The notes below the pieces were generated by a model. That model saw only the letters and a program-made list of their open reading frames with translations, was not told the DNA's origin and searched no databases. A stretch of 64,000 bases of DNA, taken from Acidocella sp. (GTDB lineage: Bacteria; Pseudomonadota; Alphaproteobacteria; Acetobacterales; Acetobacteraceae). The DNA lies in NCBI GenBank assembly GCA_026224875.1, contig JAMFRU010000008.1:1-64000 (forward strand), given 5' to 3'. Positions 1 to 64,000 of this stretch are shown here, piece after piece. Each line of letters opens with the position of its first letter. Positions within the stretch are counted from its first letter, which is position 1. The position numbers were made by a program, and so were the translations under genes.

Positions 1-572
1 CTCTGGCCCCAGAACAATGTCTGCTGACCGGCCTTGACGGTGAATTGCTGACCGCCGGCGAAATTCCAGCTGTCGTACACAAAGGCATCGAGCATGCGCC
101 CGTTCTGGCCGTTGGCCGTGCGGGTCTGCTGCGCGAAGCTGGTGTTCGAGCTGGTGATCGGGTTGACCGTGGCCGCCTGATTGTTCTGGTTGCCCTGCAG
201 ATACACGGTGTTGAGGAAGTACTCACCGGAGAAATGCATGCCGAAAGATTGGTCTTTGATGTCCAACACGGGCAGAACTTCAAACGTGTTGCCGACGATG
301 CCGTGGCGGAAGTTGGCGTCGCCATCGTTACCGTTCTCGTTGGTCGCGCCGGAAACCAGAACCGTGGAGGGCGACTGCACACGGTACAGCCCGGTGTACG
401 AGGCCGTGATGTTCAGGTTGATCTCAACGTTGTTGCCGTGCGTAGTGCCGTCGTACAGCTGCAACGCATGCGCCGCTGGTGCTACGGCGAGCACGGCAGG
501 CAGAGCGAACCCAAAACCACGCGCAATGTTACGGCCCTTGGTCCGGCTTACGGACCCGTTTTTCTTGGACAT
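1..572 (-). CDS. DUF1302-like outer-membrane protein, N-terminal part (truncated by window edge)
   Basis: Not in the ORF track. Reverse-strand reading from ATG at 572: MSKKNGSVSRTKGRNIARGFGFALPAVLAVAPAAHALQLYDGTTHGNNVEINLNITASYTGLYRVQSPS...QQFTVKAGQQTLFWGQ; signal-peptide-like N-terminus and a KAGxQTLFWG motif typical of DUF1302 proteins. Confidence 0.75.
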   Translation of the reverse strand, partial: MSKKNGSVSRTKGRNIARGFGFALPAVLAVAPAAHALQLYDGTTHGNNVEINLNITASYTGLYRVQSPSTVLVSGATNENGNDGDANFRHGIVGNTFEVLPVLDIKDQSFGMHFSGEYFLNTVYLQGNQNNQAATVNPITSSNTSFAQQTRTANGQNGRMLDAFVYDSWNFAGGQQFTVKAGQQTLFWGQ

Positions 573-1109
573 ATAGTAGCCCCCTTATATATTTTTGTTG
601 TCTTAGACGTCTTAGCGAAACCCAGATTAACGAAACCCAGAAAGTTCGGTTTTACTTCGAAATGAAGGCGGAAGTGCCCGCAATTCCAAACCAAACACCA
701 CGAAAATAGCTGACAGCGCCACGATTCTTGGAAATCAACGCTAACCAGCTAGTTAACCAAAGCAGATTGTCCGGCGGAGAACGTAATCTCCCAATTTTTA
801 TCTATTCTGTATTGAGATCGTCTATAGTGGACTTAAAAGGCCCGATCAAGGGTCCCGGTCCGGACAACCCCACAAATTCCGGCGAAATCACTATCATCCG
901 TACCCAAAACGACGGCGAGGCCGCGGCGCTATGACGCGACTGCGAGATGGCGGGGTCAAATGTTCCAATATTGGGCCGGCGGGCAAGGGTGTGAGGCTGG
1001 ATCAGGCGCTTTCCCACGCGGAATGCAATCGGCGGTTTATCCAGCAGGGGCCGCGACCCTTTGGCGTTGAAGTGAAGGGCGGGTTGCACGTCCGACTGTG
1101 GCTGCAAGG

Positions 1110-2024
1110 TCACAGTTCCAGGATAATCTTGCCGGCATTGCCGCCCGACTCGACGAGACGGTGTGCCGCCGCCGCTTCCGCCAATGGCAGGCGCAGCCCG
1201 ATGGGCACGGTGAGCGCCCCGGCGGCTACCGCACCCGCCAATGCGCGCAGCTTCACGGAATCGTTATGCACCACGACAAAGACAGGTTTGCTGACCAGAC
1301 CTTCACTGTTGATGGGTGTGGTGGCCGCCGTGAAGATCGCGCCATCCGCGCGCAGATGCCGGCACAGTACCGCCACCGCATCGCCGCCGACCGTATCGAT
1401 CACGTATTTGAAATCCGGTCCTTGCCATGCTGCACCGCCGAGCACGAGCGTCTCATCCGCGCCCAGCGCCCGGGCCGCTTCCCGCTGGTTCTCCCGCACC
1501 GCGGCAATAATGCGCGCGCCCCTGCCGCGGGCGGCAAACATCGCAAACCTGCCGGCGCTGCCTGTAGCGCCTGTAATCAGCACAACATCGCCAGCGCGCG
1601 GCTGGGCGTATTCCTCGATCATCTGCACGCCGGTTAACCCGCCAGTAGGAATCGCAACGGCGGTGGCAAAATCAAGTGCTGCGGGGATCAGCACGGCGTC
1701 GCCTGCGGGCACCAGCACGTATTCGGCATAGGCACCGCGCTGCAACATATCGAGCATCGCGAACACGCGCTCACCCATAAACAAACCGCTGACGTTATCG
1801 CCGATCCCATCGATAATACCGGCAACGTCATAGCCCAGAACTTGCGGAAATTTTAAGGGCGCCACCGAGTCGAACATGCCCTGGCGCAGCTTCACATCCG
1901 CCGGATTAACCGCGGCGGCATGCACACGGATGCGGATTTTGCCGGGCTCGATGTCCGGCACCGGCCGCTCGGCCACACGCAGCACGTCCGGCCCGCCATA
2001 TTCGCCGCATTCCACCACGCGCAT
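1110..2024 (-). CDS. Zinc-binding/MDR-family alcohol dehydrogenase (quinone oxidoreductase-like)
   Basis: 304 aa; GYDVAGIIDGIG, GDVVLITGATGSAGRFAMFAARGRGARIIA motifs. Confidence 0.85.
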   Translation of the reverse strand: MRVVECGEYGGPDVLRVAERPVPDIEPGKIRIRVHAAAVNPADVKLRQGMFDSVAPLKFPQVLGYDVAGIIDGIGDNVSGLFMGERVFAMLDMLQRGAYAEYVLVPAGDAVLIPAALDFATAVAIPTGGLTGVQMIEEYAQPRAGDVVLITGATGSAGRFAMFAARGRGARIIAAVRENQREAARALGADETLVLGGAAWQGPDFKYVIDTVGGDAVAVLCRHLRADGAIFTAATTPINSEGLVSKPVFVVVHNDSVKLRALAGAVAAGALTVPIGLRLPLAEAAAAHRLVESGGNAGKIILEL

Positions 2025-2096
2025 ATTGTTTCCTCGGCGTCAGCTTATTGTTTTCGGTGCAAAGCCTAGCCAGGGCCTGCCCGGCTGGCAAGCCGC

Positions 2097-2651
2097 CTAC
2101 TCCGAGAAAACCCTGCACAGACCTGCCTCTGTTACAATGGCATGCAGAGGCAAGTCTGTTGCCTCAACAGGCAAGGCCGCCACAGTTTGCGCCGCAAACG
2201 CGCAGCCGAGGCGAAAAGCATAGGGCAATTCAGCAAGAGTTCTGTCGTAATAACCGCCGCCATAGCCAAGCCTGTGTCCGAAAATATCAAACGCCAGCAG
2301 CGGCAGCAGGATGAAGTCCGGGTTTACGCTGGCCCCAAGCGGATGAAACGTATTATACCGCCCCCGCACCATTTTATCGCCCGGCGCCCATTCACGAAAA
2401 ATTAACGCCGAGCCGGGTTTCGTTGTCTCCGGTAAACAAAGCGCATGCCCGCGCGCATGCAGCCCGTGTAACAATGGCAGAATGTCGATCTCATGCGGCA
2501 TCGGCCAATAGCCGGCAACCACCGCACCCGGCGGCACGATATCGGACTCAAGCACGTATTCGGCCAGCGCCGTGCCGCGGGCCGGGTCCAGTCTTGCCCG
2601 CAGCCCCAGCATCTCTGCCCGCAACGCCGCTTTTTGCGCTGCCGGTTCCAA
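2097..2651 (-). CDS. fau: 5-formyltetrahydrofolate cyclo-ligase
   Basis: 184 aa; LLPLLAFDIFGHRLGYGGGYYDRTL motif. Confidence 0.88.
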   Translation of the reverse strand: MEPAAQKAALRAEMLGLRARLDPARGTALAEYVLESDIVPPGAVVAGYWPMPHEIDILPLLHGLHARGHALCLPETTKPGSALIFREWAPGDKMVRGRYNTFHPLGASVNPDFILLPLLAFDIFGHRLGYGGGYYDRTLAELPYAFRLGCAFAAQTVAALPVEATDLPLHAIVTEAGLCRVFSE

Positions 2652-2654
2652 GGC

Positions 2655-3794
2655 CTAAGGCGTGGTCAGCCGGAACTCGATCCGGCGGTTCTGTGCGTAA
2701 TCCGCCGGTGTCTCGCCGGCGGCAATCGGGTTGTTGGCACCCATGCCGGAGGTCACAAGCCGGTTCTCCGGCACACCATCGGCAATCAGCAGATCCAGCA
2801 CCGCCAGCGCGCGGGCCGAGGAGAGGTCGAAATTCGATTTATACGGCCCGCCTTTGATCGGCTGCGCATCGGCATAGCCATCCACCGAGAGCACCCAGTT
2901 CACATTCGGCGGGATTTTCGCCGTAAGCGCCTTCACCGCATCCGCCACATCGGCGATCTCGGCCTGGCCCTGCGGCGTTATCGTTGCGTCATCCACGGAA
3001 AACAGCACGTCGCTCTCAAACACAAAGCGGTCGCCGACGACCTTGATGTTCTTCTGCCCCTTCAGGCTTTCGGACAATGCGCGGAAGAACACACTTTGAT
3101 ATTGCTGCAATTCTTCCACTTTACGCGCCAGCGCTTCGTTCAGCTGCTTGCCGAGGTCAACAATCTGCACCTGGTCCTTAACATCGGCCGCCTGCGCCGC
3201 ATCCAGCGCCTGCTGCAACGCCGCGAGCTGCGCCCGCAGTGCCGCCATCTGCTGGTTCAGCAGCACAATCTGCGCCTCATCCTGGGCCGAGAGTTTTTGG
3301 CTGGCTTCGAGCTTGCTTTGCGTATCGGCAAGGGTATCCGGCGTGCCGGCCACCGCCACCATCTGCGCCTGCAGTGCCGAGATGCGCCCCGCCGCAGCTG
3401 CCGCCTGCGCCTGCGCATCGGATAATTGCGCCTGCATGCCCTTCTGGCTGTCCTGCAGCGTGGTAATGGTCTGGGTGTCGCCTGCGAGTTGCGAGGTCAG
3501 CGCCGTGTTGGCCGTCTGCGCCTGCGCCAATTGCGCGTTCAGCGAGGCCAGCTCCTGGGACAGTGTCGCGTCCTTGGAGGTCTCCATGGACAGGCTCTGC
3601 GTCAGTTGCGCGATCTGCTGCTTCAGTAGATCGATGGTATTATTCGAGCCGGTGAGGGCGGAGGATAAAAACGCCTCGGCCAGCACGAACACGAGCAGCA
3701 CGAAGATGGTAACCATGAGCAAAGTGGACAGCGCATCCACATAGCCCGGCCACGCCTCCAGCCCGTTATCCCCCCCGCGCCGCCGCCGGCTCAT
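2655..3794 (-). CDS. MotB/OmpA-like peptidoglycan-binding protein with one N-terminal TM and coiled coil
   Basis: 379 aa; N-terminal WPGYVDALSTLLMVTIFVLLVFVLAEAFL; C-terminal OmpA-like VDGYADAQP...SSARALAVLDLL...NRRIEFRL. Confidence 0.82.
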   Translation of the reverse strand: MSRRRRGGDNGLEAWPGYVDALSTLLMVTIFVLLVFVLAEAFLSSALTGSNNTIDLLKQQIAQLTQSLSMETSKDATLSQELASLNAQLAQAQTANTALTSQLAGDTQTITTLQDSQKGMQAQLSDAQAQAAAAAGRISALQAQMVAVAGTPDTLADTQSKLEASQKLSAQDEAQIVLLNQQMAALRAQLAALQQALDAAQAADVKDQVQIVDLGKQLNEALARKVEELQQYQSVFFRALSESLKGQKNIKVVGDRFVFESDVLFSVDDATITPQGQAEIADVADAVKALTAKIPPNVNWVLSVDGYADAQPIKGGPYKSNFDLSSARALAVLDLLIADGVPENRLVTSGMGANNPIAAGETPADYAQNRRIEFRLTTP

Positions 3795-3804
3795 TTAAGC
3801 GGGC

Positions 3805-4941
3805 TCATGAGCGCTGGTCATCCGCTATGGCGGCCACCGTGCGTGTCAGCATTTTCAAATCGCTGCGCAATTCGCTCAAACTTTGCGAACGGCCTTGCTC
3901 GTTTTCGGTAAGCAGGCGCGAGAGCAGCAACTCGATATTACGCAAATATGCGCGGGAAACTTCATCACCCGGCTTCTGTTCCGAGAGCCGCGCCAGCACC
4001 GGCCCAAGGGCGGCCTGGTTGGCGGCGAGCTTCTCCATCAGCTGCTGGTTGCCGTGCATCGTGTCGGCCAATTGCGCCAGCCGGTCACCCATCGCCAGCA
4101 GTGCGTTGTTGCCCTGGCCACGGCTTTCCTCGCCACGCACCAGCACACGCTGCAAGCCTTCCATATTCTCGGCCGTCTGCTCCAGCAGCGCCTGCACATA
4201 CACCGGTACGCTGGCCTCGCCATCGCCCGTAATGCCGCCGGTGGAAAGCCGCGTCAGTCCCGCCAGCCATTCTTCCAACTCGTTGAAAAACCGGTTCATC
4301 GCCTGCCCGGCGGTAAGGTCAAGAAAACCCAGAATCAGCGCGCCGGAAAGGCCGAACAGCGAGGAGGAGAATGCCGTGCCCATCCCCGCCAGCGGCCCGG
4401 CGAGGCCGGATTTCAGCTGCGCGAACATGGCGTTCACATCGCCGCCGGCAAGGGACATGCCGTTAATAACCTCGGCCACGGAATTGACCGTATGCAGCAG
4501 CCCCCAGAAGGTGCCGAGTAGGCCCAGGAAGATCATAACCCCGGTCACGTAGCGGGAAAGCTCGCGGCTCTCATCCAGCCGCGAGGAAATACCGTCGAGG
4601 ATCGTGTTCAGCGCCTGGCCCGAGAGGGTAATACGGCGCTCGCCATCGGCGCGGCCCTGCAGCATGCGCGCCATGGAGGCGAGCAGCACCGGCGGGCGGG
4701 ATTTTTCCAGCTTCTGGCGGTTGCGGCGGAACTCCTCCACCCAGGCAACCTCGGGGTACAGGCGCTGCACCTGCCTTATGTTCCAGAACACGCCGAAAAC
4801 CTCAACCGCGACGATCACCGAGTTGATCACCGGATTGGCCATGTAGAAGCGCACCAGCTGAGGCGATACCAGCACCGCCACGCCATAGACCGCCACACAG
4901 AAGACCACCATGCGGATGAGGAAACTGGTCGGCTTGGTCAT
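3805..4941 (-). CDS. MotA/TolQ/ExbB-like proton channel family protein
   Basis: 378 aa; TM segments, GVMIFLGLLGTFWGLLHTV and AGPLAGMGTAFSSSLFGLSGAL typical of the family; adjacent to MotB-like gene. Confidence 0.8.
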   Translation of the reverse strand: MTKPTSFLIRMVVFCVAVYGVAVLVSPQLVRFYMANPVINSVIVAVEVFGVFWNIRQVQRLYPEVAWVEEFRRNRQKLEKSRPPVLLASMARMLQGRADGERRITLSGQALNTILDGISSRLDESRELSRYVTGVMIFLGLLGTFWGLLHTVNSVAEVINGMSLAGGDVNAMFAQLKSGLAGPLAGMGTAFSSSLFGLSGALILGFLDLTAGQAMNRFFNELEEWLAGLTRLSTGGITGDGEASVPVYVQALLEQTAENMEGLQRVLVRGEESRGQGNNALLAMGDRLAQLADTMHGNQQLMEKLAANQAALGPVLARLSEQKPGDEVSRAYLRNIELLLSRLLTENEQGRSQSLSELRSDLKMLTRTVAAIADDQRS

Positions 4942-5534
4942 TATTGTACTCCGCTCCCGATCACGGCTTCATCCTCATTCTGCCCGGGCACGGCGCCCAA
5001 GGCGCGCGGCAGAATGTTTTGCGGCGGCACACCGCAGGCGGTGAGTGCGGCCTGCACCGCCAAAGCGCGGGAGAGAGAGAGCCGCATGGCCGCCGAAGGG
5101 TCGGCGGCAACAGCCGGGGCGCGGGCGGATACCGAGATATGGCCCGGCGTGGTGCAGAAAGGTTTTAGCGCCGCCGCCGCATTGGCCGGCAGCTCATCGC
5201 CGCCAGGGGCGAACTTAAGCGCTACGGGGCTGGCGGGAAGCACTGGTTTGGGCACTTGTTTGGCAGCGGTTGCCGCGGCCGGCGCCACCACACGGGCCGC
5301 AGCCTGCACCGGCTTAGGCAAAGCCCCGGCCGGCTTGAGTGTAGCCACCGCCGCATGCGCCGGATGTTTCCAATGATGCACAACAGGTGCCGCTACCGGC
5401 GCCTCCATAACCAGCGGGGGCGGCGGCTCAATACCCGCAAGCTGTTGCAGTGCGGCGGAATTAACCACCACCTGCGCCAAAGCAGGCAAAGGGGCCGCGA
5501 ACAAAAAACCGGTCAGTAGAAATAGCTGTTTCAC
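4941..5534 (-). CDS. Secreted protein with C-terminal OmpA-like segment
   Basis: 197 aa; signal peptide MKQLFLLTGFLFAAPLPALAQ; LSLSRALAVQAALTACGVPPQNILPRALG; stop overlaps the start of the ExbB-like gene. Confidence 0.6.
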   Translation of the reverse strand: MKQLFLLTGFLFAAPLPALAQVVVNSAALQQLAGIEPPPPLVMEAPVAAPVVHHWKHPAHAAVATLKPAGALPKPVQAAARVVAPAAATAAKQVPKPVLPASPVALKFAPGGDELPANAAAALKPFCTTPGHISVSARAPAVAADPSAAMRLSLSRALAVQAALTACGVPPQNILPRALGAVPGQNEDEAVIGSGVQ

Positions 5535-5549
5535 ATAGCGAGACTAGCG

Positions 5550-6383
5550 TTATCCCTTCGAGGCCGCCAGACCGTCCCGCACCACCTCAAGCAGTTTCGG
5601 GTGCATATGCGGATTTGCCGCCACAACCGTATTGGCAATCTCATCGCGGCCCTCGGCATCCGTGGCATAGCCACCCGCCTCACGCACAATCAGCATGCCC
5701 GCCGCAATGTCCCAGGGGTGAATGCCGGTCTCCCAGTACCCATCGTACCGCCCCGCCGCGACCCAGGCGAGATCCAGCGCCGCCGAACCAAACCGCCGTA
5801 TTCCCGCCACCTGCGGCATCAACGTGCCCAAGGTCCGCGCAAACTCCAGCCGCTGGCTGCCATTGCTGATCGCAAACGGAATCCCCGTCGCAAACAACGC
5901 ATCCTTCAGCTCCCGCCGCGCGCTCACACGCAGGCGCTTGTCGTTCACATACGCCCCAACGCCCTTCTCGGCCCAGAACATCTCGCCATTCACCGGGGAA
6001 TACACCACAGCCGCATGAATCTCAGTCCCGCCCTCCGGCAAACGCTTCTCCAACCCAATGGAAATCGCCCAATGCGGAATGCCATGCAAAAAATTCGTCG
6101 TCCCATCCAGCGGATCAACAATCCACCGCCAAGACCACTTATCAGACCCCGAAGCCCCGGACTCCTCCATCAGCATCGCATAACCAGGCCGCGCCTTCTC
6201 CAAATCCTCGCGCAGTGACTGCTCAGCCCGCAAATCAGCCTGGCTCACAAAATCCCCCGGCCCCTTCATGGAAACCTGAAGATTCTCCACCTCCATAAAA
6301 TCCCGCAACAACCTTTTAGCCGCCTTAATAGCCGCAGCCTGCATAACGCTCATATGCGGTGAAAGACGAGGCATCATGGGCAT
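5550..6383 (-). CDS. suhB: Inositol monophosphatase family protein
   Basis: 277 aa; WIVDPLDGTTNFLHGIPHWAISIGL and WDIAAGMLIVREAGG motifs. Confidence 0.9.
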   Translation of the reverse strand: MPMMPRLSPHMSVMQAAAIKAAKRLLRDFMEVENLQVSMKGPGDFVSQADLRAEQSLREDLEKARPGYAMLMEESGASGSDKWSWRWIVDPLDGTTNFLHGIPHWAISIGLEKRLPEGGTEIHAAVVYSPVNGEMFWAEKGVGAYVNDKRLRVSARRELKDALFATGIPFAISNGSQRLEFARTLGTLMPQVAGIRRFGSAALDLAWVAAGRYDGYWETGIHPWDIAAGMLIVREAGGYATDAEGRDEIANTVVAANPHMHPKLLEVVRDGLAASKG

Positions 6384-6390
6384 GGGCTCC

Positions 6391-6620
6391 TAAAAGGTAA
6401 AAAGGCCAGGGCTCTGCCCTGGACCCGCCGGGGCCTGAGGCCCCGGACCCCCATTAGTTTAGGGGATTTGAGAGATGGGGGTAACTCGCCCCCTAGCACC
6501 ACGTATTATGTCGAGAACCAAGGGGGCGAGTTACCCCCATCTCTCAAATCCCCAAGTTAAAGGGGTCTGGGGCCTGCGGCCCCAGCGGGGTCAGGGGCGG
6601 AGCCCCAGCCTTTTAACCTT
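6391..6620. repeat. Nested-palindrome intergenic element, copy 1
   Basis: Outer GC-rich hairpins (GGCCAGGGCTCTGCCCTGG, GGGGCCTGAGGCCCC, GGGGCCTGCGGCCCC) flank a perfect 33-bp inverted repeat, arms 6462-6494 and 6521-6553 with a 26-nt loop. Confidence 0.9.
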
Positions 6621-7179
6621 TAGCCCGTTCCACGTAGCTTCCGTCTTCCGTGCGCACTACGACGCGTTCGCCGGCTTCGATGAAGGGTGGGACGAGGGTT
6701 TTTACGCCGTTGGAGAGTTTGGCGGGTTTGTAGGATGAGGATGCGGTTTGGCCTTTGACGACGGGGTCTGCTTCCACGATTTCCAGGGTGACGTGTGGTG
6801 GCAGTGCGATGGAGACTGGGTCGCCTTCGACGAGGCCGACGGAGACGGCCATGTTGTCTTGCAGGAAGGGTGCGGAATCGCCGAGGATGGTTGCGGGGAC
6901 CATGAATTGTTCGAAGGTTTCGGGGTCCATGAGGACGAGGTTATCGCCGTCTGTATAGGAGTAGGTATAGTCCCGGTCTTCGGTTGTCAGGCGTTCCACG
7001 GTATCGGCGGTGCGCCAGCGTTCGTTGGTTTTATTGCCGGTTTTCAGGTTGCGCATTTCCACCTGGATAAAGGCGCCGCCTTTACCTGGGGTGATGATCT
7101 GCTGCTTCAGGATGGTCCAGCGATTGCCATCGTGTTCGATGACCTGTCCGGCGCGGATGAGGTTAGCCTGCTGCTTCAT
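6613..7179 (-). CDS. efp: Elongation factor P
   Basis: 188 aa; ITPGKGGAF modification loop (Lys33), EF-P C-terminal PPFIEAGERVVVRTEDGSYVERA. Confidence 0.95.
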   Translation of the reverse strand: MKQQANLIRAGQVIEHDGNRWTILKQQIITPGKGGAFIQVEMRNLKTGNKTNERWRTADTVERLTTEDRDYTYSYTDGDNLVLMDPETFEQFMVPATILGDSAPFLQDNMAVSVGLVEGDPVSIALPPHVTLEIVEADPVVKGQTASSSYKPAKLSNGVKTLVPPFIEAGERVVVRTEDGSYVERAKG

Positions 7180-7461
7180 GTGATCTGCCTGCCGATGAGA
7201 AACTTTGAATGAGCGTGATGGTGACGCGGGGGCTTACGCCGCCGGGGCACTTTCGGCAAGTCGCGCGCCGCGAGGCGCGGTATATCCTGGTATAAAAATG
7301 CCCGTATCCTAGTACCAAAGCGGCAATCGGCTCTTTGCCGGGGCAAAAGAGCGTTACTTTGCCAGAAACTTTTTTTGAAAATTTCCCCATGCGCTTAACG
7401 GCCGATTCACACCTGCAAGGCTAAATGGGCTCACCCCCCCGTTTGTACATGGCGCCAAAAA

Positions 7462-10266
7462 TTGGCCCGATTGAAGGATCAGGCCCCTATGCTCCCGCAC
7501 TCCCCCCGTGCGTGCCCCCCCATTGCGCGCTCCAATTTCGTCTCTCGCAGGCAAGCCCTCAGCAGCACCTGCCTCCTCGCTTTCCCCGCCGCTCTTGCTC
7601 TTGGCCACCCCGCCCTGGCGCAAACGAACATCACCACCAACCAGGCCAGTACCCTCAATTTGGTCGCGGGCCAGGTGAATATCCTGAGCGGTGTCAGCAT
7701 CACTAGTACCGGTCAGGCCGCGATTTCGGGCGCCACTCTGGCGCAGCTCAGCAATGCCGGAAATGTGGCGGATGCCAGTGGAACGGGCATCTATCTCGGT
7801 GCCGGCGGTTCGCTCGGCAACACCGGCAGCATCAGCGGTGCCAACGCGGTGCGCTTCAACGCCGCCGGCTCGCTCGCCAATGCCGGCGTTATAACCGGCA
7901 CCAATTACGGCGTGCTGGTCAATAACGGCACCGGCCATGTCGGCAACACCGGCTCAATCGCCGCGGGTGACGACGGCATCAGCCTCAACGACGGCGGTAC
8001 CGTTACCAACAGCGGCAGCATTTTTGGCGCGCATCTCGGCGTGTACACCGGCAATGCGCTGGGCAGTGTTACCAACAGCGGCATTATCTCGGCCCGCAGC
8101 GGCGATGCGGTGTCTCTCTATAGCGGCGGCAGCCTCACCAATCTGGCGGGCGGTCAGCTTATCGGCGGCTATGCCGGCGTGTATGCTGGCGGCACGGGCG
8201 CGCAGATCACCAATGCCGGGCTCATCACCGGGCCGGAATTCGGCGCTTATCTTATGGGCAATACCGCGTCCCTCACCAATGCCGGCACCATTGCCGGCGG
8301 GGTGGATGGTGTTAACGATCTCGGCCGTGGCGCGCTTATCACCAACACCGGCCTCATCCACGGCGGCCAGATCGGCGTAAAACTCGCCACGGGCGGCGCG
8401 GTGGATAACGCAGGCATCATCACCGGCGGCACCACCGGCGTAAAACTCGGCAACAACAGCATGCTGGCGAATGAAGCCAGCGGGCACATCACCGGCGGCA
8501 TGACAGCTGTGGTCGCCGCCACCGGTGATGTGCTCCGAAATTCAGGTACCATCACCGGCCAGACCGGCATTAGCGCCAGCGGTGCGGTGAGCCTGGTCAA
8601 TAATGGTGTCATTGCCTCCACCGAGCAGGGCGGCAATGCCATCAGCCTGTCGGGCGGGGCCAGCAGCATCACGCTCGGCACGGGCTCGAAACTTTATGGC
8701 AACATCGCCGGTGGCGGCACGGCAAGCCAGATCACCCTTACCGGCAGCGGCACTTTGATCTCTGATATCACGGGCTTCGCCGCTGGTAGTTCCATTACCG
8801 TGCAGCAGTCTGCGGTGTGGAGTGGTGCCGGGCAGTGGCAGGTGGCGCAGCTTGTGAATAATGGTGTGTTCACCCCTGGTGCCATCGGCACACCGCTCAG
8901 CCTTACCGGGAATTTCGTGCAAAGCTCCACCGGCGTTTTGAGTGTGCTGGTGAGCCCAGGTGGTATTTCCAGCTTCGCCATCACCGGCACGGCCACGCTC
9001 GGCGGCACCTTGCGCTACATGCTTGCCCCCGGCAGTTTTGTTCCGGGCAGCGATGTTTTTCTTGCCGCAACCGGCGGCGTCACCGGGAATTTCGCCACGG
9101 TTACCAGCACGCAAACAGGGGTGCAGGCCACGCCGCTGCATCTTACCGTGGCCACCGTGATCGCTGTGACCAATACCCCCGAGAGCAGCACGGCCGTTGA
9201 CAACCCCGCCGCCAGCGCCGTGGTGGTATCGAATAACGCCATAACTTTCACCAGTAACATCATCGTCGTCCCCAGCGGCGCCGGGCTGTTTGCTGACACC
9301 ACCCAGGCCATGGCGCTCGGCGCTTTCGCCAGCGGCCAGGCATTGCTGGACCATGCGGTTGGTTACGCAGCGGGGGGCAATGCGGGCGATGCCTGCCAGG
9401 CGCTGCCCGCCACGGGCACTGGCCAAACGGCGAACATGGCGTCAGCTCTGGCCAGCGGCATCTGCGCCGCCGGCGGATGGATGCAGGTGACTGGCAATAC
9501 CGCCTCCGCCACCGGCGCCTATACCATCCGAGGCGGCGGCTTCCTCGCCGGGGTGGACCGCGCAAATGGTATCGGCGGCCGCATCGGCGTGGCCGTGGGC
9601 TACGACACCGATAATTTGAGCGACAAATCTGGCGGCACCGCGGGCCTGCAAACCATCCGCCTAGGCATCTACGCCGCCCAGCCGTTGGGCCGCTTCGCCC
9701 TCAGCGCCGATATCATGGACGGTATCGTCTCCCGCAATACCACCCGCTACACCGGTGCTGCCGCCGCCACCGCCAAAGGCCATGGCAACGTGTTCTCTGG
9801 CGATGTGCAAATCGCCTTGCCGCTCACCCTCGGCGGCGGCACCGAAATCACCCCAGCCCTCGGCGCTCAGATCGTCTCGGTCACCGCCGGCCGCCTAAGC
9901 GAAACCTCTGCCACCCAAGCCTTCGCCGTCAACGTCGCGTCCGCCAGCGGCACAACCGCCGCCCCCTACCTGAGCCTCACAGTGCAAAAACAATTCATCA
10001 CCGCCAGCAACCTCACCATCACCCCAGATGTGACCGCCGGCGTAACCACCATGCTGAACAACCCCGGCGCCAACACCGAACTAACAGCCCAGGACGGCAC
10101 AGCATTCATAACCCACCCCGAACACATGGCCCCCATCTCAGGCCAAATCAGCACAGGCATAACCATCACCAAACGAAACTGGAGCATCACAGCCCGCTAC
10201 ACAGGAGAAGCGGGCGGAAATTGGTCGGGTCAGAGCCTACAAGCGGGGGTGCAAGTAAGGTTCTAA
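7462..10266 (+). CDS. Autotransporter with glycine-rich repeat passenger and C-terminal beta-barrel
   Basis: 934 aa; signal-like LSSTCLLAFPAALALGHPALAQ; repeated NxGxIxGxxxGVxLxxGG passenger; C-terminal ~270 aa barrel-like ending in QVRF. Start may be 7489. Confidence 0.82.
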   Translation: MARLKDQAPMLPHSPRACPPIARSNFVSRRQALSSTCLLAFPAALALGHPALAQTNITTNQASTLNLVAGQVNILSGVSITSTGQAAISGATLAQLSNAGNVADASGTGIYLGAGGSLGNTGSISGANAVRFNAAGSLANAGVITGTNYGVLVNNGTGHVGNTGSIAAGDDGISLNDGGTVTNSGSIFGAHLGVYTGNALGSVTNSGIISARSGDAVSLYSGGSLTNLAGGQLIGGYAGVYAGGTGAQITNAGLITGPEFGAYLMGNTASLTNAGTIAGGVDGVNDLGRGALITNTGLIHGGQIGVKLATGGAVDNAGIITGGTTGVKLGNNSMLANEASGHITGGMTAVVAATGDVLRNSGTITGQTGISASGAVSLVNNGVIASTEQGGNAISLSGGASSITLGTGSKLYGNIAGGGTASQITLTGSGTLISDITGFAAGSSITVQQSAVWSGAGQWQVAQLVNNGVFTPGAIGTPLSLTGNFVQSSTGVLSVLVSPGGISSFAITGTATLGGTLRYMLAPGSFVPGSDVFLAATGGVTGNFATVTSTQTGVQATPLHLTVATVIAVTNTPESSTAVDNPAASAVVVSNNAITFTSNIIVVPSGAGLFADTTQAMALGAFASGQALLDHAVGYAAGGNAGDACQALPATGTGQTANMASALASGICAAGGWMQVTGNTASATGAYTIRGGGFLAGVDRANGIGGRIGVAVGYDTDNLSDKSGGTAGLQTIRLGIYAAQPLGRFALSADIMDGIVSRNTTRYTGAAAATAKGHGNVFSGDVQIALPLTLGGGTEITPALGAQIVSVTAGRLSETSATQAFAVNVASASGTTAAPYLSLTVQKQFITASNLTITPDVTAGVTTMLNNPGANTELTAQDGTAFITHPEHMAPISGQISTGITITKRNWSITARYTGEAGGNWSGQSLQAGVQVRF

Positions 10267-10330
10267 CCCCACCCAATGCCGGCGGCCCCGAGGCGCGCGC
10301 AACGGGGGCGCCCTGCGGTCGGGCGGGTGC

Positions 10331-10554
10331 GTTGTGATAGGCAAGGAAAAAGGGCAGGGCTCTGCCCTGGACCCGCCAAGGGGCGAAGGGCCCGTGGATC
10401 CCATGACATAAGGGTTTTAAGGGGGCCTGCCATCCAGCCTTTCCACAGGCAAGGGCAGGCCCCCTTCAAACCCTTAAAAGCTATTGGGGGTTTGGGGCCT
10501 CAGGCCCCAGCGGGTCGAGGGCGGAGCCCCGCCTTTTTCCTTGCTTATCACAAC
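10331..10554. repeat. Nested-palindrome intergenic element, copy 2
   Basis: Outer ends GTTGTGATAGGCAAGGAAAAAGG and CCTTTTTCCTTGCTTATCACAAC are inverted (22/23); inner arms 10410-10431 and 10454-10475 match 21/22. Lies between convergent genes. Confidence 0.88.
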
Positions 10555-11546
10555 GGAACTTTCCCCAAGCCGCCTGGGCGGTCCCAGATGTATGTGGGCA
10601 AAGCGGTGCCGCTGACGGTGCCTCGGAGGTTGGATAGGAGTTGGCGGCCGCGTTCTGGGGGGACGTGGAAGCGTGCGGTGCCGGGGGCGGGATCTAGTTG
10701 GTGGAGGTAGTAGGGTTTTATGCGGGCGCGGAGCATGGCGCGGAAGAGGTTGGCGAGGGCGGTTTCGTCGTCGTTGACGTTCGCCAGGAGCACGGTTTGG
10801 CCGAGGAGGGGGATGCCGAGGCGGGTTAGTTTGCGCAGGGATGCCACGGCTTCGGGGGTTAGCTCGCTGGCGTGGTTGGTGTGGATGGCGATGTAGAGTG
10901 GTTTTTCGATGTCCAGGGCGGCGAGCAGGGCGTCGGTTACGATTGCGGGGTCGGCGATGGGGGCGCGGGTGTGGATGCGCAGTAGTTCGATGTGGGGGAT
11001 GGCTTCCAGCCGGCGCAGGATTTCGCCCAGGCGGCGGGGGGAGAGGATGAGCGGGTCGCCGCCGGTGAGGATGATTTCGCGGATTGCTGGGTGGGCTTCG
11101 ATATAGGCGTAGGCGGCTTCGAGTTCGGCTTCGGAGAGCAGCCCGCCGTCGGGGCCGACCTGTTCGCGGCGGAAGCAGAAGCGGCAGTACACGGGGCAGG
11201 CGAGCAGCGGTTTGAGCAGCGCGCGGTCTGGATAGCGGTGGACGATGCCGGGTATGGGTGAGAGTGCTTCATCGGCGATGGGGTCGGTTAGCTCATGCGG
11301 CGCGGTGATCAGCTCGTCCGGGTGGGGGAGGAATTGCAAGCCGATGGGGTCATCCTTCCGCCCGATGAGTGCTGCCAGGGCAGGTGGCACGGCGACGGCG
11401 TAGCGCGCGGCCACGGCCTCTGCGCCGGCGCGGTCTTCGGGGGCGAGCAGACCGGCGGCTTCCAATTCGGCGATGCGGCGCAGGGTGCGGGGTTTGGGGG
11501 CGCGTTGTTTGGCGCGTTGTTTGGAAGCGATCATTCCGTCAGGCAT
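10548..11546 (-). CDS. epmB: EF-P (R)-beta-lysylation protein EpmB / lysine 2,3-aminomutase family radical SAM protein
   Basis: 332 aa; radical SAM CPVYCRFCFRREQVG; EIILTGGDPLILS; next to epmA. Confidence 0.92.
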   Translation of the reverse strand: MPDGMIASKQRAKQRAPKPRTLRRIAELEAAGLLAPEDRAGAEAVAARYAVAVPPALAALIGRKDDPIGLQFLPHPDELITAPHELTDPIADEALSPIPGIVHRYPDRALLKPLLACPVYCRFCFRREQVGPDGGLLSEAELEAAYAYIEAHPAIREIILTGGDPLILSPRRLGEILRRLEAIPHIELLRIHTRAPIADPAIVTDALLAALDIEKPLYIAIHTNHASELTPEAVASLRKLTRLGIPLLGQTVLLANVNDDETALANLFRAMLRARIKPYYLHQLDPAPGTARFHVPPERGRQLLSNLRGTVSGTALPTYIWDRPGGLGKVPL

Positions 11547-11569
11547 CGCGGTGCTGTATCCTGTGCCTC

Positions 11570-12532
11570 ATGCGCTCTCAACCCTGGCAATCCCTCCCCG
11601 ACCGAATGGCTCTCCTGCGCCGCCGCAATTTGCTGGTGGCCGCTGTGCGCTCTTTTTTCACCGCGCGCGGGTATCTGGAGGTGGAAACGCCTTATGTTGT
11701 TCCTGCGCCGGGGGAGGAGGTGCATCTGCGTGCCATGCCCGCGGGTGGTAAATGGCTGAACACCTCACCCGAATTTGCCATGAAGAAGCTGCTGGCTGGC
11801 GGTTCCGGTGCGATCTTCCAGCTCGCCCGGGTTTGGCGGGATGAGCCGTGGAGCGACACCCATGCCCCGGAATTCACCATGCTCGAATGGTATTCTCTGG
11901 GCGCCGACATGGATGGTCTCATGGCCGAAACTTTCGCTCTCCTGCGCGCCACGCTGCCACCGGAGGTAACCAGCCGGGGTATCACCACCCTGCTCGATGC
12001 GCCCGCGTTCCTGACCGTGGCCGAGGCGTTTACCCGCTATGTGGGCGCCGATGTGCTGGCCACGGAGGGCGATGCCCCGGCCCTGGCGGCGCAGGCGGGT
12101 GCAAAACTGCGTGACGGCGAGGATTGGGAGGATCTGTTCTTCCGTCTGCTTCTGGAGCGTATCGAGCCGCATCTGGGCCGCGACCGCGCCACTTTCCTCA
12201 CCCATTGGCCCGCTGCCCAGGCGGCTCTGGCCCGCAAATGCCCGGCCGACCCGCGCGTGGCCGAGCGTTTCGAGCTTTATGTCTGCGGTATTGAGCTGGC
12301 CAACGCTTTCGTCGAGCTTACGGATGCTGACGAGCAACGTGCCCGTTTCCTCGCCGACCGCGCCCGCCGCCATGCGCTTTACGGCCCGGATTGGGAGATG
12401 GACGAGGATTTTTTATCCGCCGTCGCCGCACTTCCCGCCTGTTCCGGCATCGCGCTTGGCTTCGACCGCCTGGCCATGCTCGCCACAGGTGCTGCGCGCA
12501 TTGCCGATGTGCTCTGGCTGCCGGAAACATGA
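11570..12532 (+). CDS. epmA: EF-P lysine ligase EpmA (GenX/PoxA, LysRS-like)
   Basis: In-frame ATG at 11570; ~320 aa; YLEVETPYVVPAPGEEVHL, NTSPEFAMKKLLAGG, GIALGFDRLAMLATGA. The ORF track extends upstream into epmB. Confidence 0.92.
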   Translation: MRSQPWQSLPDRMALLRRRNLLVAAVRSFFTARGYLEVETPYVVPAPGEEVHLRAMPAGGKWLNTSPEFAMKKLLAGGSGAIFQLARVWRDEPWSDTHAPEFTMLEWYSLGADMDGLMAETFALLRATLPPEVTSRGITTLLDAPAFLTVAEAFTRYVGADVLATEGDAPALAAQAGAKLRDGEDWEDLFFRLLLERIEPHLGRDRATFLTHWPAAQAALARKCPADPRVAERFELYVCGIELANAFVELTDADEQRARFLADRARRHALYGPDWEMDEDFLSAVAALPACSGIALGFDRLAMLATGAARIADVLWLPET

Positions 12533-12600
12533 CCCGCTTATGATATAGAAATGTTACGAAATCCCTATATAACGTATCGACTGATAGAGGATTCCCGCCC

Positions 12601-12984
12601 ATGCGCCGTGCCGCCTTGCTCCTGCTGCCCCTGCTTGCCGCCGGCTGCGCCACCGGCCCCAGCCTGCAAACCCGCATGATCGCCTATATGGGCGCGCCCG
12701 AGGATACACTCGTGCAATCCCTTGGCGTGCCGGATAAGCAGATTACGGTGAGCGGGGTTTCCTATCTCGCTTATATCCGCCAGCAGGCGCAGGTGCAGCC
12801 CAGCCCCATCATCGGTTTTGGCGGCGGACCCTGGGGGCCATGGGGCGGGCCCTATGGTTACGGCGGCGGTTTCGCCGCGGCCAGCTTCCCCAGCCAGATC
12901 CAGGTGTTTTCCTGCGAAACCACGTTCACCATTAAGGACGGGCATGTGGCGAATGTGACGTTCAAAGGGAATGCCTGCAACTAG
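12601..12984 (+). CDS. Small putative lipoprotein
   Basis: 127 aa; lipobox LLPLLAAGCATGP. Confidence 0.65.
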   Translation: MRRAALLLLPLLAAGCATGPSLQTRMIAYMGAPEDTLVQSLGVPDKQITVSGVSYLAYIRQQAQVQPSPIIGFGGGPWGPWGGPYGYGGGFAAASFPSQIQVFSCETTFTIKDGHVANVTFKGNACN

Positions 12985-13047
12985 GCCGCCGGATTGCCAA
13001 TCGTTTCGAATGTCCTGTAACATGGCTGCGCAAGCATTGGGGGGCGT

Positions 13048-13599
13048 ATGAGCGAGACTGTCCGCATACAGGGCGCAACGATATTGAGGCTGACGGATCA
13101 GCTAAGCCATTCGTTATACATCGCGCCGGGCCGCTTCCTGAAAATCCTGCTGATATATCTCGCCTTGTTCGCGGTAATTTTTACGTTGCTAATGTGGACG
13201 CATTTTGCCGGTTTTATCGACCTGCTCCAATGCCAATGCTATGCTGCTGCCCGCAGGGAGCTCATGAACGGATTATTCATCCCGCTGATCTGGCTATTTG
13301 CGACAGTCGTGGCCGCCGTGATTTTGGACGCGCTGTTCCAAATCGTAAAATATCTCCGGTTGCCGTTGGCTAACCGAAAGATCAGCTATTCCATTGGCGA
13401 TAATGACATTGAAATGTGCGACGAGGCTGGATTCTCAAGGAAAATTCCCTGGGGGTCGGTGGGTAAATTCACGCGCTTCCACGGCATATTCTTGCTGCGC
13501 ACCAAGCCGAAATACTGGACCACCGTGCCGGTACGGGCTTTTTCCGCCGGTGACCAAGACGCCTTTGCCCGCCTCGCGGTGCGTGCCGTAAAACCCTAA
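13048..13599 (+). CDS. Membrane protein with YcxB-like C-terminal region
   Basis: 183 aa; two hydrophobic segments then ISYSIGDNDIEMCDEAGFSRKIPWGSVGKF. Confidence 0.5.
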   Translation: MSETVRIQGATILRLTDQLSHSLYIAPGRFLKILLIYLALFAVIFTLLMWTHFAGFIDLLQCQCYAAARRELMNGLFIPLIWLFATVVAAVILDALFQIVKYLRLPLANRKISYSIGDNDIEMCDEAGFSRKIPWGSVGKFTRFHGIFLLRTKPKYWTTVPVRAFSAGDQDAFARLAVRAVKP

Positions 13600-13943
13600 A
13601 CCTCCCGCTCGACGAAATCCTTCAGCCGCCCCAGTGCGGAATCCCACTGCCGGGAAACCTGGTCCATATATTTTTGCGCGATGATGATGGTCTCGGCGCG
13701 CAAAGCATAATGCGTCTCGCGCCCGGCCCGCCGGCTTTGCACCAGCCCAGCCTGCTCCAGCACATACAGATGTTTCGTCACTGCCTGGCGGGTGAGCGGG
13801 CCGGAGGCGGTGAGCGCGCTGATGGAATGGTTGCGCCCGTCATTCAGCCGGGAGAGCAGGGCCAGGCGCATCGCATCGCCAAGGGCGGCAAAAATTATGT
13901 CGGCTGACGGATCGCTGGGCTTCTTGGAGATGGTATTGGTCAT
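13596..13943 (-). CDS. ArsR-family HTH transcriptional regulator
   Basis: FAALGDAMRLALLSRLNDG...LTRQAVTKHLYVLEQAGLVQSRRAGRETHYAL. ATG at 13943 preferred over TTG at 13949. Confidence 0.85.
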   Translation of the reverse strand: MTNTISKKPSDPSADIIFAALGDAMRLALLSRLNDGRNHSISALTASGPLTRQAVTKHLYVLEQAGLVQSRRAGRETHYALRAETIIIAQKYMDQVSRQWDSALGRLKDFVEREV

Positions 13944-13966
13944 AGGCAACCTCCTGGTTGCCTATG
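13941..13966. promoter_or_regulatory. Palindromic operator candidate overlapping the arsR-like start codon
   Basis: CATAGGCAACC-TCCT-GGTTGCCTATG, perfect 11-bp arms; related GGCAACCAAAAAGTTGCT follows at ~13985-14002. Confidence 0.6.
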
Positions 13967-14014
13967 ACCATGTTTCCGGCAAAAGGCAACCAAAAAGTTG
14001 CTTATTTAAGCTTC

Positions 14015-14503
14015 TTATTTCGCCGCCGCGGCCTTCGCCGCCGCATCTTCTTCCGCGCTGATGGAGGCGGTGTTGAAGCGTTCGTAGCGGGGAACGTCGA
14101 TGCCTTTAAGCCACCACGGCATGGCGGTGACGCAATAGACTTCGCTGTCCGGCGCGAACACGGTCGGGTCGTCGAAGGAGCCGCTCTTTATGACGGTGTA
14201 TTCCGAGGCCGAGAATACCGAGCGCGATTCGATCGGCGTGCCGCATTTGCCGCAGAAAACCCGCCGGACGATGTTCCCGGTGTCGCCGGCGTCGTCATAA
14301 ATGGCGGGCGTACCCTGGATGGTGTACTCCTCCGGCTTGTGGAAAATCACGTTGACCGAGAAGGCGCTGCCGGTGTTGCGCTGGCAGTTGGTGCAGTGGC
14401 AAATTGTGGTGGATACCGGCGTACCGGCAATACGAAAGCGCACCTCGCCGCACAGGCAGCCGCCCTCATGCACCGGTGTGGAATTTTCATTGCTGACAGA
14501 CAT
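14015..14503 (-). CDS. GFA (CENP-V/glutathione-dependent formaldehyde-activating) domain protein
   Basis: 162 aa; GGCLCGEVRF, CHCTNCQR, FCGKCGTPI zinc motifs. Confidence 0.85.
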   Translation of the reverse strand: MSVSNENSTPVHEGGCLCGEVRFRIAGTPVSTTICHCTNCQRNTGSAFSVNVIFHKPEEYTIQGTPAIYDDAGDTGNIVRRVFCGKCGTPIESRSVFSASEYTVIKSGSFDDPTVFAPDSEVYCVTAMPWWLKGIDVPRYERFNTASISAEEDAAAKAAAAK

Positions 14504-14658
14504 CGGTTTGTCCTCCTTAGATATTCTTTGGTTTGTGCGAATGCTTAAATCTTTGCGGCGCTAAACACAAATCTTTTGCATGCATCGTTGACAGACCGGG
14601 TAGGCCGCGGCCATCATCCTGCAAAATTCACTAAGCGCATGTACAATTAGAGGATCGG

Positions 14659-15072
14659 ATGGAAACCAAGGATATCGTTGAGATTCAGCAGCTTGAATCG
14701 CTTCTTCAGCATGCGATCGATCATCCCGATCAAAGCCTCTTCCATCTGGTGTTCACGGAAGATGCCCGGTTTGATGGGCGGGGCTGCGGCGGTCCGCTGT
14801 TCGAAGGGATCGAGGCCATCAAAGGCTTCTTCGCTTTGGGCAAGCCGCCGCACCCGGCCGCGCACCACACGCTGAACTGCTGGGTACATGAGGAAGACGG
14901 GCGCGTGATGGTGAAGCAGAAATGGCTGATCCCCAATCCCAGCACGGGCGCGTTTATTGGAGGCGATGATAATGACTGGGTGGTGCGGACCCCCGATGGC
15001 TGGCGCATCAAGGAACGCGTCGCCACGCTAAGGTTCCCGTTGGGGCGTACCTCCGAAGAAACCTTCGGCTGA
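14659..15072 (+). CDS. SnoaL-like/NTF2-fold protein
   Basis: 137 aa; pattern consistent with the NTF2 fold (AIDHPDQSLFHLVFTEDARFDG...WVVRTPDGWRIKERVATLRF). Confidence 0.6.
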   Translation: METKDIVEIQQLESLLQHAIDHPDQSLFHLVFTEDARFDGRGCGGPLFEGIEAIKGFFALGKPPHPAAHHTLNCWVHEEDGRVMVKQKWLIPNPSTGAFIGGDDNDWVVRTPDGWRIKERVATLRFPLGRTSEETFG

Positions 15073-15091
15073 AATGAAACCCGTGAACCAG

Positions 15092-15745
15092 TCAGGCCGG
15101 CGGCTTGGCTGGGGCGCGCTGGACGCCTTCGGGGAGAGTCCTTAGGCGGCGCATTTCCGGTGTGTCGAATAGGGCGGGGGTGGCCAGGTATTCGGCCAGC
15201 ATTTCGGTGGTGTCCTCGCCCCAGAAGAGCTCTTCGTTGACGATTGTTGTCGGGACGCCGAACACGCCGCGCGCGATGGCGGCGTCGGTGTTTTCGCGCA
15301 GGCGCAGTTTTACGTTGGGTTGGGAGATAGCGGTGGCGACATCCATTAGGCCCAGCGCGTGGCCTAGCTCGTCCAGCACCGCCGGGTCGGACACATCACG
15401 GCCTTCGCCGAAGGCTGCGCTGAAAACGGCATCGACCGCTGCTTCGCTGGCGTCGAGGGCTACGATCAGGCGCAACGCCGCGATGGGGTTGAACGGATGC
15501 GCGGGCGGAAAGCGGAATTGGATGCCCAGTTTTGCCGCGCGCCATTGGCAGGCGCGGTAGGTGTGAAAACGTTTGGGCGGGATTTCAGCTGGGCCTTTTT
15601 GTTCCCAATGTGTCAGCAGTGCGCCCAGCACCACCGGTATGGGCCGCAGTGTCGCGATTCCGGCCAAGCGGTGCCGGGTTTTCCATTGCAGATAGGCGAA
15701 GGGGGAGTTGACGTCGAAATACCAATCGTAGGCTTGCACGCTCAT
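15092..15745 (-). CDS. 2-hydroxychromene-2-carboxylate isomerase / DsbA-like family
   Basis: MSVQAYDWYFDVNSPFAYLQWKTRH...GVFGVPTTIVNEELFWGED; ATG at 15745. Confidence 0.82.
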   Translation of the reverse strand: MSVQAYDWYFDVNSPFAYLQWKTRHRLAGIATLRPIPVVLGALLTHWEQKGPAEIPPKRFHTYRACQWRAAKLGIQFRFPPAHPFNPIAALRLIVALDASEAAVDAVFSAAFGEGRDVSDPAVLDELGHALGLMDVATAISQPNVKLRLRENTDAAIARGVFGVPTTIVNEELFWGEDTTEMLAEYLATPALFDTPEMRRLRTLPEGVQRAPAKPPA

Positions 15746-15750
15746 CTCGA

Positions 15751-16383
15751 TTACTCCCCGGCGGCGGTGATGGCTTTCAGCATGGCCTGCACGCCGGCGG
15801 CGGGGCCGTCGGCATGGTTCCACACCGCACCGACCACGGCCAGAAATTCAGCACCTGCCTGCACCAGCGGGGCGCAATTTTCCGCCGTGATGCCGCCGAT
15901 GGCGACACAGGGTATCTCCATCGTCTCGGCCCATAGCTTGAGCGTCTCGATTTCCGCCATTTCGGGCGGTTCCTTGGTGGTGGTGGCATAGAACGCGCCG
16001 AAGGCGACGTAGTCGGCCCCGGCCTCGCCGGCTTCCATGGCGAGGTGGCGGGAGTTGTGGCAGGTGACGCCGAGCATCAGATCGCCCAGGATTTTGCGGG
16101 CGTCTTTGATCGCCATATCGGTCTGGCCGACATGGGCGCCGTCGCAGCCTGATTTTTTCGCGAGGTCCGGGCGGTCGTTGAGGATGAAGGCGACATCGCG
16201 TTTCTGGACGATGGGGCGCAGGCGGTCGATGGTTTTCAGGAGAATGTCGTCGGACACGTCTTTGAGGCGCAGCTGCACGGCCGAGATATCGCCGGCGTCT
16301 AGGGCAGCGGCAAGCTGGTCCTCGAATTTTTCGGGGAGAATCGGCGGGGTGATGAGGTAGAGGCGGCAGTCGGTGTCGGGCAA
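15751..16383 (-). CDS. thiE: Thiamine-phosphate synthase
   Basis: CRLYLITPP..., [49 protein letters not shown]. Start proposed as TTG at 16383 with AAGGA 7 nt upstream; the track start at 16455 includes REP-like sequence. Confidence 0.85.
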
Positions 16384-16406
16384 GACGATATCCTTGGGCG
16401 GGGGAG

Positions 16407-16445
16407 CTATAGATGCACGCTTTTGCGGGCATGACGGGGTAGGGC
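16407..16445. repeat. REP-like extragenic palindrome remnant
   Basis: Minus strand ACCCCGTCATGCCCGCAAAAGCGTGCATCTAT; hairpin ATGCCCGC-AAAA-GCGTGCAT; translates as SCPQKRASI. Confidence 0.6.
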
Positions 16446-16455
16446 GGGCATCCAT

Positions 16456-16493
16456 AGTCTTTACAGGCTATAAAAGTCTTTACAGGCTATAAA
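16456..16493. repeat. 19-bp perfect tandem duplication
   Basis: AGTCTTTACAGGCTATAAA at 16456-16474 and 16475-16493. Confidence 0.95.
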
Positions 16494-16496
16494 AAG

Positions 16497-16520
16497 TTTC
16501 GGGGGCCGAAGCCCCCGAAA
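16497..16520 (-). terminator. Rho-independent terminator of the fbaB-like gene
   Basis: TTTCGGGGGC-TTCG-GCCCCCGAAA then CTTTTTA on the minus strand. Confidence 0.8.
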
Positions 16521-16543
16521 TCACTGCAACAAGTGCGAAAAAC

Positions 16544-17458
16544 TTACGCCTTGTTGAGATAGATATCGATAATCTTCTGCAACATTACCAGCGCCTCTTC
16601 ACGCGGGCGCTGGAACGTGTTGCGGCCGATGATCGAGCCATTGGCGCCACCATCGCGCAGGCCGCGCACTTCGTCGTACAGCCCGTCGAGGCTCTTGGCC
16701 TCGCCGCCCGAGAACACCACGATACGCTTGCCGGCGAAGCAGGATTGCACGACATGCGCCACGCGTTTGGCCATGGTCGAGGCATCGAAGCCCTCGTAGG
16801 ATTTTTTCGCGGCTTCCAGTGAGATCACATCGGTCGGCGGCTTCACCTTGATGATGTGGGCGCCAAGCAAAGCGGCCATATGCGCGGCATAGGCGCAGAT
16901 GTCCAAGGCGGTTTCGGCTTTTTTGTCGAGGTTCGGGCCGCGCGGGTAGGACCAGATCACCACGGCGAGGCCCGCGGCTTTGGCTTCCTCGGCGATCTCG
17001 CGGATTTCTTCGATCAGCTGAAAGGCGAATTCGGAGCCCGGATAGATGGTGAAGCCGACGGCCGAGCAGCCCAGGCGCAAAGCGTCATTCACCGAGCCGG
17101 TGAGGGCCTGGTCTTTATCCACGGCCAGCGAGTTGGAGGAGTTGAGCTTGAGGATGGTCGGGATCTGCCCCGCGAAGGTGGAGGCGCCCATTTCCAGCAT
17201 GCCGAGCGGGGCGGCGTAGGCCGAGAGCCCGGCGTCGATTGCCAGCTGGTAGTGGTAGAACGGGTCGTAGGCCGGGGGGTTGGGGGCGAAGGAGCGGGCC
17301 GGCCCATGCTCGAAACCCTGGTCCACGGGCAGAATAACCAGTTTGCCCGTGCCGCGCAGTTTGCCTGCCATGAGGATACGCGCCAGGTTGGTCTTGGTGC
17401 CCGGGTTGTCGCTCTCATAATGCGACAGGATTGTCTTCACTGCTTTGGTAATCGCCAT
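16544..17458 (-). CDS. fbaB: Class I fructose-bisphosphate aldolase (DhnA/FbaB family)
   Basis: 304 aa; ILPVDQGFEHGPARSF, YPRGPNLDKK, AAHIIKVKPPTD, VFSGGEAKSLDGLYDEV. Confidence 0.9.
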   Translation of the reverse strand: MAITKAVKTILSHYESDNPGTKTNLARILMAGKLRGTGKLVILPVDQGFEHGPARSFAPNPPAYDPFYHYQLAIDAGLSAYAAPLGMLEMGASTFAGQIPTILKLNSSNSLAVDKDQALTGSVNDALRLGCSAVGFTIYPGSEFAFQLIEEIREIAEEAKAAGLAVVIWSYPRGPNLDKKAETALDICAYAAHMAALLGAHIIKVKPPTDVISLEAAKKSYEGFDASTMAKRVAHVVQSCFAGKRIVVFSGGEAKSLDGLYDEVRGLRDGGANGSIIGRNTFQRPREEALVMLQKIIDIYLNKA

Positions 17459-17623
17459 TGCTATTCTACCCTCGTTGCAAAATCCTGGCGCTTCCTAGCC
17501 CATGGGTTGGTAAATGTCATCCGCATGGGCAGCACTTCGGCACCGTAAGAGCCAGTAAATATGCGCTAATACGGCGGAATCATGGTGCGGGCAGTGGGCC
17601 GGGGGTTAATTTTACCCCGGGGA

Positions 17624-18001
17624 TTACATTTGGTTGAGCCAGGCTTCCAGCCGGCGGGCAGCACCCGGCGCGGCCAGATCTAGTGCCGGGGGGGCTGCGG
17701 GCAGCAAGGCAGCACCTTGGGCTGCTGCATATTCCGCGACCTGATCCCAGGCGGGGCAGGGGGCGAGGATGATGCCGGGCAGGCCTAGCTTCAATCCCTC
17801 CCAGGCGCGGCCTGGAGCATTGGCGCAATCGAGAAACGCGGGGCCGGTGAAATTTGCCGCTGCTAGCAACGCCGCCCACCAACCGGCGCCGGCGTAAAGT
17901 GCCGCACCAGGGGCGGAGAGCAACATCACCGGCCGGTTTTGTGCCTGGGCCAAAGCGATGTGCGGCAGGCCGTGCACGATCGTTGCAGGCGGGTACGGCA
18001 T
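17624..18001 (-). CDS. Conserved hypothetical protein
   Basis: 125-aa ORF (MPYPPATIVHGLPHIALAQAQNRPVMLLSAPGAALYAGAGWWAALLAAA). Confidence 0.5.
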   Translation of the reverse strand: MPYPPATIVHGLPHIALAQAQNRPVMLLSAPGAALYAGAGWWAALLAAANFTGPAFLDCANAPGRAWEGLKLGLPGIILAPCPAWDQVAEYAAAQGAALLPAAPPALDLAAPGAARRLEAWLNQM

Positions 18002-18073
18002 GAAAAATCAGTTATCCACAGTTTGTCGGTCTTGCCTTGACCTTACACGGCGCGGTCGGGTTGAATAGCACCC

Positions 18074-18379
18074 ATGTCCGAGTCGGAATCAGAAGACGAA
18101 ATCCTCGACCGCATTGAAGCGGCCCTGCGCAAAATCGCGGGCGCGCCCGGTGCGGGACGCCTGTTGGAGGGCCATGCTCCTGAAAGCCATGCTTCTGAAA
18201 GCGATGCGCCTGACCGGGATGCGCTGACCGAGAAACTGGATGGGATTATCGCGCGGCTGCGCGATGGGCTGGGCTTATCATCGCGTGGGCTGGATAGCGT
18301 GCCGGCGCGGATTGTCTCGGAAGATGCGCCGCCACCGGATCTGGCGCCGCCCGAGATTTGGCCCGAGCGAGGAGAATAG
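18074..18379 (+). CDS. DUF4164-like small coiled-coil protein upstream of zapA
   Basis: 101 aa, directly upstream of zapA as is common in alphaproteobacteria. Confidence 0.5.
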   Translation: MSESESEDEILDRIEAALRKIAGAPGAGRLLEGHAPESHASESDAPDRDALTEKLDGIIARLRDGLGLSSRGLDSVPARIVSEDAPPPDLAPPEIWPERGE

Positions 18380-18381
18380 AC

Positions 18382-18708
18382 ATGGCGCATGTAACCATAC
18401 GGGTTAACGGCTATGCCTATACCGTGGGCTGCGAAGACGGGCAGGAGCAGCATCTTACCCAGATGGCGGCCGAAATCGAGCAACGCATCACCAGCATTAA
18501 AGCCATTGGCGGGCAGTCCGGCGAGGCGCGGCTGCTGATGCTGGCGGCTTTGCTGCTGGCCGATGAGCTGCATGACCAGCGCAATAATGCGGCCCCAAAA
18601 TTGCTCGAAGCCGAGCCCGTTAAGCCGGAGACCGGCGAGCGCCGGGCACGTTTGCGCCGTGTCGCCGCAAGGGCCGAAGAAATCGCGGCTGACCTGCTCG
18701 ACAGCTAA
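18382..18708 (+). CDS. zapA: Cell division protein ZapA
   Basis: MAHVTIRVNGYAYTVGCEDGQEQHLTQMAAEIEQRI...RLLMLAALLLADEL. Confidence 0.9.
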   Translation: MAHVTIRVNGYAYTVGCEDGQEQHLTQMAAEIEQRITSIKAIGGQSGEARLLMLAALLLADELHDQRNNAAPKLLEAEPVKPETGERRARLRRVAARAEEIAADLLDS

Positions 18709-18753
18709 TCGTTTTACCATTGCGGCCGCCTGCGCGGAGGCCTAGATTGGCAT

Positions 18754-18910
18754 TGGAGCTGCCCGGTTCGACAGGTAGCACATCCCCAGGGCCGTTAAGC
18801 ATCTCCCTAGGGAGCTGGCTCTGTCCGGGCTCTTGGCCCGGGTATCTGGCGCCCACCTGCACAAGCAGGCCTTGGGAGGATGTCATAGCCAACGGCCAGG
18901 GCGGCTCCAC
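18754..18910 (+). ncRNA. ssrS: 6S RNA
   Basis: Immediately 3' of zapA. Closing stem GGAGCUGCCC/GGGCGGCUCC; inner stem ACAUCCCCAGGGCC/GGCCUUGGGAGGAUGU; terminal hairpin CCGGGC-UCUUG-GCCCGG; large central unpaired region. ORFs called over it look spurious. Confidence 0.88.
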
Positions 18911-18952
18911 TTTACCCCTGCCGTATCAAATTTCCTATGCTAAAGCGGCAAT

Positions 18953-19354
18953 ATGGCAGGCGGATTCGAATGTTTGAGCGGGTTGTGGAACGGGCAATTC
19001 ACCTATCCACGAAATTTTGAGCCTGAATTTTTTACAGCTGTATTGCTCGAAACATCGGGTAGGCTCGGTGGCTCCACCCAAGAAGTTGCACGTGTTGGCC
19101 GCTCCCGGGGCCTGACATTGTATGCAACCATTCGTGGCGACCGGCACGGCGCCAAGGTGAGTTTTCGTAAGACCTACGAAAGTGAAACGCGCACGCATAG
19201 CGTTTTCTATGAAGGGACCGTAAATGCCGACGGCACCGAGATTGAAGGCCGTTGGAGCGTCCGCGAGAACTGGTCGGGACGCTTCCTGATGCTGCGTGAT
19301 GCCGGCCAATCGCAGGCCATAACGCGACGGATTTCCGAAAAACTCCCTGGTTGA
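18953..19354 (+). CDS. Hypothetical protein
   Basis: 133-aa ORF, WNGQFTYPRNFEPEFFTAVLLETSG...EIEGRWSV; beta-rich composition. Confidence 0.55.
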   Translation: MAGGFECLSGLWNGQFTYPRNFEPEFFTAVLLETSGRLGGSTQEVARVGRSRGLTLYATIRGDRHGAKVSFRKTYESETRTHSVFYEGTVNADGTEIEGRWSVRENWSGRFLMLRDAGQSQAITRRISEKLPG

Positions 19355-19432
19355 AACAAAAAAACCGTCTCAACACAAACGTTTATTGACCAAAACCAAG
19401 CATCCTGGCATCCTTGTTACTGGGAGAGCTGC

Positions 19433-19750
19433 ATGACACGTTCGGAACTTATTGCGGGGCTTGCGGAAGACAATCCACATTTGACTGTCGCGGATGTCGA
19501 ACGCATTGTTGCTGCCCTGTTCGATGAGATGACCTCGGCGCTTGCGCGCGGGGAGCGGGTGGAGCTGCGTGGCTTCGGCGCCTTCACCGTTAAACGCCGC
19601 CAGGCCCGCGCCGGGCGCAACCCGCGCACCGGCGAAACCGTCGATGTGGCGCAAAAATCCGTCCCCTTCTTCAAGGCTGGGAAGGAATTGCGCGAGCGGA
19701 TCAACAAAACCGCTGCGGCCCCCGCCGCGAAGAAGAAAACCGCTGAGTAG
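19433..19750 (+). CDS. ihfB: Integration host factor subunit beta
   Basis: 105 aa; [18 protein letters not shown]...[27 protein letters not shown]. Confidence 0.92.
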
Positions 19751-20030
19751 GTTTTTCAATTATATCAAGCTGATACTCGGCTTTCTGGTTATTGTGGTGC
19801 TGGTGCTGTTTGTGCTGGCCAACCGCAGGCTGGTTACGCTTGGGATGTGGCCGTTCCCGGATGCGCAGGTCTGGCTCGGGCCGGCGATGGTGGCGGGCGT
19901 GGCGGGCGGCTTCATCCTTGGGCTGCTGGCGCATATGCCGCGGCATTTCTCTTTGCGGCGCCGTGCGCGCAATGCCGAAAAGCGCTTAGCACAGCTGACC
20001 CCCGCACAGGATTCCGGTAAAGTCGATTAA
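19743..20030 (+). CDS. lapA: LapA/DUF1049 family membrane protein, probable CTG start overlapping ihfB stop
   Basis: [38 protein letters not shown]; no suitable ATG/GTG/TTG before the first TM. Confidence 0.7.
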
Positions 20031-20716
20031 TGAGCAGAAGACTTATTGCGGCGATCGACACGCCGGAGCTGGACCGGGCAGGCGCTCTTGTGCGCGGGCT
20101 GTCGCCGCATTGCGGGCTGGTGAAGCTGGGGCTGGAGTTTTTTTTGCGGCACGGCCCGGCGGGGTTTGCCGAGGCGGCGCAAGGCCAGCCGATTTTCCTC
20201 GACCTCAAACTGCATGATATTCCCAATACGGTAGCCGGTGCGGTGCGCTCGCTGCTGCCTTTGGGGGCGGAGATGCTCACCATTCATGCCGGAGGCGGGG
20301 CCAAGATGATCGCGGCGGCCGTTGCAGCGGCCGGGACCGCCACGTGGAGCCCCAAAATTCTGGCTGTGACGGTGCTGACCAGCCTGGATGAGGCGGCCCT
20401 TGCCGAGATCGGCGTGGCCGGCGGCCCGGCGCAGCAGGTACTGCGGCTGGCGCGCGTGGCGCTGGATAATGGCGCCGATGGTCTGGTGTGCTCGCCGCAT
20501 GAGATTGCGCTGCTGCGCGACGCGTTCGGCGCCAGGCCCATTTTGGTGGTGCCTGGCATTCGTCCGGCAGGCGCGGCGCTGGGCGATCAGGCACGGGTGA
20601 TGACGCCGGAGCAGGCGGTGAAGGCTGGGGCGGATTACATCGTCGTTGGCCGGCCGATTACCGAGGCGGCGGACCCGGTGGCAGCGGCGGCGGCGATTGC
20701 CGCTTCGATACGATGA
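20030..20716 (+). CDS. pyrF: Orotidine 5'-phosphate decarboxylase
   Basis: 228 aa; [37 protein letters not shown]. Confidence 0.95.
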
Positions 20717-21363
20717 GCCCCGTTTCGAAAAAACTGGTCAAAATCTGCGGCATCAACAGTCCCGAGGCGTTTGATGCGGCGGTCGAGGCCGGTGCGGATT
20801 ATCTCGGCTTCGTCTTCTTCCCGGCCTCGCCACGCTATGTCACCCCGATGGATGCCGCTATTCTGTCCGCCCGGCATGAGGGCGCAAAACCATTCCGGGT
20901 CGGGCTGTTCGTCAACCCGGGGTTTGATGAGGTCGATGCGGTTTTGCAGGATATCTCGCTCGATATTCTGCAAATCCACGCCAACCCGTCGCTTATCGCC
21001 GCATTGCGCGACCGTTTCGGCCGGCCCGTATGGCGCCAGCTTGGCGTGACCACAGCCGCGGATTTTCCGGACCCGAAAGAATACGCCGACGGTTTCATCG
21101 TCGAGGCCAAGCCGCCAGCCGGTGCAACAAGGCCGGGCGGTAACGCCGTGCAAGCCGACTGGCCCTTGCTCGCAACATTCCACCCCGCAAAACCTTGGCT
21201 GGTGGCCGGTGGCCTACGTCCGGACAACGTAACCGAAGCGCTGCGCATCACCGGCGCCCCAGGTGTAGACGTCTCCTCAGGCGTAGAAACCGCCCCCGGC
21301 AAAAAATCCCCTGACCTCATCCGCCAATTCATCGCCGCTGCGCGGGCCGAGGGCGTTCGGTAG
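20713..21363 (+). CDS. trpF: Phosphoribosylanthranilate isomerase
   Basis: 216 aa; [51 protein letters not shown]. Confidence 0.95.
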
Positions 21364-21398
21364 GAAAAAGGCCAGGGCAGAGCCCTGGCCTTTTTCCT
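21362..21398. terminator. Bidirectional terminator between convergent genes
   Basis: AGGAAAAAGGCCAGGGC-AGA-GCCCTGGCCTTTTTCCT, 17-bp perfect arms, overlapping both stop codons. Confidence 0.88.
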
Positions 21399-22161
21399 AC
21401 CGAACATACTCCCGCACGAGCGGCTCCAGGGCTACCGCCATGCGGGCCATGGTGGCGCTGTTGGGGTGCAGTGGCGGGTCTGGTGGGGTTAGGTGGGGGT
21501 CGATGTAATAGGCCGCGTTTATTCGGCCATCGGTTAGGAATAGGGGCGCCAGATCGACGAAGGTGACATGCGGGCTGCCGGCGTAGGCGCGGGCGAGGGC
21601 GGCGTTGGTGGTTGCGGTTTGCTCGTCCACCCAGGCGGAGCGGATGGAGGGCAGCACGCCGATGAGTACGATATGCGCGCCCGGCAGGCGCTTATGTGTC
21701 ATGCGCACTACGGATTCGATGCCGGGCACGGTCATTTCCGCATTCCAATGCACATGGCCGAAATTATTCGCGCCGATCAGAATGATCGCGAGCTGCGGGT
21801 GCAGCCCGGCCACCTGGCCGTGGCCGAGCCGCCAGATCAGGCTGGCCGTGGTATCGCCGCGAAAGCCGAAATCCAGCGCGTTGTAGGGGCCGTAATACTG
21901 CTCCCAGACGGGCAGGTAATTATCGTAGCCATGGCCGCCCGGGTATTGCCAGAACTGCGAGATCGAGTCGCCTAGCCAGATTATTTTGGCATTCGGGGTT
22001 TCGCGCGCCTGGTTCAGGGTCAGCTCCCAGCGCTCGTGCCACCAGGGCAGGGCCAGCCGGTCGATCGGTGCTTCGGCCATGTTGGTGGTTGCCCAGGCCG
22101 CTTGGGGCAGCGTGCCGGGCAGCAGCAGGAGCAGGGCAGCGAGGAGCAGTTTACGCATCAT
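21397..22161 (-). CDS. SGNH/GDSL hydrolase, secreted
   Basis: KIIWLGDSISQFW, GDTTASLIWRLG, ILIGANNFG, DPHLTPPD; signal peptide MMRKLLLAALLLLLPGTLPQAAWA. Confidence 0.82.
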   Translation of the reverse strand: MMRKLLLAALLLLLPGTLPQAAWATTNMAEAPIDRLALPWWHERWELTLNQARETPNAKIIWLGDSISQFWQYPGGHGYDNYLPVWEQYYGPYNALDFGFRGDTTASLIWRLGHGQVAGLHPQLAIILIGANNFGHVHWNAEMTVPGIESVVRMTHKRLPGAHIVLIGVLPSIRSAWVDEQTATTNAALARAYAGSPHVTFVDLAPLFLTDGRINAAYYIDPHLTPPDPPLHPNSATMARMAVALEPLVREYVR

Positions 22162-22991
22162 ATGTGCAGCAATAGCAGCACAAAACTGCCCGTGCCGAAA
22201 GCCGCGCAATACCAGGCGAAGGGCCGTAAAGCCCAGGTATCGTGGCTCTTGAAGTAACGCATGAGGAAACCCGTGCTGGCAAAGGCGACGATGCCCGCCA
22301 CCACTGCTGCCAGCAGCGACATGCCGAACAGCGCATGCAGCTCGTGGTTATGGATCAACTTGGGCACTTCACCGAGCCCGGCCGCGAGAATTGCCGGTGT
22401 GCCGATGAGGAAGGAGAATTTGGCGGCACCTTCATGGTCGATGCCGCGGTACAGCGCGCCCACCATGGCGGCACCGGAGCGCGAGAGGCCGGGCAAGAAG
22501 GCCAGGCATTGGAACAGGCCGATGACCAGGGCGTCCTTGTAGTCCATTTCGCCGCCGCGCAGGGTTTTGCCGCGAAACCGCTCGCTGAGCAGCAGCATGG
22601 CCGCGTTGAGGACGAGAAATACGCAGGCCAGCAACGGCGCGCCAAATAAATGCGTCAGCGGCTTTTTCAGCAGCACGCCCACGACGATGAGCGGCAGGGT
22701 GGCCACGATCAGCTTGCCGAGCACGGCGCGGGCCGCCACCGTCTGCGCCTCATAGCCACGGCCGAGCGCGCCGGAGATGATCGAGGTCCAGTCCTTCGAG
22801 AAATAGGCGAACAGCCCGACTGCTGTGCCGAGATGCAGCATCACCAGAAACGGCAGGAACCCCGGCCCCTTTTGGTCGATGCCCCAATGCAGCAGGGCCG
22901 GCACGATAACCGCATGCCCCAGGCTGCTGACGGGGAATAATTCCGTAGCTCCCTGCAGAATGGCGAACAGGACGGCATGCAATAAATCCAT
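22158..22991 (-). CDS. uppP: Undecaprenyl-diphosphatase
   Basis: 277 aa; ILQGATELFPVSSLGHAVIVP; FLPGLSRSGAAMVGALYRGI. Confidence 0.93.
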   Translation of the reverse strand: MDLLHAVLFAILQGATELFPVSSLGHAVIVPALLHWGIDQKGPGFLPFLVMLHLGTAVGLFAYFSKDWTSIISGALGRGYEAQTVAARAVLGKLIVATLPLIVVGVLLKKPLTHLFGAPLLACVFLVLNAAMLLLSERFRGKTLRGGEMDYKDALVIGLFQCLAFLPGLSRSGAAMVGALYRGIDHEGAAKFSFLIGTPAILAAGLGEVPKLIHNHELHALFGMSLLAAVVAGIVAFASTGFLMRYFKSHDTWALRPFAWYCAAFGTGSFVLLLLHI

Positions 22992-23105
22992 GATTACTCC
23001 TAAGGTCGCTGGACCGGCGCGTTGTTCGCTGCATTGCAGAATTTTCCCGTGGCGTTAAGCCAGGGGGATGCGGAATTGCCGAAATCTTAATGTGTGGGGC
23101 CCGGC

Positions 23106-24320
23106 ATGTTGAGTACTTTATTCATTGTGCTGGTCTCTCTGGCGGGGATTTTGCTCCGCCCGTTCGGCCTGCGCGAGGCCTGGCCGGCCATGGCTGGGGC
23201 GGTGGCGCTGGTGGTGTGCGGCCTGCTGCCGCTGCCCGAGGCGTTGCGCGCGGCGGGGCAGGGGTGGGATGTTTACCTTTTCCTGGCCGGGATGATGCTG
23301 TTGGCCGAGCTGGCGGCTTTGGAGGGCGTGTTCGATTGGGCGGCCTGCCTGGTTGCGCGTGCCGCCCGCGGCTCGTCACTGCGGCTGTTCTGTTATGTGT
23401 ATGTGCTGGCGGTGTTCATAACCGCGTTTCTCTCCAACGATGCCACGGCGGTGGTATTTACCCCGGCGGTGGCGGCGATGGCGCGCGCGGCGGGGGTGGG
23501 GGCAAAAATGCCGTATCTGCTCATCTGCGCTTTTGTTGCCAATGCTGCCTCGTTTGTGCTGCCCATCGCCAACCCGGCCAATCTGGTGGTGTACGGGGCG
23601 GCGATGCCGGATTTGTGGCAATGGCTGCGGCTGTTTGCGTTGCCCTCGGCGGCGGCAATTCTCGGCACGTTTTTGTTGCTTTGGGCCAGCCAGGCCGGGG
23701 CATTGCGCCAGCCACTTGCCGTGCCGGCGCGGCAAACCCTGCAAACGAGCGGGCGGCTGACCCTGGCTGGGCTTGGCGTGATGGCGGCACTGCTGCTGGT
23801 TGCCTCGGCGCTGGGCTGGCATCTTGGCCCTCCCACTTTTGCCGCCGGCGTGCTTACGTCCGCTTTGGTGCTGGCGCGGGGTAAAAAATCGCCCTGGCCG
23901 GTGCTGCGCGGCGTGTCCTGGAGTGTGCTGCCTTTGGTTGCCGGGTTGTTTGTTATGTTGGGCGCGTTGGACCGGCTGGGGCTGGCCGATGCGCTTAGCC
24001 GGGAGGTGGCGCGTTTTGGTCCATTCCAGCTCGGCGCGGCGCTGGCGGTATTGTGCAACCTCGTAAATAACCTGCCCGCCGGGCTGCTCGCTGGCCATGT
24101 GCTTGCGGCCGCTGCCCCGCATATTAAAGCTGCCGCCCTCATCGCGGTCGATCTTGGCCCTAACCTCTCCATCAGCGGTTCGCTTGCCACCATCCTTTGG
24201 CTCACCGCCTTGCGCCGCCATGGCGAGCACATCAGCGCCTGGGGATTTCTGCGTTTAGGGTTGGTGATAATGCCACCCGCTTTGGTCTTCGCACTTTATG
24301 CCTTGCGTTTCGCGGTCTAA
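23106..24320 (+). CDS. ArsB/SLC13-like anion permease
   Basis: ~404 aa multi-TM; FITAFLSNDATAVVFTPAVAAM; NLVNNLPAGLLAGHVL. Confidence 0.78.
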   Translation: MLSTLFIVLVSLAGILLRPFGLREAWPAMAGAVALVVCGLLPLPEALRAAGQGWDVYLFLAGMMLLAELAALEGVFDWAACLVARAARGSSLRLFCYVYVLAVFITAFLSNDATAVVFTPAVAAMARAAGVGAKMPYLLICAFVANAASFVLPIANPANLVVYGAAMPDLWQWLRLFALPSAAAILGTFLLLWASQAGALRQPLAVPARQTLQTSGRLTLAGLGVMAALLLVASALGWHLGPPTFAAGVLTSALVLARGKKSPWPVLRGVSWSVLPLVAGLFVMLGALDRLGLADALSREVARFGPFQLGAALAVLCNLVNNLPAGLLAGHVLAAAAPHIKAAALIAVDLGPNLSISGSLATILWLTALRRHGEHISAWGFLRLGLVIMPPALVFALYALRFAV

Positions 24321-24344
24321 ACGGTTGCGGGCAGGAGGCTGTTC

Positions 24345-25796
24345 ATGAGTTTGGCACGGGGGGCGGCGCGCGGGGTCGCGTGGAATTTCGCCACCGTGCT
24401 GGCTGAGCGCAGTTTCGGTTTCCTCATCCTTGGCTTGCTTTTGCGCGTTATTCCGGCCTCGGTGGTCGGGCTTATCGCCATCGCTTCGGCCATTTCGGAC
24501 CTTGCACGCGTTGTGGCCAATTCCGGTGCCGCCGAGCAGGTGCAGGCCAGCCCGGGTGATAAAACGGTGGAGGCGGGTGCCTTCTGGAGCCAGTTTTTGG
24601 CCTCGCTGCTATTCATGGCGGCGCTGTATGTTGCCGCCCCTTATCTCGCCCGCCTGTATCACGAGCCCGTCCTCACCATGGTGTTGCGCGTCATGGGGCT
24701 CAACGTGGTGATGACCTGCTTCTTGCTGGTCCCCTCGGCCCGGCTCGCCTCGCAATTCCGCTTCAAGGCGCTGGGGCTGATGTCGCTCGGCAGCACGATT
24801 ATCGGCGGGCTGGTGGCTCTGCCCTTTGCCTATGCCGGGCATGGGGTGCTGGCGATGATGTATCAGCGCATGGCGGGCGTGGGGTTCTACGCCATCGGCG
24901 CTTCCATCGTCGCGCGCTGGGTGCCGGGCCGCCCGCCTTCCTTCGCGGTGTTACGGGAGTCATTTCGCTTCTCGCTGCCGCTGATGGAAGCCACTTTCGT
25001 CGATTATATCGCGGTCACCGGCTATGTGATGCTGGTAGGTCTGCGCATGCCGGTGGCGGCGTTGGGGGAGTTCCGCATCGCCCAGCGCTTAGCGGAAGTG
25101 CTGCAGGAGATCGCCTTCATGCCGGCGCGCAAAGTGTTCATGCCGGTGTTCGTGGCGGTGCGGGACGATAAGGACCGCCGCTTCGAGACCACCAAGCAGA
25201 TGCTCGATGTGCTCTCTTTCGCCATCTTCTTTGTGTGCGCGGTATGCGGGGCGGCGGCCAAACCCATCGTGCTGCTGATGTTCGGTGCCAGATGGCATGC
25301 CGCCGTGCCGGTATTCGCGATCATTACGCTGATGGCCCCGGCCGTGGCGCTGTATAGCGTTATTAACCCGTTGCTTACCGCCGCCGGGCGCACGCGCCTG
25401 GTCTCGATTTACGCCTGGGCAAATGTTGCCACGATCGCCGCCGCCGCTTGGTTCGCTTCTCCTTACGGGTTGCTGGCCTTGGCTTGGGCGTTGGCCGGGC
25501 GTGGGGTTACGGCGGTTATCTTGTTTGTATTCGCCATGCGCCAGGGGTTGGAGCGCCCGGCCGGCCCGATATTGCGCCTGTTGGTGCTCCCGACCATCGC
25601 ACTGGCTGCTTCCCGGCTGGTGGCGTATCTGGTGCTACGCGCTCTGCCCGGGCTGGAGCTGATACCGCAATTGCTGGTCGCGGTGGGCGTTTCCGCCGGG
25701 GCGTTCGCAGGCATTGCCCTCATCATGGCGCCGCAGCGCATCGCCGAAATGATTCTTCGCCTGCGCCAGGCGTTACTTGGCGTGCAACCGGTGTGA
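24345..25796 (+). CDS. Oligosaccharide flippase / polysaccharide biosynthesis (Wzx-like) protein
   Basis: 483-aa multi-TM MATE/Wzx-like protein. Confidence 0.78.
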   Translation: MSLARGAARGVAWNFATVLAERSFGFLILGLLLRVIPASVVGLIAIASAISDLARVVANSGAAEQVQASPGDKTVEAGAFWSQFLASLLFMAALYVAAPYLARLYHEPVLTMVLRVMGLNVVMTCFLLVPSARLASQFRFKALGLMSLGSTIIGGLVALPFAYAGHGVLAMMYQRMAGVGFYAIGASIVARWVPGRPPSFAVLRESFRFSLPLMEATFVDYIAVTGYVMLVGLRMPVAALGEFRIAQRLAEVLQEIAFMPARKVFMPVFVAVRDDKDRRFETTKQMLDVLSFAIFFVCAVCGAAAKPIVLLMFGARWHAAVPVFAIITLMAPAVALYSVINPLLTAAGRTRLVSIYAWANVATIAAAAWFASPYGLLALAWALAGRGVTAVILFVFAMRQGLERPAGPILRLLVLPTIALAASRLVAYLVLRALPGLELIPQLLVAVGVSAGAFAGIALIMAPQRIAEMILRLRQALLGVQPV

Positions 25797-25850
25797 TCAC
25801 GCCCAATTTTCTTGCTCAGGCGCCCCGTTGCTGGTTGAATGGCGTAACCC

Positions 25851-26729
25851 ATGATCATTGACCCGCCCTTCACTTTGTCGCAGCCGGCCCGCCAGTGTGC
25901 TGCGCTGGTATTGACCTCGCCGCATTCCGGACGGCGCTATAACGCCGGCTTCCTGGCGCAGGCGCGGCTGGACGCGCAAAGCCTGCGCCGCTCGGAAGAT
26001 AGTTTCGTCGAAGAACTGTTCGCCGCAGGCCCGAGCCTGGGGATTCCGCTCCTGGCCGCTGAATTTCCCCGTGCCTGGTGCGATGCCAACCGCGAGCCGT
26101 GGGAGCTGGACCCGGCGATGTTCTGCGACAGCCTGCCCGATTACGCCAACACCACCAGCCCGCGCGTGGCGGCCGGGCTCGGCACGGTGGCGCGAATCGT
26201 GGGCGCCGGCGAGGCGATTTACGGCAAAAAACTGCGCTTCGCCGATGCCAAATCCCGCATCGATACTTGCTGGCGGCCGTTTCACGAGGCGCTGGCCCAG
26301 CTCATCGAGGATACCGTGGCGCGCTTCGGCCATTGCCTGGTGCTCGACTGCCACTCCATGCCGACCCCGCTCGGCCGCATGGCGGCACGCGCCGATGTGG
26401 TGCTGGGCGACGGGCATGGCACGAGCTGTGGTGCCGCCTGGTCCGATTTTGTCGAGGCCGCACTTGGCGGGCAGGGCTACCATGTGCGGCGCAACGACCC
26501 CTATGCCGGGGGTTTTATCACGCGCCATTATGGCCGCCCGCGCGAGGGTGTGCAGGTGCTGCAGCTGGAACTCGCGCGGTCTTTATACATGCAGGAGAGG
26601 CAGTTTACCCGCGGGCCGCAGTTTGGGGCAACGCAGGAGCGTATGTCCACGTTGTTAGCCGGGCTGGTGGAGGCGGTGCAGCTCTGGGGTGCGGCCGGGC
26701 CCGACATGAGGGCAGCGGCGGCCGAATAG
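25851..26729 (+). CDS. N-formylglutamate amidohydrolase family protein
   Basis: 292 aa; VLTSPHSGRRY, EDSFVEELF, LVLDCHSMPTPLG, GGFITRHYGRP. Confidence 0.88.
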   Translation: MIIDPPFTLSQPARQCAALVLTSPHSGRRYNAGFLAQARLDAQSLRRSEDSFVEELFAAGPSLGIPLLAAEFPRAWCDANREPWELDPAMFCDSLPDYANTTSPRVAAGLGTVARIVGAGEAIYGKKLRFADAKSRIDTCWRPFHEALAQLIEDTVARFGHCLVLDCHSMPTPLGRMAARADVVLGDGHGTSCGAAWSDFVEAALGGQGYHVRRNDPYAGGFITRHYGRPREGVQVLQLELARSLYMQERQFTRGPQFGATQERMSTLLAGLVEAVQLWGAAGPDMRAAAAE

Positions 26730-26767
26730 GCGGGCAATCAGCCAAGCTGAATAATCCCATAAAAAAA

Positions 26768-26788
26768 GGCGGCGCATAAAGCGCCGCC
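26768..26788 (+). terminator. Terminator-like hairpin
   Basis: GGCGGCGC-ATAAA-GCGCCGCC. Confidence 0.55.
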
Positions 26789-26859
26789 AAGTTTAGGGAG
26801 GAAACGTCCAAGAAACAGGAGAGTAAACTCATCCTGTAGTCTTAGTGTATAGCTCAAGC

Positions 26860-26897
26860 GATGCTGCAGTGCAAGATAAATTTTGCGATGCAACATC
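26860..26897. repeat. Imperfect inverted repeat upstream of tRNA-Ser
   Basis: GATGCTGCAGTGCAA-N8-TTGCGATGCAACATC; 12/15 complementary. Confidence 0.6.
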
Positions 26898-27031
26898 TTT
26901 CACCCGTTAAATTTTATGAATACAGCAAAAACAATGCTCTACATGTTTTGTGGCGGGGAGGCTTTACGCCGCCGCCATGCTCGCTTATGAGCAGATCATG
27001 GCAAGACGGTGCAATTCGTCCGGCCGGGCAT

Positions 27032-27124
27032 GGAGGGGTGGCCGAGAGGCTGAAGGCGGCGGTTTGCTAAACCGTTATACTGGGTTAACTAGTATCGTGG
27101 GTTCGAATCCCATCTCCTCCGCCA
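27032..27124 (+). tRNA. tRNA-Ser(GCT)
   Basis: GGAGGGG acceptor, anticodon loop GGTTTGCTAAACC, long variable arm, GTTCGAATCC T-arm, encoded CCA. Confidence 0.95.
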
Positions 27125-27324
27125 GCCTGGCCTGCCCACGAGCGTTCGCCGCTGTCGTCGAAGTAATTGAAAAACCCCGCAATTTCTGATGTTCTTGGCT
27201 GAATGGTGTCCGCCGTTTTTCGCCTCGTTGAACATCGTCAGCTCTTTGCCTGCCGGCCCTCCGCCCGCCAGATCGCCTGCAGCGTTAATTCCTCTACCCA
27301 AGCATCGGGCACTCCGGCATCCTC

Positions 27325-28140
27325 TTGGCTATGCGAGAGAAGCGTCTGAACCAGACGGATAGCCACCTGACCGAAAGCACCCGCGAGGTGGTGCTGCGCT
27401 ACCATGACTGCTGGGAGCGGCGCGATGTTGAAGCTGTGTTGGCGCTCTGCCACCCGGATATCGAGTATAATAATTATTTCCAGAATCTCTGCATGCGCCT
27501 GGGCGGCCTGCGCGACTATGTCACCCGCACCATGCCTGTCCGGCCCAATGAATTCCTGGACCAGATCGATCGTGTCCGGGTCGATGGCGACACCGCCTTC
27601 ATCCAATACAGTATCGCCATTATGCTGAGCGGGCGTCTGGCCGTGTTCCACTCCAGCGAGGCCATTACCGTGCGCGATGGGCTGGTGATACAGATCAACG
27701 AATATGCCACGTTGAGCCGCGCGCCGACCCCGGGCGCGGCGCGGCGCGAGGGGGTGTTGACCCGCCCGCTGGCCAGCCGCCTTGGCCTCTCGCCGCGCCA
27801 GCTCAGCCAGCTGGCTGCCGATCTCGAAGAGTATTTTGCGAAGGCCCAGCCCTATTTAGACCCCGAGCTAGATCTCACCCAGGTTGCCGCTGCCACCGGT
27901 TATACGCGCAACCAAACCTCCTACCTGTTCAATCAGGTTATGGGACTCACCTTTTACCAATACGTTAACCAAAAGCGCCTGGACTATTTTCTCGCACAGT
28001 TGCGCCCGGCGCAGGAACTCAGCATCGACAAGCTTGCCTTCGCCGCCGGGTTCAACTCGCTCTCGGCCTTCTACCGCTGCTTTCGTCAGCAAACCGGCAT
28101 GCCGCCGCGCGAATATTTGCAGCAACTGATGAAAAAATAG
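27325..28140 (+). CDS. Regulator: N-terminal SnoaL/NTF2-like domain fused to AraC-type HTH
   Basis: 271 aa; N-term EVVLRYHDCWERRDVEAVLALCHPDIEYNNYF...; C-term DLTQVAAATGYTRNQTSYLFNQVMGLTFYQYVNQKRLDYF...AGFNSLSAFYRCFRQQTGMPPREYLQ. Confidence 0.82.
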   Translation: MAMREKRLNQTDSHLTESTREVVLRYHDCWERRDVEAVLALCHPDIEYNNYFQNLCMRLGGLRDYVTRTMPVRPNEFLDQIDRVRVDGDTAFIQYSIAIMLSGRLAVFHSSEAITVRDGLVIQINEYATLSRAPTPGAARREGVLTRPLASRLGLSPRQLSQLAADLEEYFAKAQPYLDPELDLTQVAAATGYTRNQTSYLFNQVMGLTFYQYVNQKRLDYFLAQLRPAQELSIDKLAFAAGFNSLSAFYRCFRQQTGMPPREYLQQLMKK

Positions 28141-28230
28141 TGAGTGCTGGCATTCCTTGCGTACCCGCAAGTACGACAGAGCGCCAAGCCTGCCTCTAAG
28201 GTCGCCAGTTCGTGACGTGGAGTGGTCTGA

Positions 28231-29652
28231 ATGCCGGCATGGCGCCAAATTAGCTTATGGATGAACCAGTTGGATGACGCGCTGCAGGCGCGCCCAAGCC
28301 TGGAGGGGGAGCACGACGTAGATGTCGCCATTATCGGCGCAGGGTACACCGGGCTTTGGACGGCTTATTACTTAAAAACCCGCGCTCCGGAGCTGAAAAT
28401 CACCATCCTTGAGGCCGAAACCGCTGGTTTCGGCGCTTCGGGGCGCAATGGCGGCTGGTTGATGGGGGCGATGCTGGGGGAGGGGCGGCTTGTCGGCAAT
28501 CTACCCGAGCCGCGGCGGCGCGCCAGCTGGGATCTGCTGCATGCCATTCCGGATGAAGTGGCGCGCGTGCTGGCTGTTGAAAGCATCGACTGCGACTACC
28601 GCAAGGGCGGCATGCTGGACTGCGCCGCGCGCTACCCCGAGCAGGAGCGCCGGCTGCGCGCCCATTTGGCCGCGTTGCGCCGGGAAGGTCTGACTGAAGA
28701 CGATTACCGTTGGCTGGCCCCTGCCGAGCTTGACCAGCAACTGCGCATCTCCGGCGCCATGGGTGCCCTCTACACGCCCCATTGTGCCACCATAAACCCG
28801 GCCAAACTCGCCCGCGGCCTGGCCCTGGCCGTGGAGCGTCTGGGCGTGCGGCTCTACGAGAAGAGCCGGGTCGAGCAATGGGAGCCGGGCCTGCTGCGCA
28901 CCGGCCAGGGCAGCGTTAAAGCGCATTGGATTGTCCCCGCCGTGGAGGGCTATGCCCCCACCCTGCCGCCGCTCGGCCGCTACCAGCTGCCTGTACAGAG
29001 CCTGATGGTCGCCACCGAGCCGCTCGACGAGTCGGTCTGGGACGAAATCGGCCTGGCGCATGGCCAGGCCTTCAGTGAACACAGCCGCCAGGTTACCTAC
29101 GGCCAACGCACCCGGGATAATCGCCTGGCCTTCGGCGCGCGCGGCGGCTACCGTTTTGGTGGCGATCCGCGCGGTGGTTTCAGCCCCACCGGCGCCCAAA
29201 TCCAGCTCCGCCGCTCTCTGTTCAGCGCGCTATTGCCGCAGCTCAAGGACGTTGCCATCACCCATGCCTGGGGCGGCCATCTCGGCATGTCGCGCCGGTT
29301 TAAGCCGCAGATGCTGATCGACCGGCGCAACCGCATCGCCCTGTCCGGCGGCTATGGCGGCGAGGGCGTGGGGGCCGCCAATCTCGGCGGGCGCACTTTG
29401 GCCGACCTCATACTGGGGCGCGACAGCCCGGAGACGCACCAGCCCTGGGTCATCAACGACCGCAGGATGCAGGACGCGCTGCGCCCCTGGGAGCCCGAAC
29501 CCCTGCGCTGGCTGGCCTACAAGGCCATCATCGCGAGCTTCGTGCGGGAAGATGAGATTCTGGCCGACCCGCAGAGCGCCCCATGGCGCCGGCGCATGGC
29601 GGAGAAACTGGCCGATGCTATGGAACGGCTGATGACCTGGCCGATCGGCTGA
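28231..29652 (+). CDS. FAD-dependent oxidoreductase (DAO family, PuuB-like)
   Basis: 473 aa; VDVAIIGAGYTGLWTAYYLK...GFGASGRNGGWLMG; ALSGGYGGEGVGAANLGGRTLADLILG. Confidence 0.85.
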   Translation: MPAWRQISLWMNQLDDALQARPSLEGEHDVDVAIIGAGYTGLWTAYYLKTRAPELKITILEAETAGFGASGRNGGWLMGAMLGEGRLVGNLPEPRRRASWDLLHAIPDEVARVLAVESIDCDYRKGGMLDCAARYPEQERRLRAHLAALRREGLTEDDYRWLAPAELDQQLRISGAMGALYTPHCATINPAKLARGLALAVERLGVRLYEKSRVEQWEPGLLRTGQGSVKAHWIVPAVEGYAPTLPPLGRYQLPVQSLMVATEPLDESVWDEIGLAHGQAFSEHSRQVTYGQRTRDNRLAFGARGGYRFGGDPRGGFSPTGAQIQLRRSLFSALLPQLKDVAITHAWGGHLGMSRRFKPQMLIDRRNRIALSGGYGGEGVGAANLGGRTLADLILGRDSPETHQPWVINDRRMQDALRPWEPEPLRWLAYKAIIASFVREDEILADPQSAPWRRRMAEKLADAMERLMTWPIG

Positions 29653-29689
29653 GGTGCCGTGCGAAATAATCGAAACATGTGGAGCAAAA

Positions 29690-30040
29690 ATGAAACCGAC
29701 CCTTCTTAAAGCCGCCCTCGATCTGGAGCTTGGCGATGCCACTCCCGTGGGCCAGCCTCTGGGCGAACCGGTTGCCGTCACGCGCTCCCATGGCGAGGAG
29801 CGCGCCGACCAGGTCGAGACCGGCGTGTGGGAATGTACGCCCGGTATCTGGCGCCGTAGCATCACCGCGCAGGAGTTCTGCCATTTCATCGCCGGGCGCG
29901 GCACCTACACCCCGGAGGGTGAAGCCCCCATCGCCTTTCAGGCCGGCGATGCGCTCCTGCTGCCCGAGAACAGCCTTGGCGTATGGGATATTCAGGAAAC
30001 GGTCCGCAAGACCTACGTGCTCATCTATCGCAACGCGTGA
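29690..30040 (+). CDS. Cupin domain protein
   Basis: ~116 aa; WECTPGIWRRSITAQEFCHFIAGRGTYTPEG...FQAGDALLLPENSLGVWDIQETVRKTYVL. Confidence 0.82.
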   Translation: MKPTLLKAALDLELGDATPVGQPLGEPVAVTRSHGEERADQVETGVWECTPGIWRRSITAQEFCHFIAGRGTYTPEGEAPIAFQAGDALLLPENSLGVWDIQETVRKTYVLIYRNA

Positions 30041-31164
30041 TGGAGCGCGTGATGGAGCAAATGAACCGCGACATGCACGAACCACCTCTCTCCGGCGCGG
30101 GCACATTGGGTGCCATCTCCTTACGTGGTGTGACCAGGGTTTTTGCCGGTGCCGTCACCGCGGTCAACCAGATCGATCTCGACATAAACCCCGGCGAGTT
30201 TTTTACCCTGCTCGGCCCATCGGGCTGCGGCAAGACCACCTTGCTGCGCATGATCGCCGGATTCGAGACGCCTGATGCGGGGCGCATCCTCATCTCCGGG
30301 CGCGAGATGCAGGACGTGCCGGCGCACCGGCGGGCGGTGAATACGGTGTTTCAGTCCTACGCACTGTTTCCGCATTTGAATGTGGAACAGAATATTGGCT
30401 TTGGCCTGCGCATGCGCGGGGTGAAGGCGCCGGAGCGCAAGAAGCGCGTCGATGCGATGATGGAGCTGATGCAGATCGGCCCCTTCGCCACCCGCAGCGC
30501 CACCCAGCTTTCCGGCGGCCAACGCCAGCGCGTGGCTTTGGCCCGCGCTTTGGTGAACGAGCCCGAGGTGGTGCTGCTCGATGAGCCGCTCTCGGCGCTC
30601 GACGCCAAATTGCGCACCGAGTTGCAGATCGAGCTGCTGCGCATGCAGAAGCGCCTGGGCATGACCTTCATCTTTGTCACGCATGACCAGCATGAGGCAC
30701 TGGTGATGTCGGACCGCATCGCGGTGATGAGCAAGGGAAAAATCCAGCAGGTCGGCCCGGTGCTCGATGTGTATGAGAAGCCGCGCAATGCTTTTGTCGC
30801 GGAATTTCTCGGCCTGTCCAACATCTTTGCGCTCACGCCAAGCACCGCGCACAAGGTGCAGACGGTTCTGGGTGAGCTGGATGTGGCCGAGCCTCTGCAA
30901 GGCGCCAGCCTCGCCATGATCCGCCCGGAAAAAATCTGGTTCTACCCGGCCACCACGGCACGCGAGCGGCCCAATATGTTCCCCGGTGTGGTTCGGGAGA
31001 GCATCTATATGGGTGCTGCCACGCAATACCGGATCGAGCTGGCCAACGCGCAGTTTATCACGGGAGTCGAAACCAACAATAAAGCGGCCGAGCGCAGTTG
31101 GTGCCCCGGTGAAGCCGTTCTGATCGAGCTGAAGCCTGAAAACATCATGTTGATCGAGCCATGA
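30040..31164 (+). CDS. ABC transporter ATP-binding protein (PotA-like, putative polyamine)
   Basis: TGATG overlap start; GPSGCGKTTLLRMIAGFE, LSGGQRQRVALARAL, C-terminal TOBE-like region. Confidence 0.88.
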   Translation: MERVMEQMNRDMHEPPLSGAGTLGAISLRGVTRVFAGAVTAVNQIDLDINPGEFFTLLGPSGCGKTTLLRMIAGFETPDAGRILISGREMQDVPAHRRAVNTVFQSYALFPHLNVEQNIGFGLRMRGVKAPERKKRVDAMMELMQIGPFATRSATQLSGGQRQRVALARALVNEPEVVLLDEPLSALDAKLRTELQIELLRMQKRLGMTFIFVTHDQHEALVMSDRIAVMSKGKIQQVGPVLDVYEKPRNAFVAEFLGLSNIFALTPSTAHKVQTVLGELDVAEPLQGASLAMIRPEKIWFYPATTARERPNMFPGVVRESIYMGAATQYRIELANAQFITGVETNNKAAERSWCPGEAVLIELKPENIMLIEP

Positions 31165-32075
31165 GCCCGGCCAGGACACAGGCCGAAGTGGAAGGGCGCC
31201 GCCAGCGCGCGCGCCTATGGACCACCTCGGGCCCCGGCCTCGTCTGGATCATGCTGTTCCTGCTGATCCCCAGCGCCGGGCTGCTCGCCATCGCCTTCTT
31301 CTCGGCTGATGATTACGGCAATCCGGTATTGCCGCTCTCGACGCAGCCCTTCCAGCAAGTGGCTGGTTTCTCGTTGTTGGGCTGGGATGCCGGTAATATT
31401 GCAATCTTTCTCCGCTCGCTGCAGCAGGCCGGGATCGCCACGCTGGCCGCCATCGTTATTGCCTATCCGCTGGTGTTCTTCATCCTTTCGCGCCCGCCGG
31501 CGGTGCGCCCGCTGCTATTGCTGTTTGTCATCCTGCCCAGTTGGACGAACCAGGTGGTGCGCACCTATGCCTGGCTGGAACTGCTGGGGCCGAACGCGCC
31601 GCTCTCCTGGCTTGCGCACAGCCTGCACCTCCTGCCGCCGGAACTCGGTCTCGCCCCGGGCAGCCTCGCCGTTACCAGCGGGCTTGCCTATAACTACCTG
31701 CCCTACATGATCGTGCCGCTCTACGCCTCGGCCGAAAAACTGGACTGGGCACTGGTCGAAGCCGGACGGGATCTCTACGCTGCGGGCATAAAGCTGTTTT
31801 GGCACACGGTTTTCCCGCAAACACTGCCGGGACTGCTCTCCGGCGTCATCTTCGTTGCCATTCCGGCATTCGGTGACTACGTGGTGCCGGCCCTCCTGGG
31901 GGGCGACAAGGCGATGATGATCGGCTCGCTGATCTCCGCGCAATTCATCGAGACACCGGACTGGCCCTATGGCGCGGCGCTTACGCTCATCATGCTCGCC
32001 TTCACCGGGCTCGGGCTGGTGGCGTTCCGCATCTTCTCACGCAAACTCGGTGGCACCGGGGAGACAGCGATATGA
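31161..32075 (+). CDS. ABC transporter permease (PotB-like)
   Basis: 304-aa multi-TM; EAGRDLYAAGIKLFWHTVFPQTLPG EAA motif. Confidence 0.88.
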   Translation: MSPARTQAEVEGRRQRARLWTTSGPGLVWIMLFLLIPSAGLLAIAFFSADDYGNPVLPLSTQPFQQVAGFSLLGWDAGNIAIFLRSLQQAGIATLAAIVIAYPLVFFILSRPPAVRPLLLLFVILPSWTNQVVRTYAWLELLGPNAPLSWLAHSLHLLPPELGLAPGSLAVTSGLAYNYLPYMIVPLYASAEKLDWALVEAGRDLYAAGIKLFWHTVFPQTLPGLLSGVIFVAIPAFGDYVVPALLGGDKAMMIGSLISAQFIETPDWPYGAALTLIMLAFTGLGLVAFRIFSRKLGGTGETAI

Positions 32076-32926
32076 TCCCGCGCAAGCTCGGCTACGCGCT
32101 TTCCGGTTTTGCCTGGCCTGTTTATGCGCTGCTCTACACGCCGCTCGCACTCGTAGCCTATTACTCGCTGGCGCCGGCGCCGAATATGGCGGGGCATTCC
32201 TTCCATGCCTATCATGTGTTGCTGCACGATGGCGCGGCATTCGCCGCTCTGCGGCTGTCGCTTATTCTCGCGCTATGCTCAGCGACCAGCGCTACGGCGC
32301 TGGGTACGCTGTTGGGCTATGGGCTGTGCCGTTTTCGCAGCCGCAATGCCCGCGGCGTGCTGGCGCAGCTCCCCAGCCTCATCATCTACACGCCGATCAT
32401 CATGCCAAGCCTGGTGTTCGGGATTTCGGAGCTGATCTTCTTCAACTTCGTGCATAGTGTCACGGGGTTCCTGGCCGCCGGCCTGCAAACCATGCTGATC
32501 GCGCATATCACCTTCGAAATCCCCTATGTCGCGCTTACCGTATTTGGCCGCCTCTCCGGATTGGACCAGAATTTATTTGAAGCATCGCATGATCTTTACG
32601 CCGATGGGCTGAAGAGCTTCCTTTATCTCGTCATCCCGGTGGTGCAGCCGGCCATCATCGGGGGCTTTCTGCTCGGCATCACGTTATCTATCGATGATTT
32701 CACCATCAGCTTCTTCACCGCCGGGCCCGGCAGCGTCACGCTGCCGATCTACATCTACAGCGCGATCGCGCGAAAGGGCATCTCACCAGAGATCAACGCC
32801 CTCGGCACGCTGATGATCGGCACAATCATCGTAATCGCCTTGCTGCATTTCTTCATCTCCCGGCAGCGGGAACGCACGCGCCAAGGTGTTTTTCCTCCCC
32901 CCCAACAGACAAAAGGAGCCGTATAA
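32072..32926 (+). CDS. ABC transporter permease (PotC-like)
   Basis: 284-aa multi-TM; EASHDLYADGLKSFLYLVIPVVQPAIIGG; SIDDFTISFFTAGPGSVTLPIYIYS. Confidence 0.88.
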   Translation: MIPRKLGYALSGFAWPVYALLYTPLALVAYYSLAPAPNMAGHSFHAYHVLLHDGAAFAALRLSLILALCSATSATALGTLLGYGLCRFRSRNARGVLAQLPSLIIYTPIIMPSLVFGISELIFFNFVHSVTGFLAAGLQTMLIAHITFEIPYVALTVFGRLSGLDQNLFEASHDLYADGLKSFLYLVIPVVQPAIIGGFLLGITLSIDDFTISFFTAGPGSVTLPIYIYSAIARKGISPEINALGTLMIGTIIVIALLHFFISRQRERTRQGVFPPPQQTKGAV

Positions 32927-34017
32927 TGAAAGACCGAATATTAAAGAAGATACTCTCCGTGACCGCCGTGTTGAGCATGACGATGCTCACCCAGGGGTTC
33001 TCCGCTGCCCCGGCCGAGGCCCAAAGCAATGTGCCGGTCCTCAATCTCTTTACCTGGTCCGACTATATCGATCCGGCCCTGGTCACGAAGTTCGAAGCTC
33101 AGTGCCATTGCAAGCTGGTGGAGACCGATTACGACAGCAACTCCGAGATGATGGCCAAGCTGAAGCTAGGCGGTACGTCTCAATATGACGTGGTGGTGCC
33201 ATCGAATTTCGTGATCCTGGAAATGGCCGACGAAGGGCTGATCCAGCCGGTCGACCACAGCAAGCTGAGCAATTTCTCCAACTTGATCGAGCGCTTCCAG
33301 AATCCGACCTACGATCCGGGCGATAAATATTCGATCCCCTATCAATGGGGCACCACCGGCATGGTCTACGACCCAGCCAAACTGAAAAACCCGCCGCAGA
33401 GCTGGTCGCTGCTCTTCGACCCGGCGGTGAATCCCAATTATCCCTTCGTGCTGCCCAAAGGCGAGGGGCGCAACGAAATTTCCGCCGCCTGCGCTTATCT
33501 CGGCTACGGCTTCAACTGTATGGCGCAAGACCAGTGGGTTGCGGCGGCCAAGCTGATCAAGCAAACCAGGAAGCGGCCAAATTTCGCCGGTTTCGTCGAT
33601 GAAACCCCGGCACTCTCGCAGGTCAAGACCGGGCTGCTGGCGACCTCCATTGCCTTCAACGGCGATGTCGGCAATTGCCATGCCGACGGGTCCTGCCGCA
33701 CGTTGCAATACTTCATTCCCAAGGAAGGCGGCGATATCTGGGTCGATACCATGGCGATCACCTCACACGCCAAACAACCCGCGCTGGCGCTGGAATTCAT
33801 CAATTTCATCCTGGACGCAAAAAATGGCGCCCAGCTATCGAACTTCAACCAATATGCCAGCCCGAACGCAGCCGCCACACCGATGCTGCAGCCGGTCCTG
33901 CTGACCCCCATGTTTTCCCCGCCGGATACCGAGATGAGCCGGCTGGTCTTCCTTTCGCCACTCACGGGCGCAAAGCTGAAGCTCTTCAATGCCATCTGGA
34001 CGTCAGCGATGCAGTAA
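32926..34017 (+). CDS. Extracellular solute-binding protein (PotD/PotF-like)
   Basis: 363 aa; VLNLFTWSDYIDPALVTKFEAQCHCKLVETDYDSNSEMMAKL; IPYQWGTTGMVYDP. Confidence 0.88.
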   Translation: MKDRILKKILSVTAVLSMTMLTQGFSAAPAEAQSNVPVLNLFTWSDYIDPALVTKFEAQCHCKLVETDYDSNSEMMAKLKLGGTSQYDVVVPSNFVILEMADEGLIQPVDHSKLSNFSNLIERFQNPTYDPGDKYSIPYQWGTTGMVYDPAKLKNPPQSWSLLFDPAVNPNYPFVLPKGEGRNEISAACAYLGYGFNCMAQDQWVAAAKLIKQTRKRPNFAGFVDETPALSQVKTGLLATSIAFNGDVGNCHADGSCRTLQYFIPKEGGDIWVDTMAITSHAKQPALALEFINFILDAKNGAQLSNFNQYASPNAAATPMLQPVLLTPMFSPPDTEMSRLVFLSPLTGAKLKLFNAIWTSAMQ

Positions 34018-34251
34018 AACCGGCCAGCGCAAAAGCGAAATACTCTGGCGGATCTCAGCGGCAACGCCGTACGGAGACGCCAGAGTTGTTGCCAGAATGC
34101 TCATCCGGGGTTGCACCAAGGTCTCGCGCAGGACGACTTCGACCTTCTTGCGCAGCCGGCCTGACAAGCCCCGATGACTGGTCCACTTCATCTGGCTTAC
34201 GGGTGTTGGCCCGGCAGTTGCTAACCTCGCCAGCATGGAGATGGCGGGCGT

Positions 34252-34857
34252 ATGAAGATTCTGGTGGCCGAATGCGACAACAGCCACGCAAAGGAGCTGT
34301 TTGCCCGATTAAAGGCATTGGATGATAATTTTACCGTCACCTTTGCCGGTCCGGGGGAGAATCTGCTCGATGCCGTGCGCCGCGCCAGGCCCGATCTCGT
34401 AATCGTCGATATGGCCCGGCCGGACCGCGACGGGCTGGACTCCGTCCGCGCCTTGAACACGCAGGCCATGCTGCCGGTGCTGATGTTCATCGACGAAGAT
34501 GATCCGCATTTCATGGAGGAGGCCATCGACGCAGGGGTTTGCTCATACCATGTCGGCGGGGTGGCGCCGCCGGCGATCAAGCCGATCCTGCGCACCGCTA
34601 TGGCCGTATTCCAGCGCATGCGGGGGCTGCAGGCGCGGCTTACCGAGGCGGAGGAACAGGCTGAAGCGCGCAAGACGGTAGATGCCGCCAAGCGCCTGCT
34701 GATGACCCAGGATAAGATGAGCGAGCCCGCGGCGCATCGTTTTCTGCAGCGCCGTGCCATGGATCAACAGAAGAAACTAACCGAGATTGCCGCGGCTTTG
34801 CTGCGCGACCGCACGGCTTTGCCGCGCGACCCCAAGATGGAGGATAAGAATGGCTGA
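34252..34857 (+). CDS. nasT: ANTAR-domain response regulator (NasT-like antiterminator)
   Basis: 201 aa; receiver-like N-terminus, C-terminal AAKRLLMTQDKMSEPAAHRFLQRRAMDQ ANTAR signature; followed by NasS-like gene. Confidence 0.85.
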   Translation: MKILVAECDNSHAKELFARLKALDDNFTVTFAGPGENLLDAVRRARPDLVIVDMARPDRDGLDSVRALNTQAMLPVLMFIDEDDPHFMEEAIDAGVCSYHVGGVAPPAIKPILRTAMAVFQRMRGLQARLTEAEEQAEARKTVDAAKRLLMTQDKMSEPAAHRFLQRRAMDQQKKLTEIAAALLRDRTALPRDPKMEDKNG

Positions 34858-35836
34858 AACGATCCGTCTGGGCCTGTTGCGGCTATGCGATGCAGCGCCT
34901 TTGATTCTGGCCGATAATGAGGAGATGTTCGCAAGCAACGGCGTACGCGTGAGCCTCTCGGTTGAGCCATCCTGGGCTAATATTGCCGACAAGCTGAGCT
35001 ATGGCCTGCTCGATGGGGCGGTGATTCTGCCGCCTTTGGCCATGGCCTGTGCCGCGGGGTTGCGGGGGCGCAAAACCAACCTGATCATCCCTATGTCGCT
35101 CAATTCCGATGGGAGTGCCATAACGCTGGCAGCCCCGCTGCGCGAGGCGTTTGACCGTGGCGGCATGGCGGCCCTGGTGGCGGGCAAGCGGCTGCGCATT
35201 GCCGTTGTGCATGTATTTTCGACCCATAATCTACTGCTGCGTTACTGGCTGGCGGCGGCCGGGGTGGACCCGGATATCGACGTCGAAATCTGCGTTCTGC
35301 CGCCGGCGGAAATGGTGGGTGGCCTGGCGGCCGGGGCCATCGATGGCTTCTGTGTCGGCGCGCCCTGGGCCCAGGTGGCAATACATGCCGGGCTGGGCTT
35401 CATCGGCGTGCCTACAAGCGAGATATGGCGCGGGCACCCGGAAAAATGCCTGACGCTGCGCGAGGAGCTGTTGGAGCGCGATCCGGCCGGCGTTATGGCG
35501 CTGCTGCGCACTCTGCTTGCCAGTTCCGCTCTGTGTGCCGCCCCAGATAAATACCGTGCTCTAGCGGCTTTGCTGGCGCAGACTGAATATTTGCATCTGC
35601 CGGAGGATTTGCTCGCCAGCGCCCTTCCGCCAGCGGCAAGCGGGCCGGTTTTTACAGAGCAATATCCCGACGCTGCGCGCGCCGAATGGTTTGTCTCACA
35701 GATGCTGCGTTGGCACCTGGCGCCGTCTGGCAGCCTGGACGGCGCCACCAGCATATACCGGCCAGACCTGTTCCTGGCCGCCGGTGGCAGCATGCCGGTG
35801 GCCAGGCCGGAGATTTTCTGCGACACCCAGATATGA
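34850..35836 (+). CDS. nasS: Nitrate-binding-protein-like sensor (NasS/NrtA/CmpA family)
   Basis: ATG at 34850; LGLLRLCDAAPLILADNEEMFASNGVRVSLSVEPSWANIADKLSYGLLDGAVILPPLA; no signal peptide. Confidence 0.85.
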   Translation: MAETIRLGLLRLCDAAPLILADNEEMFASNGVRVSLSVEPSWANIADKLSYGLLDGAVILPPLAMACAAGLRGRKTNLIIPMSLNSDGSAITLAAPLREAFDRGGMAALVAGKRLRIAVVHVFSTHNLLLRYWLAAAGVDPDIDVEICVLPPAEMVGGLAAGAIDGFCVGAPWAQVAIHAGLGFIGVPTSEIWRGHPEKCLTLREELLERDPAGVMALLRTLLASSALCAAPDKYRALAALLAQTEYLHLPEDLLASALPPAASGPVFTEQYPDAARAEWFVSQMLRWHLAPSGSLDGATSIYRPDLFLAAGGSMPVARPEIFCDTQI

Positions 35837-36098
35837 TTATAAAATAACATAAATCGGTGTATTTTTGACTTGTTCGCATCATAATTAATCACTCCACGTT
35901 CTCGTGGTGTAGCGTCCGCCTAAATATGCCCCTATTTTCGTCCTGGCACGGGAATTGCTGCATTGCACTCGAACGGCGGATGCTGTTTGCAGTGCAGTCA
36001 ATGGCGATTGCATTTGCCAAGCGGGGGCGACCCCACTGAAATCTCGCGGGCCAAGGGACGGTTCGCAGGCGGCATAGCTCAGCGCATGCCGTGGAGTC

Positions 36099-37334
36099 AT
36101 GAACATGTCCCTTTCGGGCGATAAAAGCTTCCTCAAATCCGGCCATCTGCCGACACTACTGGCAGCCTTCCTGTATTTCGACTTCAGCTTCATGTGCTGG
36201 GTACTGCTGGGGCCTTTGGGCATCCAGATATCGAAAGCGTTGCATCTGGACCCCGCGCATAAAGGGTTGATGGTTGCCACCCCCGTCCTGGCTGGGGCCT
36301 TCCTGCGCATCCTCAACGGTGTCCTGGTCGACCATTTCGGTGCCAAAAAAGCTGGTATTTTCGCGCAAATTCTGGTCATTGCTGGGCTTACCGCCGCCTG
36401 GTTCTTCGGTGTGCCCAGTTTCGATGCCATTCTGCTGGTCGGTGTGGTGCTCGGCATGGCCGGCGCCTCCTTCGCCATCGCGTTGCCCATGGCTTCGCGC
36501 TGGTACCCGCCCGAGCATCAGGGCAAGGCCATGGGCGTTGCCGGCGCCGGCAATATGGGCACGGTTATCGCGGCACTCGCCGCCCCGGTGCTGGGCCTTA
36601 CCTTCGGCTGGGTGAATGTGTTCGGCATCGCCGCGGCCTTCATGTGCTTCGTGCTGGTGGCCTTCATTCTGCTGGCGAAAGACGCCCCGGTGCAGCCGCC
36701 CAAGCAGACTCTCGCCGGCTATCTGCGCGTACTGGCCATTGGCGATACCTGGTGGTTCATGCTGTTCTACTCGGTCACCTTCGGCGGCTTCGTCGGGCTG
36801 GCTTCGTCGTTGAGCATTTACTTCCACAGCCAATACGGCCTGGCGCCGGTGCAAGCCGGTTACGCTGTTGCCGCCTGCGTGTTTACCGGTTCGCTGTTCC
36901 GCCCCATCGGCGGCTGGCTGGCTGATAAAATCGGCGGCATCGCGGCACTTTCAGTCCTCTATGTCGTGGCCGCCGCCATGCTCATCCTGGTCAGCTTCGG
37001 CCTGCCCACTTTGTCCATGGCACTTGCTGCCTTCATCGTTGCCATGCTGGCGCTTGGCACCGGCAATGGTGCGGTATTCCAGCTCGTGCCCATCCGCTTC
37101 GGCCGCGAGATTGGTGTAATGACCGGGCTCGTCGGCTGCGCCGGTGGTATCGGTGGATTCTATCTCGCCTCATCGCTTGGCTATTCCAAGCAATGGACCG
37201 GCTCGTACCAGGATGGATTTCTGATCTTCGCTGGCCTTGCCTTGGTCGCTTTCATCGGCATCAACGTGGTGAAGAAGCACTGGCGCGCCAGTTTCAGCCA
37301 GGGTTTTGCGTCGGGCGTCGTACCGAAGATCTAA
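36099..37334 (+). CDS. nasA: MFS nitrate/nitrite transporter
   Basis: 411 aa; NarK/NasA-like GTGNGAVFQLVPIRFGREIGVMTGLVGCAGGIGGFYL. Confidence 0.9.
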   Translation: MNMSLSGDKSFLKSGHLPTLLAAFLYFDFSFMCWVLLGPLGIQISKALHLDPAHKGLMVATPVLAGAFLRILNGVLVDHFGAKKAGIFAQILVIAGLTAAWFFGVPSFDAILLVGVVLGMAGASFAIALPMASRWYPPEHQGKAMGVAGAGNMGTVIAALAAPVLGLTFGWVNVFGIAAAFMCFVLVAFILLAKDAPVQPPKQTLAGYLRVLAIGDTWWFMLFYSVTFGGFVGLASSLSIYFHSQYGLAPVQAGYAVAACVFTGSLFRPIGGWLADKIGGIAALSVLYVVAAAMLILVSFGLPTLSMALAAFIVAMLALGTGNGAVFQLVPIRFGREIGVMTGLVGCAGGIGGFYLASSLGYSKQWTGSYQDGFLIFAGLALVAFIGINVVKKHWRASFSQGFASGVVPKI

Positions 37335-37339
37335 ACGCT

Positions 37340-37360
37340 CCTGGGGGCTATGCCCCCAGG
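37340..37360 (+). promoter_or_regulatory. Intra-operon GC hairpin between transporter and nirB
   Basis: CCTGGGGGC-TAT-GCCCCCAGG. Confidence 0.6.
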
Positions 37361-37392
37361 CTTCCTCTCTCATTTCAAAAGGATACAGGCCA

Positions 37393-39846
37393 ATGAACGT
37401 GATGGTCAGTCCACGTAAAAAACTCGTCGTTATCGGCAATGGCATGGCCGGGATGCGCACCGTGGAAGAAATTCTGCACCGCGCACCGGGCATGTTCGAC
37501 ATCACCGTGTTCGGTGCCGAACCGCAGCCCAATTACGACCGCATCATGCTCTCCCCACTTCTGGCCGGTGATAAGAGCTTCGAGCAGATCGTGCTCAACA
37601 GCCTGGACTGGTATGTGGAACATAAAATCGAGCTGATCGCGGGCGAGAGCGTCACCGCCATCGACCGTGCATCGCGCATTGTCACGGGTGAACACGGCAC
37701 CTCCCGCCACTACGATATCCTGCTGCTGGCCACGGGCTCCAATCCCATCGTGCTGCCGCTGCCGGGTGTCGAGCGGGCAGGGGTGATGACCTTCCGCTCC
37801 GTCGCCGATGTTGAAAACATGCTGGAAATAGCGGGGCCAAATAAATCCGCCGTGGTCATCGGCGGCGGCCTGCTCGGGCTGGAAGCCGCGCACGGGCTGA
37901 ATTTGCGCGGCATGGAGGTGAGTGTGGTGCATCTCATGCCCACGCTGATGGAACGCCAGCTAGATGCCTCCGCGGCACATCTGCTGGAGCGCAGCCTGAC
38001 GCAGCGCGGTATGAGCATCTACACCAGCGCCAACACAGAATCCCTTGACGGCGAAGGGGAGGGCGGCCCGGTCCATTCGGTCACGTTGAAGGACGGCCGC
38101 CGGATAAAAGCCGATCTCGTCGTCATGGCCGTCGGCATCCGCCCCAACACCAATCTTGCCAAAGCTGCGGGTCTGGCCTGCGACCGTGGCATCCTCGTCG
38201 ATGCCGCCATGTGTACCTCCGACCCCGCTGTTTTCGCCATCGGCGAATGCATCGAGCACAACAAAGCCTGCTACGGCCTGGTCGCCCCCATATGGGACAT
38301 GGCGAAAGTCGCCGCCGACCACATTACCGGCATGGCGCAAACCAGTTTTACGCCCATCGCCACCGGGACACGTCTGAAAGTCTCTGGCGTGGAAATGTTC
38401 TCGGCCGGCGCCTTCATGGGTGATGAAACCACCGATGACATCGTGCTGCGCGACGCCGCTCGCGGTATCTACAAACGTCTGGTGCTGCGTGACGACAAGC
38501 TCGTCGGCGTGGTCTGCTTCGGCGATGCGCGCGATGCCGGCTGGTATTTCCAGCTTCTGAAAGATGAAGAACATCTTGGTGGTTTGCGCGAGACAATGAT
38601 TTTTGGTCCCGTCACCGCCTCCGCCGACCCGAACGAAGCTTTGGCCTGCATGCCCGACAACGTGGAAATCTGCGGCTGCAACGGTGTGAAAAAAGGCACA
38701 ATCTGCGCCGCTATTGCTGAGCACGGCCTCAAGAGCGTGGATGACGTGCGCGCCCGCACCAAAGCCTCCGCCTCCTGTGGCTCCTGCACCAACCTTGTTG
38801 AAGGTCTTCTTAAAATTTCACTTGGCGCGGAATTCAGCGCCACCGCCGTAAAGCCCATGTGCAAATGCACAACCCATGGGCATGACGAAGTCCGCCACCG
38901 CATCAAGGGCGGCATGCTGAAAACCATCCCCGCCGTGATGCAGGCGCTGGAATGGCACACCCCCAACGGCTGCGCCTCCTGCCGTCCCGCGCTCAACTTC
39001 TATCTTCTCGCGGCCTGGCCTGAAGAATATGCCGATGACGCGCAGTCGCGCTTCGTCAACGAGCGCATGCACGCCAACATCCAGAAGGACGGCACCTATT
39101 CCGTCATCCCCCGCATGTGGGGCGGCACCACAACCGCATCTGAACTGCGCGCCATCGCCGATGTGGTCGATAAATTCAACATCCCCACTGTAAAAATCAC
39201 CGGCGGCCAGCGCGTGGACATGCTCGGTGTGCGCAAGGAAGATCTGCGCGCCGTCTGGCAGGATCTGAATGCCGCCGGCCTCGTCTCCGGCCATGCCTAT
39301 GGCAAGGCGTTGCGCACGGTAAAAACCTGTGTCGGCTCGGAATGGTGCCGCTTCGGCACGCAGGATTCCACCGCCATGGGGGTGGCGCTGGAAAAAGCCA
39401 CCTGGGGCTCTTGGCATCCGCATAAGGTTAAACTTGCCGTCTCCGGCTGCCCGCGCAACTGTGCCGAAGCCACGATCAAGGATTTCGGTGTCATCGCCAC
39501 CGAGGCCGGCTGGGATCTGCATGTCGGCGGCAATGGCGGTATCAAAATCCGGGTGACCGATCTGCTGTGCAAAGTCACCACCGAGGAAGAGGTTATGGAA
39601 TATGCCTGTGCTTTCCTGCAACTCTACCGCACGGAAGCACGCTATATGGAGCGCACCGCGCCCTGGATCGAGCGTGTCGGGTTAAAATACGTGCAGGAAA
39701 GAATCGTCGATAATGCCGAGCTGCGCCGCTCGCTCTTCGAGGATTTTATCCACGCGCAAAAATTCGCGCAGATCGACCCGTGGGCGGAGGAAACCTCCTG
39801 CAGCACGCGCGGTCAAAAATACGATGCCATGGCGGAGTTGGTCTAA
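37393..39846 (+). CDS. nirB: Assimilatory nitrite reductase large subunit
   Basis: ~817 aa; FAD/NAD domains, BFD-like CGCNGVKKGTICAAI...CGSCTNLVEGLL, siroheme/4Fe-4S TCVGSEWCRFGTQDS and VSGCPRNCAEA. Track start extends upstream. Confidence 0.93.
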   Translation: MNVMVSPRKKLVVIGNGMAGMRTVEEILHRAPGMFDITVFGAEPQPNYDRIMLSPLLAGDKSFEQIVLNSLDWYVEHKIELIAGESVTAIDRASRIVTGEHGTSRHYDILLLATGSNPIVLPLPGVERAGVMTFRSVADVENMLEIAGPNKSAVVIGGGLLGLEAAHGLNLRGMEVSVVHLMPTLMERQLDASAAHLLERSLTQRGMSIYTSANTESLDGEGEGGPVHSVTLKDGRRIKADLVVMAVGIRPNTNLAKAAGLACDRGILVDAAMCTSDPAVFAIGECIEHNKACYGLVAPIWDMAKVAADHITGMAQTSFTPIATGTRLKVSGVEMFSAGAFMGDETTDDIVLRDAARGIYKRLVLRDDKLVGVVCFGDARDAGWYFQLLKDEEHLGGLRETMIFGPVTASADPNEALACMPDNVEICGCNGVKKGTICAAIAEHGLKSVDDVRARTKASASCGSCTNLVEGLLKISLGAEFSATAVKPMCKCTTHGHDEVRHRIKGGMLKTIPAVMQALEWHTPNGCASCRPALNFYLLAAWPEEYADDAQSRFVNERMHANIQKDGTYSVIPRMWGGTTTASELRAIADVVDKFNIPTVKITGGQRVDMLGVRKEDLRAVWQDLNAAGLVSGHAYGKALRTVKTCVGSEWCRFGTQDSTAMGVALEKATWGSWHPHKVKLAVSGCPRNCAEATIKDFGVIATEAGWDLHVGGNGGIKIRVTDLLCKVTTEEEVMEYACAFLQLYRTEARYMERTAPWIERVGLKYVQERIVDNAELRRSLFEDFIHAQKFAQIDPWAEETSCSTRGQKYDAMAELV

Positions 39847-40175
39847 TGGATGGAATGCAGAACGCGAAAAATTTCCTCGATGTCGGCGCGTTGGAAGACA
39901 TCGCTCCGCTCGGAGCCCGCACCGTCACAACAACACTCGGCGACATCGCCATCTTCCGCACCGATGGCGACGAGGTCTTTGCCCTGCGCGACCAATGCCC
40001 GCACAAACAAGGTCCGCTAAGCCAGGGCATCGTACACGGCAAATCGGTTACCTGCCCGCTGCATGACTGGGTCATCTCGCTGCAATCGGGCCTGGCGCAA
40101 GGGCTCGACATCGGCTGCACGCCAATTTTCGCCGTCAAAGTGGAGGCAGGCCGCGTGCTCCTGGCCCTGCCATGA
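39846..40175 (+). CDS. nirD: Nitrite reductase small subunit (Rieske-type)
   Basis: TAATG overlap start; DQCPHKQGPLSQGIVHGKSVTCPLHDWVISLQSG. Confidence 0.92.
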   Translation: MDGMQNAKNFLDVGALEDIAPLGARTVTTTLGDIAIFRTDGDEVFALRDQCPHKQGPLSQGIVHGKSVTCPLHDWVISLQSGLAQGLDIGCTPIFAVKVEAGRVLLALP

Positions 40176-40933
40176 GCCGCGTCTTTCTCACCGGTGCCGG
40201 CCCGGGCGATCCGGAACTGCTGACACTGAAAGCCGCCAGAGTGCTCGCAAGCGCGGAGGTGGTGCTGCATGACAGCCTGGTCGATCCACGCATTATCGCA
40301 ATGGCAAATCCTGAAGCGCGTATCATCGATGTCGGCAAACGCTGCGGCCGCCATTCCGCCACGCAAGAGCAAATCTGCGACCTGCTGGTGGCGGAAGCCC
40401 TCGCCGGCCATCTGGTCGTGCGCCTCAAAGGCGGCGACCCGATGATTTTCGGCCGCGCCACAGAAGAGATGGATGCGTTGCGCGCGAAAAAAATCGACTT
40501 CGAAATTATCCCCGGCATCACGGCTGCTTCGGCGGCGGCGGCGGGCACAAAAATCTCGCTCACCCAGCGCAACATCGCCCGCTCGCTGCACATCATCACC
40601 GGCCACGGCGCCGATGGCGGGCTGCCCGGACATGATTTCGCCGCTCTTACCAAATCCGGCGGCACGCTGGCCATCTACATGGGTGGTGAAACACTTCCTG
40701 GCCTGGCCGCGCATTTCATCGAATCCGGCATGGAACCCTCCATGCCGGCACTGCTGATCGAAAACGCCAGCCTGCCGAACGAGCGCCATCTGCCGGCCAC
40801 CATTGCCACACTGCCGGGTCTGCATGCGGCTCATACGGCCGCGGGCCCGGTGCTGATACTGGTGGGCGAGGCATTGCGCGCGACAAACGAAACCGTGCCG
40901 GTCTGCCTGGAGAGTGCGCTGGCAAATGGCTGA
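40172..40933 (+). CDS. cobA: Uroporphyrinogen-III C-methyltransferase
   Basis: 253 aa; [37 protein letters not shown]. Confidence 0.93.
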
Positions 40934-43900
40934 CAAGACGGTGAAAAGCGCTTGCCCATACTGCGGTGTCGGCTGCGGCATCGTCATGGAAGTCGCCAAT
41001 AATCGCGTCGTGAAGGTTACGGGAGACAAGAGCCATCCGGCCAATTTCGGCCGCCTGTGCACAAAGGGGAATACGTGCGGCCAGGCCATCGCTGAATCCG
41101 GGCGTATGGAAAAAGCCTATGTCCGGGACCGTGAAACCGGAAACCAATTGCCCGTCGCCATGCATGAGGCGATTACCCGGACCGCCGGCCGCCTGCGCCA
41201 CATACTGGATACCCACGGGCCGGATGCCATCGCGTTTTACGTTTCCGGCCAGATGTCCCTGGAAGCGCAGTACCTCGCGAATAAATTGGCCAAGGGGTTT
41301 ATCCGTACCCAGCATATCGAATCCAATTCGCGCCTGTGCATGGCCAGTGCTGGAAGTGGCTACAAGCTTTCTCTTGGCGCTGACGGGCCGCCGGGATCGT
41401 ACCAGGACTTCGACCAGGCCAATCTGTTCTTCGTGATCGGCGCCAATATGGCCGATTGCCACCCGATTCTGTTTCTGCGGATGATGGATCGCGTCAAGGC
41501 GGGCGCCAAGCTGATCGTCGTGGACCCACGCCGCAGCGCCACCGCCGATAAAGCCGGCCTGTTCATGCAGATCAAGCCGGGAACCGACCTTGCCTTGCTG
41601 AATGGTCTTTTGCACCTGCTGGTGAAGAACGATCATATAGATCCTGAGTTCATTGCTAATTACACGCAAGGTTGGGAAACCATCCCGCAATTCCTGAACG
41701 ATTATGCGCCGGATAAAGTGTCCGAGATCACGGGCATCCCGCAGGCTGACATAGAGAAGGCCGCCCAGTGGATTGGTGAAGCCCGGGAATGGATGAGTTG
41801 CTGGACCATGGGGCTCAACCAGAGCACGCACGGCACCTGGAACACCAACGCCATCTGTAACCTTCACCTGGCGACCGGTGCGATCTGCCAGCCCGGCAGC
41901 GGGCCGTTCTCCCTGACAGGCCAGCCCAATGCCATGGGCGGCCGCGAGATGGGCTATATGGGCCCCGGCCTACCGGGGCAGCGTTCAGCAATTGTCGATG
42001 GCGATCGCGCCTTTATCGAGCAGATGTGGCAATTGGCACCTGGCACATTGCGCAAGGAGGGCGGTGGCGGCACCGTCGCCATGTTCGAGGATATGAAATC
42101 CGGCAAGATCAAAGCCTGCTGGATCATCTGCACCAATCCGGTCGCCAGTATGGCCAACCGCGGCAATGTCATCGAAGGCTTGAGGGCGGCGGAGCTGGTC
42201 ATTGCGCAGGACGCCTTCCTCGATACCGAAACAAATATCTACGCCGATGTCCTGTTACCCGGGGCGCTCTGGGCCGAGGCTGAAGGGGTGATGATCAACT
42301 CCGAGCGTAATCTCACTTTGATGCAACAGGCTGTCGATCCGCCGGGGGAAGCGATGGCCGATTGGGCCATCATTGCGCGCATTGCCTGCGAGATGGGTTT
42401 CGCGGATGGTTTCACTTATCAATCGGCCGCCGAAGTGTTTGACGAAATCCGCCGCGCCTGGAACCCCAAGACAGGCTACGACATCCGGGGCGCATCGCAC
42501 GATCGCCTGCGGCGGACGCCCCTGCAATGGCCTTGCGCACCAGATGAACCGCAGGACCGTAACCCGATCCGCTATCTCAATGACGGGGTAAGCCAGACCC
42601 TCAAACTGGGCGAGACCGGGGATCGTCCGGCGATCGTCTTTGCCACCGAAAGCGGGAAAGCTGTGTTCCTAGCTCGTCCGCATATGGCGCCGGCGGAAAT
42701 GCCTGACCCGGACTATCCCTTCGTGCTCAATACCGGCCGCCTGCAACACCAGTGGCACACACTCACCAAGACCGGTAAAATCCCCATTTTAAATAAACTC
42801 AACCCAGGCCCTTTTATCGAAATCCATCCCGAAGACGCAAGCGCATTGGGCATTGGGGACAAGGATCGGGTCGAATTGCGGTCACGGCGCGGGAAGGCGA
42901 TCCTGCCCGCTACGGTGACGGATCGCGTGCGCCCAGGCAACTGCTTCGCACCCTTTCATTGGAACGATGTGTTCGGTGACGATCTGAGCGTCAATGCGGT
43001 GACCAGCGATGCTGTCGATCCTATTTCACTACAACCGGAATTCAAATTCTGCGCTGTGGCGCTGATCCGCCTCGAACAGCAGGCGGAGGTTGAACCGGTC
43101 GTAGCCTTGCCGTCCAGCGAGCCGGTTCATACCGCCGATAACCACGCCAGCAATGATGTGAAGGCCCATGACATGAAGCGCATCGATGATTTTTCACGGA
43201 TGCTGGGTCTGGATGATGTGCCTGCCTTCGATCTCAGCCCTGCCGAACGGCTCTATATGCAAGGTTTTATTCGCGGCCTGAGACTCGATGCAACCAAAGG
43301 GCTGCACGGCGTACCAGCTTTACCGTCGAGCGCACCGGTCGATGCGTCACGCCGGGTCATGCTCGATGGCGTACTTGCGGGCCTGTTTTCCCGCACCGGC
43401 GCGCACATTGCTGCGCGTGGAGCGTTTGAACCAGCCGCACCCATTCCAACCGTTACGATTCTGTGGGCCTCGCAGACGGGGAATGCTGAAGACTTTGCAG
43501 CCAGATGCGCGGATCGGCTGAAAGCCGAGGAATACGGGGTGACTCTCAGTTCCATGAATGCCTTCGGCGTGGCCAGGCTGAAGGGCATCGAGCGCGTATT
43601 GTTTATCGCCAGTACCTTTGGCGACGGGGATCCCTCCGAGAGCGGAGATGTCTTCTGGCGCGACCTGCAAAACGAGGCCGCTCCTGAACTGGAGTCCACA
43701 CAATACGCGGTTTTGGCATTTGGTGATTCCAATTACGATCAGTTCTGTGGCTTCGGCCGCGGTCTCGATGCCCGTCTGGAAGCCCTCGGGGGCAGGCGCC
43801 TGGTGCCACGCGTCGATTGCGAGCCAGAGTATGAGGACGCAGCCAATATGTGGCTGGAGAATATTATCAAAGCATTGGCCGGTGTTGCGGCCGTTTCGGA

Positions 43901-45074
43901 GACGCGCGTTCTTGTGCCCGCGGGCGATGCCGCTGAAACGCGCCCTGCCCAGCCGGGCTATAGCCGCCATCAGCCTTTGCGCGCGCGAGTGAGGGTCAAT
44001 CGTCTGCTGAGCCACGAAGGATCGTCAAAAGAGACACGCCAGATCGCGTTTGATCTTGCAGGCACAGGCATGGAATACGAGGCTGGAGATGCGCTTGGCG
44101 TCTGGCCCGTCAACTGCCCCGGATTGGTAGAAGATTTGCTCTCGGTGCTGAAATGGCGAGGTGATCAGATCGTCACCGTCAAGGATGCCGGTGATATGCC
44201 GGTTATAGAGGCTCTGACGAAGCATTATGAAATTGCCCGCATCACACCAGATTTTTTGCAATTTATCGCCGGCCGCACAGGCAGCGATTTCCTTGTTGGG
44301 CTTTCGAAACCGGACAGAAAGGCAGAGCTGAAGGATTGGCTGTGGGGGCGGCAAATCATAGACTTGCTCGGCGCTTTCCCAGTTAACGTCCTACCCGAAG
44401 AATTTATGCCGGTTTTAAAGCGTTTGCAGCCACGTCTCTATTCGATCGCATCGAGCCCGAAGGTGCAGATCGGAGAGGTTCACCTGACCGTCTCCACCGT
44501 TCGCTATGATTGCGAGGGCAAACCGAGAGGGGGCGTCTGCTCCACCTTCCTGGCTGACCGTGCCGATGACACCGAGATAGGGATTTTCATTCAAAAATCA
44601 CCACATTTCCGGGTACCGCAGGATACAGCTTTGCCGTTGATCATGGTGGGACCTGGCACCGGGATCGCGCCGTTCCGGGCATTCCTGCACGAGCGTAAGG
44701 CCACGGGGGCGGCCGGCAAGAACTGGCTGTTCTTCGGGGAGCAACGCGCAGCCAGCGACTTCTATTATCGGGATGAACTGGAAGCGATGCATGCCACAGG
44801 TGTTTTGCATCGACTGGATACGGCGTTCTCACGCGACCAGGCCGAAAAAATCTACGTCCAGCACCGCATGATCGAACAAGGAGCCGAATTGTGGCGTTGG
44901 CTTGAGGCGGGTGCGTATTTTTATGTCTGTGGTGACGCCGGCCGTATGGCGAAGGACGTTGATAACGCCTTGAGGGAAGTCATCCGAACCCATGGGGGGT
45001 TGAGTGCCGAAGCAGCGGACCAGTACGTGCAGAAGATGTCTTCGGACAAAAGATACGGAAAAGATGTCTACTAG
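40926..45074 (+). CDS. Fusion: assimilatory nitrate reductase (molybdopterin) + NADPH sulfite reductase flavoprotein-like diflavin reductase
   Basis: ~1382 aa; N-term [14 protein letters not shown] Fe-S motif and Mo-bis-MGD regions; C-term flavodoxin [24 protein letters not shown] motif [14 protein letters not shown] motif [20 protein letters not shown]. Confidence 0.92.
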
Positions 45075-45110
45075 GATGCAACGAGATAAAATCGCCGCAA
45101 CGCCCTTGCG

Positions 45111-46562
45111 TTAAGGCGCAGCTGACGCAGGCGAGGATGCCTCTTGCCAGCCACCGCCCAGCACTTTGTACAAAGTGATGCTGTTTTGCTGCGCGGCGAG
45201 TTTCAAGCTGACCAAAGTTAGTCTGGCATTCAGCAGAGCATTTTCCGCTATATACACGTCGAGATAAGTATCGGTCCCGGCGTTGAGGCGCATTGTCGCG
45301 AGCTGGTAGTAGCGGTTATCCGCATCCACCAGGTTTTGCTCCGCCTGTACTTGTGCCACGTAAGTGCCGCGCGCATTCAGCGCGTCCGCAGCATCGTGGA
45401 AGGCCGATTGGATCGCCTTCTCGTAATCGGCGATTTCGATACGCTTTTCGATCTTTGCGATATCCAGATTGGCGATGTTCTGCCCGGCGGTGAAGATTGG
45501 CACAGTGATCGAAGGTTCGAACAACCAGGACCCCTGGCCGGCACCGAAGAGATTGCTCAAGCCCGAGCTCGCCGTGCCGCCGCTGGCGGTTAGGCTGATT
45601 GAGGGGAAGAAGGCCGCGCGCGCCGCCCCCACATCGGCATTGGCGGCCAGCAGCGTGTGCTCGGCGGCGCGGACGTCAGGCCGCCGCTCCAGCAAATCGG
45701 ACGGCAGCCCGGCCGGCACATCCGGCAACGCCGGTGATGCCTCCAGCCCGGCAACGGCATTCATCTGCTGCAGCAGCGGTGCGGGGAGGGACGCGCCGGC
45801 CAATAGCACCAGCTCGTCCATATCCTGCGCCACCTGGCGCGTGTATTGCGCCACGCTGGCCTCTGCCGAGTACAGCGTGGTCTGCGCCTGGGCGACATCC
45901 AGCGCCGTATCGATGCCCTGCGACGCCGACATCTGCGTCAATCTTACCGAGCTTTGCTGTGCCACAACGGTGCTGCTGGCAATCTGCAATGATTCACGAT
46001 CGGCCAGCCAGGTGTAATATTCCGAGCTCACTTGCGCGATCAGAGAGATCTGCGTGCTGAGCGCGGTATTTGCATCGCTGAGATAGCTCTCCCGTGCCGC
46101 CGTGGCCTGGCTGCGAATTTTGCCGAACAGATCGATCTCCCAGGACACCGCGCCGACGCCCAGGCTATATTCCTGAAAATGCGCCGTGCTGCCGCTGGCG
46201 CTCAAATCCGCCGGGGTCGTTGTATCCTCATATTCGCCACTCGCTTCTACATCGGGAAACAGGCTGGCGCGGTCGAGGCGGTATTGCGCCTGCGCCTGCG
46301 CCACGTCGAGAACCGCCACCCGCAGGTCGCGGTTGTTGGCGAGGCTGAGCGCGATCAGACCTTGCAGCGCGGGGTCGGTGTAAAAATTCCGCCAGCCGAT
46401 ATCGGCCCCGGCCGGGCCGCTACTGGTTGGGCCCGCGGCTTCGGGCCACTGCGCTGCCACCGGCAAAGCAGGGCGCTGATAGGTGGGGATGAGCGAGCAG
46501 CCCGACAGCAGGCTCAGCAACAACGGTACGGCTTTACTATGGCGCATTTTACTATGGCGCAT
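45111..46562 (-). CDS. RND efflux outer-membrane factor (NodT/OprM family lipoprotein)
   Basis: 483 aa; LLSGCSLIPTYQRPALPV; GWRNFYTDPALQGLIALSLANNRDLRVA. Start could be 46562 or 46547. Confidence 0.9.
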   Translation of the reverse strand: MRHSKMRHSKAVPLLLSLLSGCSLIPTYQRPALPVAAQWPEAAGPTSSGPAGADIGWRNFYTDPALQGLIALSLANNRDLRVAVLDVAQAQAQYRLDRASLFPDVEASGEYEDTTTPADLSASGSTAHFQEYSLGVGAVSWEIDLFGKIRSQATAARESYLSDANTALSTQISLIAQVSSEYYTWLADRESLQIASSTVVAQQSSVRLTQMSASQGIDTALDVAQAQTTLYSAEASVAQYTRQVAQDMDELVLLAGASLPAPLLQQMNAVAGLEASPALPDVPAGLPSDLLERRPDVRAAEHTLLAANADVGAARAAFFPSISLTASGGTASSGLSNLFGAGQGSWLFEPSITVPIFTAGQNIANLDIAKIEKRIEIADYEKAIQSAFHDAADALNARGTYVAQVQAEQNLVDADNRYYQLATMRLNAGTDTYLDVYIAENALLNARLTLVSLKLAAQQNSITLYKVLGGGWQEASSPASAAP

Positions 46563-49500
46563 TGGTAGAGCCCTCCTGCACGGCCGGTGTGGCCGTATTT
46601 TCTTCAGGATTTTTCTCCGAACGGCGCTTCACTTTCATCACTGTCAGCACCACCACGAAGAACAGGGGCACGAAGAAAATTGCCAATATGGTGGCGGTGA
46701 TCATGCCGCCCACTACGGCCGTGCCGATGGCAATACGCGCCCCGGCCCCAGCACCTGTGGCAATGGCCAGCGGGAAGGTGCCGCAGACGAAAGCGATCGA
46801 GGTCATCAGGATTGGCCGTAGCCGCTCATGTGCCGCATGCATCGCCGCATCGACCAGAGATTCGCCTTTTTCGAAGAAATCGCGGGCGAATTCCACGATC
46901 AGAATGGCATTCTTCACGGCAAGCCCCATGGTGGTGAGCAGGCCGATCTGGAAATACACATCATTGTCGATACCGCGCAGCAGATTGGCGATCACGGCCC
47001 CGATGATGCCGAGCGGCACCACCAGCATCACCGCCGCCGGGATCGACCAGCTCTCGTAGAGTGCGGCGAGGCAGAGCAGTATGAACAGGATCGAGATGGC
47101 GTACAATGTGCTGGTTTGCGAGCCGGCAGCGACCTGCTCGTAGGAGATGCCGGTCCATTCCAGGCTCACGCCCGCAGGCATTGTTTTCATGAGTTTGAGA
47201 ACCTCGGCCATGGCCTGGCCGCTGCTCACGCCATTTCCTGGCGCGCCGACAATCTCATAGGCCGGCGTCTCGTTATAAAGCTCCACCGATTGGGCGCCCA
47301 CGGTCCAGTTGCCGGTGATGAATGCATCGAAGGGCACCATGCTGCCGGTGCTGTTGCGGACATACCATTTGGCCAGATCGCTGGGCTGCATGCGCGAATC
47401 CGCTTGGCCCTGCACGTAAACCTGCTTGACGCGGCCATCGCGAATGAACTGGTCGATATATTGGGAAGCCAGCGCGCCCTGGATGGTGGTGTCGACATCA
47501 CTCAGGGAAAGCCCAAGTGCCGAGGCCTTTTCGCGGTCCACGTTGAGAAGATATTGGGACGTATTATCGAGCCCGTTGGGATGCACACCGGCGAGCATCG
47601 GGTCGGCCGTCGCTTCCCCGAGGAATTTATTGCGTGCGGCGTAAAAATCCGAATCGCTGATGCCGCCGCTATTCTCCAGCTCGAAGTCAAAACCGGTGGC
47701 ATTGCCCAGCTCCAGCACCGGTGGCGGCTGCAACAGCACGAGCTTGCCCTCGCGGCTATTGGCGAAATGCTTCATCACCCGCACGGCGATGGCATGCACG
47801 CCTTGCGAAGCCGCGGTGCGGTCGCCCCATGGTTTCATCAGCAGCACCATGAAGCCCTGGTTCTGCGCCTGACCGGCGACGCTGAAGCCGGCCGCGGTGA
47901 AGACGGATTTCACGTTTTTGCCCTCGGTTTTGGCGATGTATTGCTGGATTTCCGCGTTGAACTTCAGGGTCTGCTCGGCCGTGGCGCCGGCCGGCATCGT
48001 CACCTGCGCAATCAGCAGCCCCTGATCCTCATCGGGCAGGAAGCCTTGCGGCAGGCGGCTGAACAGAAACACCATGGCCAGAGTGATGATAAGGAAACCC
48101 AGCATCGAAAGGCGGCGCCGCTTCGTCATTTTTGTCACGCCGCCAAGATACCCCTTGCGGGTCGAATCGAAGCCTCGATTGAACCATTTGAAGGCGCGCA
48201 GGCCGTGCATGCCGCCAGGCGCGGGCGGGCGAAGCAACGTTGCGCAAAGAGCGGGCGTGAAGATAAGAGCCGTTAGAATCGAAAGCGACATGGCCGACAC
48301 AATGGTGACGGAGAATTGCCGGTAGATCACCCCGGTGGAACCACCGAAGAAGGCCATAGGCAGGAACACCGCCGCCAGTACCATCGCGATGCCGATCAGC
48401 GCGCCGGAAATTTCATCCATCGACTTGCGGGCGGCCTCTTTGGGCGAGAGCCCCTCATCATGCATCAGCCGGTCCACATTCTCGACCACGACAATGGCAT
48501 CATCCACCAGCAGTCCGACGGCGAGCACCATCGCCAGCATGGTCAGCGTGTTGATCGAGTACCCCAAGGCCGCGAGTATGCCGAAAGTGCCGAGCAGCAC
48601 CACCGGCACGGCGATGGTGGGGATCAGCGTGGCGCGGAAATTCTGCAGGAAGATCAGCATTACCACGAACACCAAAACGATGGCCTCGATCAGCGTCTGC
48701 AGCACCTCCTCCAGCGAGAGGGTGATGTACGGCGCGGTATCGTAGGGATAGACCAGCTCCAGGCCCGGCGGGAGTTTCTTCTGCAGGACCGCAAGCTCGG
48801 CCTTCGTCGCTTTTTCGACATCGAGCTGGTTGGCGCCGGGCGTCAGTTTGAGACCCATCGCACTTGTCGGCAGCCCATTGAACAGGCTGCTGACGGAATA
48901 ACTTTGCGGCCCCAGCTCGATTTTGGCGACATCGGACAGATGCACCTGCGCGCCGCTGGTCTGCACGGTGAGCAGGATATTCTTGAACTGCTCGGCCGAG
49001 GTAAATTCGCTCGGGCCGATGATGGTGGCATCCAGCCGCTGACCCGGGTTGGCGGGCAGGCCGCCCAGCTCGCCGGCTGGGATCTGCACATTCTGCGCCT
49101 TAATGGCGTTGACCACATCGGTGACGGTAAGGCCGTATTTGTAGAGTTTGTCGGGGTCCATCCAGATGCGCATGGCATATTCGGAGCCGAACAGCGTGTA
49201 ATCGCCCACGCCGGGCACGCGGGTGATCTCGTCCAGCATGTTGGAGGCGATGTAGTCGGCAATATCCGCGCGGGTCATGCTGCCATTGGTGGAAACCAGA
49301 GCGAAGAACAGCATGTAGTTCTTCGTCGCCTTCTTGACGTTGATACCTTGCGTGGTGACCTCGGCGGGCAGCGTCGCCTCGGCCAGAGATAATTTGTTTT
49401 GTACCTGCACCTGGGCAATGTTGGGGTCGGTACCTTGTTTGAAGGTGAGGGTGATGGAGACGACACCATCCGATTGCGATGTAGCATCAATATATTCAAG

Positions 49501-49722
49501 CCCGTCCAACCCGGACATCTGCTGCAGGATCGGCCGCACCACCGTGTTGGACACGGTCTGTGCCGAGGCGCCGGCGTAGGTGGTGCTGATGGAGATTTGC
49601 GGCGGGGCAATGGAGGGGTATTGCGAGATGGGAAGCTGGGTGATTTCGATGCCGCCGGCGAGCATCAGCACCAGCGCCAGCACCCAGGCGAAAATCGGCC
49701 TGTCGATGAAAAAACGTGACAT
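46552..49722 (-). CDS. RND efflux inner-membrane transporter (AcrB/MexB-like)
   Basis: 1056 aa; MSRFFIDRPIFAWVLALVLMLAGGIEITQLPISQYPSIAPP; VGLLVDDAIVVVENVDRLM. Confidence 0.95.
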   Translation of the reverse strand: MSRFFIDRPIFAWVLALVLMLAGGIEITQLPISQYPSIAPPQISISTTYAGASAQTVSNTVVRPILQQMSGLDGLEYIDATSQSDGVVSITLTFKQGTDPNIAQVQVQNKLSLAEATLPAEVTTQGINVKKATKNYMLFFALVSTNGSMTRADIADYIASNMLDEITRVPGVGDYTLFGSEYAMRIWMDPDKLYKYGLTVTDVVNAIKAQNVQIPAGELGGLPANPGQRLDATIIGPSEFTSAEQFKNILLTVQTSGAQVHLSDVAKIELGPQSYSVSSLFNGLPTSAMGLKLTPGANQLDVEKATKAELAVLQKKLPPGLELVYPYDTAPYITLSLEEVLQTLIEAIVLVFVVMLIFLQNFRATLIPTIAVPVVLLGTFGILAALGYSINTLTMLAMVLAVGLLVDDAIVVVENVDRLMHDEGLSPKEAARKSMDEISGALIGIAMVLAAVFLPMAFFGGSTGVIYRQFSVTIVSAMSLSILTALIFTPALCATLLRPPAPGGMHGLRAFKWFNRGFDSTRKGYLGGVTKMTKRRRLSMLGFLIITLAMVFLFSRLPQGFLPDEDQGLLIAQVTMPAGATAEQTLKFNAEIQQYIAKTEGKNVKSVFTAAGFSVAGQAQNQGFMVLLMKPWGDRTAASQGVHAIAVRVMKHFANSREGKLVLLQPPPVLELGNATGFDFELENSGGISDSDFYAARNKFLGEATADPMLAGVHPNGLDNTSQYLLNVDREKASALGLSLSDVDTTIQGALASQYIDQFIRDGRVKQVYVQGQADSRMQPSDLAKWYVRNSTGSMVPFDAFITGNWTVGAQSVELYNETPAYEIVGAPGNGVSSGQAMAEVLKLMKTMPAGVSLEWTGISYEQVAAGSQTSTLYAISILFILLCLAALYESWSIPAAVMLVVPLGIIGAVIANLLRGIDNDVYFQIGLLTTMGLAVKNAILIVEFARDFFEKGESLVDAAMHAAHERLRPILMTSIAFVCGTFPLAIATGAGAGARIAIGTAVVGGMITATILAIFFVPLFFVVVLTVMKVKRRSEKNPEENTATPAVQEGSTNAP

Positions 49723-49741
49723 GATGGCTTGGCCTTCGGCT

Positions 49742-50983
49742 TTAAGGTGCGGCGGTTACGGTGAAGGAGGCGGTCTCATCGAGCGGTGCCACCACCGTGC
49801 CCGGGGTGGCCTTCTGCACCCCGTCGACGATAACCTTGTCGCCCGGTTTCAACCCACCCGTGACGATCCAGTTGTTCTGGAAATCGCCGTTGACCTCGAT
49901 GATCTGCTCCGTGACCTTGTTGTTGGCGCCCACCAGCAGCACCGTGGCATCGCCATGGGTGTTGTAGGTAACACCCTGCTGCGGGATGAGGAGACCGTTC
50001 TTGTTCACGCCCTCGGCCAGCTTCGCATGAACATACATGCCCGGCAGCAGCAGATGGTTAGGGTTGGGAAAGAGTGCCCGCACCAGCACGGTACCGGTGG
50101 TCTGATCTACGTTCACTTCGGAGAACTGCATGTTGCCGGCCAGCGGATAATTGCTGCCGTCCTCGAGCTGGAGCGTGACCTTGGCCGAGCCGTCGGCCTG
50201 CGTCTGCAGCTGGCCGGATTGCTGCTCCTGCTTCAGCCGCAGCCAGTCGGTGGTGGACTCATTCAAATCCACATACATCGGGTCCAACTGGGTGATGGTG
50301 CCAAGTGCCGTTGCCTGGTCAGCGGTCACCAGTGCGCCCGGGGTCACCGACGAGGCACCGATGGTACCCGCGATCGGCGCATTCACCTTGGTATATTGCA
50401 GGTTGATCGCGGCCTGTTCGACTGCGGCCTTGGCCGAGGCGATATTGGCCTCGTCCTCCAGCACGGCGGCGACGGCGTCGTCATAATCCTGCTCGCTTAC
50501 GGCCTGGGCGGCCGCCAGCGGTTTGTAACGCGCTGCCTTGGCCTGGTCGGTGGCCGCTGCCGCCTGATCGTGCTTCAGCGTCGCCACCGCGCTGTCATAG
50601 CTCGCCTGGTAGGTCGAGGGATCGATCTGGTAGAGCTGCTGGCCGGCGGTAACGTCGCTGCCTTCCACGAACAGGCGCTTCAGGATTACGCCGCTCACCT
50701 GCGGCCGGACATCTGAGGTCATCACCGCGCTCGTGCGGCCCGGCAGTTCCGTGGTGCGGGCTACATCCTGGGTGTGGATCACCACGATCCCGACCTGGGG
50801 CGGGGCCGGGGGCGGGGCCGCCTGTTTTTTGCTGCAGCCGGCGACGAGCAGGAGCGCTGCCAGGCAGGCAGCCGCAAGCGCGCGATGCCGGCCATGCATA
50901 AACAGGGTTGGTCGTTTGTGGACGGCGAATTGCACGTGAGCACTTTGCATGTGAGCGCTATCCGGGGCGGCGGAGGTCGTCAT
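49742..50983 (-). CDS. RND efflux periplasmic adaptor (AcrA/MexA-like lipoprotein)
   Basis: Lipobox LLLVAGCSKKQ; RTSAVMTSDVRPQVSGVILKRLFVEGSDVTAGQQLYQID. True start uncertain (50983, 50950 or 50899). Confidence 0.9.
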   Translation of the reverse strand: MTTSAAPDSAHMQSAHVQFAVHKRPTLFMHGRHRALAAACLAALLLVAGCSKKQAAPPPAPPQVGIVVIHTQDVARTTELPGRTSAVMTSDVRPQVSGVILKRLFVEGSDVTAGQQLYQIDPSTYQASYDSAVATLKHDQAAAATDQAKAARYKPLAAAQAVSEQDYDDAVAAVLEDEANIASAKAAVEQAAINLQYTKVNAPIAGTIGASSVTPGALVTADQATALGTITQLDPMYVDLNESTTDWLRLKQEQQSGQLQTQADGSAKVTLQLEDGSNYPLAGNMQFSEVNVDQTTGTVLVRALFPNPNHLLLPGMYVHAKLAEGVNKNGLLIPQQGVTYNTHGDATVLLVGANNKVTEQIIEVNGDFQNNWIVTGGLKPGDKVIVDGVQKATPGTVVAPLDETASFTVTAAP

Positions 50984-51009
50984 GAGAATTCACCGTCTTG
51001 ACATATTTA

Positions 51010-51027
51010 CAGTACTGATGGGTACTG
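51010..51027. promoter_or_regulatory. Candidate TetR operator between adaptor and TetR genes
   Basis: CAGTAC-TGATGG-GTACTG inverted repeat in a divergent intergenic region. Confidence 0.5.
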
Positions 51028-51126
51028 ATATTGTGCGGTGCGGCGCAAAGTCAAGTGCTGGAGTTGTAACAGAGCATCGCAAGTTGCCGATCAACAAGTT
51101 GCCGATCAAGAAGGACAGACTAGGGA

Positions 51127-51792
51127 ATGGGCAGTATGCCGGAGGCGGGAATACAGCGGCGAGGGCGGCCAAAATGCGTGCCTGACAACGCGCAATGCGA
51201 GCTGATCGTCAATTGCGCCAGGCGGCTGTTCGTTAAAAAGGGCTACGGTGCCACGACCACGGACGACATCGCCGCCGAATGTAAAATTTCCAAACAGACA
51301 TTATACAGGCTGTTTTCAGGTAAAGCCGCGCTGTTCAGGGCCGTGGTGGAGACCCACCGTCAGAAATGGCTGGCCTTGCCGAGAGCGGACGATAACCTGC
51401 CCATGGCTGAATCCCTGGCCCAAATTTTTATGGTTGATATCAGCGACGAGGCCGATGAAGAGCGGGTGGACGTGATCCGCCTGGTACTGGCGGAAGGCCG
51501 CAATTTTCCAGAGTTGGCGGAAATTCTGAAACAATATGGTTCGGAGTTTTCCCGTGCGGCATTGGCTGGCTGGCTGGCGCTGCAATGCACGCGCGGGCGG
51601 CTCAAACCACAGGATACCATGGCAACGGCACAGATGCTGATGGACATGGTGTTCGGGGCGATCATCATGAAAAACGTTGGCGACATGGATTGGCCGGCCG
51701 GAGAGCAGCGGCGTAATCATGTGCGGAACTGCATCGACATTTTCCTGCATGGCGTTTGCCACGATGGCGGCGTACCAAACCCCAGGACCTGA
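51127..51792 (+). CDS. TetR/AcrR-family regulator
   Basis: 221 aa; ARRLFVKKGYGATTTDDIAAECKISKQTLYRLFSGKAALFRAVVE; divergent from the RND operon. Start may be 51136. Confidence 0.87.
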   Translation: MGSMPEAGIQRRGRPKCVPDNAQCELIVNCARRLFVKKGYGATTTDDIAAECKISKQTLYRLFSGKAALFRAVVETHRQKWLALPRADDNLPMAESLAQIFMVDISDEADEERVDVIRLVLAEGRNFPELAEILKQYGSEFSRAALAGWLALQCTRGRLKPQDTMATAQMLMDMVFGAIIMKNVGDMDWPAGEQRRNHVRNCIDIFLHGVCHDGGVPNPRT

Positions 51793-52009
51793 CAAACCAA
51801 ACCTGCGTCCAAGCTGCGTCCGCCGAACAGCGGCTGGACAACGCCTGTGTGTCCGGAAGGGCGGCCGCGAACTATGCGCCTAATCGCCCTGCTGGATCGT
51901 CCAATTGTGTTGTCATTCCAGCTTTGTCGCGCTTGTAAACATTCCGGATAGCTAGCCATCAACCATGAAATGGAAGGCGGTGTATCTGCTTCTATAAAAA
52001 GGAACGGGG

Positions 52010-52400
52010 ATGGACGATGCCGGTTTTAAAGCCAAGTACGGGCCGTGGGCCGTCATCGCGGGAGGATCGGAAGGCACCGGGCGGTCTTTTGCGCGTCTTG
52101 TCGCGGCCAGAGGCCTCAACTGCGTGCTCGTTGCTAAAGGCGGCCCCCCGGAGCAGACCGCCCGTGAAATCCGCGACGAATTCGGCGTCGAGACCGGCCA
52201 CCTCAGCGCCGATGGGTCACACCCCATCATGGCGAAACCGGGATTAAGGCCCAGGCACATGGCGCTTCACCCAAACAAAATACTTCTTTACTGCAATGGC
52301 GAGACCTCCGCCAACATCGCCGGCTATACTGTAGGTGAAACAACGGGCGCGCTGACGCAATTTCAGGGCATTGATGCCTGGCCCGTGGATAGCTCTTTGC
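52010..52400 (+). pseudogene. Chimeric remnant: SDR N-terminus joined to a 6-phosphogluconolactonase-like fragment
   Basis: MDDAGFKAKYGPWAVIAGGSEGTGRSFARLVAARGLNCVLVAK... then PGLRPRHMALHPNKILLYCNGETSANIAGYTVGETTGALTQF. Confidence 0.6.
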
Positions 52401-52401
52401 C

Positions 52402-52760
52402 TACCCCGAGTACCGGTGCAGTGGTGATGTTGCTTGCATCCAGCGTCCTGCCATTGCCTGTGGCATTGCCGATCGAGACACCCAGTAATTTTGAACCGTC
52501 CGAACCCGCGGCGAATGTCAGCCCCGCATGTCCATCGGCATTGATGCCGACGATTGGGGCGCTGCCTGAAGTGTAGCCGGTCGCGGAAGTGCCGTCGATT
52601 GTGGCGGCCGATGTAATGGGGGGAGACCGCTTTGCAGCGCGATTGTGCCTTGCACAGCGAAGGTTATGGTTGAGGCTGTGCCGCCGGCATTTGCCTGCTC
52701 AATCGCTCAGCGCAGAGATCCCGTGCCGGCATCATCGGTATTCGTGACCGAGAAATCCAT
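52402..52760 (-). pseudogene. Remnant of a beta-helix repeat surface protein N-terminus (in-frame stop plus frameshift)
   Basis: Minus strand: MDFSVTNTDDAGTGSLR*AIEQANAGGTASTITFAVQGTIALQSGLPP/ITSAATIDGTSATGYTSGSAPIVGINADGHAGLTFAAGSDGSKLLGVSIGNATGNG. Frameshift at a C6 tract; not in the ORF track. Confidence 0.65.
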
Positions 52761-52970
52761 GTCCTGTATCCCCCAAGTTTATTTCCGGCGCCGGAAATGG
52801 GCATGGCGCTGCGCTTGGTTACGAGCATCAGAGAAGCGTAACCATACGTCAAATAAAGGATACGGGTCGGGCGGCTTGGCTGCTTACTGGAAACGCCGCT
52901 TACTGGAAACAAAGTGGCGGCATGTTGTCCCAAACCCCGCCATGGCTTGCACTACAGCTTTGACAGGGGG

Positions 52971-54014
52971 GTGATTGATGCTAATTTCCCTCAGGTGACC
53001 CAAACTCCCATCCGTGATGGCCCGCCGGCCGCGCCGCCTGAGGCGGGGGCAGTGTCGCTTACATCGTTTTCCACGGATTCAGTGCTCCCGGCGCAGCGTA
53101 TCGACTACTGGCATGGCGGCGTGTTGCGCCGGCTTGATACAGCACCCGGGCTCGATGCGGGCGTGCCGTTTAACGCCAGGCTGACACGGCTGGCGGCGTT
53201 GGACGTGGAATTGCTGGACCATAGCGGCAGCGCCCAAATGGCGCGGCGCGATGCAGTGCGTTGCCGAGCTGATGGGCGCGACGATATCAGCCTTAATTTC
53301 ATGGTGCTGTCGTCCAGCACCAGCGTGGAGCACGGCGCCGCCAGGCTGGCCCTGCGCGCGGGCGATGTGATGATACTCGACTCCTCCCTGCCGACGGAGA
53401 TGAAGCGCAAAAGACACCGGGCCATCAGCCTGTTCATCCCGCGGGCGAAGGTAAAAATGATATGCCCGGACCCTGGCCGGCTTGCCGGGCGGTTGCTGCG
53501 GCCCGACGGCATTGCGGGTGTTTTACGCTCGTATCTGCAGGCGACCATGGACCATGCCGCGCATATGCAGCCGCAGCAACATGTTGTGGCTATGGACGTT
53601 GCAATGCAGCTGGCGCTTGCAGCCCTGGCTGAGGAGGCTGCCGCCCCTGTTAATGCCGCGGTACTGGACGAAGGGTTGTACCATGCGGCGAAAACCCACA
53701 TCGCCCAAGACTGCACGAATTTCGGAACCAATCCGTTATCTGTCGCGCTGCATCTAGGTTGTTCCCGCAGCGGGCTTTACCGGGCGTTTGCCAAGCATGG
53801 CGAAAGTGTTGCGGCATGCATCTGGCTGGCCCGTCTCGTTCATGCCCGGCGGATGCTGGGTGCTGCCCGGTACCGCCATCTCCAGATCAACGAGATCGCG
53901 TTCCGGAGCGGGTTCTACGATCATTCGAGCTTCGACCGGATGTTCAAACGCGCATACGGCATGAAGCCGGCGGACATGCGCCAGCTGAGCCTGGAGCGCG
54001 GCCAGGCACGTTAG
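52971..54014 (+). CDS. AraC-family transcriptional regulator
   Basis: AraC_binding_2-like N-terminus; C-term NPLSVALHLGCSRSGLYRAFAKHGESVAACIWLARLVHARRML...AFRSGFYDHSSFDRMFKRAYGMKPADMRQL. ORF opens at 52914; GTG at 52971 plausible. Confidence 0.82.
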   Translation: MIDANFPQVTQTPIRDGPPAAPPEAGAVSLTSFSTDSVLPAQRIDYWHGGVLRRLDTAPGLDAGVPFNARLTRLAALDVELLDHSGSAQMARRDAVRCRADGRDDISLNFMVLSSSTSVEHGAARLALRAGDVMILDSSLPTEMKRKRHRAISLFIPRAKVKMICPDPGRLAGRLLRPDGIAGVLRSYLQATMDHAAHMQPQQHVVAMDVAMQLALAALAEEAAAPVNAAVLDEGLYHAAKTHIAQDCTNFGTNPLSVALHLGCSRSGLYRAFAKHGESVAACIWLARLVHARRMLGAARYRHLQINEIAFRSGFYDHSSFDRMFKRAYGMKPADMRQLSLERGQAR

Positions 54015-54320
54015 ATCGCGAGCTTGCCGCATTTTGCGGTAGCATTGGCAGGCCATCGATTGATCCGGATTTGAGGATGGAGCGGGCTTCTGGGTGTTCA
54101 GAAGAGCAACTATAGACTGCTGAGGCAGCGCTGGCGTTTGTCTCGGCACTGGGACGTACAGTCAATAAATAAAAAACATCCTGAGATACTTGGTCAAATA
54201 CAGGTGCCTGCTGGCTTTATAATAGTCGTGAATTAGCACAACGGTTGTGCCTGCAAGTCTTTGTTGAGGCAAAGCATGAACCAGGAACGGCGTTGCCATG
54301 GCACCCATATGGATTAAATT

Positions 54321-56984
54321 ATGACTCAATATGTCGTGTACTCAGGCACTACCAGCAGCGGACTTGTCCTAGGCAGTGGTGACGTCATTGTTAATTATGC
54401 AGGCGGCACGGTCATAAATGCCATCGTGAACAGCGGTGGATTTGATGACTTATATGGGGGGGTTGATTCCGGTGCCACGATAAACAACGGCGGTCATCTG
54501 GTTCTGCTTTTGGGTGGCACGGCCAGCAATGCTGTAGTCAACGGCGGCTTTGTTGTCATTTCCAGCGGCACGGCAATCGGCTTGACGATCAGCAATGGCG
54601 GCGTGGGCGGCGTCATGGTTGAAGCCGGTGGTCTGCTGAGCGGCGGGACGATTGATTATGGCACGAATGCGAACATATACGCCGGCGGCACGGCGCGCGG
54701 CGTTACGGCAAATAATGCGGGTCTGGAAGTCTATAGCGGTGGTGTTGCCTCCGGCAGCTTCATCGTATCGGGCGGGCATCTGGACATTTCCGCTGGTGGT
54801 ATAGCCAGAGGCACCACGGTGAGCACCGGCGGCACCGAAAACGTGTCTTCCGGTGGTACGGCCAGTAACAGCGTTGTGAGCAGCGGAGGCATCGAGAACG
54901 TGTCTTCCGGCGGCACGGCGAGCGGCACCGTGGTGAGCACCAGCGGTACCGAAAACGTGTCTTCCGGTGGCATGGCGGTCAATACCACAGTCAGCGGTGG
55001 CACGGTCGTCATTTCCGGCGGCACCTCAATCGGCTTGACAATCAGCAATGGCGGTGCCGGCGGCGTCGTGGTTAAGGCCGGTGGTGTGCTGAGCGGCGGG
55101 ACGATTCTTCAAGGCACGAATGCGAACATATCCTCCGGTGGCAAGGCGCTCGGCGTTACGGCGAATAATGCGGGTTTGGTGGTTTATACGGGCGGTATTG
55201 CCTCTGGCAGCATCATCATATCGAGCGCTCATCTCAATATTTCCTCCGGCGGCACGGCCAGCGGCACGGTGGTAAGCGGCGGCGGCGAGGTGTTTGTATC
55301 GTCCGGTGGCACGGCGACCGGCACTGTGGCGAATTTCGGCGGTTATCAAATCGTCGATTCGGGCGGCACGGCCGTTAGTGCCACGGTGAATATCGGCGGA
55401 CTGGACTACGTATCGGGCGGGACTGAAACAGGCGCCACCATAAACTCCCAGGGTGAGCAGAATATCGTTGCTGGTTCGGTCGATGGCACGACGGTGAGTT
55501 CCGGTGGCTACATGTATGCCTCTGGCGGCACAGTCAATAATACGACGGTGAATGCCGCTGGTTGGCTGATTATCTCTGGCGGCACAGTCAGTGGCGTAAC
55601 GGGGGCTGGAACCTATGACGCAGCGATAAGCGCCTATATTTTAGCCCAAATTCAAGCATATGGCGATGTTAGCGGCATCTCGCTCGACGCCACTAACCTC
55701 GCCATTTACGCCGGCGCTACGGCCTATACCGTGACCGCTACGGACCATAGCAATATAAATGTGGGCAGCGGCGGCATTATCAGCGGCGCCACTGTTTCCG
55801 GCATCTCTACTGAGAATGTCGTCTACGGCGGGATAGCCATAAGTTCGGTCATCGGTGCCACGGGAACGATGACCATTTCCGGCGGGGTAGCCAGTGGCAC
55901 GATTGTACAATCCGGGGGCACCGAAATCATTGCTGAAAATGCGATAAAAGGTGTGGCCAGCGGCACGATTGTGCAATCCGGAGGCATCGAGATTGTCTCC
56001 TCCGGCGGGACAGCAAGCCGGACCACGGTGAGCAGCGGTGGCCAGCAGATGGTTTCAAGCGGCGGTGCCACCACCAGTACGACCGTCTATGCCGGTGGGT
56101 CGGTAACAATATCAAATGGCGGTAGCACCAACGCGGATATCATCAGTAGTGGCGGCACGGAAAAATTGTTGTCCGGCGGCACGGCCAACGGCATCACGCT
56201 GCTCTCCGGCGGAAAACTCGATCTTCTGGGCGATGCATATGTGAGCGGCGCCACCGCGACGTTGAGCGCCGGCAGTGGTGGCACAAATGTTCTAACCATC
56301 ACCGAAGGCGGCCATAGCTATACACAGACCCTGTCTGGTGATTATACCGGCGAAACCTTCACTTTGTCGGTGGACAGCACAGGTGGCACGGTCGTCTACA
56401 TCTGCTTCCTCGCCGGCACCCATATCGCCACCCCGGCAGGCGAGGTCGTGGTTGAGACTCTCTCAGCCGGCGACTTGGTGCTCACCGCCGGTGGTGCCGC
56501 GCAACCGGTCATCTGGCTCGGCCGCAGCACCGTCTCCACCCGCTTCGCCGACCCGGAAGCCAGCTCGCCCATCCGAATCAAAACAGGCGCTTTGGGTGCG
56601 GGGTTGCCGGTACGCGACCTGCTGGTCTCTCCCAACCATGCGCTGTTTCTAGACGGTCTCCTTGTCCAGGCCAATGCGCTTGTGAATGGTATGAGCATTG
56701 TGCGGGAAACGAATTTGCCGGAGCGTTTCACCTACTTCCATGTGGAACTGGCAACGCATGAGTTACTGATCTCCGAAGGCGTGCCCTCGGAGAGTTTTGT
56801 GGACAATGTCGATCGTATGAATTTTGACAACTGGGAAGAGCATGAAGCTCTGTTCCGCAACAAAACCGGAATTGAGGAAATGCCGTATCCAAGAGCGAAA
56901 GCCGCCCGGCAGATCCCTTCTGCCTTGTCCAAGATGCTGATCGAAAGGGCGACCCAGATCAGCGCGATACCACGCTCTGCGTGA
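54321..56984 (+). CDS. AIDA-like repeat protein with C-terminal Hint (hedgehog/intein-like) domain
   Basis: 887 aa; many ~20-aa SSGGTASGTVVSSGGTENV repeats; C-term VYICFLAGTHIATPAGEVVVETLSAGDLVLTAGGAAQPVIWLG...VRDLLVSPNHALFLDGLLVQANALVNGMSI (Hint_2-like). No signal peptide or autotransporter barrel seen. Confidence 0.85.
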   Translation: MTQYVVYSGTTSSGLVLGSGDVIVNYAGGTVINAIVNSGGFDDLYGGVDSGATINNGGHLVLLLGGTASNAVVNGGFVVISSGTAIGLTISNGGVGGVMVEAGGLLSGGTIDYGTNANIYAGGTARGVTANNAGLEVYSGGVASGSFIVSGGHLDISAGGIARGTTVSTGGTENVSSGGTASNSVVSSGGIENVSSGGTASGTVVSTSGTENVSSGGMAVNTTVSGGTVVISGGTSIGLTISNGGAGGVVVKAGGVLSGGTILQGTNANISSGGKALGVTANNAGLVVYTGGIASGSIIISSAHLNISSGGTASGTVVSGGGEVFVSSGGTATGTVANFGGYQIVDSGGTAVSATVNIGGLDYVSGGTETGATINSQGEQNIVAGSVDGTTVSSGGYMYASGGTVNNTTVNAAGWLIISGGTVSGVTGAGTYDAAISAYILAQIQAYGDVSGISLDATNLAIYAGATAYTVTATDHSNINVGSGGIISGATVSGISTENVVYGGIAISSVIGATGTMTISGGVASGTIVQSGGTEIIAENAIKGVASGTIVQSGGIEIVSSGGTASRTTVSSGGQQMVSSGGATTSTTVYAGGSVTISNGGSTNADIISSGGTEKLLSGGTANGITLLSGGKLDLLGDAYVSGATATLSAGSGGTNVLTITEGGHSYTQTLSGDYTGETFTLSVDSTGGTVVYICFLAGTHIATPAGEVVVETLSAGDLVLTAGGAAQPVIWLGRSTVSTRFADPEASSPIRIKTGALGAGLPVRDLLVSPNHALFLDGLLVQANALVNGMSIVRETNLPERFTYFHVELATHELLISEGVPSESFVDNVDRMNFDNWEEHEALFRNKTGIEEMPYPRAKAARQIPSALSKMLIERATQISAIPRSA

Positions 56985-57201
56985 TCGATGGCCAATATGG
57001 GGTAGAGCATGCCAGGAAACGCGAAACTAGCGGCGCCTCCCATTTTTGGGATGCCTTACCCACGGGCGAAGTCAACTCCCTGATGCCCTGCACCGTAGGC
57101 TCGCGGTGCCGCGCCAGGTGTAATCGGGGCCGCGACCCGGAGGTTCACTCTAAACACATGTGGTGGTGCTGGGCTACATCTCGTTCCAGGATACGGCTCG
57201 C

Positions 57202-58953
57202 TTAGAACAGAGCATCCTCAAAATCATCGCTTGCGGCTGGTGCAGCGGCGCGTGCGGGAGCTGTCGCCGTAACAATACCCCAGTTCGCGGCAACCGTAGC
57301 CTGGATATCCCGTTCCTGGGCCATCGTGTAGATTGCGCCAAGCTTGCCAAAGAATGCAGCGAGCGGGGCTTGTATATCGTCGTCACAAGGCTGCGCCTGG
57401 GCGGCCAAACAGTGCAAATCTTCGCCGGTCCGCCGAAGGGCGTTTCCGATTTCACCGTGAAACGCCAGTTCATCGCGCGAATTCTTCAAAAGGTTCAGAA
57501 CGGTCTCGCCATTTTCAGTCAGTGCCGCGACGTCACGTTCGGTTGTGCCCGCGGCTGCATTTATACAGAGAATCGCGGCCGAAAGCGCGGCACCGGCAGT
57601 CTCGTCCTGGGCGCCCATTGCCTCGGGCACCGCCGAGGATAGATCCGATGTCGTTGCAATCAATGTTTTCAGCGCGGCGACGCAGGCGTTGGCCGTACCT
57701 TCCAGATAACCCGCATGTGTGCGCAGTTCCGTTGCTATAATGCTGAGCGGCCGGCCCGCATCGCCGAGCCGCGTCGATTTCAAAGTGGTATTCAATGCCA
57801 TATACAGTACATCGGATTTCATCATTTGGATCGCATCCAACCGGTCCGACAGGATACGCGCGGCGGCGGCGGCGCGGTGGCCGGTATCCTGGGCCAGCGT
57901 ATCGGCCTCTTCTATTTCGGTGGCCAGCCCAACGGCCTCGCCCATGCGCTGCTCCAGCGTTCGCAGAAAACCGCCGGACTCCGTTTCGGTTTGCCCATAG
58001 GCCACATCCCGCAGAGACAGTAGAGAAGCCGCGTCCCGTGACAAGCCCTCCAGCCCGTTGCTGATCTGCGCGACCTCGTGGTTGAAATCATGCAATGTGG
58101 CATCCAGCTGTGCGGCCAGAAGCGTGCTCATCACGGCTCGTATGCGTGCCGCGTCCCGTGCCGGAATGGCGGGATCGATCGTTTCTAGAAACAAAACGCC
58201 CGTTTGAATATGCTCGACGCGCTGGCGTGTGCTATCGCCAATCTGCAACGCCACCAGCATGCGCATAACCTGCTTGCGGACGTTGGTCGCCAGGGTGCTG
58301 GCATCCGCCGCCGCGGCACCTATTTTGCTGCGATGCCCGGCCAGCAGGTCTGCGGCATCGAGCAGCTGGCTGGAGACCATTGGAATCGTATCGGCACTGC
58401 CGCACTCTAGTGTTTCTGCTCGCAGCACGGCCGTCTGCAATTCGCCTTTCAGCATCAAAAGCCCGTGTTCGAGCGCCTCAACCTCGGCGCGGCCGGCTTC
58501 AACACGCTGGCACATCTCCTGGGCAAAAACCTCGAATTCCGTATCCGCGTTAGGAATTCCGCCGGCGGTTATTTTTATGCTCACGGTGAAGGCGCGCATA
58601 TAAATAAGGCTTCGGCGCATATCCTCGATGCGCGATGAGAGCGCGGCGCATTGATTTTCGAGCTGGCCGATCGTAGCGCGCCGCTCGCTTTGCTTGGCCG
58701 GCAGTGCGGCCAGTTGCGCCGACGCGCCATGGAGCTGTTGGGTTGTTGCGGCGATGGTGCTGGGGCCAAGTGCTTTCGTCATACCATCCAGCGTGGTTAC
58801 CAGTGTGGCGATACCATTGACCACTTGCGACAGAATTTTTCCCGCATCCAGAAACTTCGTCTCGATCACCAGCCGCGATGCTTCCATGCCTTGGATCATG
58901 CCGGCAACGCTCATTATAGTATCCGGTACCATCGTCTTCATTCCTATTCTCAC
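57202..58953 (-). CDS. Chemotaxis-associated soluble protein with degenerate MCP hairpin and CheZ-like motifs
   Basis: 583 aa; GTG start overlapping the cheB stop; [56 protein letters not shown]-terminus SDDFEDALF. Confidence 0.7.
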
Positions 58954-60038
58954 CGGGCCGCCGCACGGCGGATCTCTTGAGCGATGTGATGCAGCGGCAC
59001 AATTCTATCGACGCCACCTCGCGCGATAGCCTCTTTCGGCATGCCGAAAACAATTGAGGTCGCTTCGTCCTGGGCCAATGTGAACGCCCCGGCGGTCTTC
59101 ATTTCTGCCAGGCCACGGGCGCCATCATCGCCCATGCCGGTCATGATGACACCCACAGCGTTGGTGCCAACAACGCGCGCCGCCGAGCGAAACAACACGT
59201 CCACCGAGGGACGATGCCGTGTGACCAGCGGGCCATCCTTGACCGAAACATAATAACGCGCCCCACTGCGCTCGATCATGGTGTGCAAATTACCGGGTGC
59301 GATCAGCACCCGCCCGCGCAGCACGGTATCGCCATTTTCAGCTTCCTTCACCTCCATCGCGCACAGGCTGTCGAGCCGGCGCGCGAATGAGGCCGTGAAT
59401 TTCTCAGGCATATGCTGGACAATCACGATCCCTGGTGCATCGATTGGCAGCGCCTCCAGCACCTCGCGCAGCGATTCCGTGCCGCCCGTGGAAGCGCCGA
59501 TGCAGATGATCGTCTCCGTCGTGCGGGCCATGGCGCCGCCGGTGGCGGGTGGCAGCATGGCATCCGCCGTCAGCTTCTGGCTCGGATCATGCGCCGCCGC
59601 GACGCGATCCCGGCGGCGCCCGACGCGCGCTTGCGCCGCACCTTTCACAACCTCGCATATATGCGCGCGCGCTTCGGTCAAATGGTCGCTCACGCCTATT
59701 CTCGGCTTGAGAATGATATCGACAGCCCCAGCTTCCAGCGCCTGCATCAAGGTCTCGGAGCCGGTCTCCACGAGGGAAGAACACATCACCACGGGAATGG
59801 GATGCTGTGCCATTAATCTGCGCAGGAATGTTATCCCGTCCATGCGCGGCATTTCCACATCCAGCGTGATAACGTCGGGCACTTCATCGCGTATGCGCGC
59901 GGCGGCGACAAAAGGGTCGGAGGCAATGCCGAGCACTTCAATGTCGGGGTCGGCGGCCAGTATTTCGGCCAGCGTCTGGCGCACCGTGGCGGAATCATCG
60001 ACGATAAGTACCCGCACGCGTTTCCTGGTTTGCAGCAT
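58950..60038 (-). CDS. cheB: Chemotaxis protein-glutamate methylesterase CheB
   Basis: 362 aa; receiver [18 protein letters not shown]...[54 protein letters not shown]. Confidence 0.95.
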
Positions 60039-60042
60039 TAGC

Positions 60043-60903
60043 CTACACCCTCTGAAAAACGGTGCTCATAACCTGGACCACCGGCAGGCCCTCGCCCGCC
60101 CCGGTTTCTGAATGGCCAAGGATAAGATAACCGCCCGGCCGTAAATGATCGCACAGCCGGGTTAAGACATTGTTCTGCGTCTGCCGGTCGAAATAGATCA
60201 GTATATTGCGGCAGAAGATGCAATCGAGGTCGCGGTCCACGGGATAGCGCTTTTCCATCAGGTTCAAATGCCCCCAGGCGATCTTGGCGCGCAATTGCGG
60301 CACGATGCGGACCATATCCAGGCCCGGATCGCGCGACTGCAGAATAAAACTGCCGCGCATATCGGGCGGCACCGGGGCGATCATGGCCGTGGGGAACTGG
60401 CCGGCCACGGCGACTTTGAGTACGTGTGTTGAAATATCCGTTGCGAGTATCGAGTAATCCGGCCCGCGGTGCTGTTGGCGAAATGCTTCGAGCACCATGG
60501 CGATTGTATAGGCCTCGGCCCCGATGGAGGCGGCGGCACTCCATATTTTAACCGTCCGCCGTCTTGCCTGTACCATCGCAGGGAGAAAAACATCCCGTAA
60601 AAAATCGAAATGCGCGGGCTCACGGAAAAAATCCGTCTTGTTGGTTGATACCGCGTTGATCAGATGCACGAGTTCCTGGTCGAGACCATGATCTTTGAAG
60701 AGGTAATCGCAATACTCATCAAGCGCCTCAAGCCCCAACGCAGCCAGCCGCGAGCGCAGCCGAACCGCCAGCATGGTGCGTTTCGCAGGTGGCATCTTGA
60801 TGCCGCTATGCTGATGGATCAGCCCGGCCAGCCGCTCGAAATTGCGCTTGCTGAAGCGCTCGGTCACGGTATCGAGCGGTGCCATCAAAGAAGATTCACT
60901 CAC
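60043..60903 (-). CDS. cheR: Chemotaxis protein methyltransferase CheR
   Basis: 286 aa; [44 protein letters not shown]. Confidence 0.94.
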
Positions 60904-60936
60904 GCAACATTATACCTTCACCGGTGCTGTAGCGCA

Positions 60937-61413
60937 TCAGGCAGCGTGGTGCTGCATGTTGCCGGCCAGCATGGTCTCGCTGCCGGTCAGTAGTTTTGGC
61001 AGGTCGAACAGAACCACAAACCCGTCCTCCCGGCGGACGACGCCCGCGATATAATCCGAACGCCACGGCACGCCAATCTCCGGTGCGCCCTCGATATCCG
61101 CCGCCGCAAAACTGACAACCTCGATCACACGATCGGCCACCAGCCCAAGGCCGAGGAGCTGCCCGCCCACGGGCACGTCGAGCACCAGAATGCGGGTTGC
61201 ACCATCCGGTACCGTGGGTGGCAACCCCAGCCTGGCCCGCAGGTCGATCATGGGGGTGCCACGCCCCCGCACATCGATCAGACCAAGCAGATAATCGGGT
61301 CCCTCTGGTATCTTGAAGGGCGGTCGATAATCCAGAATCTCCCGTACATAGGCGACCGGCACCGCGAAAACTTCCTGTCCCAATGCCAATGTCACGAAAT
61401 CTCCGGCTTGCAT
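60937..61413 (-). CDS. cheW: Chemotaxis coupling protein CheW
   Basis: MQAGDFVTLALGQEVFAVPVAYVREILDY...LLGLIDVRGRGTPMIDLRARLGLP; ATG at 61413. Confidence 0.93.
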   Translation of the reverse strand: MQAGDFVTLALGQEVFAVPVAYVREILDYRPPFKIPEGPDYLLGLIDVRGRGTPMIDLRARLGLPPTVPDGATRILVLDVPVGGQLLGLGLVADRVIEVVSFAAADIEGAPEIGVPWRSDYIAGVVRREDGFVVLFDLPKLLTGSETMLAGNMQHHAA

Positions 61414-61427
61414 GATGCTGCCCTCTC

Positions 61428-63134
61428 TCAAACATAGGCTTTGAATTTAGCGTCGCCCTCATCCGGGCCACCCACAGTGAGGTCCAGGGCAAAGCCGTTG
61501 CTCGCCGGCGGTTGAACCGGAATGAATTTGCCCTGCGGCGGCGTGGCTTTTTGTGCGGGCTTGGTCCGCGCCGGCGCTCTGAGCACTGCCTCTCTGGGAG
61601 CCGGTACACGTGCCGGCTTCACCGTCTCCCTGCCGTGGGCTGATGCATCGGTACGGAAAAAGGAAATCGCAACCTGCAGTTCTTCCGCCTGTGTCGATAA
61701 TTCTTCAGATGTTGCCGTCATCTGTTCCGAGGCCGCGGCATTCTGCTGCGTAACCTTATCCAGCTGCTGAATGGCCTCGTTAATCTGCGATGCGCCGATA
61801 TCCTGCTCGCGGCAGGCAGCGCTGATCTCCGACACAAGCTCCGCCGTTTTGCGGATGTTAGGAACCAGACTGGTCAGCATATCGCCCGCCGTCCGCGCCG
61901 CTTTCACGGTCTCTGTTGAAACCGCGCTGATTTCGGTTGCGGCAATCTGGCTGCGTTCGGCCAATTTACGAACTTCTGATGCCACTACAGCGAAACCTCT
62001 GCCATGCTCGCCAGCACGCGCCGCCTCTACAGCGGCATTCAAGGCCAGCAAATCGGTCTGGCGCGCGATCTCCTGCACGATGGTGATTTTCTCGGCAATC
62101 GTTTGCATTGCTGCCACGGCGCGGTTCACCGCTTCGCCACTGGCTTCCGTATCCTTGGCCGACTGGCGCGAGATTTTCTCGGTCTGGGTAGCATTGTCAG
62201 CGTTCTGTTTAATGTTGGCGGTCATCTCCTCCATCGAGGCCGAGGCCTGCTCCGCCGCCGAAGCCTGCTCGGTAGCACCCTGGCTCACCTGCTCGGCCGT
62301 AGCGGAAAGTTCCTGGCTGCCGGAGGATACATTGTTAGATGCAACCAGCGCACTACCCACAATATTGCGCAATTTCGCGCTCATACTATTGACCGTATCG
62401 ACCAGATCCTTGATCTCGTCGCGCGTATTGATTTCGACGGTTTTTGTAAGGTCGCCATTGGCGACAGCCGCAATCAGCGTGCCGATTTTGCTTAAACCCT
62501 TACTGATCGACAAGGCCAGCCAGATCGCGGCACTGAGGGCGATGATAAGTGAGCCCACGGCAACGCCGATCAGCACGTTGCGGGTGGAACCGTAAGTATT
62601 GCCGGCCTGCTGCTCCTGGGCCTGCATCTCCTGCGTCGCCAGCTTTACGAGATCATCCGTAATCGCGCTGCTCTGGTCTGTAACCGTTTTCAGCTGGCCG
62701 ACGGAAAGCGCATCCGCCTGTACGTCCTTGTTGGCCAGCGCATAAGTCCGCAGCTGGCTATCCAGAGGCTTCATGGTTTCCCACAGCGACCGCAGAGCGA
62801 TATATTTGTCCCGCTCAGCCTGTGAGGAGCTTTGATCTCCTTGGTCGAGAAGGGCTTCGAAATCCTGGCGCTCCTGGGTGAGTTCGTTGTCATAAGCTTG
62901 CATCTGCGCAGGGTCGTCCTCAAGGATGAGATCCTTTTCGGCACGATTGATCTCGAGCAATTTACTGCTCACCGCATCCGCCAGCTGGACCTTGGAGACG
63001 GGGCCGCTGATCAATGCCGTCATGGTGGTGTTCATGGTGGCAAGGCCCATCACTGCATAGCTGGCGGCACAGATCAGCAGGAGGATGATGAGGCCAAAGG
63101 ACAGGCCAAGCTTGAGCTTAATGGTAAAGCGCAT
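61428..63134 (-). CDS. Methyl-accepting chemotaxis protein
   Basis: 568 aa; two TMs, [45 protein letters not shown]; conserved C-terminal tail [14 protein letters not shown]. Confidence 0.95.
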
Positions 63135-63193
63135 GATGGAATCTTTCAGAAAAATAATTGAGAGAGCCGAAGAGGATTCGAATCATGATGTGA

Positions 63194-63222
63194 TCCAATG
63201 TCACGAAATCTCTGACCTGCAT
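63194..63222 (-). pseudogene. Fossil 5' end of cheW left by tandem duplication
   Basis: Minus ATGCAGGTCAGAGATTTCGTGACATTGGA matches the cheW start ATGCAAGCCGGAGATTTCGTGACATTGGC, then diverges. Confidence 0.75.
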
Positions 63223-63234
63223 GGCGCCGTCCCT

Positions 63235-64000
63235 TCAGCTATAGGCTTTGAATTGCGCATCGCCCTCGTCCGGCCCCCCCACAGCCAGGTCGAGGGCAAA
63301 GCCATTGCTCCCGGATGTCTGAACCGGAATGAATTTGCCCTGCGGCGGCGTGGCTTTCGGCATTGTTTTCGGCACATGCCTCGCCCGCACTGGTGCCCTC
63401 AGCACCGGCGCCCGTGAAGGCTTCATCGCCTCGGGCTTGCCTTTGCTTGTCTCATCAGTACGGAAATAGGAAATCGCGGCCTGTAGTTCTTCCGCCTGTG
63501 TCGATAATTCTTCAGATGTTGCCGTCATCTGTTCCGAGGCCGCGGCATTCTGCTGCGTAACCTTATCCAGCTGCTGAATGGCCTCGTTAATCTGCGACGC
63601 ACCAATATCCTGCTCGCGGCAGGCGGCGCTGATCTCCGACACGAGCTCCGCCGTTTTGCGGATGTTGGGAACCAGGCTGGTCAGCATATCGCCCGCCGTC
63701 CGCGCCGCCTTCACTGCCTCCCCGGAGACCGTGCCGATTTCGGTCGCCGCAATCTGGCTGCGCTCGGCTAATTTGCGAACTTCCGAGGCCACCACGGCAA
63801 AACCTCTGCCATGCTCGCCGGCACGCGCCGCCTCCACGGCGGCGTTCAAGGCCAGCAGGTCGGTCTGGCGCGCGATCTCCTGCACGATGGTGATTTTCTC
63901 CGCAATCGTCTGCATCGCCGTTACCGCGCGGTTCACCGCCTCGCCGCTGGCTTCCGCATCCTTGGCCGACTGGCGCGAGATTTTCTCGGTCTGGGTGGCA
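63235..64000 (-). CDS. Methyl-accepting chemotaxis protein, C-terminal part (truncated by window edge)
   Basis: Same signalling domain as the adjacent MCP; tail [14 protein letters not shown]; frame remains open to 64000. Confidence 0.93.

Follow-up and report, generated by a model that had tools for sequence, protein, structure and literature searches.

CheZ is the enzyme that ends the chemotaxis signal. To our knowledge, several chemosensory systems possess CheY and have no known means of switching it off. In CheZ, catalytic roles belong to Q147 and an acidic residue (PMC3035606); DxxxQ is the phosphatase signature of both CheZ and the HisKA_3 kinases (PMC3510030), and the motif AXXFQ adjoins DxxxQ in CheZ (PMC7750401). 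Early-stage (stage 1/2) F7 clusters encode cheY but no cheZ, the latter being carried only by the companion F6 system (PMC7184735). McpA-like/24H receptors (PA0180, VCA1088 and VC1394) are transmembrane proteins, uncategorised or of the 24H class, that are dispensable for F7 arrays; the McpA-like ones have a C-terminus that is strikingly conserved and whose role is unknown (PMC7184735, PMC7534058). As described in PMC12654446, citing Agbekudzi 2024, CheT of S. meliloti is a small DxxxQ protein that dephosphorylates one CheY.

Genomic context of X

The window, i.e. the whole stretch of DNA analysed, comprises 64,000 nucleotides of an Acidocella sp. contig (JAMFRU010000008.1). It contains a gene, named X here, which is the last in a cluster of the order STAS-cheY-cheA-cheW-MCP-MCP-cheW-cheR-cheB-X, with the distal cheW, cheA, cheY and STAS genes located beyond the window, past the second MCP gene (Table 1). 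The open reading frame is as originally predicted, including the GTG start codon that shares the letters GTGA with the TGA stop codon of cheB. No cheZ, cheC or cheX was seen in this cluster.

The two adjoining MCP genes encode almost identical signalling domains and similar C-termini, and they probably arose, judging from this likeness, by a recent tandem duplication. On the other side of X lies a gene on the plus strand (54321-56984), whose end and that of X are about 220 bases apart. Its product of 887 aa carries stalk repeats of AIDA-type adhesins and, at the C-terminus, a Hint_2 domain.

Table 1. Features of X and of the neighbouring chemotaxis genes (positions in the window; residues of X)
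Feature	Position	Strand	Description
X	57202..58953	minus	583 aa, GTG start; candidate CheZ-like phosphatase with two MCP-like halves
N-terminal half, residues 1-312	58018..58953	minus	degenerate tip and DxxxQ helix; hhalign to G
First MCP-like tip, residues 117-147	58513..58605	minus	degenerate; alignments; helix turn 131-137 in low-confidence AF2 models
Catalytic-like helix, residues 233-250	58204..58257	minus	seven residues invariant (29/29)
C-terminal half, residues 313-583	57205..58017	minus	better-kept tip, degenerate DxxxQ site, YTMxxER and tail; hhalign to G; 2ch7
Second MCP-like tip, residues 378-418	57700..57822	minus	alignments; 3ur1 and 2ch7 matches
DxxxQ-equivalent place of the second half, residues 496-506	57436..57468	minus	lost; 11 residues aligned with LQFQDRxSQIL of G
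YTMxxER motif, residues 542-551	57301..57330	minus	invariant in alignments
C-terminal tail SDDFEDALF, residues 575-583	57205..57231	minus	candidate CheY docking peptide; F583 invariant
cheB	58950..60038	minus	Pfam CheB_methylest and Response_reg; stop codon overlaps X start
cheR	60043..60903	minus
cheW	60937..61431	minus
MCP	61428..63134	minus	4HB-HAMP-MCPsignal
Second MCP	63235..64000	minus	continues to contig position 65058

Conserved residues of X

Conservation was assessed in 29 full-length homologues of X, which form 18 clusters at 60% identity and have a median pairwise identity of 24%. Only 19 columns are invariant in all 29 sequences: F34, G38, L41, F143, Q237, G239, D240, Q244, R245, E247, H248, N388, G400, Y542, T543, M544, E547, R548 and F583. 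Seven of these (Q237 to H248) fall within the catalytic-like helix. Since D240, Q244 and F583 are among so few invariant columns at such low identity, the conservation of the DxxxQ motif and of the tail is not a matter of chance.

The original prediction placed an Asp240/Gln244 pair in a 15-residue segment resembling the CheZ active-site helix, together with a CheZ-like docking tail, and it stood or fell mainly with the conservation of these elements among orthologues. The segment corresponds to residues 236-250, D240 and Q244 span positions 58222-58236 as proposed (codons 58234-58236 and 58222-58224, respectively), and both residues, like F583, are invariant in 29/29 sequences. The tail SDDFEDALF likewise ends the protein as described, and an acidic, F-ended tail is kept throughout the homologues, mostly as DxLF. 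The invariant YTMxxER motif, absent from that prediction, adds to the conserved features of X.

One homologue (L112:2818-3942) contains a frameshift, with the second half (YTMxxER and a DDALAAILF tail) running on in another frame. It was considered as a single-half version of X; this was rejected, because the gene proved to have two halves and a frameshift. From its sequence, this copy would be a pseudogene or an assembly error.

MCP ancestry and probable tandem duplication

Single-sequence searches with X gave weak matches to MCPs (PF00015, E 0.16; PDB 3ur1, E 0.31), whereas the profile of its orthologues matches MCP cytoplasmic signalling domains (2ch7, E 1.4e-15, residues 337-542). X alone lies below the PF00015 cut-off, and the orthologue L076 lies above it with 35.4 bits. 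By these comparisons, X is homologous to the MCP signalling hairpin (PF00015). Besides the weak PF00015 match, scanning X with Pfam and NCBIfam gave coiled-coil noise only, and no obvious hydrophobic segment was found in its sequence.

The MCP-like tip that had been proposed at residues 377-415 is thus real, as the 2ch7 match shows, but a second one, at about residues 117-147, had been missed. Receptor ancestry is supported as well, with two receptor-like hairpins in tandem instead of the single one assumed. An intact kinase-control tip was found in neither place: an 11-residue stretch of the second tip stands where MCPs have NAAIEAARAGE, and the first tip is more degenerate, its motif having been lost. 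At the position that we take to correspond to Tsr Glu385, most second-tip sequences have K, R or L. Because both tips are degenerate, it is unlikely that X makes canonical trimer and baseplate contacts.

AF2 models of full-length X and of residues 60-320 (three sequences) were of low confidence (pLDDT 60 and 65), and only their helix turns were used, i.e. 131-137 in both models and 395-397 in the full-length, low-confidence model. These low-confidence models do not display the CheZ topology, and some 105 residues separate the DxxxQ motif from the first tip. A Foldseek search of the PDB with the X model gave no match at E <= 0.001; the top entries were long helical bundles and MCPs, which were not taken as evidence.

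A match in our phylum sample (L113) led to a gammaproteobacterial family, named G here, of about 400 aa and a single-copy unit. G proteins have an apparent N-terminal TM hairpin (read by eye), a canonical MCP tip, the sequence LQFQDRVSQILxHV, a Y(T/A)M-like motif and the tail DITFF. Outside the MCP tip, their invariant or nearly invariant residues cluster in LQFQDxxxQ and at the end of the tail. In hhalign comparisons the N-terminal half of X matched G with 97.4% probability (E 1.1e-11), tip on tip and DxxxQ on DxxxQ, and the C-terminal half matched the same part of G with 99.2% (E 6.8e-20). An ordinary-MCP profile, a control built from 8 MCPs only, reached 3% with the N-terminal half. It is these separate matches of both halves to G, and not the direct comparison of the halves, which is weak (26%), that point to tandem duplication. 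X is best explained, on these alignments, as a duplicated G-type unit in which the first half retains DxxxQ and the second the better tip and the tail.

In most loci with readable gene order, G is encoded directly before cheY-STAS-cheA, e.g. on plasmids of Aeromonas and Pseudomonas as well as in several genomes. Based on topology and gene order, not on sequence, G probably represents the McpA-like/24H receptors of the F7 and F9 systems (PA0180/CttP, VCA1088 and VC1394).

Relation to CheZ

Neither X nor its orthologues matched the Pfam CheZ model (PF04344), therefore X falls outside Pfam CheZ; CheC/CheX (PF04509/PF13690) were also absent from the Pfam scan of X. The same CheZ model matches 5/13 members of G at E values up to 1 (best 4e-5), with a score below the curated cut-off in the one case given in full. 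With hhalign, X alone aligned to CheZ with 20-48% probability and DxxxQ in register, and the joint X+G profile with 88% (E 3.1e-6). In hmmsearch, the joint profile scored up to 28.5 bits on CheZ proteins, compared with at most 10.1 bits on reversed CheZ; an ordinary-MCP profile scored 7.1 on CheZ and 11.4 on reversed CheZ. When the motif was masked, CheZ still scored 16.5 bits, which leaves the motif itself to account for about 12 of the 28.5 bits, and all such weak profile scores are easily inflated for X and G, which are helical coiled coils. These scores support either true kinship or strong convergence over a hairpin of about 105 columns, and not family membership.

The D and Q of the CheZ-type catalytic DxxxQ are invariant in all 42 X+G sequences. 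The AXXFQ motif was not found before DxxxQ in X, which has xLQ(I/V/A)G there (ALQIG); G, with xLQFQ, matches it in part. Alphaproteobacterial CheZ sequences, which mostly read FQDITGQRI and have tails such as IDALF or DALLASF, are nearer to X than the E. coli CheZ with which it had originally been compared.

Distribution of X and of other phosphatases

X is rare and patchy. Among 36 genomes sampled from the same genus we found 3 full-length copies and one contig-end fragment, and a class sample of 289 alphaproteobacterial genomes yielded 2 other full-length copies; in the phylum sample, 17 of 398 genomes matched at E <= 1e-20, one of them with a G-type protein (G438, L113). A class-wide count of 149/289 matches was rejected as the distribution of X, as these were mostly ordinary MCPs. 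The A. aminolytica orthologue is 67% identical, and X is also present on large replicons of Shinella, Rhizobium, Agrobacterium, Novosphingobium, Sphingomonas and Methylosinus. No relatives of X were found in viral contigs and phages.

In nearly all of the 30 loci X lies, in either orientation, within or beside the same che cluster (STAS/CheY/CheA/CheR/CheB), and STAS accompanies the cluster, with few exceptions, wherever its far end lay in the fetched stretch. The position of X varies: it follows cheB in many alphaproteobacteria and is divergent from STAS-cheY in Shinella and some Rhizobium-like genomes. Around three copies (L078, L099 and L101), the examined stretch holds no full che cluster; these copies are possibly orphans or recent rearrangements. 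NCBI annotations of X proteins range from hypothetical to ‘chemotaxis protein’ and ‘type VII secretion target’, the last being misleading. It is found on Shinella orthologues (L079 and L081) and is probably a misannotation caused by a weak match of EspC type, as seen in one orthologue.

Classical CheZ had been considered generally absent from this lineage. This was rejected for the class, in which 112/289 genomes have CheZ above the Pfam cut-off, but it holds more locally: no CheZ was found in this genome or in the same-genus genomes sampled. The genome does encode three cheA genes, a fliM and CheC/CheX-family proteins near another cheA. The latter are matches in two ORFs close to the third cheA (G000, contig C34, L146), and on the strength of these matches the che system located there does have a known phosphatase type.

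Proposed function of X

Based on our observations, we lean towards the view that X is a soluble CheZ-type (DxxxQ) response-regulator phosphatase built on a duplicated chemoreceptor hairpin, a reading which we consider somewhat probable. The CheY-P phosphatase originally envisaged is thereby partly supported, i.e. by the controlled X+G profile link, by the conservation of the D/Q pair and the tail, and by the constant tie to one CheY-containing cluster. All 23 cluster CheYs examined have D57, N59, T87, E89 and K109 as in E. coli CheY. In such a mechanism, the C-terminal D-x-L-F tail would dock on the phosphorylated CheY that the same cluster encodes, Gln244 would orient the attacking water at the phospho-Asp, as in known CheZ chemistry (PMC3035606, PMC3510030), and Asp240 would pair with the conserved CheY lysine (K109 in E. 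coli numbering). The resulting decay of CheY-P would end signalling by this cluster, where no cheZ, cheC or cheX was seen, and the receptor-derived hairpins would probably hold the enzyme close to the receptor/kinase array or in register with it.

The two hairpins also suit another role, in which X is a non-catalytic array protein whose tips bridge or cap CheA/CheW baseplates, while the DxxxQ helix and the tail merely bind CheY, either as a sink adaptor or to raise its concentration at the array. A two-tip scaffold does exist in Vibrio, namely DosM (PMC7534058), and the tip of G is canonical. In X, however, both tips have degenerated, and the invariant D and Q are spaced exactly as in known phosphatases (i, i+4), which makes this role unlikely in our opinion. 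Gene order raises a different question, that of the substrate: the GTGA overlap and the frequent location behind cheB would fit a DxxxQ phosphatase of CheB-P, or of another receiver, that tunes adaptation and not CheY output. We regard this as quite improbable, given that X is next to STAS-cheY and away from cheB in Shinella and some Rhizobium-like genomes, and that G directly precedes cheY.

Against the phosphatase reading count the lack of a Pfam CheZ match of X itself, the replaced AXXFQ motif, the low-confidence models without CheZ topology and the ease with which coiled-coil scores are inflated; besides, a polar helix may be invariant for structural reasons. The helix might thus serve the fold or bind a partner unrelated to receivers, e.g. 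the STAS protein, which accompanies the cluster so regularly, or CheR/CheB, its likeness to CheZ being convergent helix composition; the profile link to CheZ is, after all, moderate. On the other hand, the reversed-CheZ and ordinary-MCP controls do not exceed 11.4 bits, and the tail and DxxxQ occur together in X, G and CheZ, so that we find this explanation quite improbable as well.

If X is a CheZ-type phosphatase, a receptor-fold protein would fill the missing off-step of CheY. Its relatives suggest, as far as their sequences can tell, that a little-understood group of chemoreceptors shares the CheZ active-site signature. More tentatively, and with somewhat less than even confidence, we propose that the receptor-derived lineage that includes the McpA-like/24H receptors of cheZ-less F7/F9 clusters consists of CheZ-type CheY-P phosphatases, in which the conserved C-terminus of McpA-like receptors would be the site plus docking tail, and that CheZ may share the hairpin ancestry. 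If true, this C-terminus would gain a function and a common origin of the receptor hairpin and the CheZ phosphatase would be suggested.

Comparison with known systems

The proposed activity of X has a parallel in CheC/CheX/FliY, which also act on CheY-P through an amide and an acidic residue. These proteins have another fold and an ExxN motif, and members of their family are encoded elsewhere in this genome. CheT, by its description in PMC12654446, resembles X as an alphaproteobacterial chemotaxis protein with DXXXQ that is predicted to be CheZ-like; it belongs to another cluster type, and that description reports no MCP halves. DosM, the double-signalling-domain receptor of the V. cholerae F9 system, shares with X the two MCP tips per chain, but it serves as a scaffold of arrays and has a signalling domain at each end, whereas X combines degenerate tips with a DxxxQ site.

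G is similar to X in having an MCP tip, a DxxxQ helix, a Y(T/A)M-like region and an acidic, F-ended tail, as well as in being encoded with CheY-STAS-CheA. It differs as a single-copy protein with an N-terminal TM hairpin, a canonical tip and the tail DITFF. The CheZ proteins compared here are mostly of about 190-290 aa, without MCP tips and with AXXFQ before DxxxQ, in contrast to the duplicated, receptor-derived X of 583 aa, which is under the Pfam CheZ threshold. Nevertheless, alphaproteobacterial CheZ (PF04344) and X have in common DxxxQ in a long helix (FQDITGQRI in CheZ, IGDSTRQRV in X), about 105 aligned hairpin columns, and an acidic tail with a hydrophobic or Phe end, which reads IDALF in CheZ and EDALF in X.
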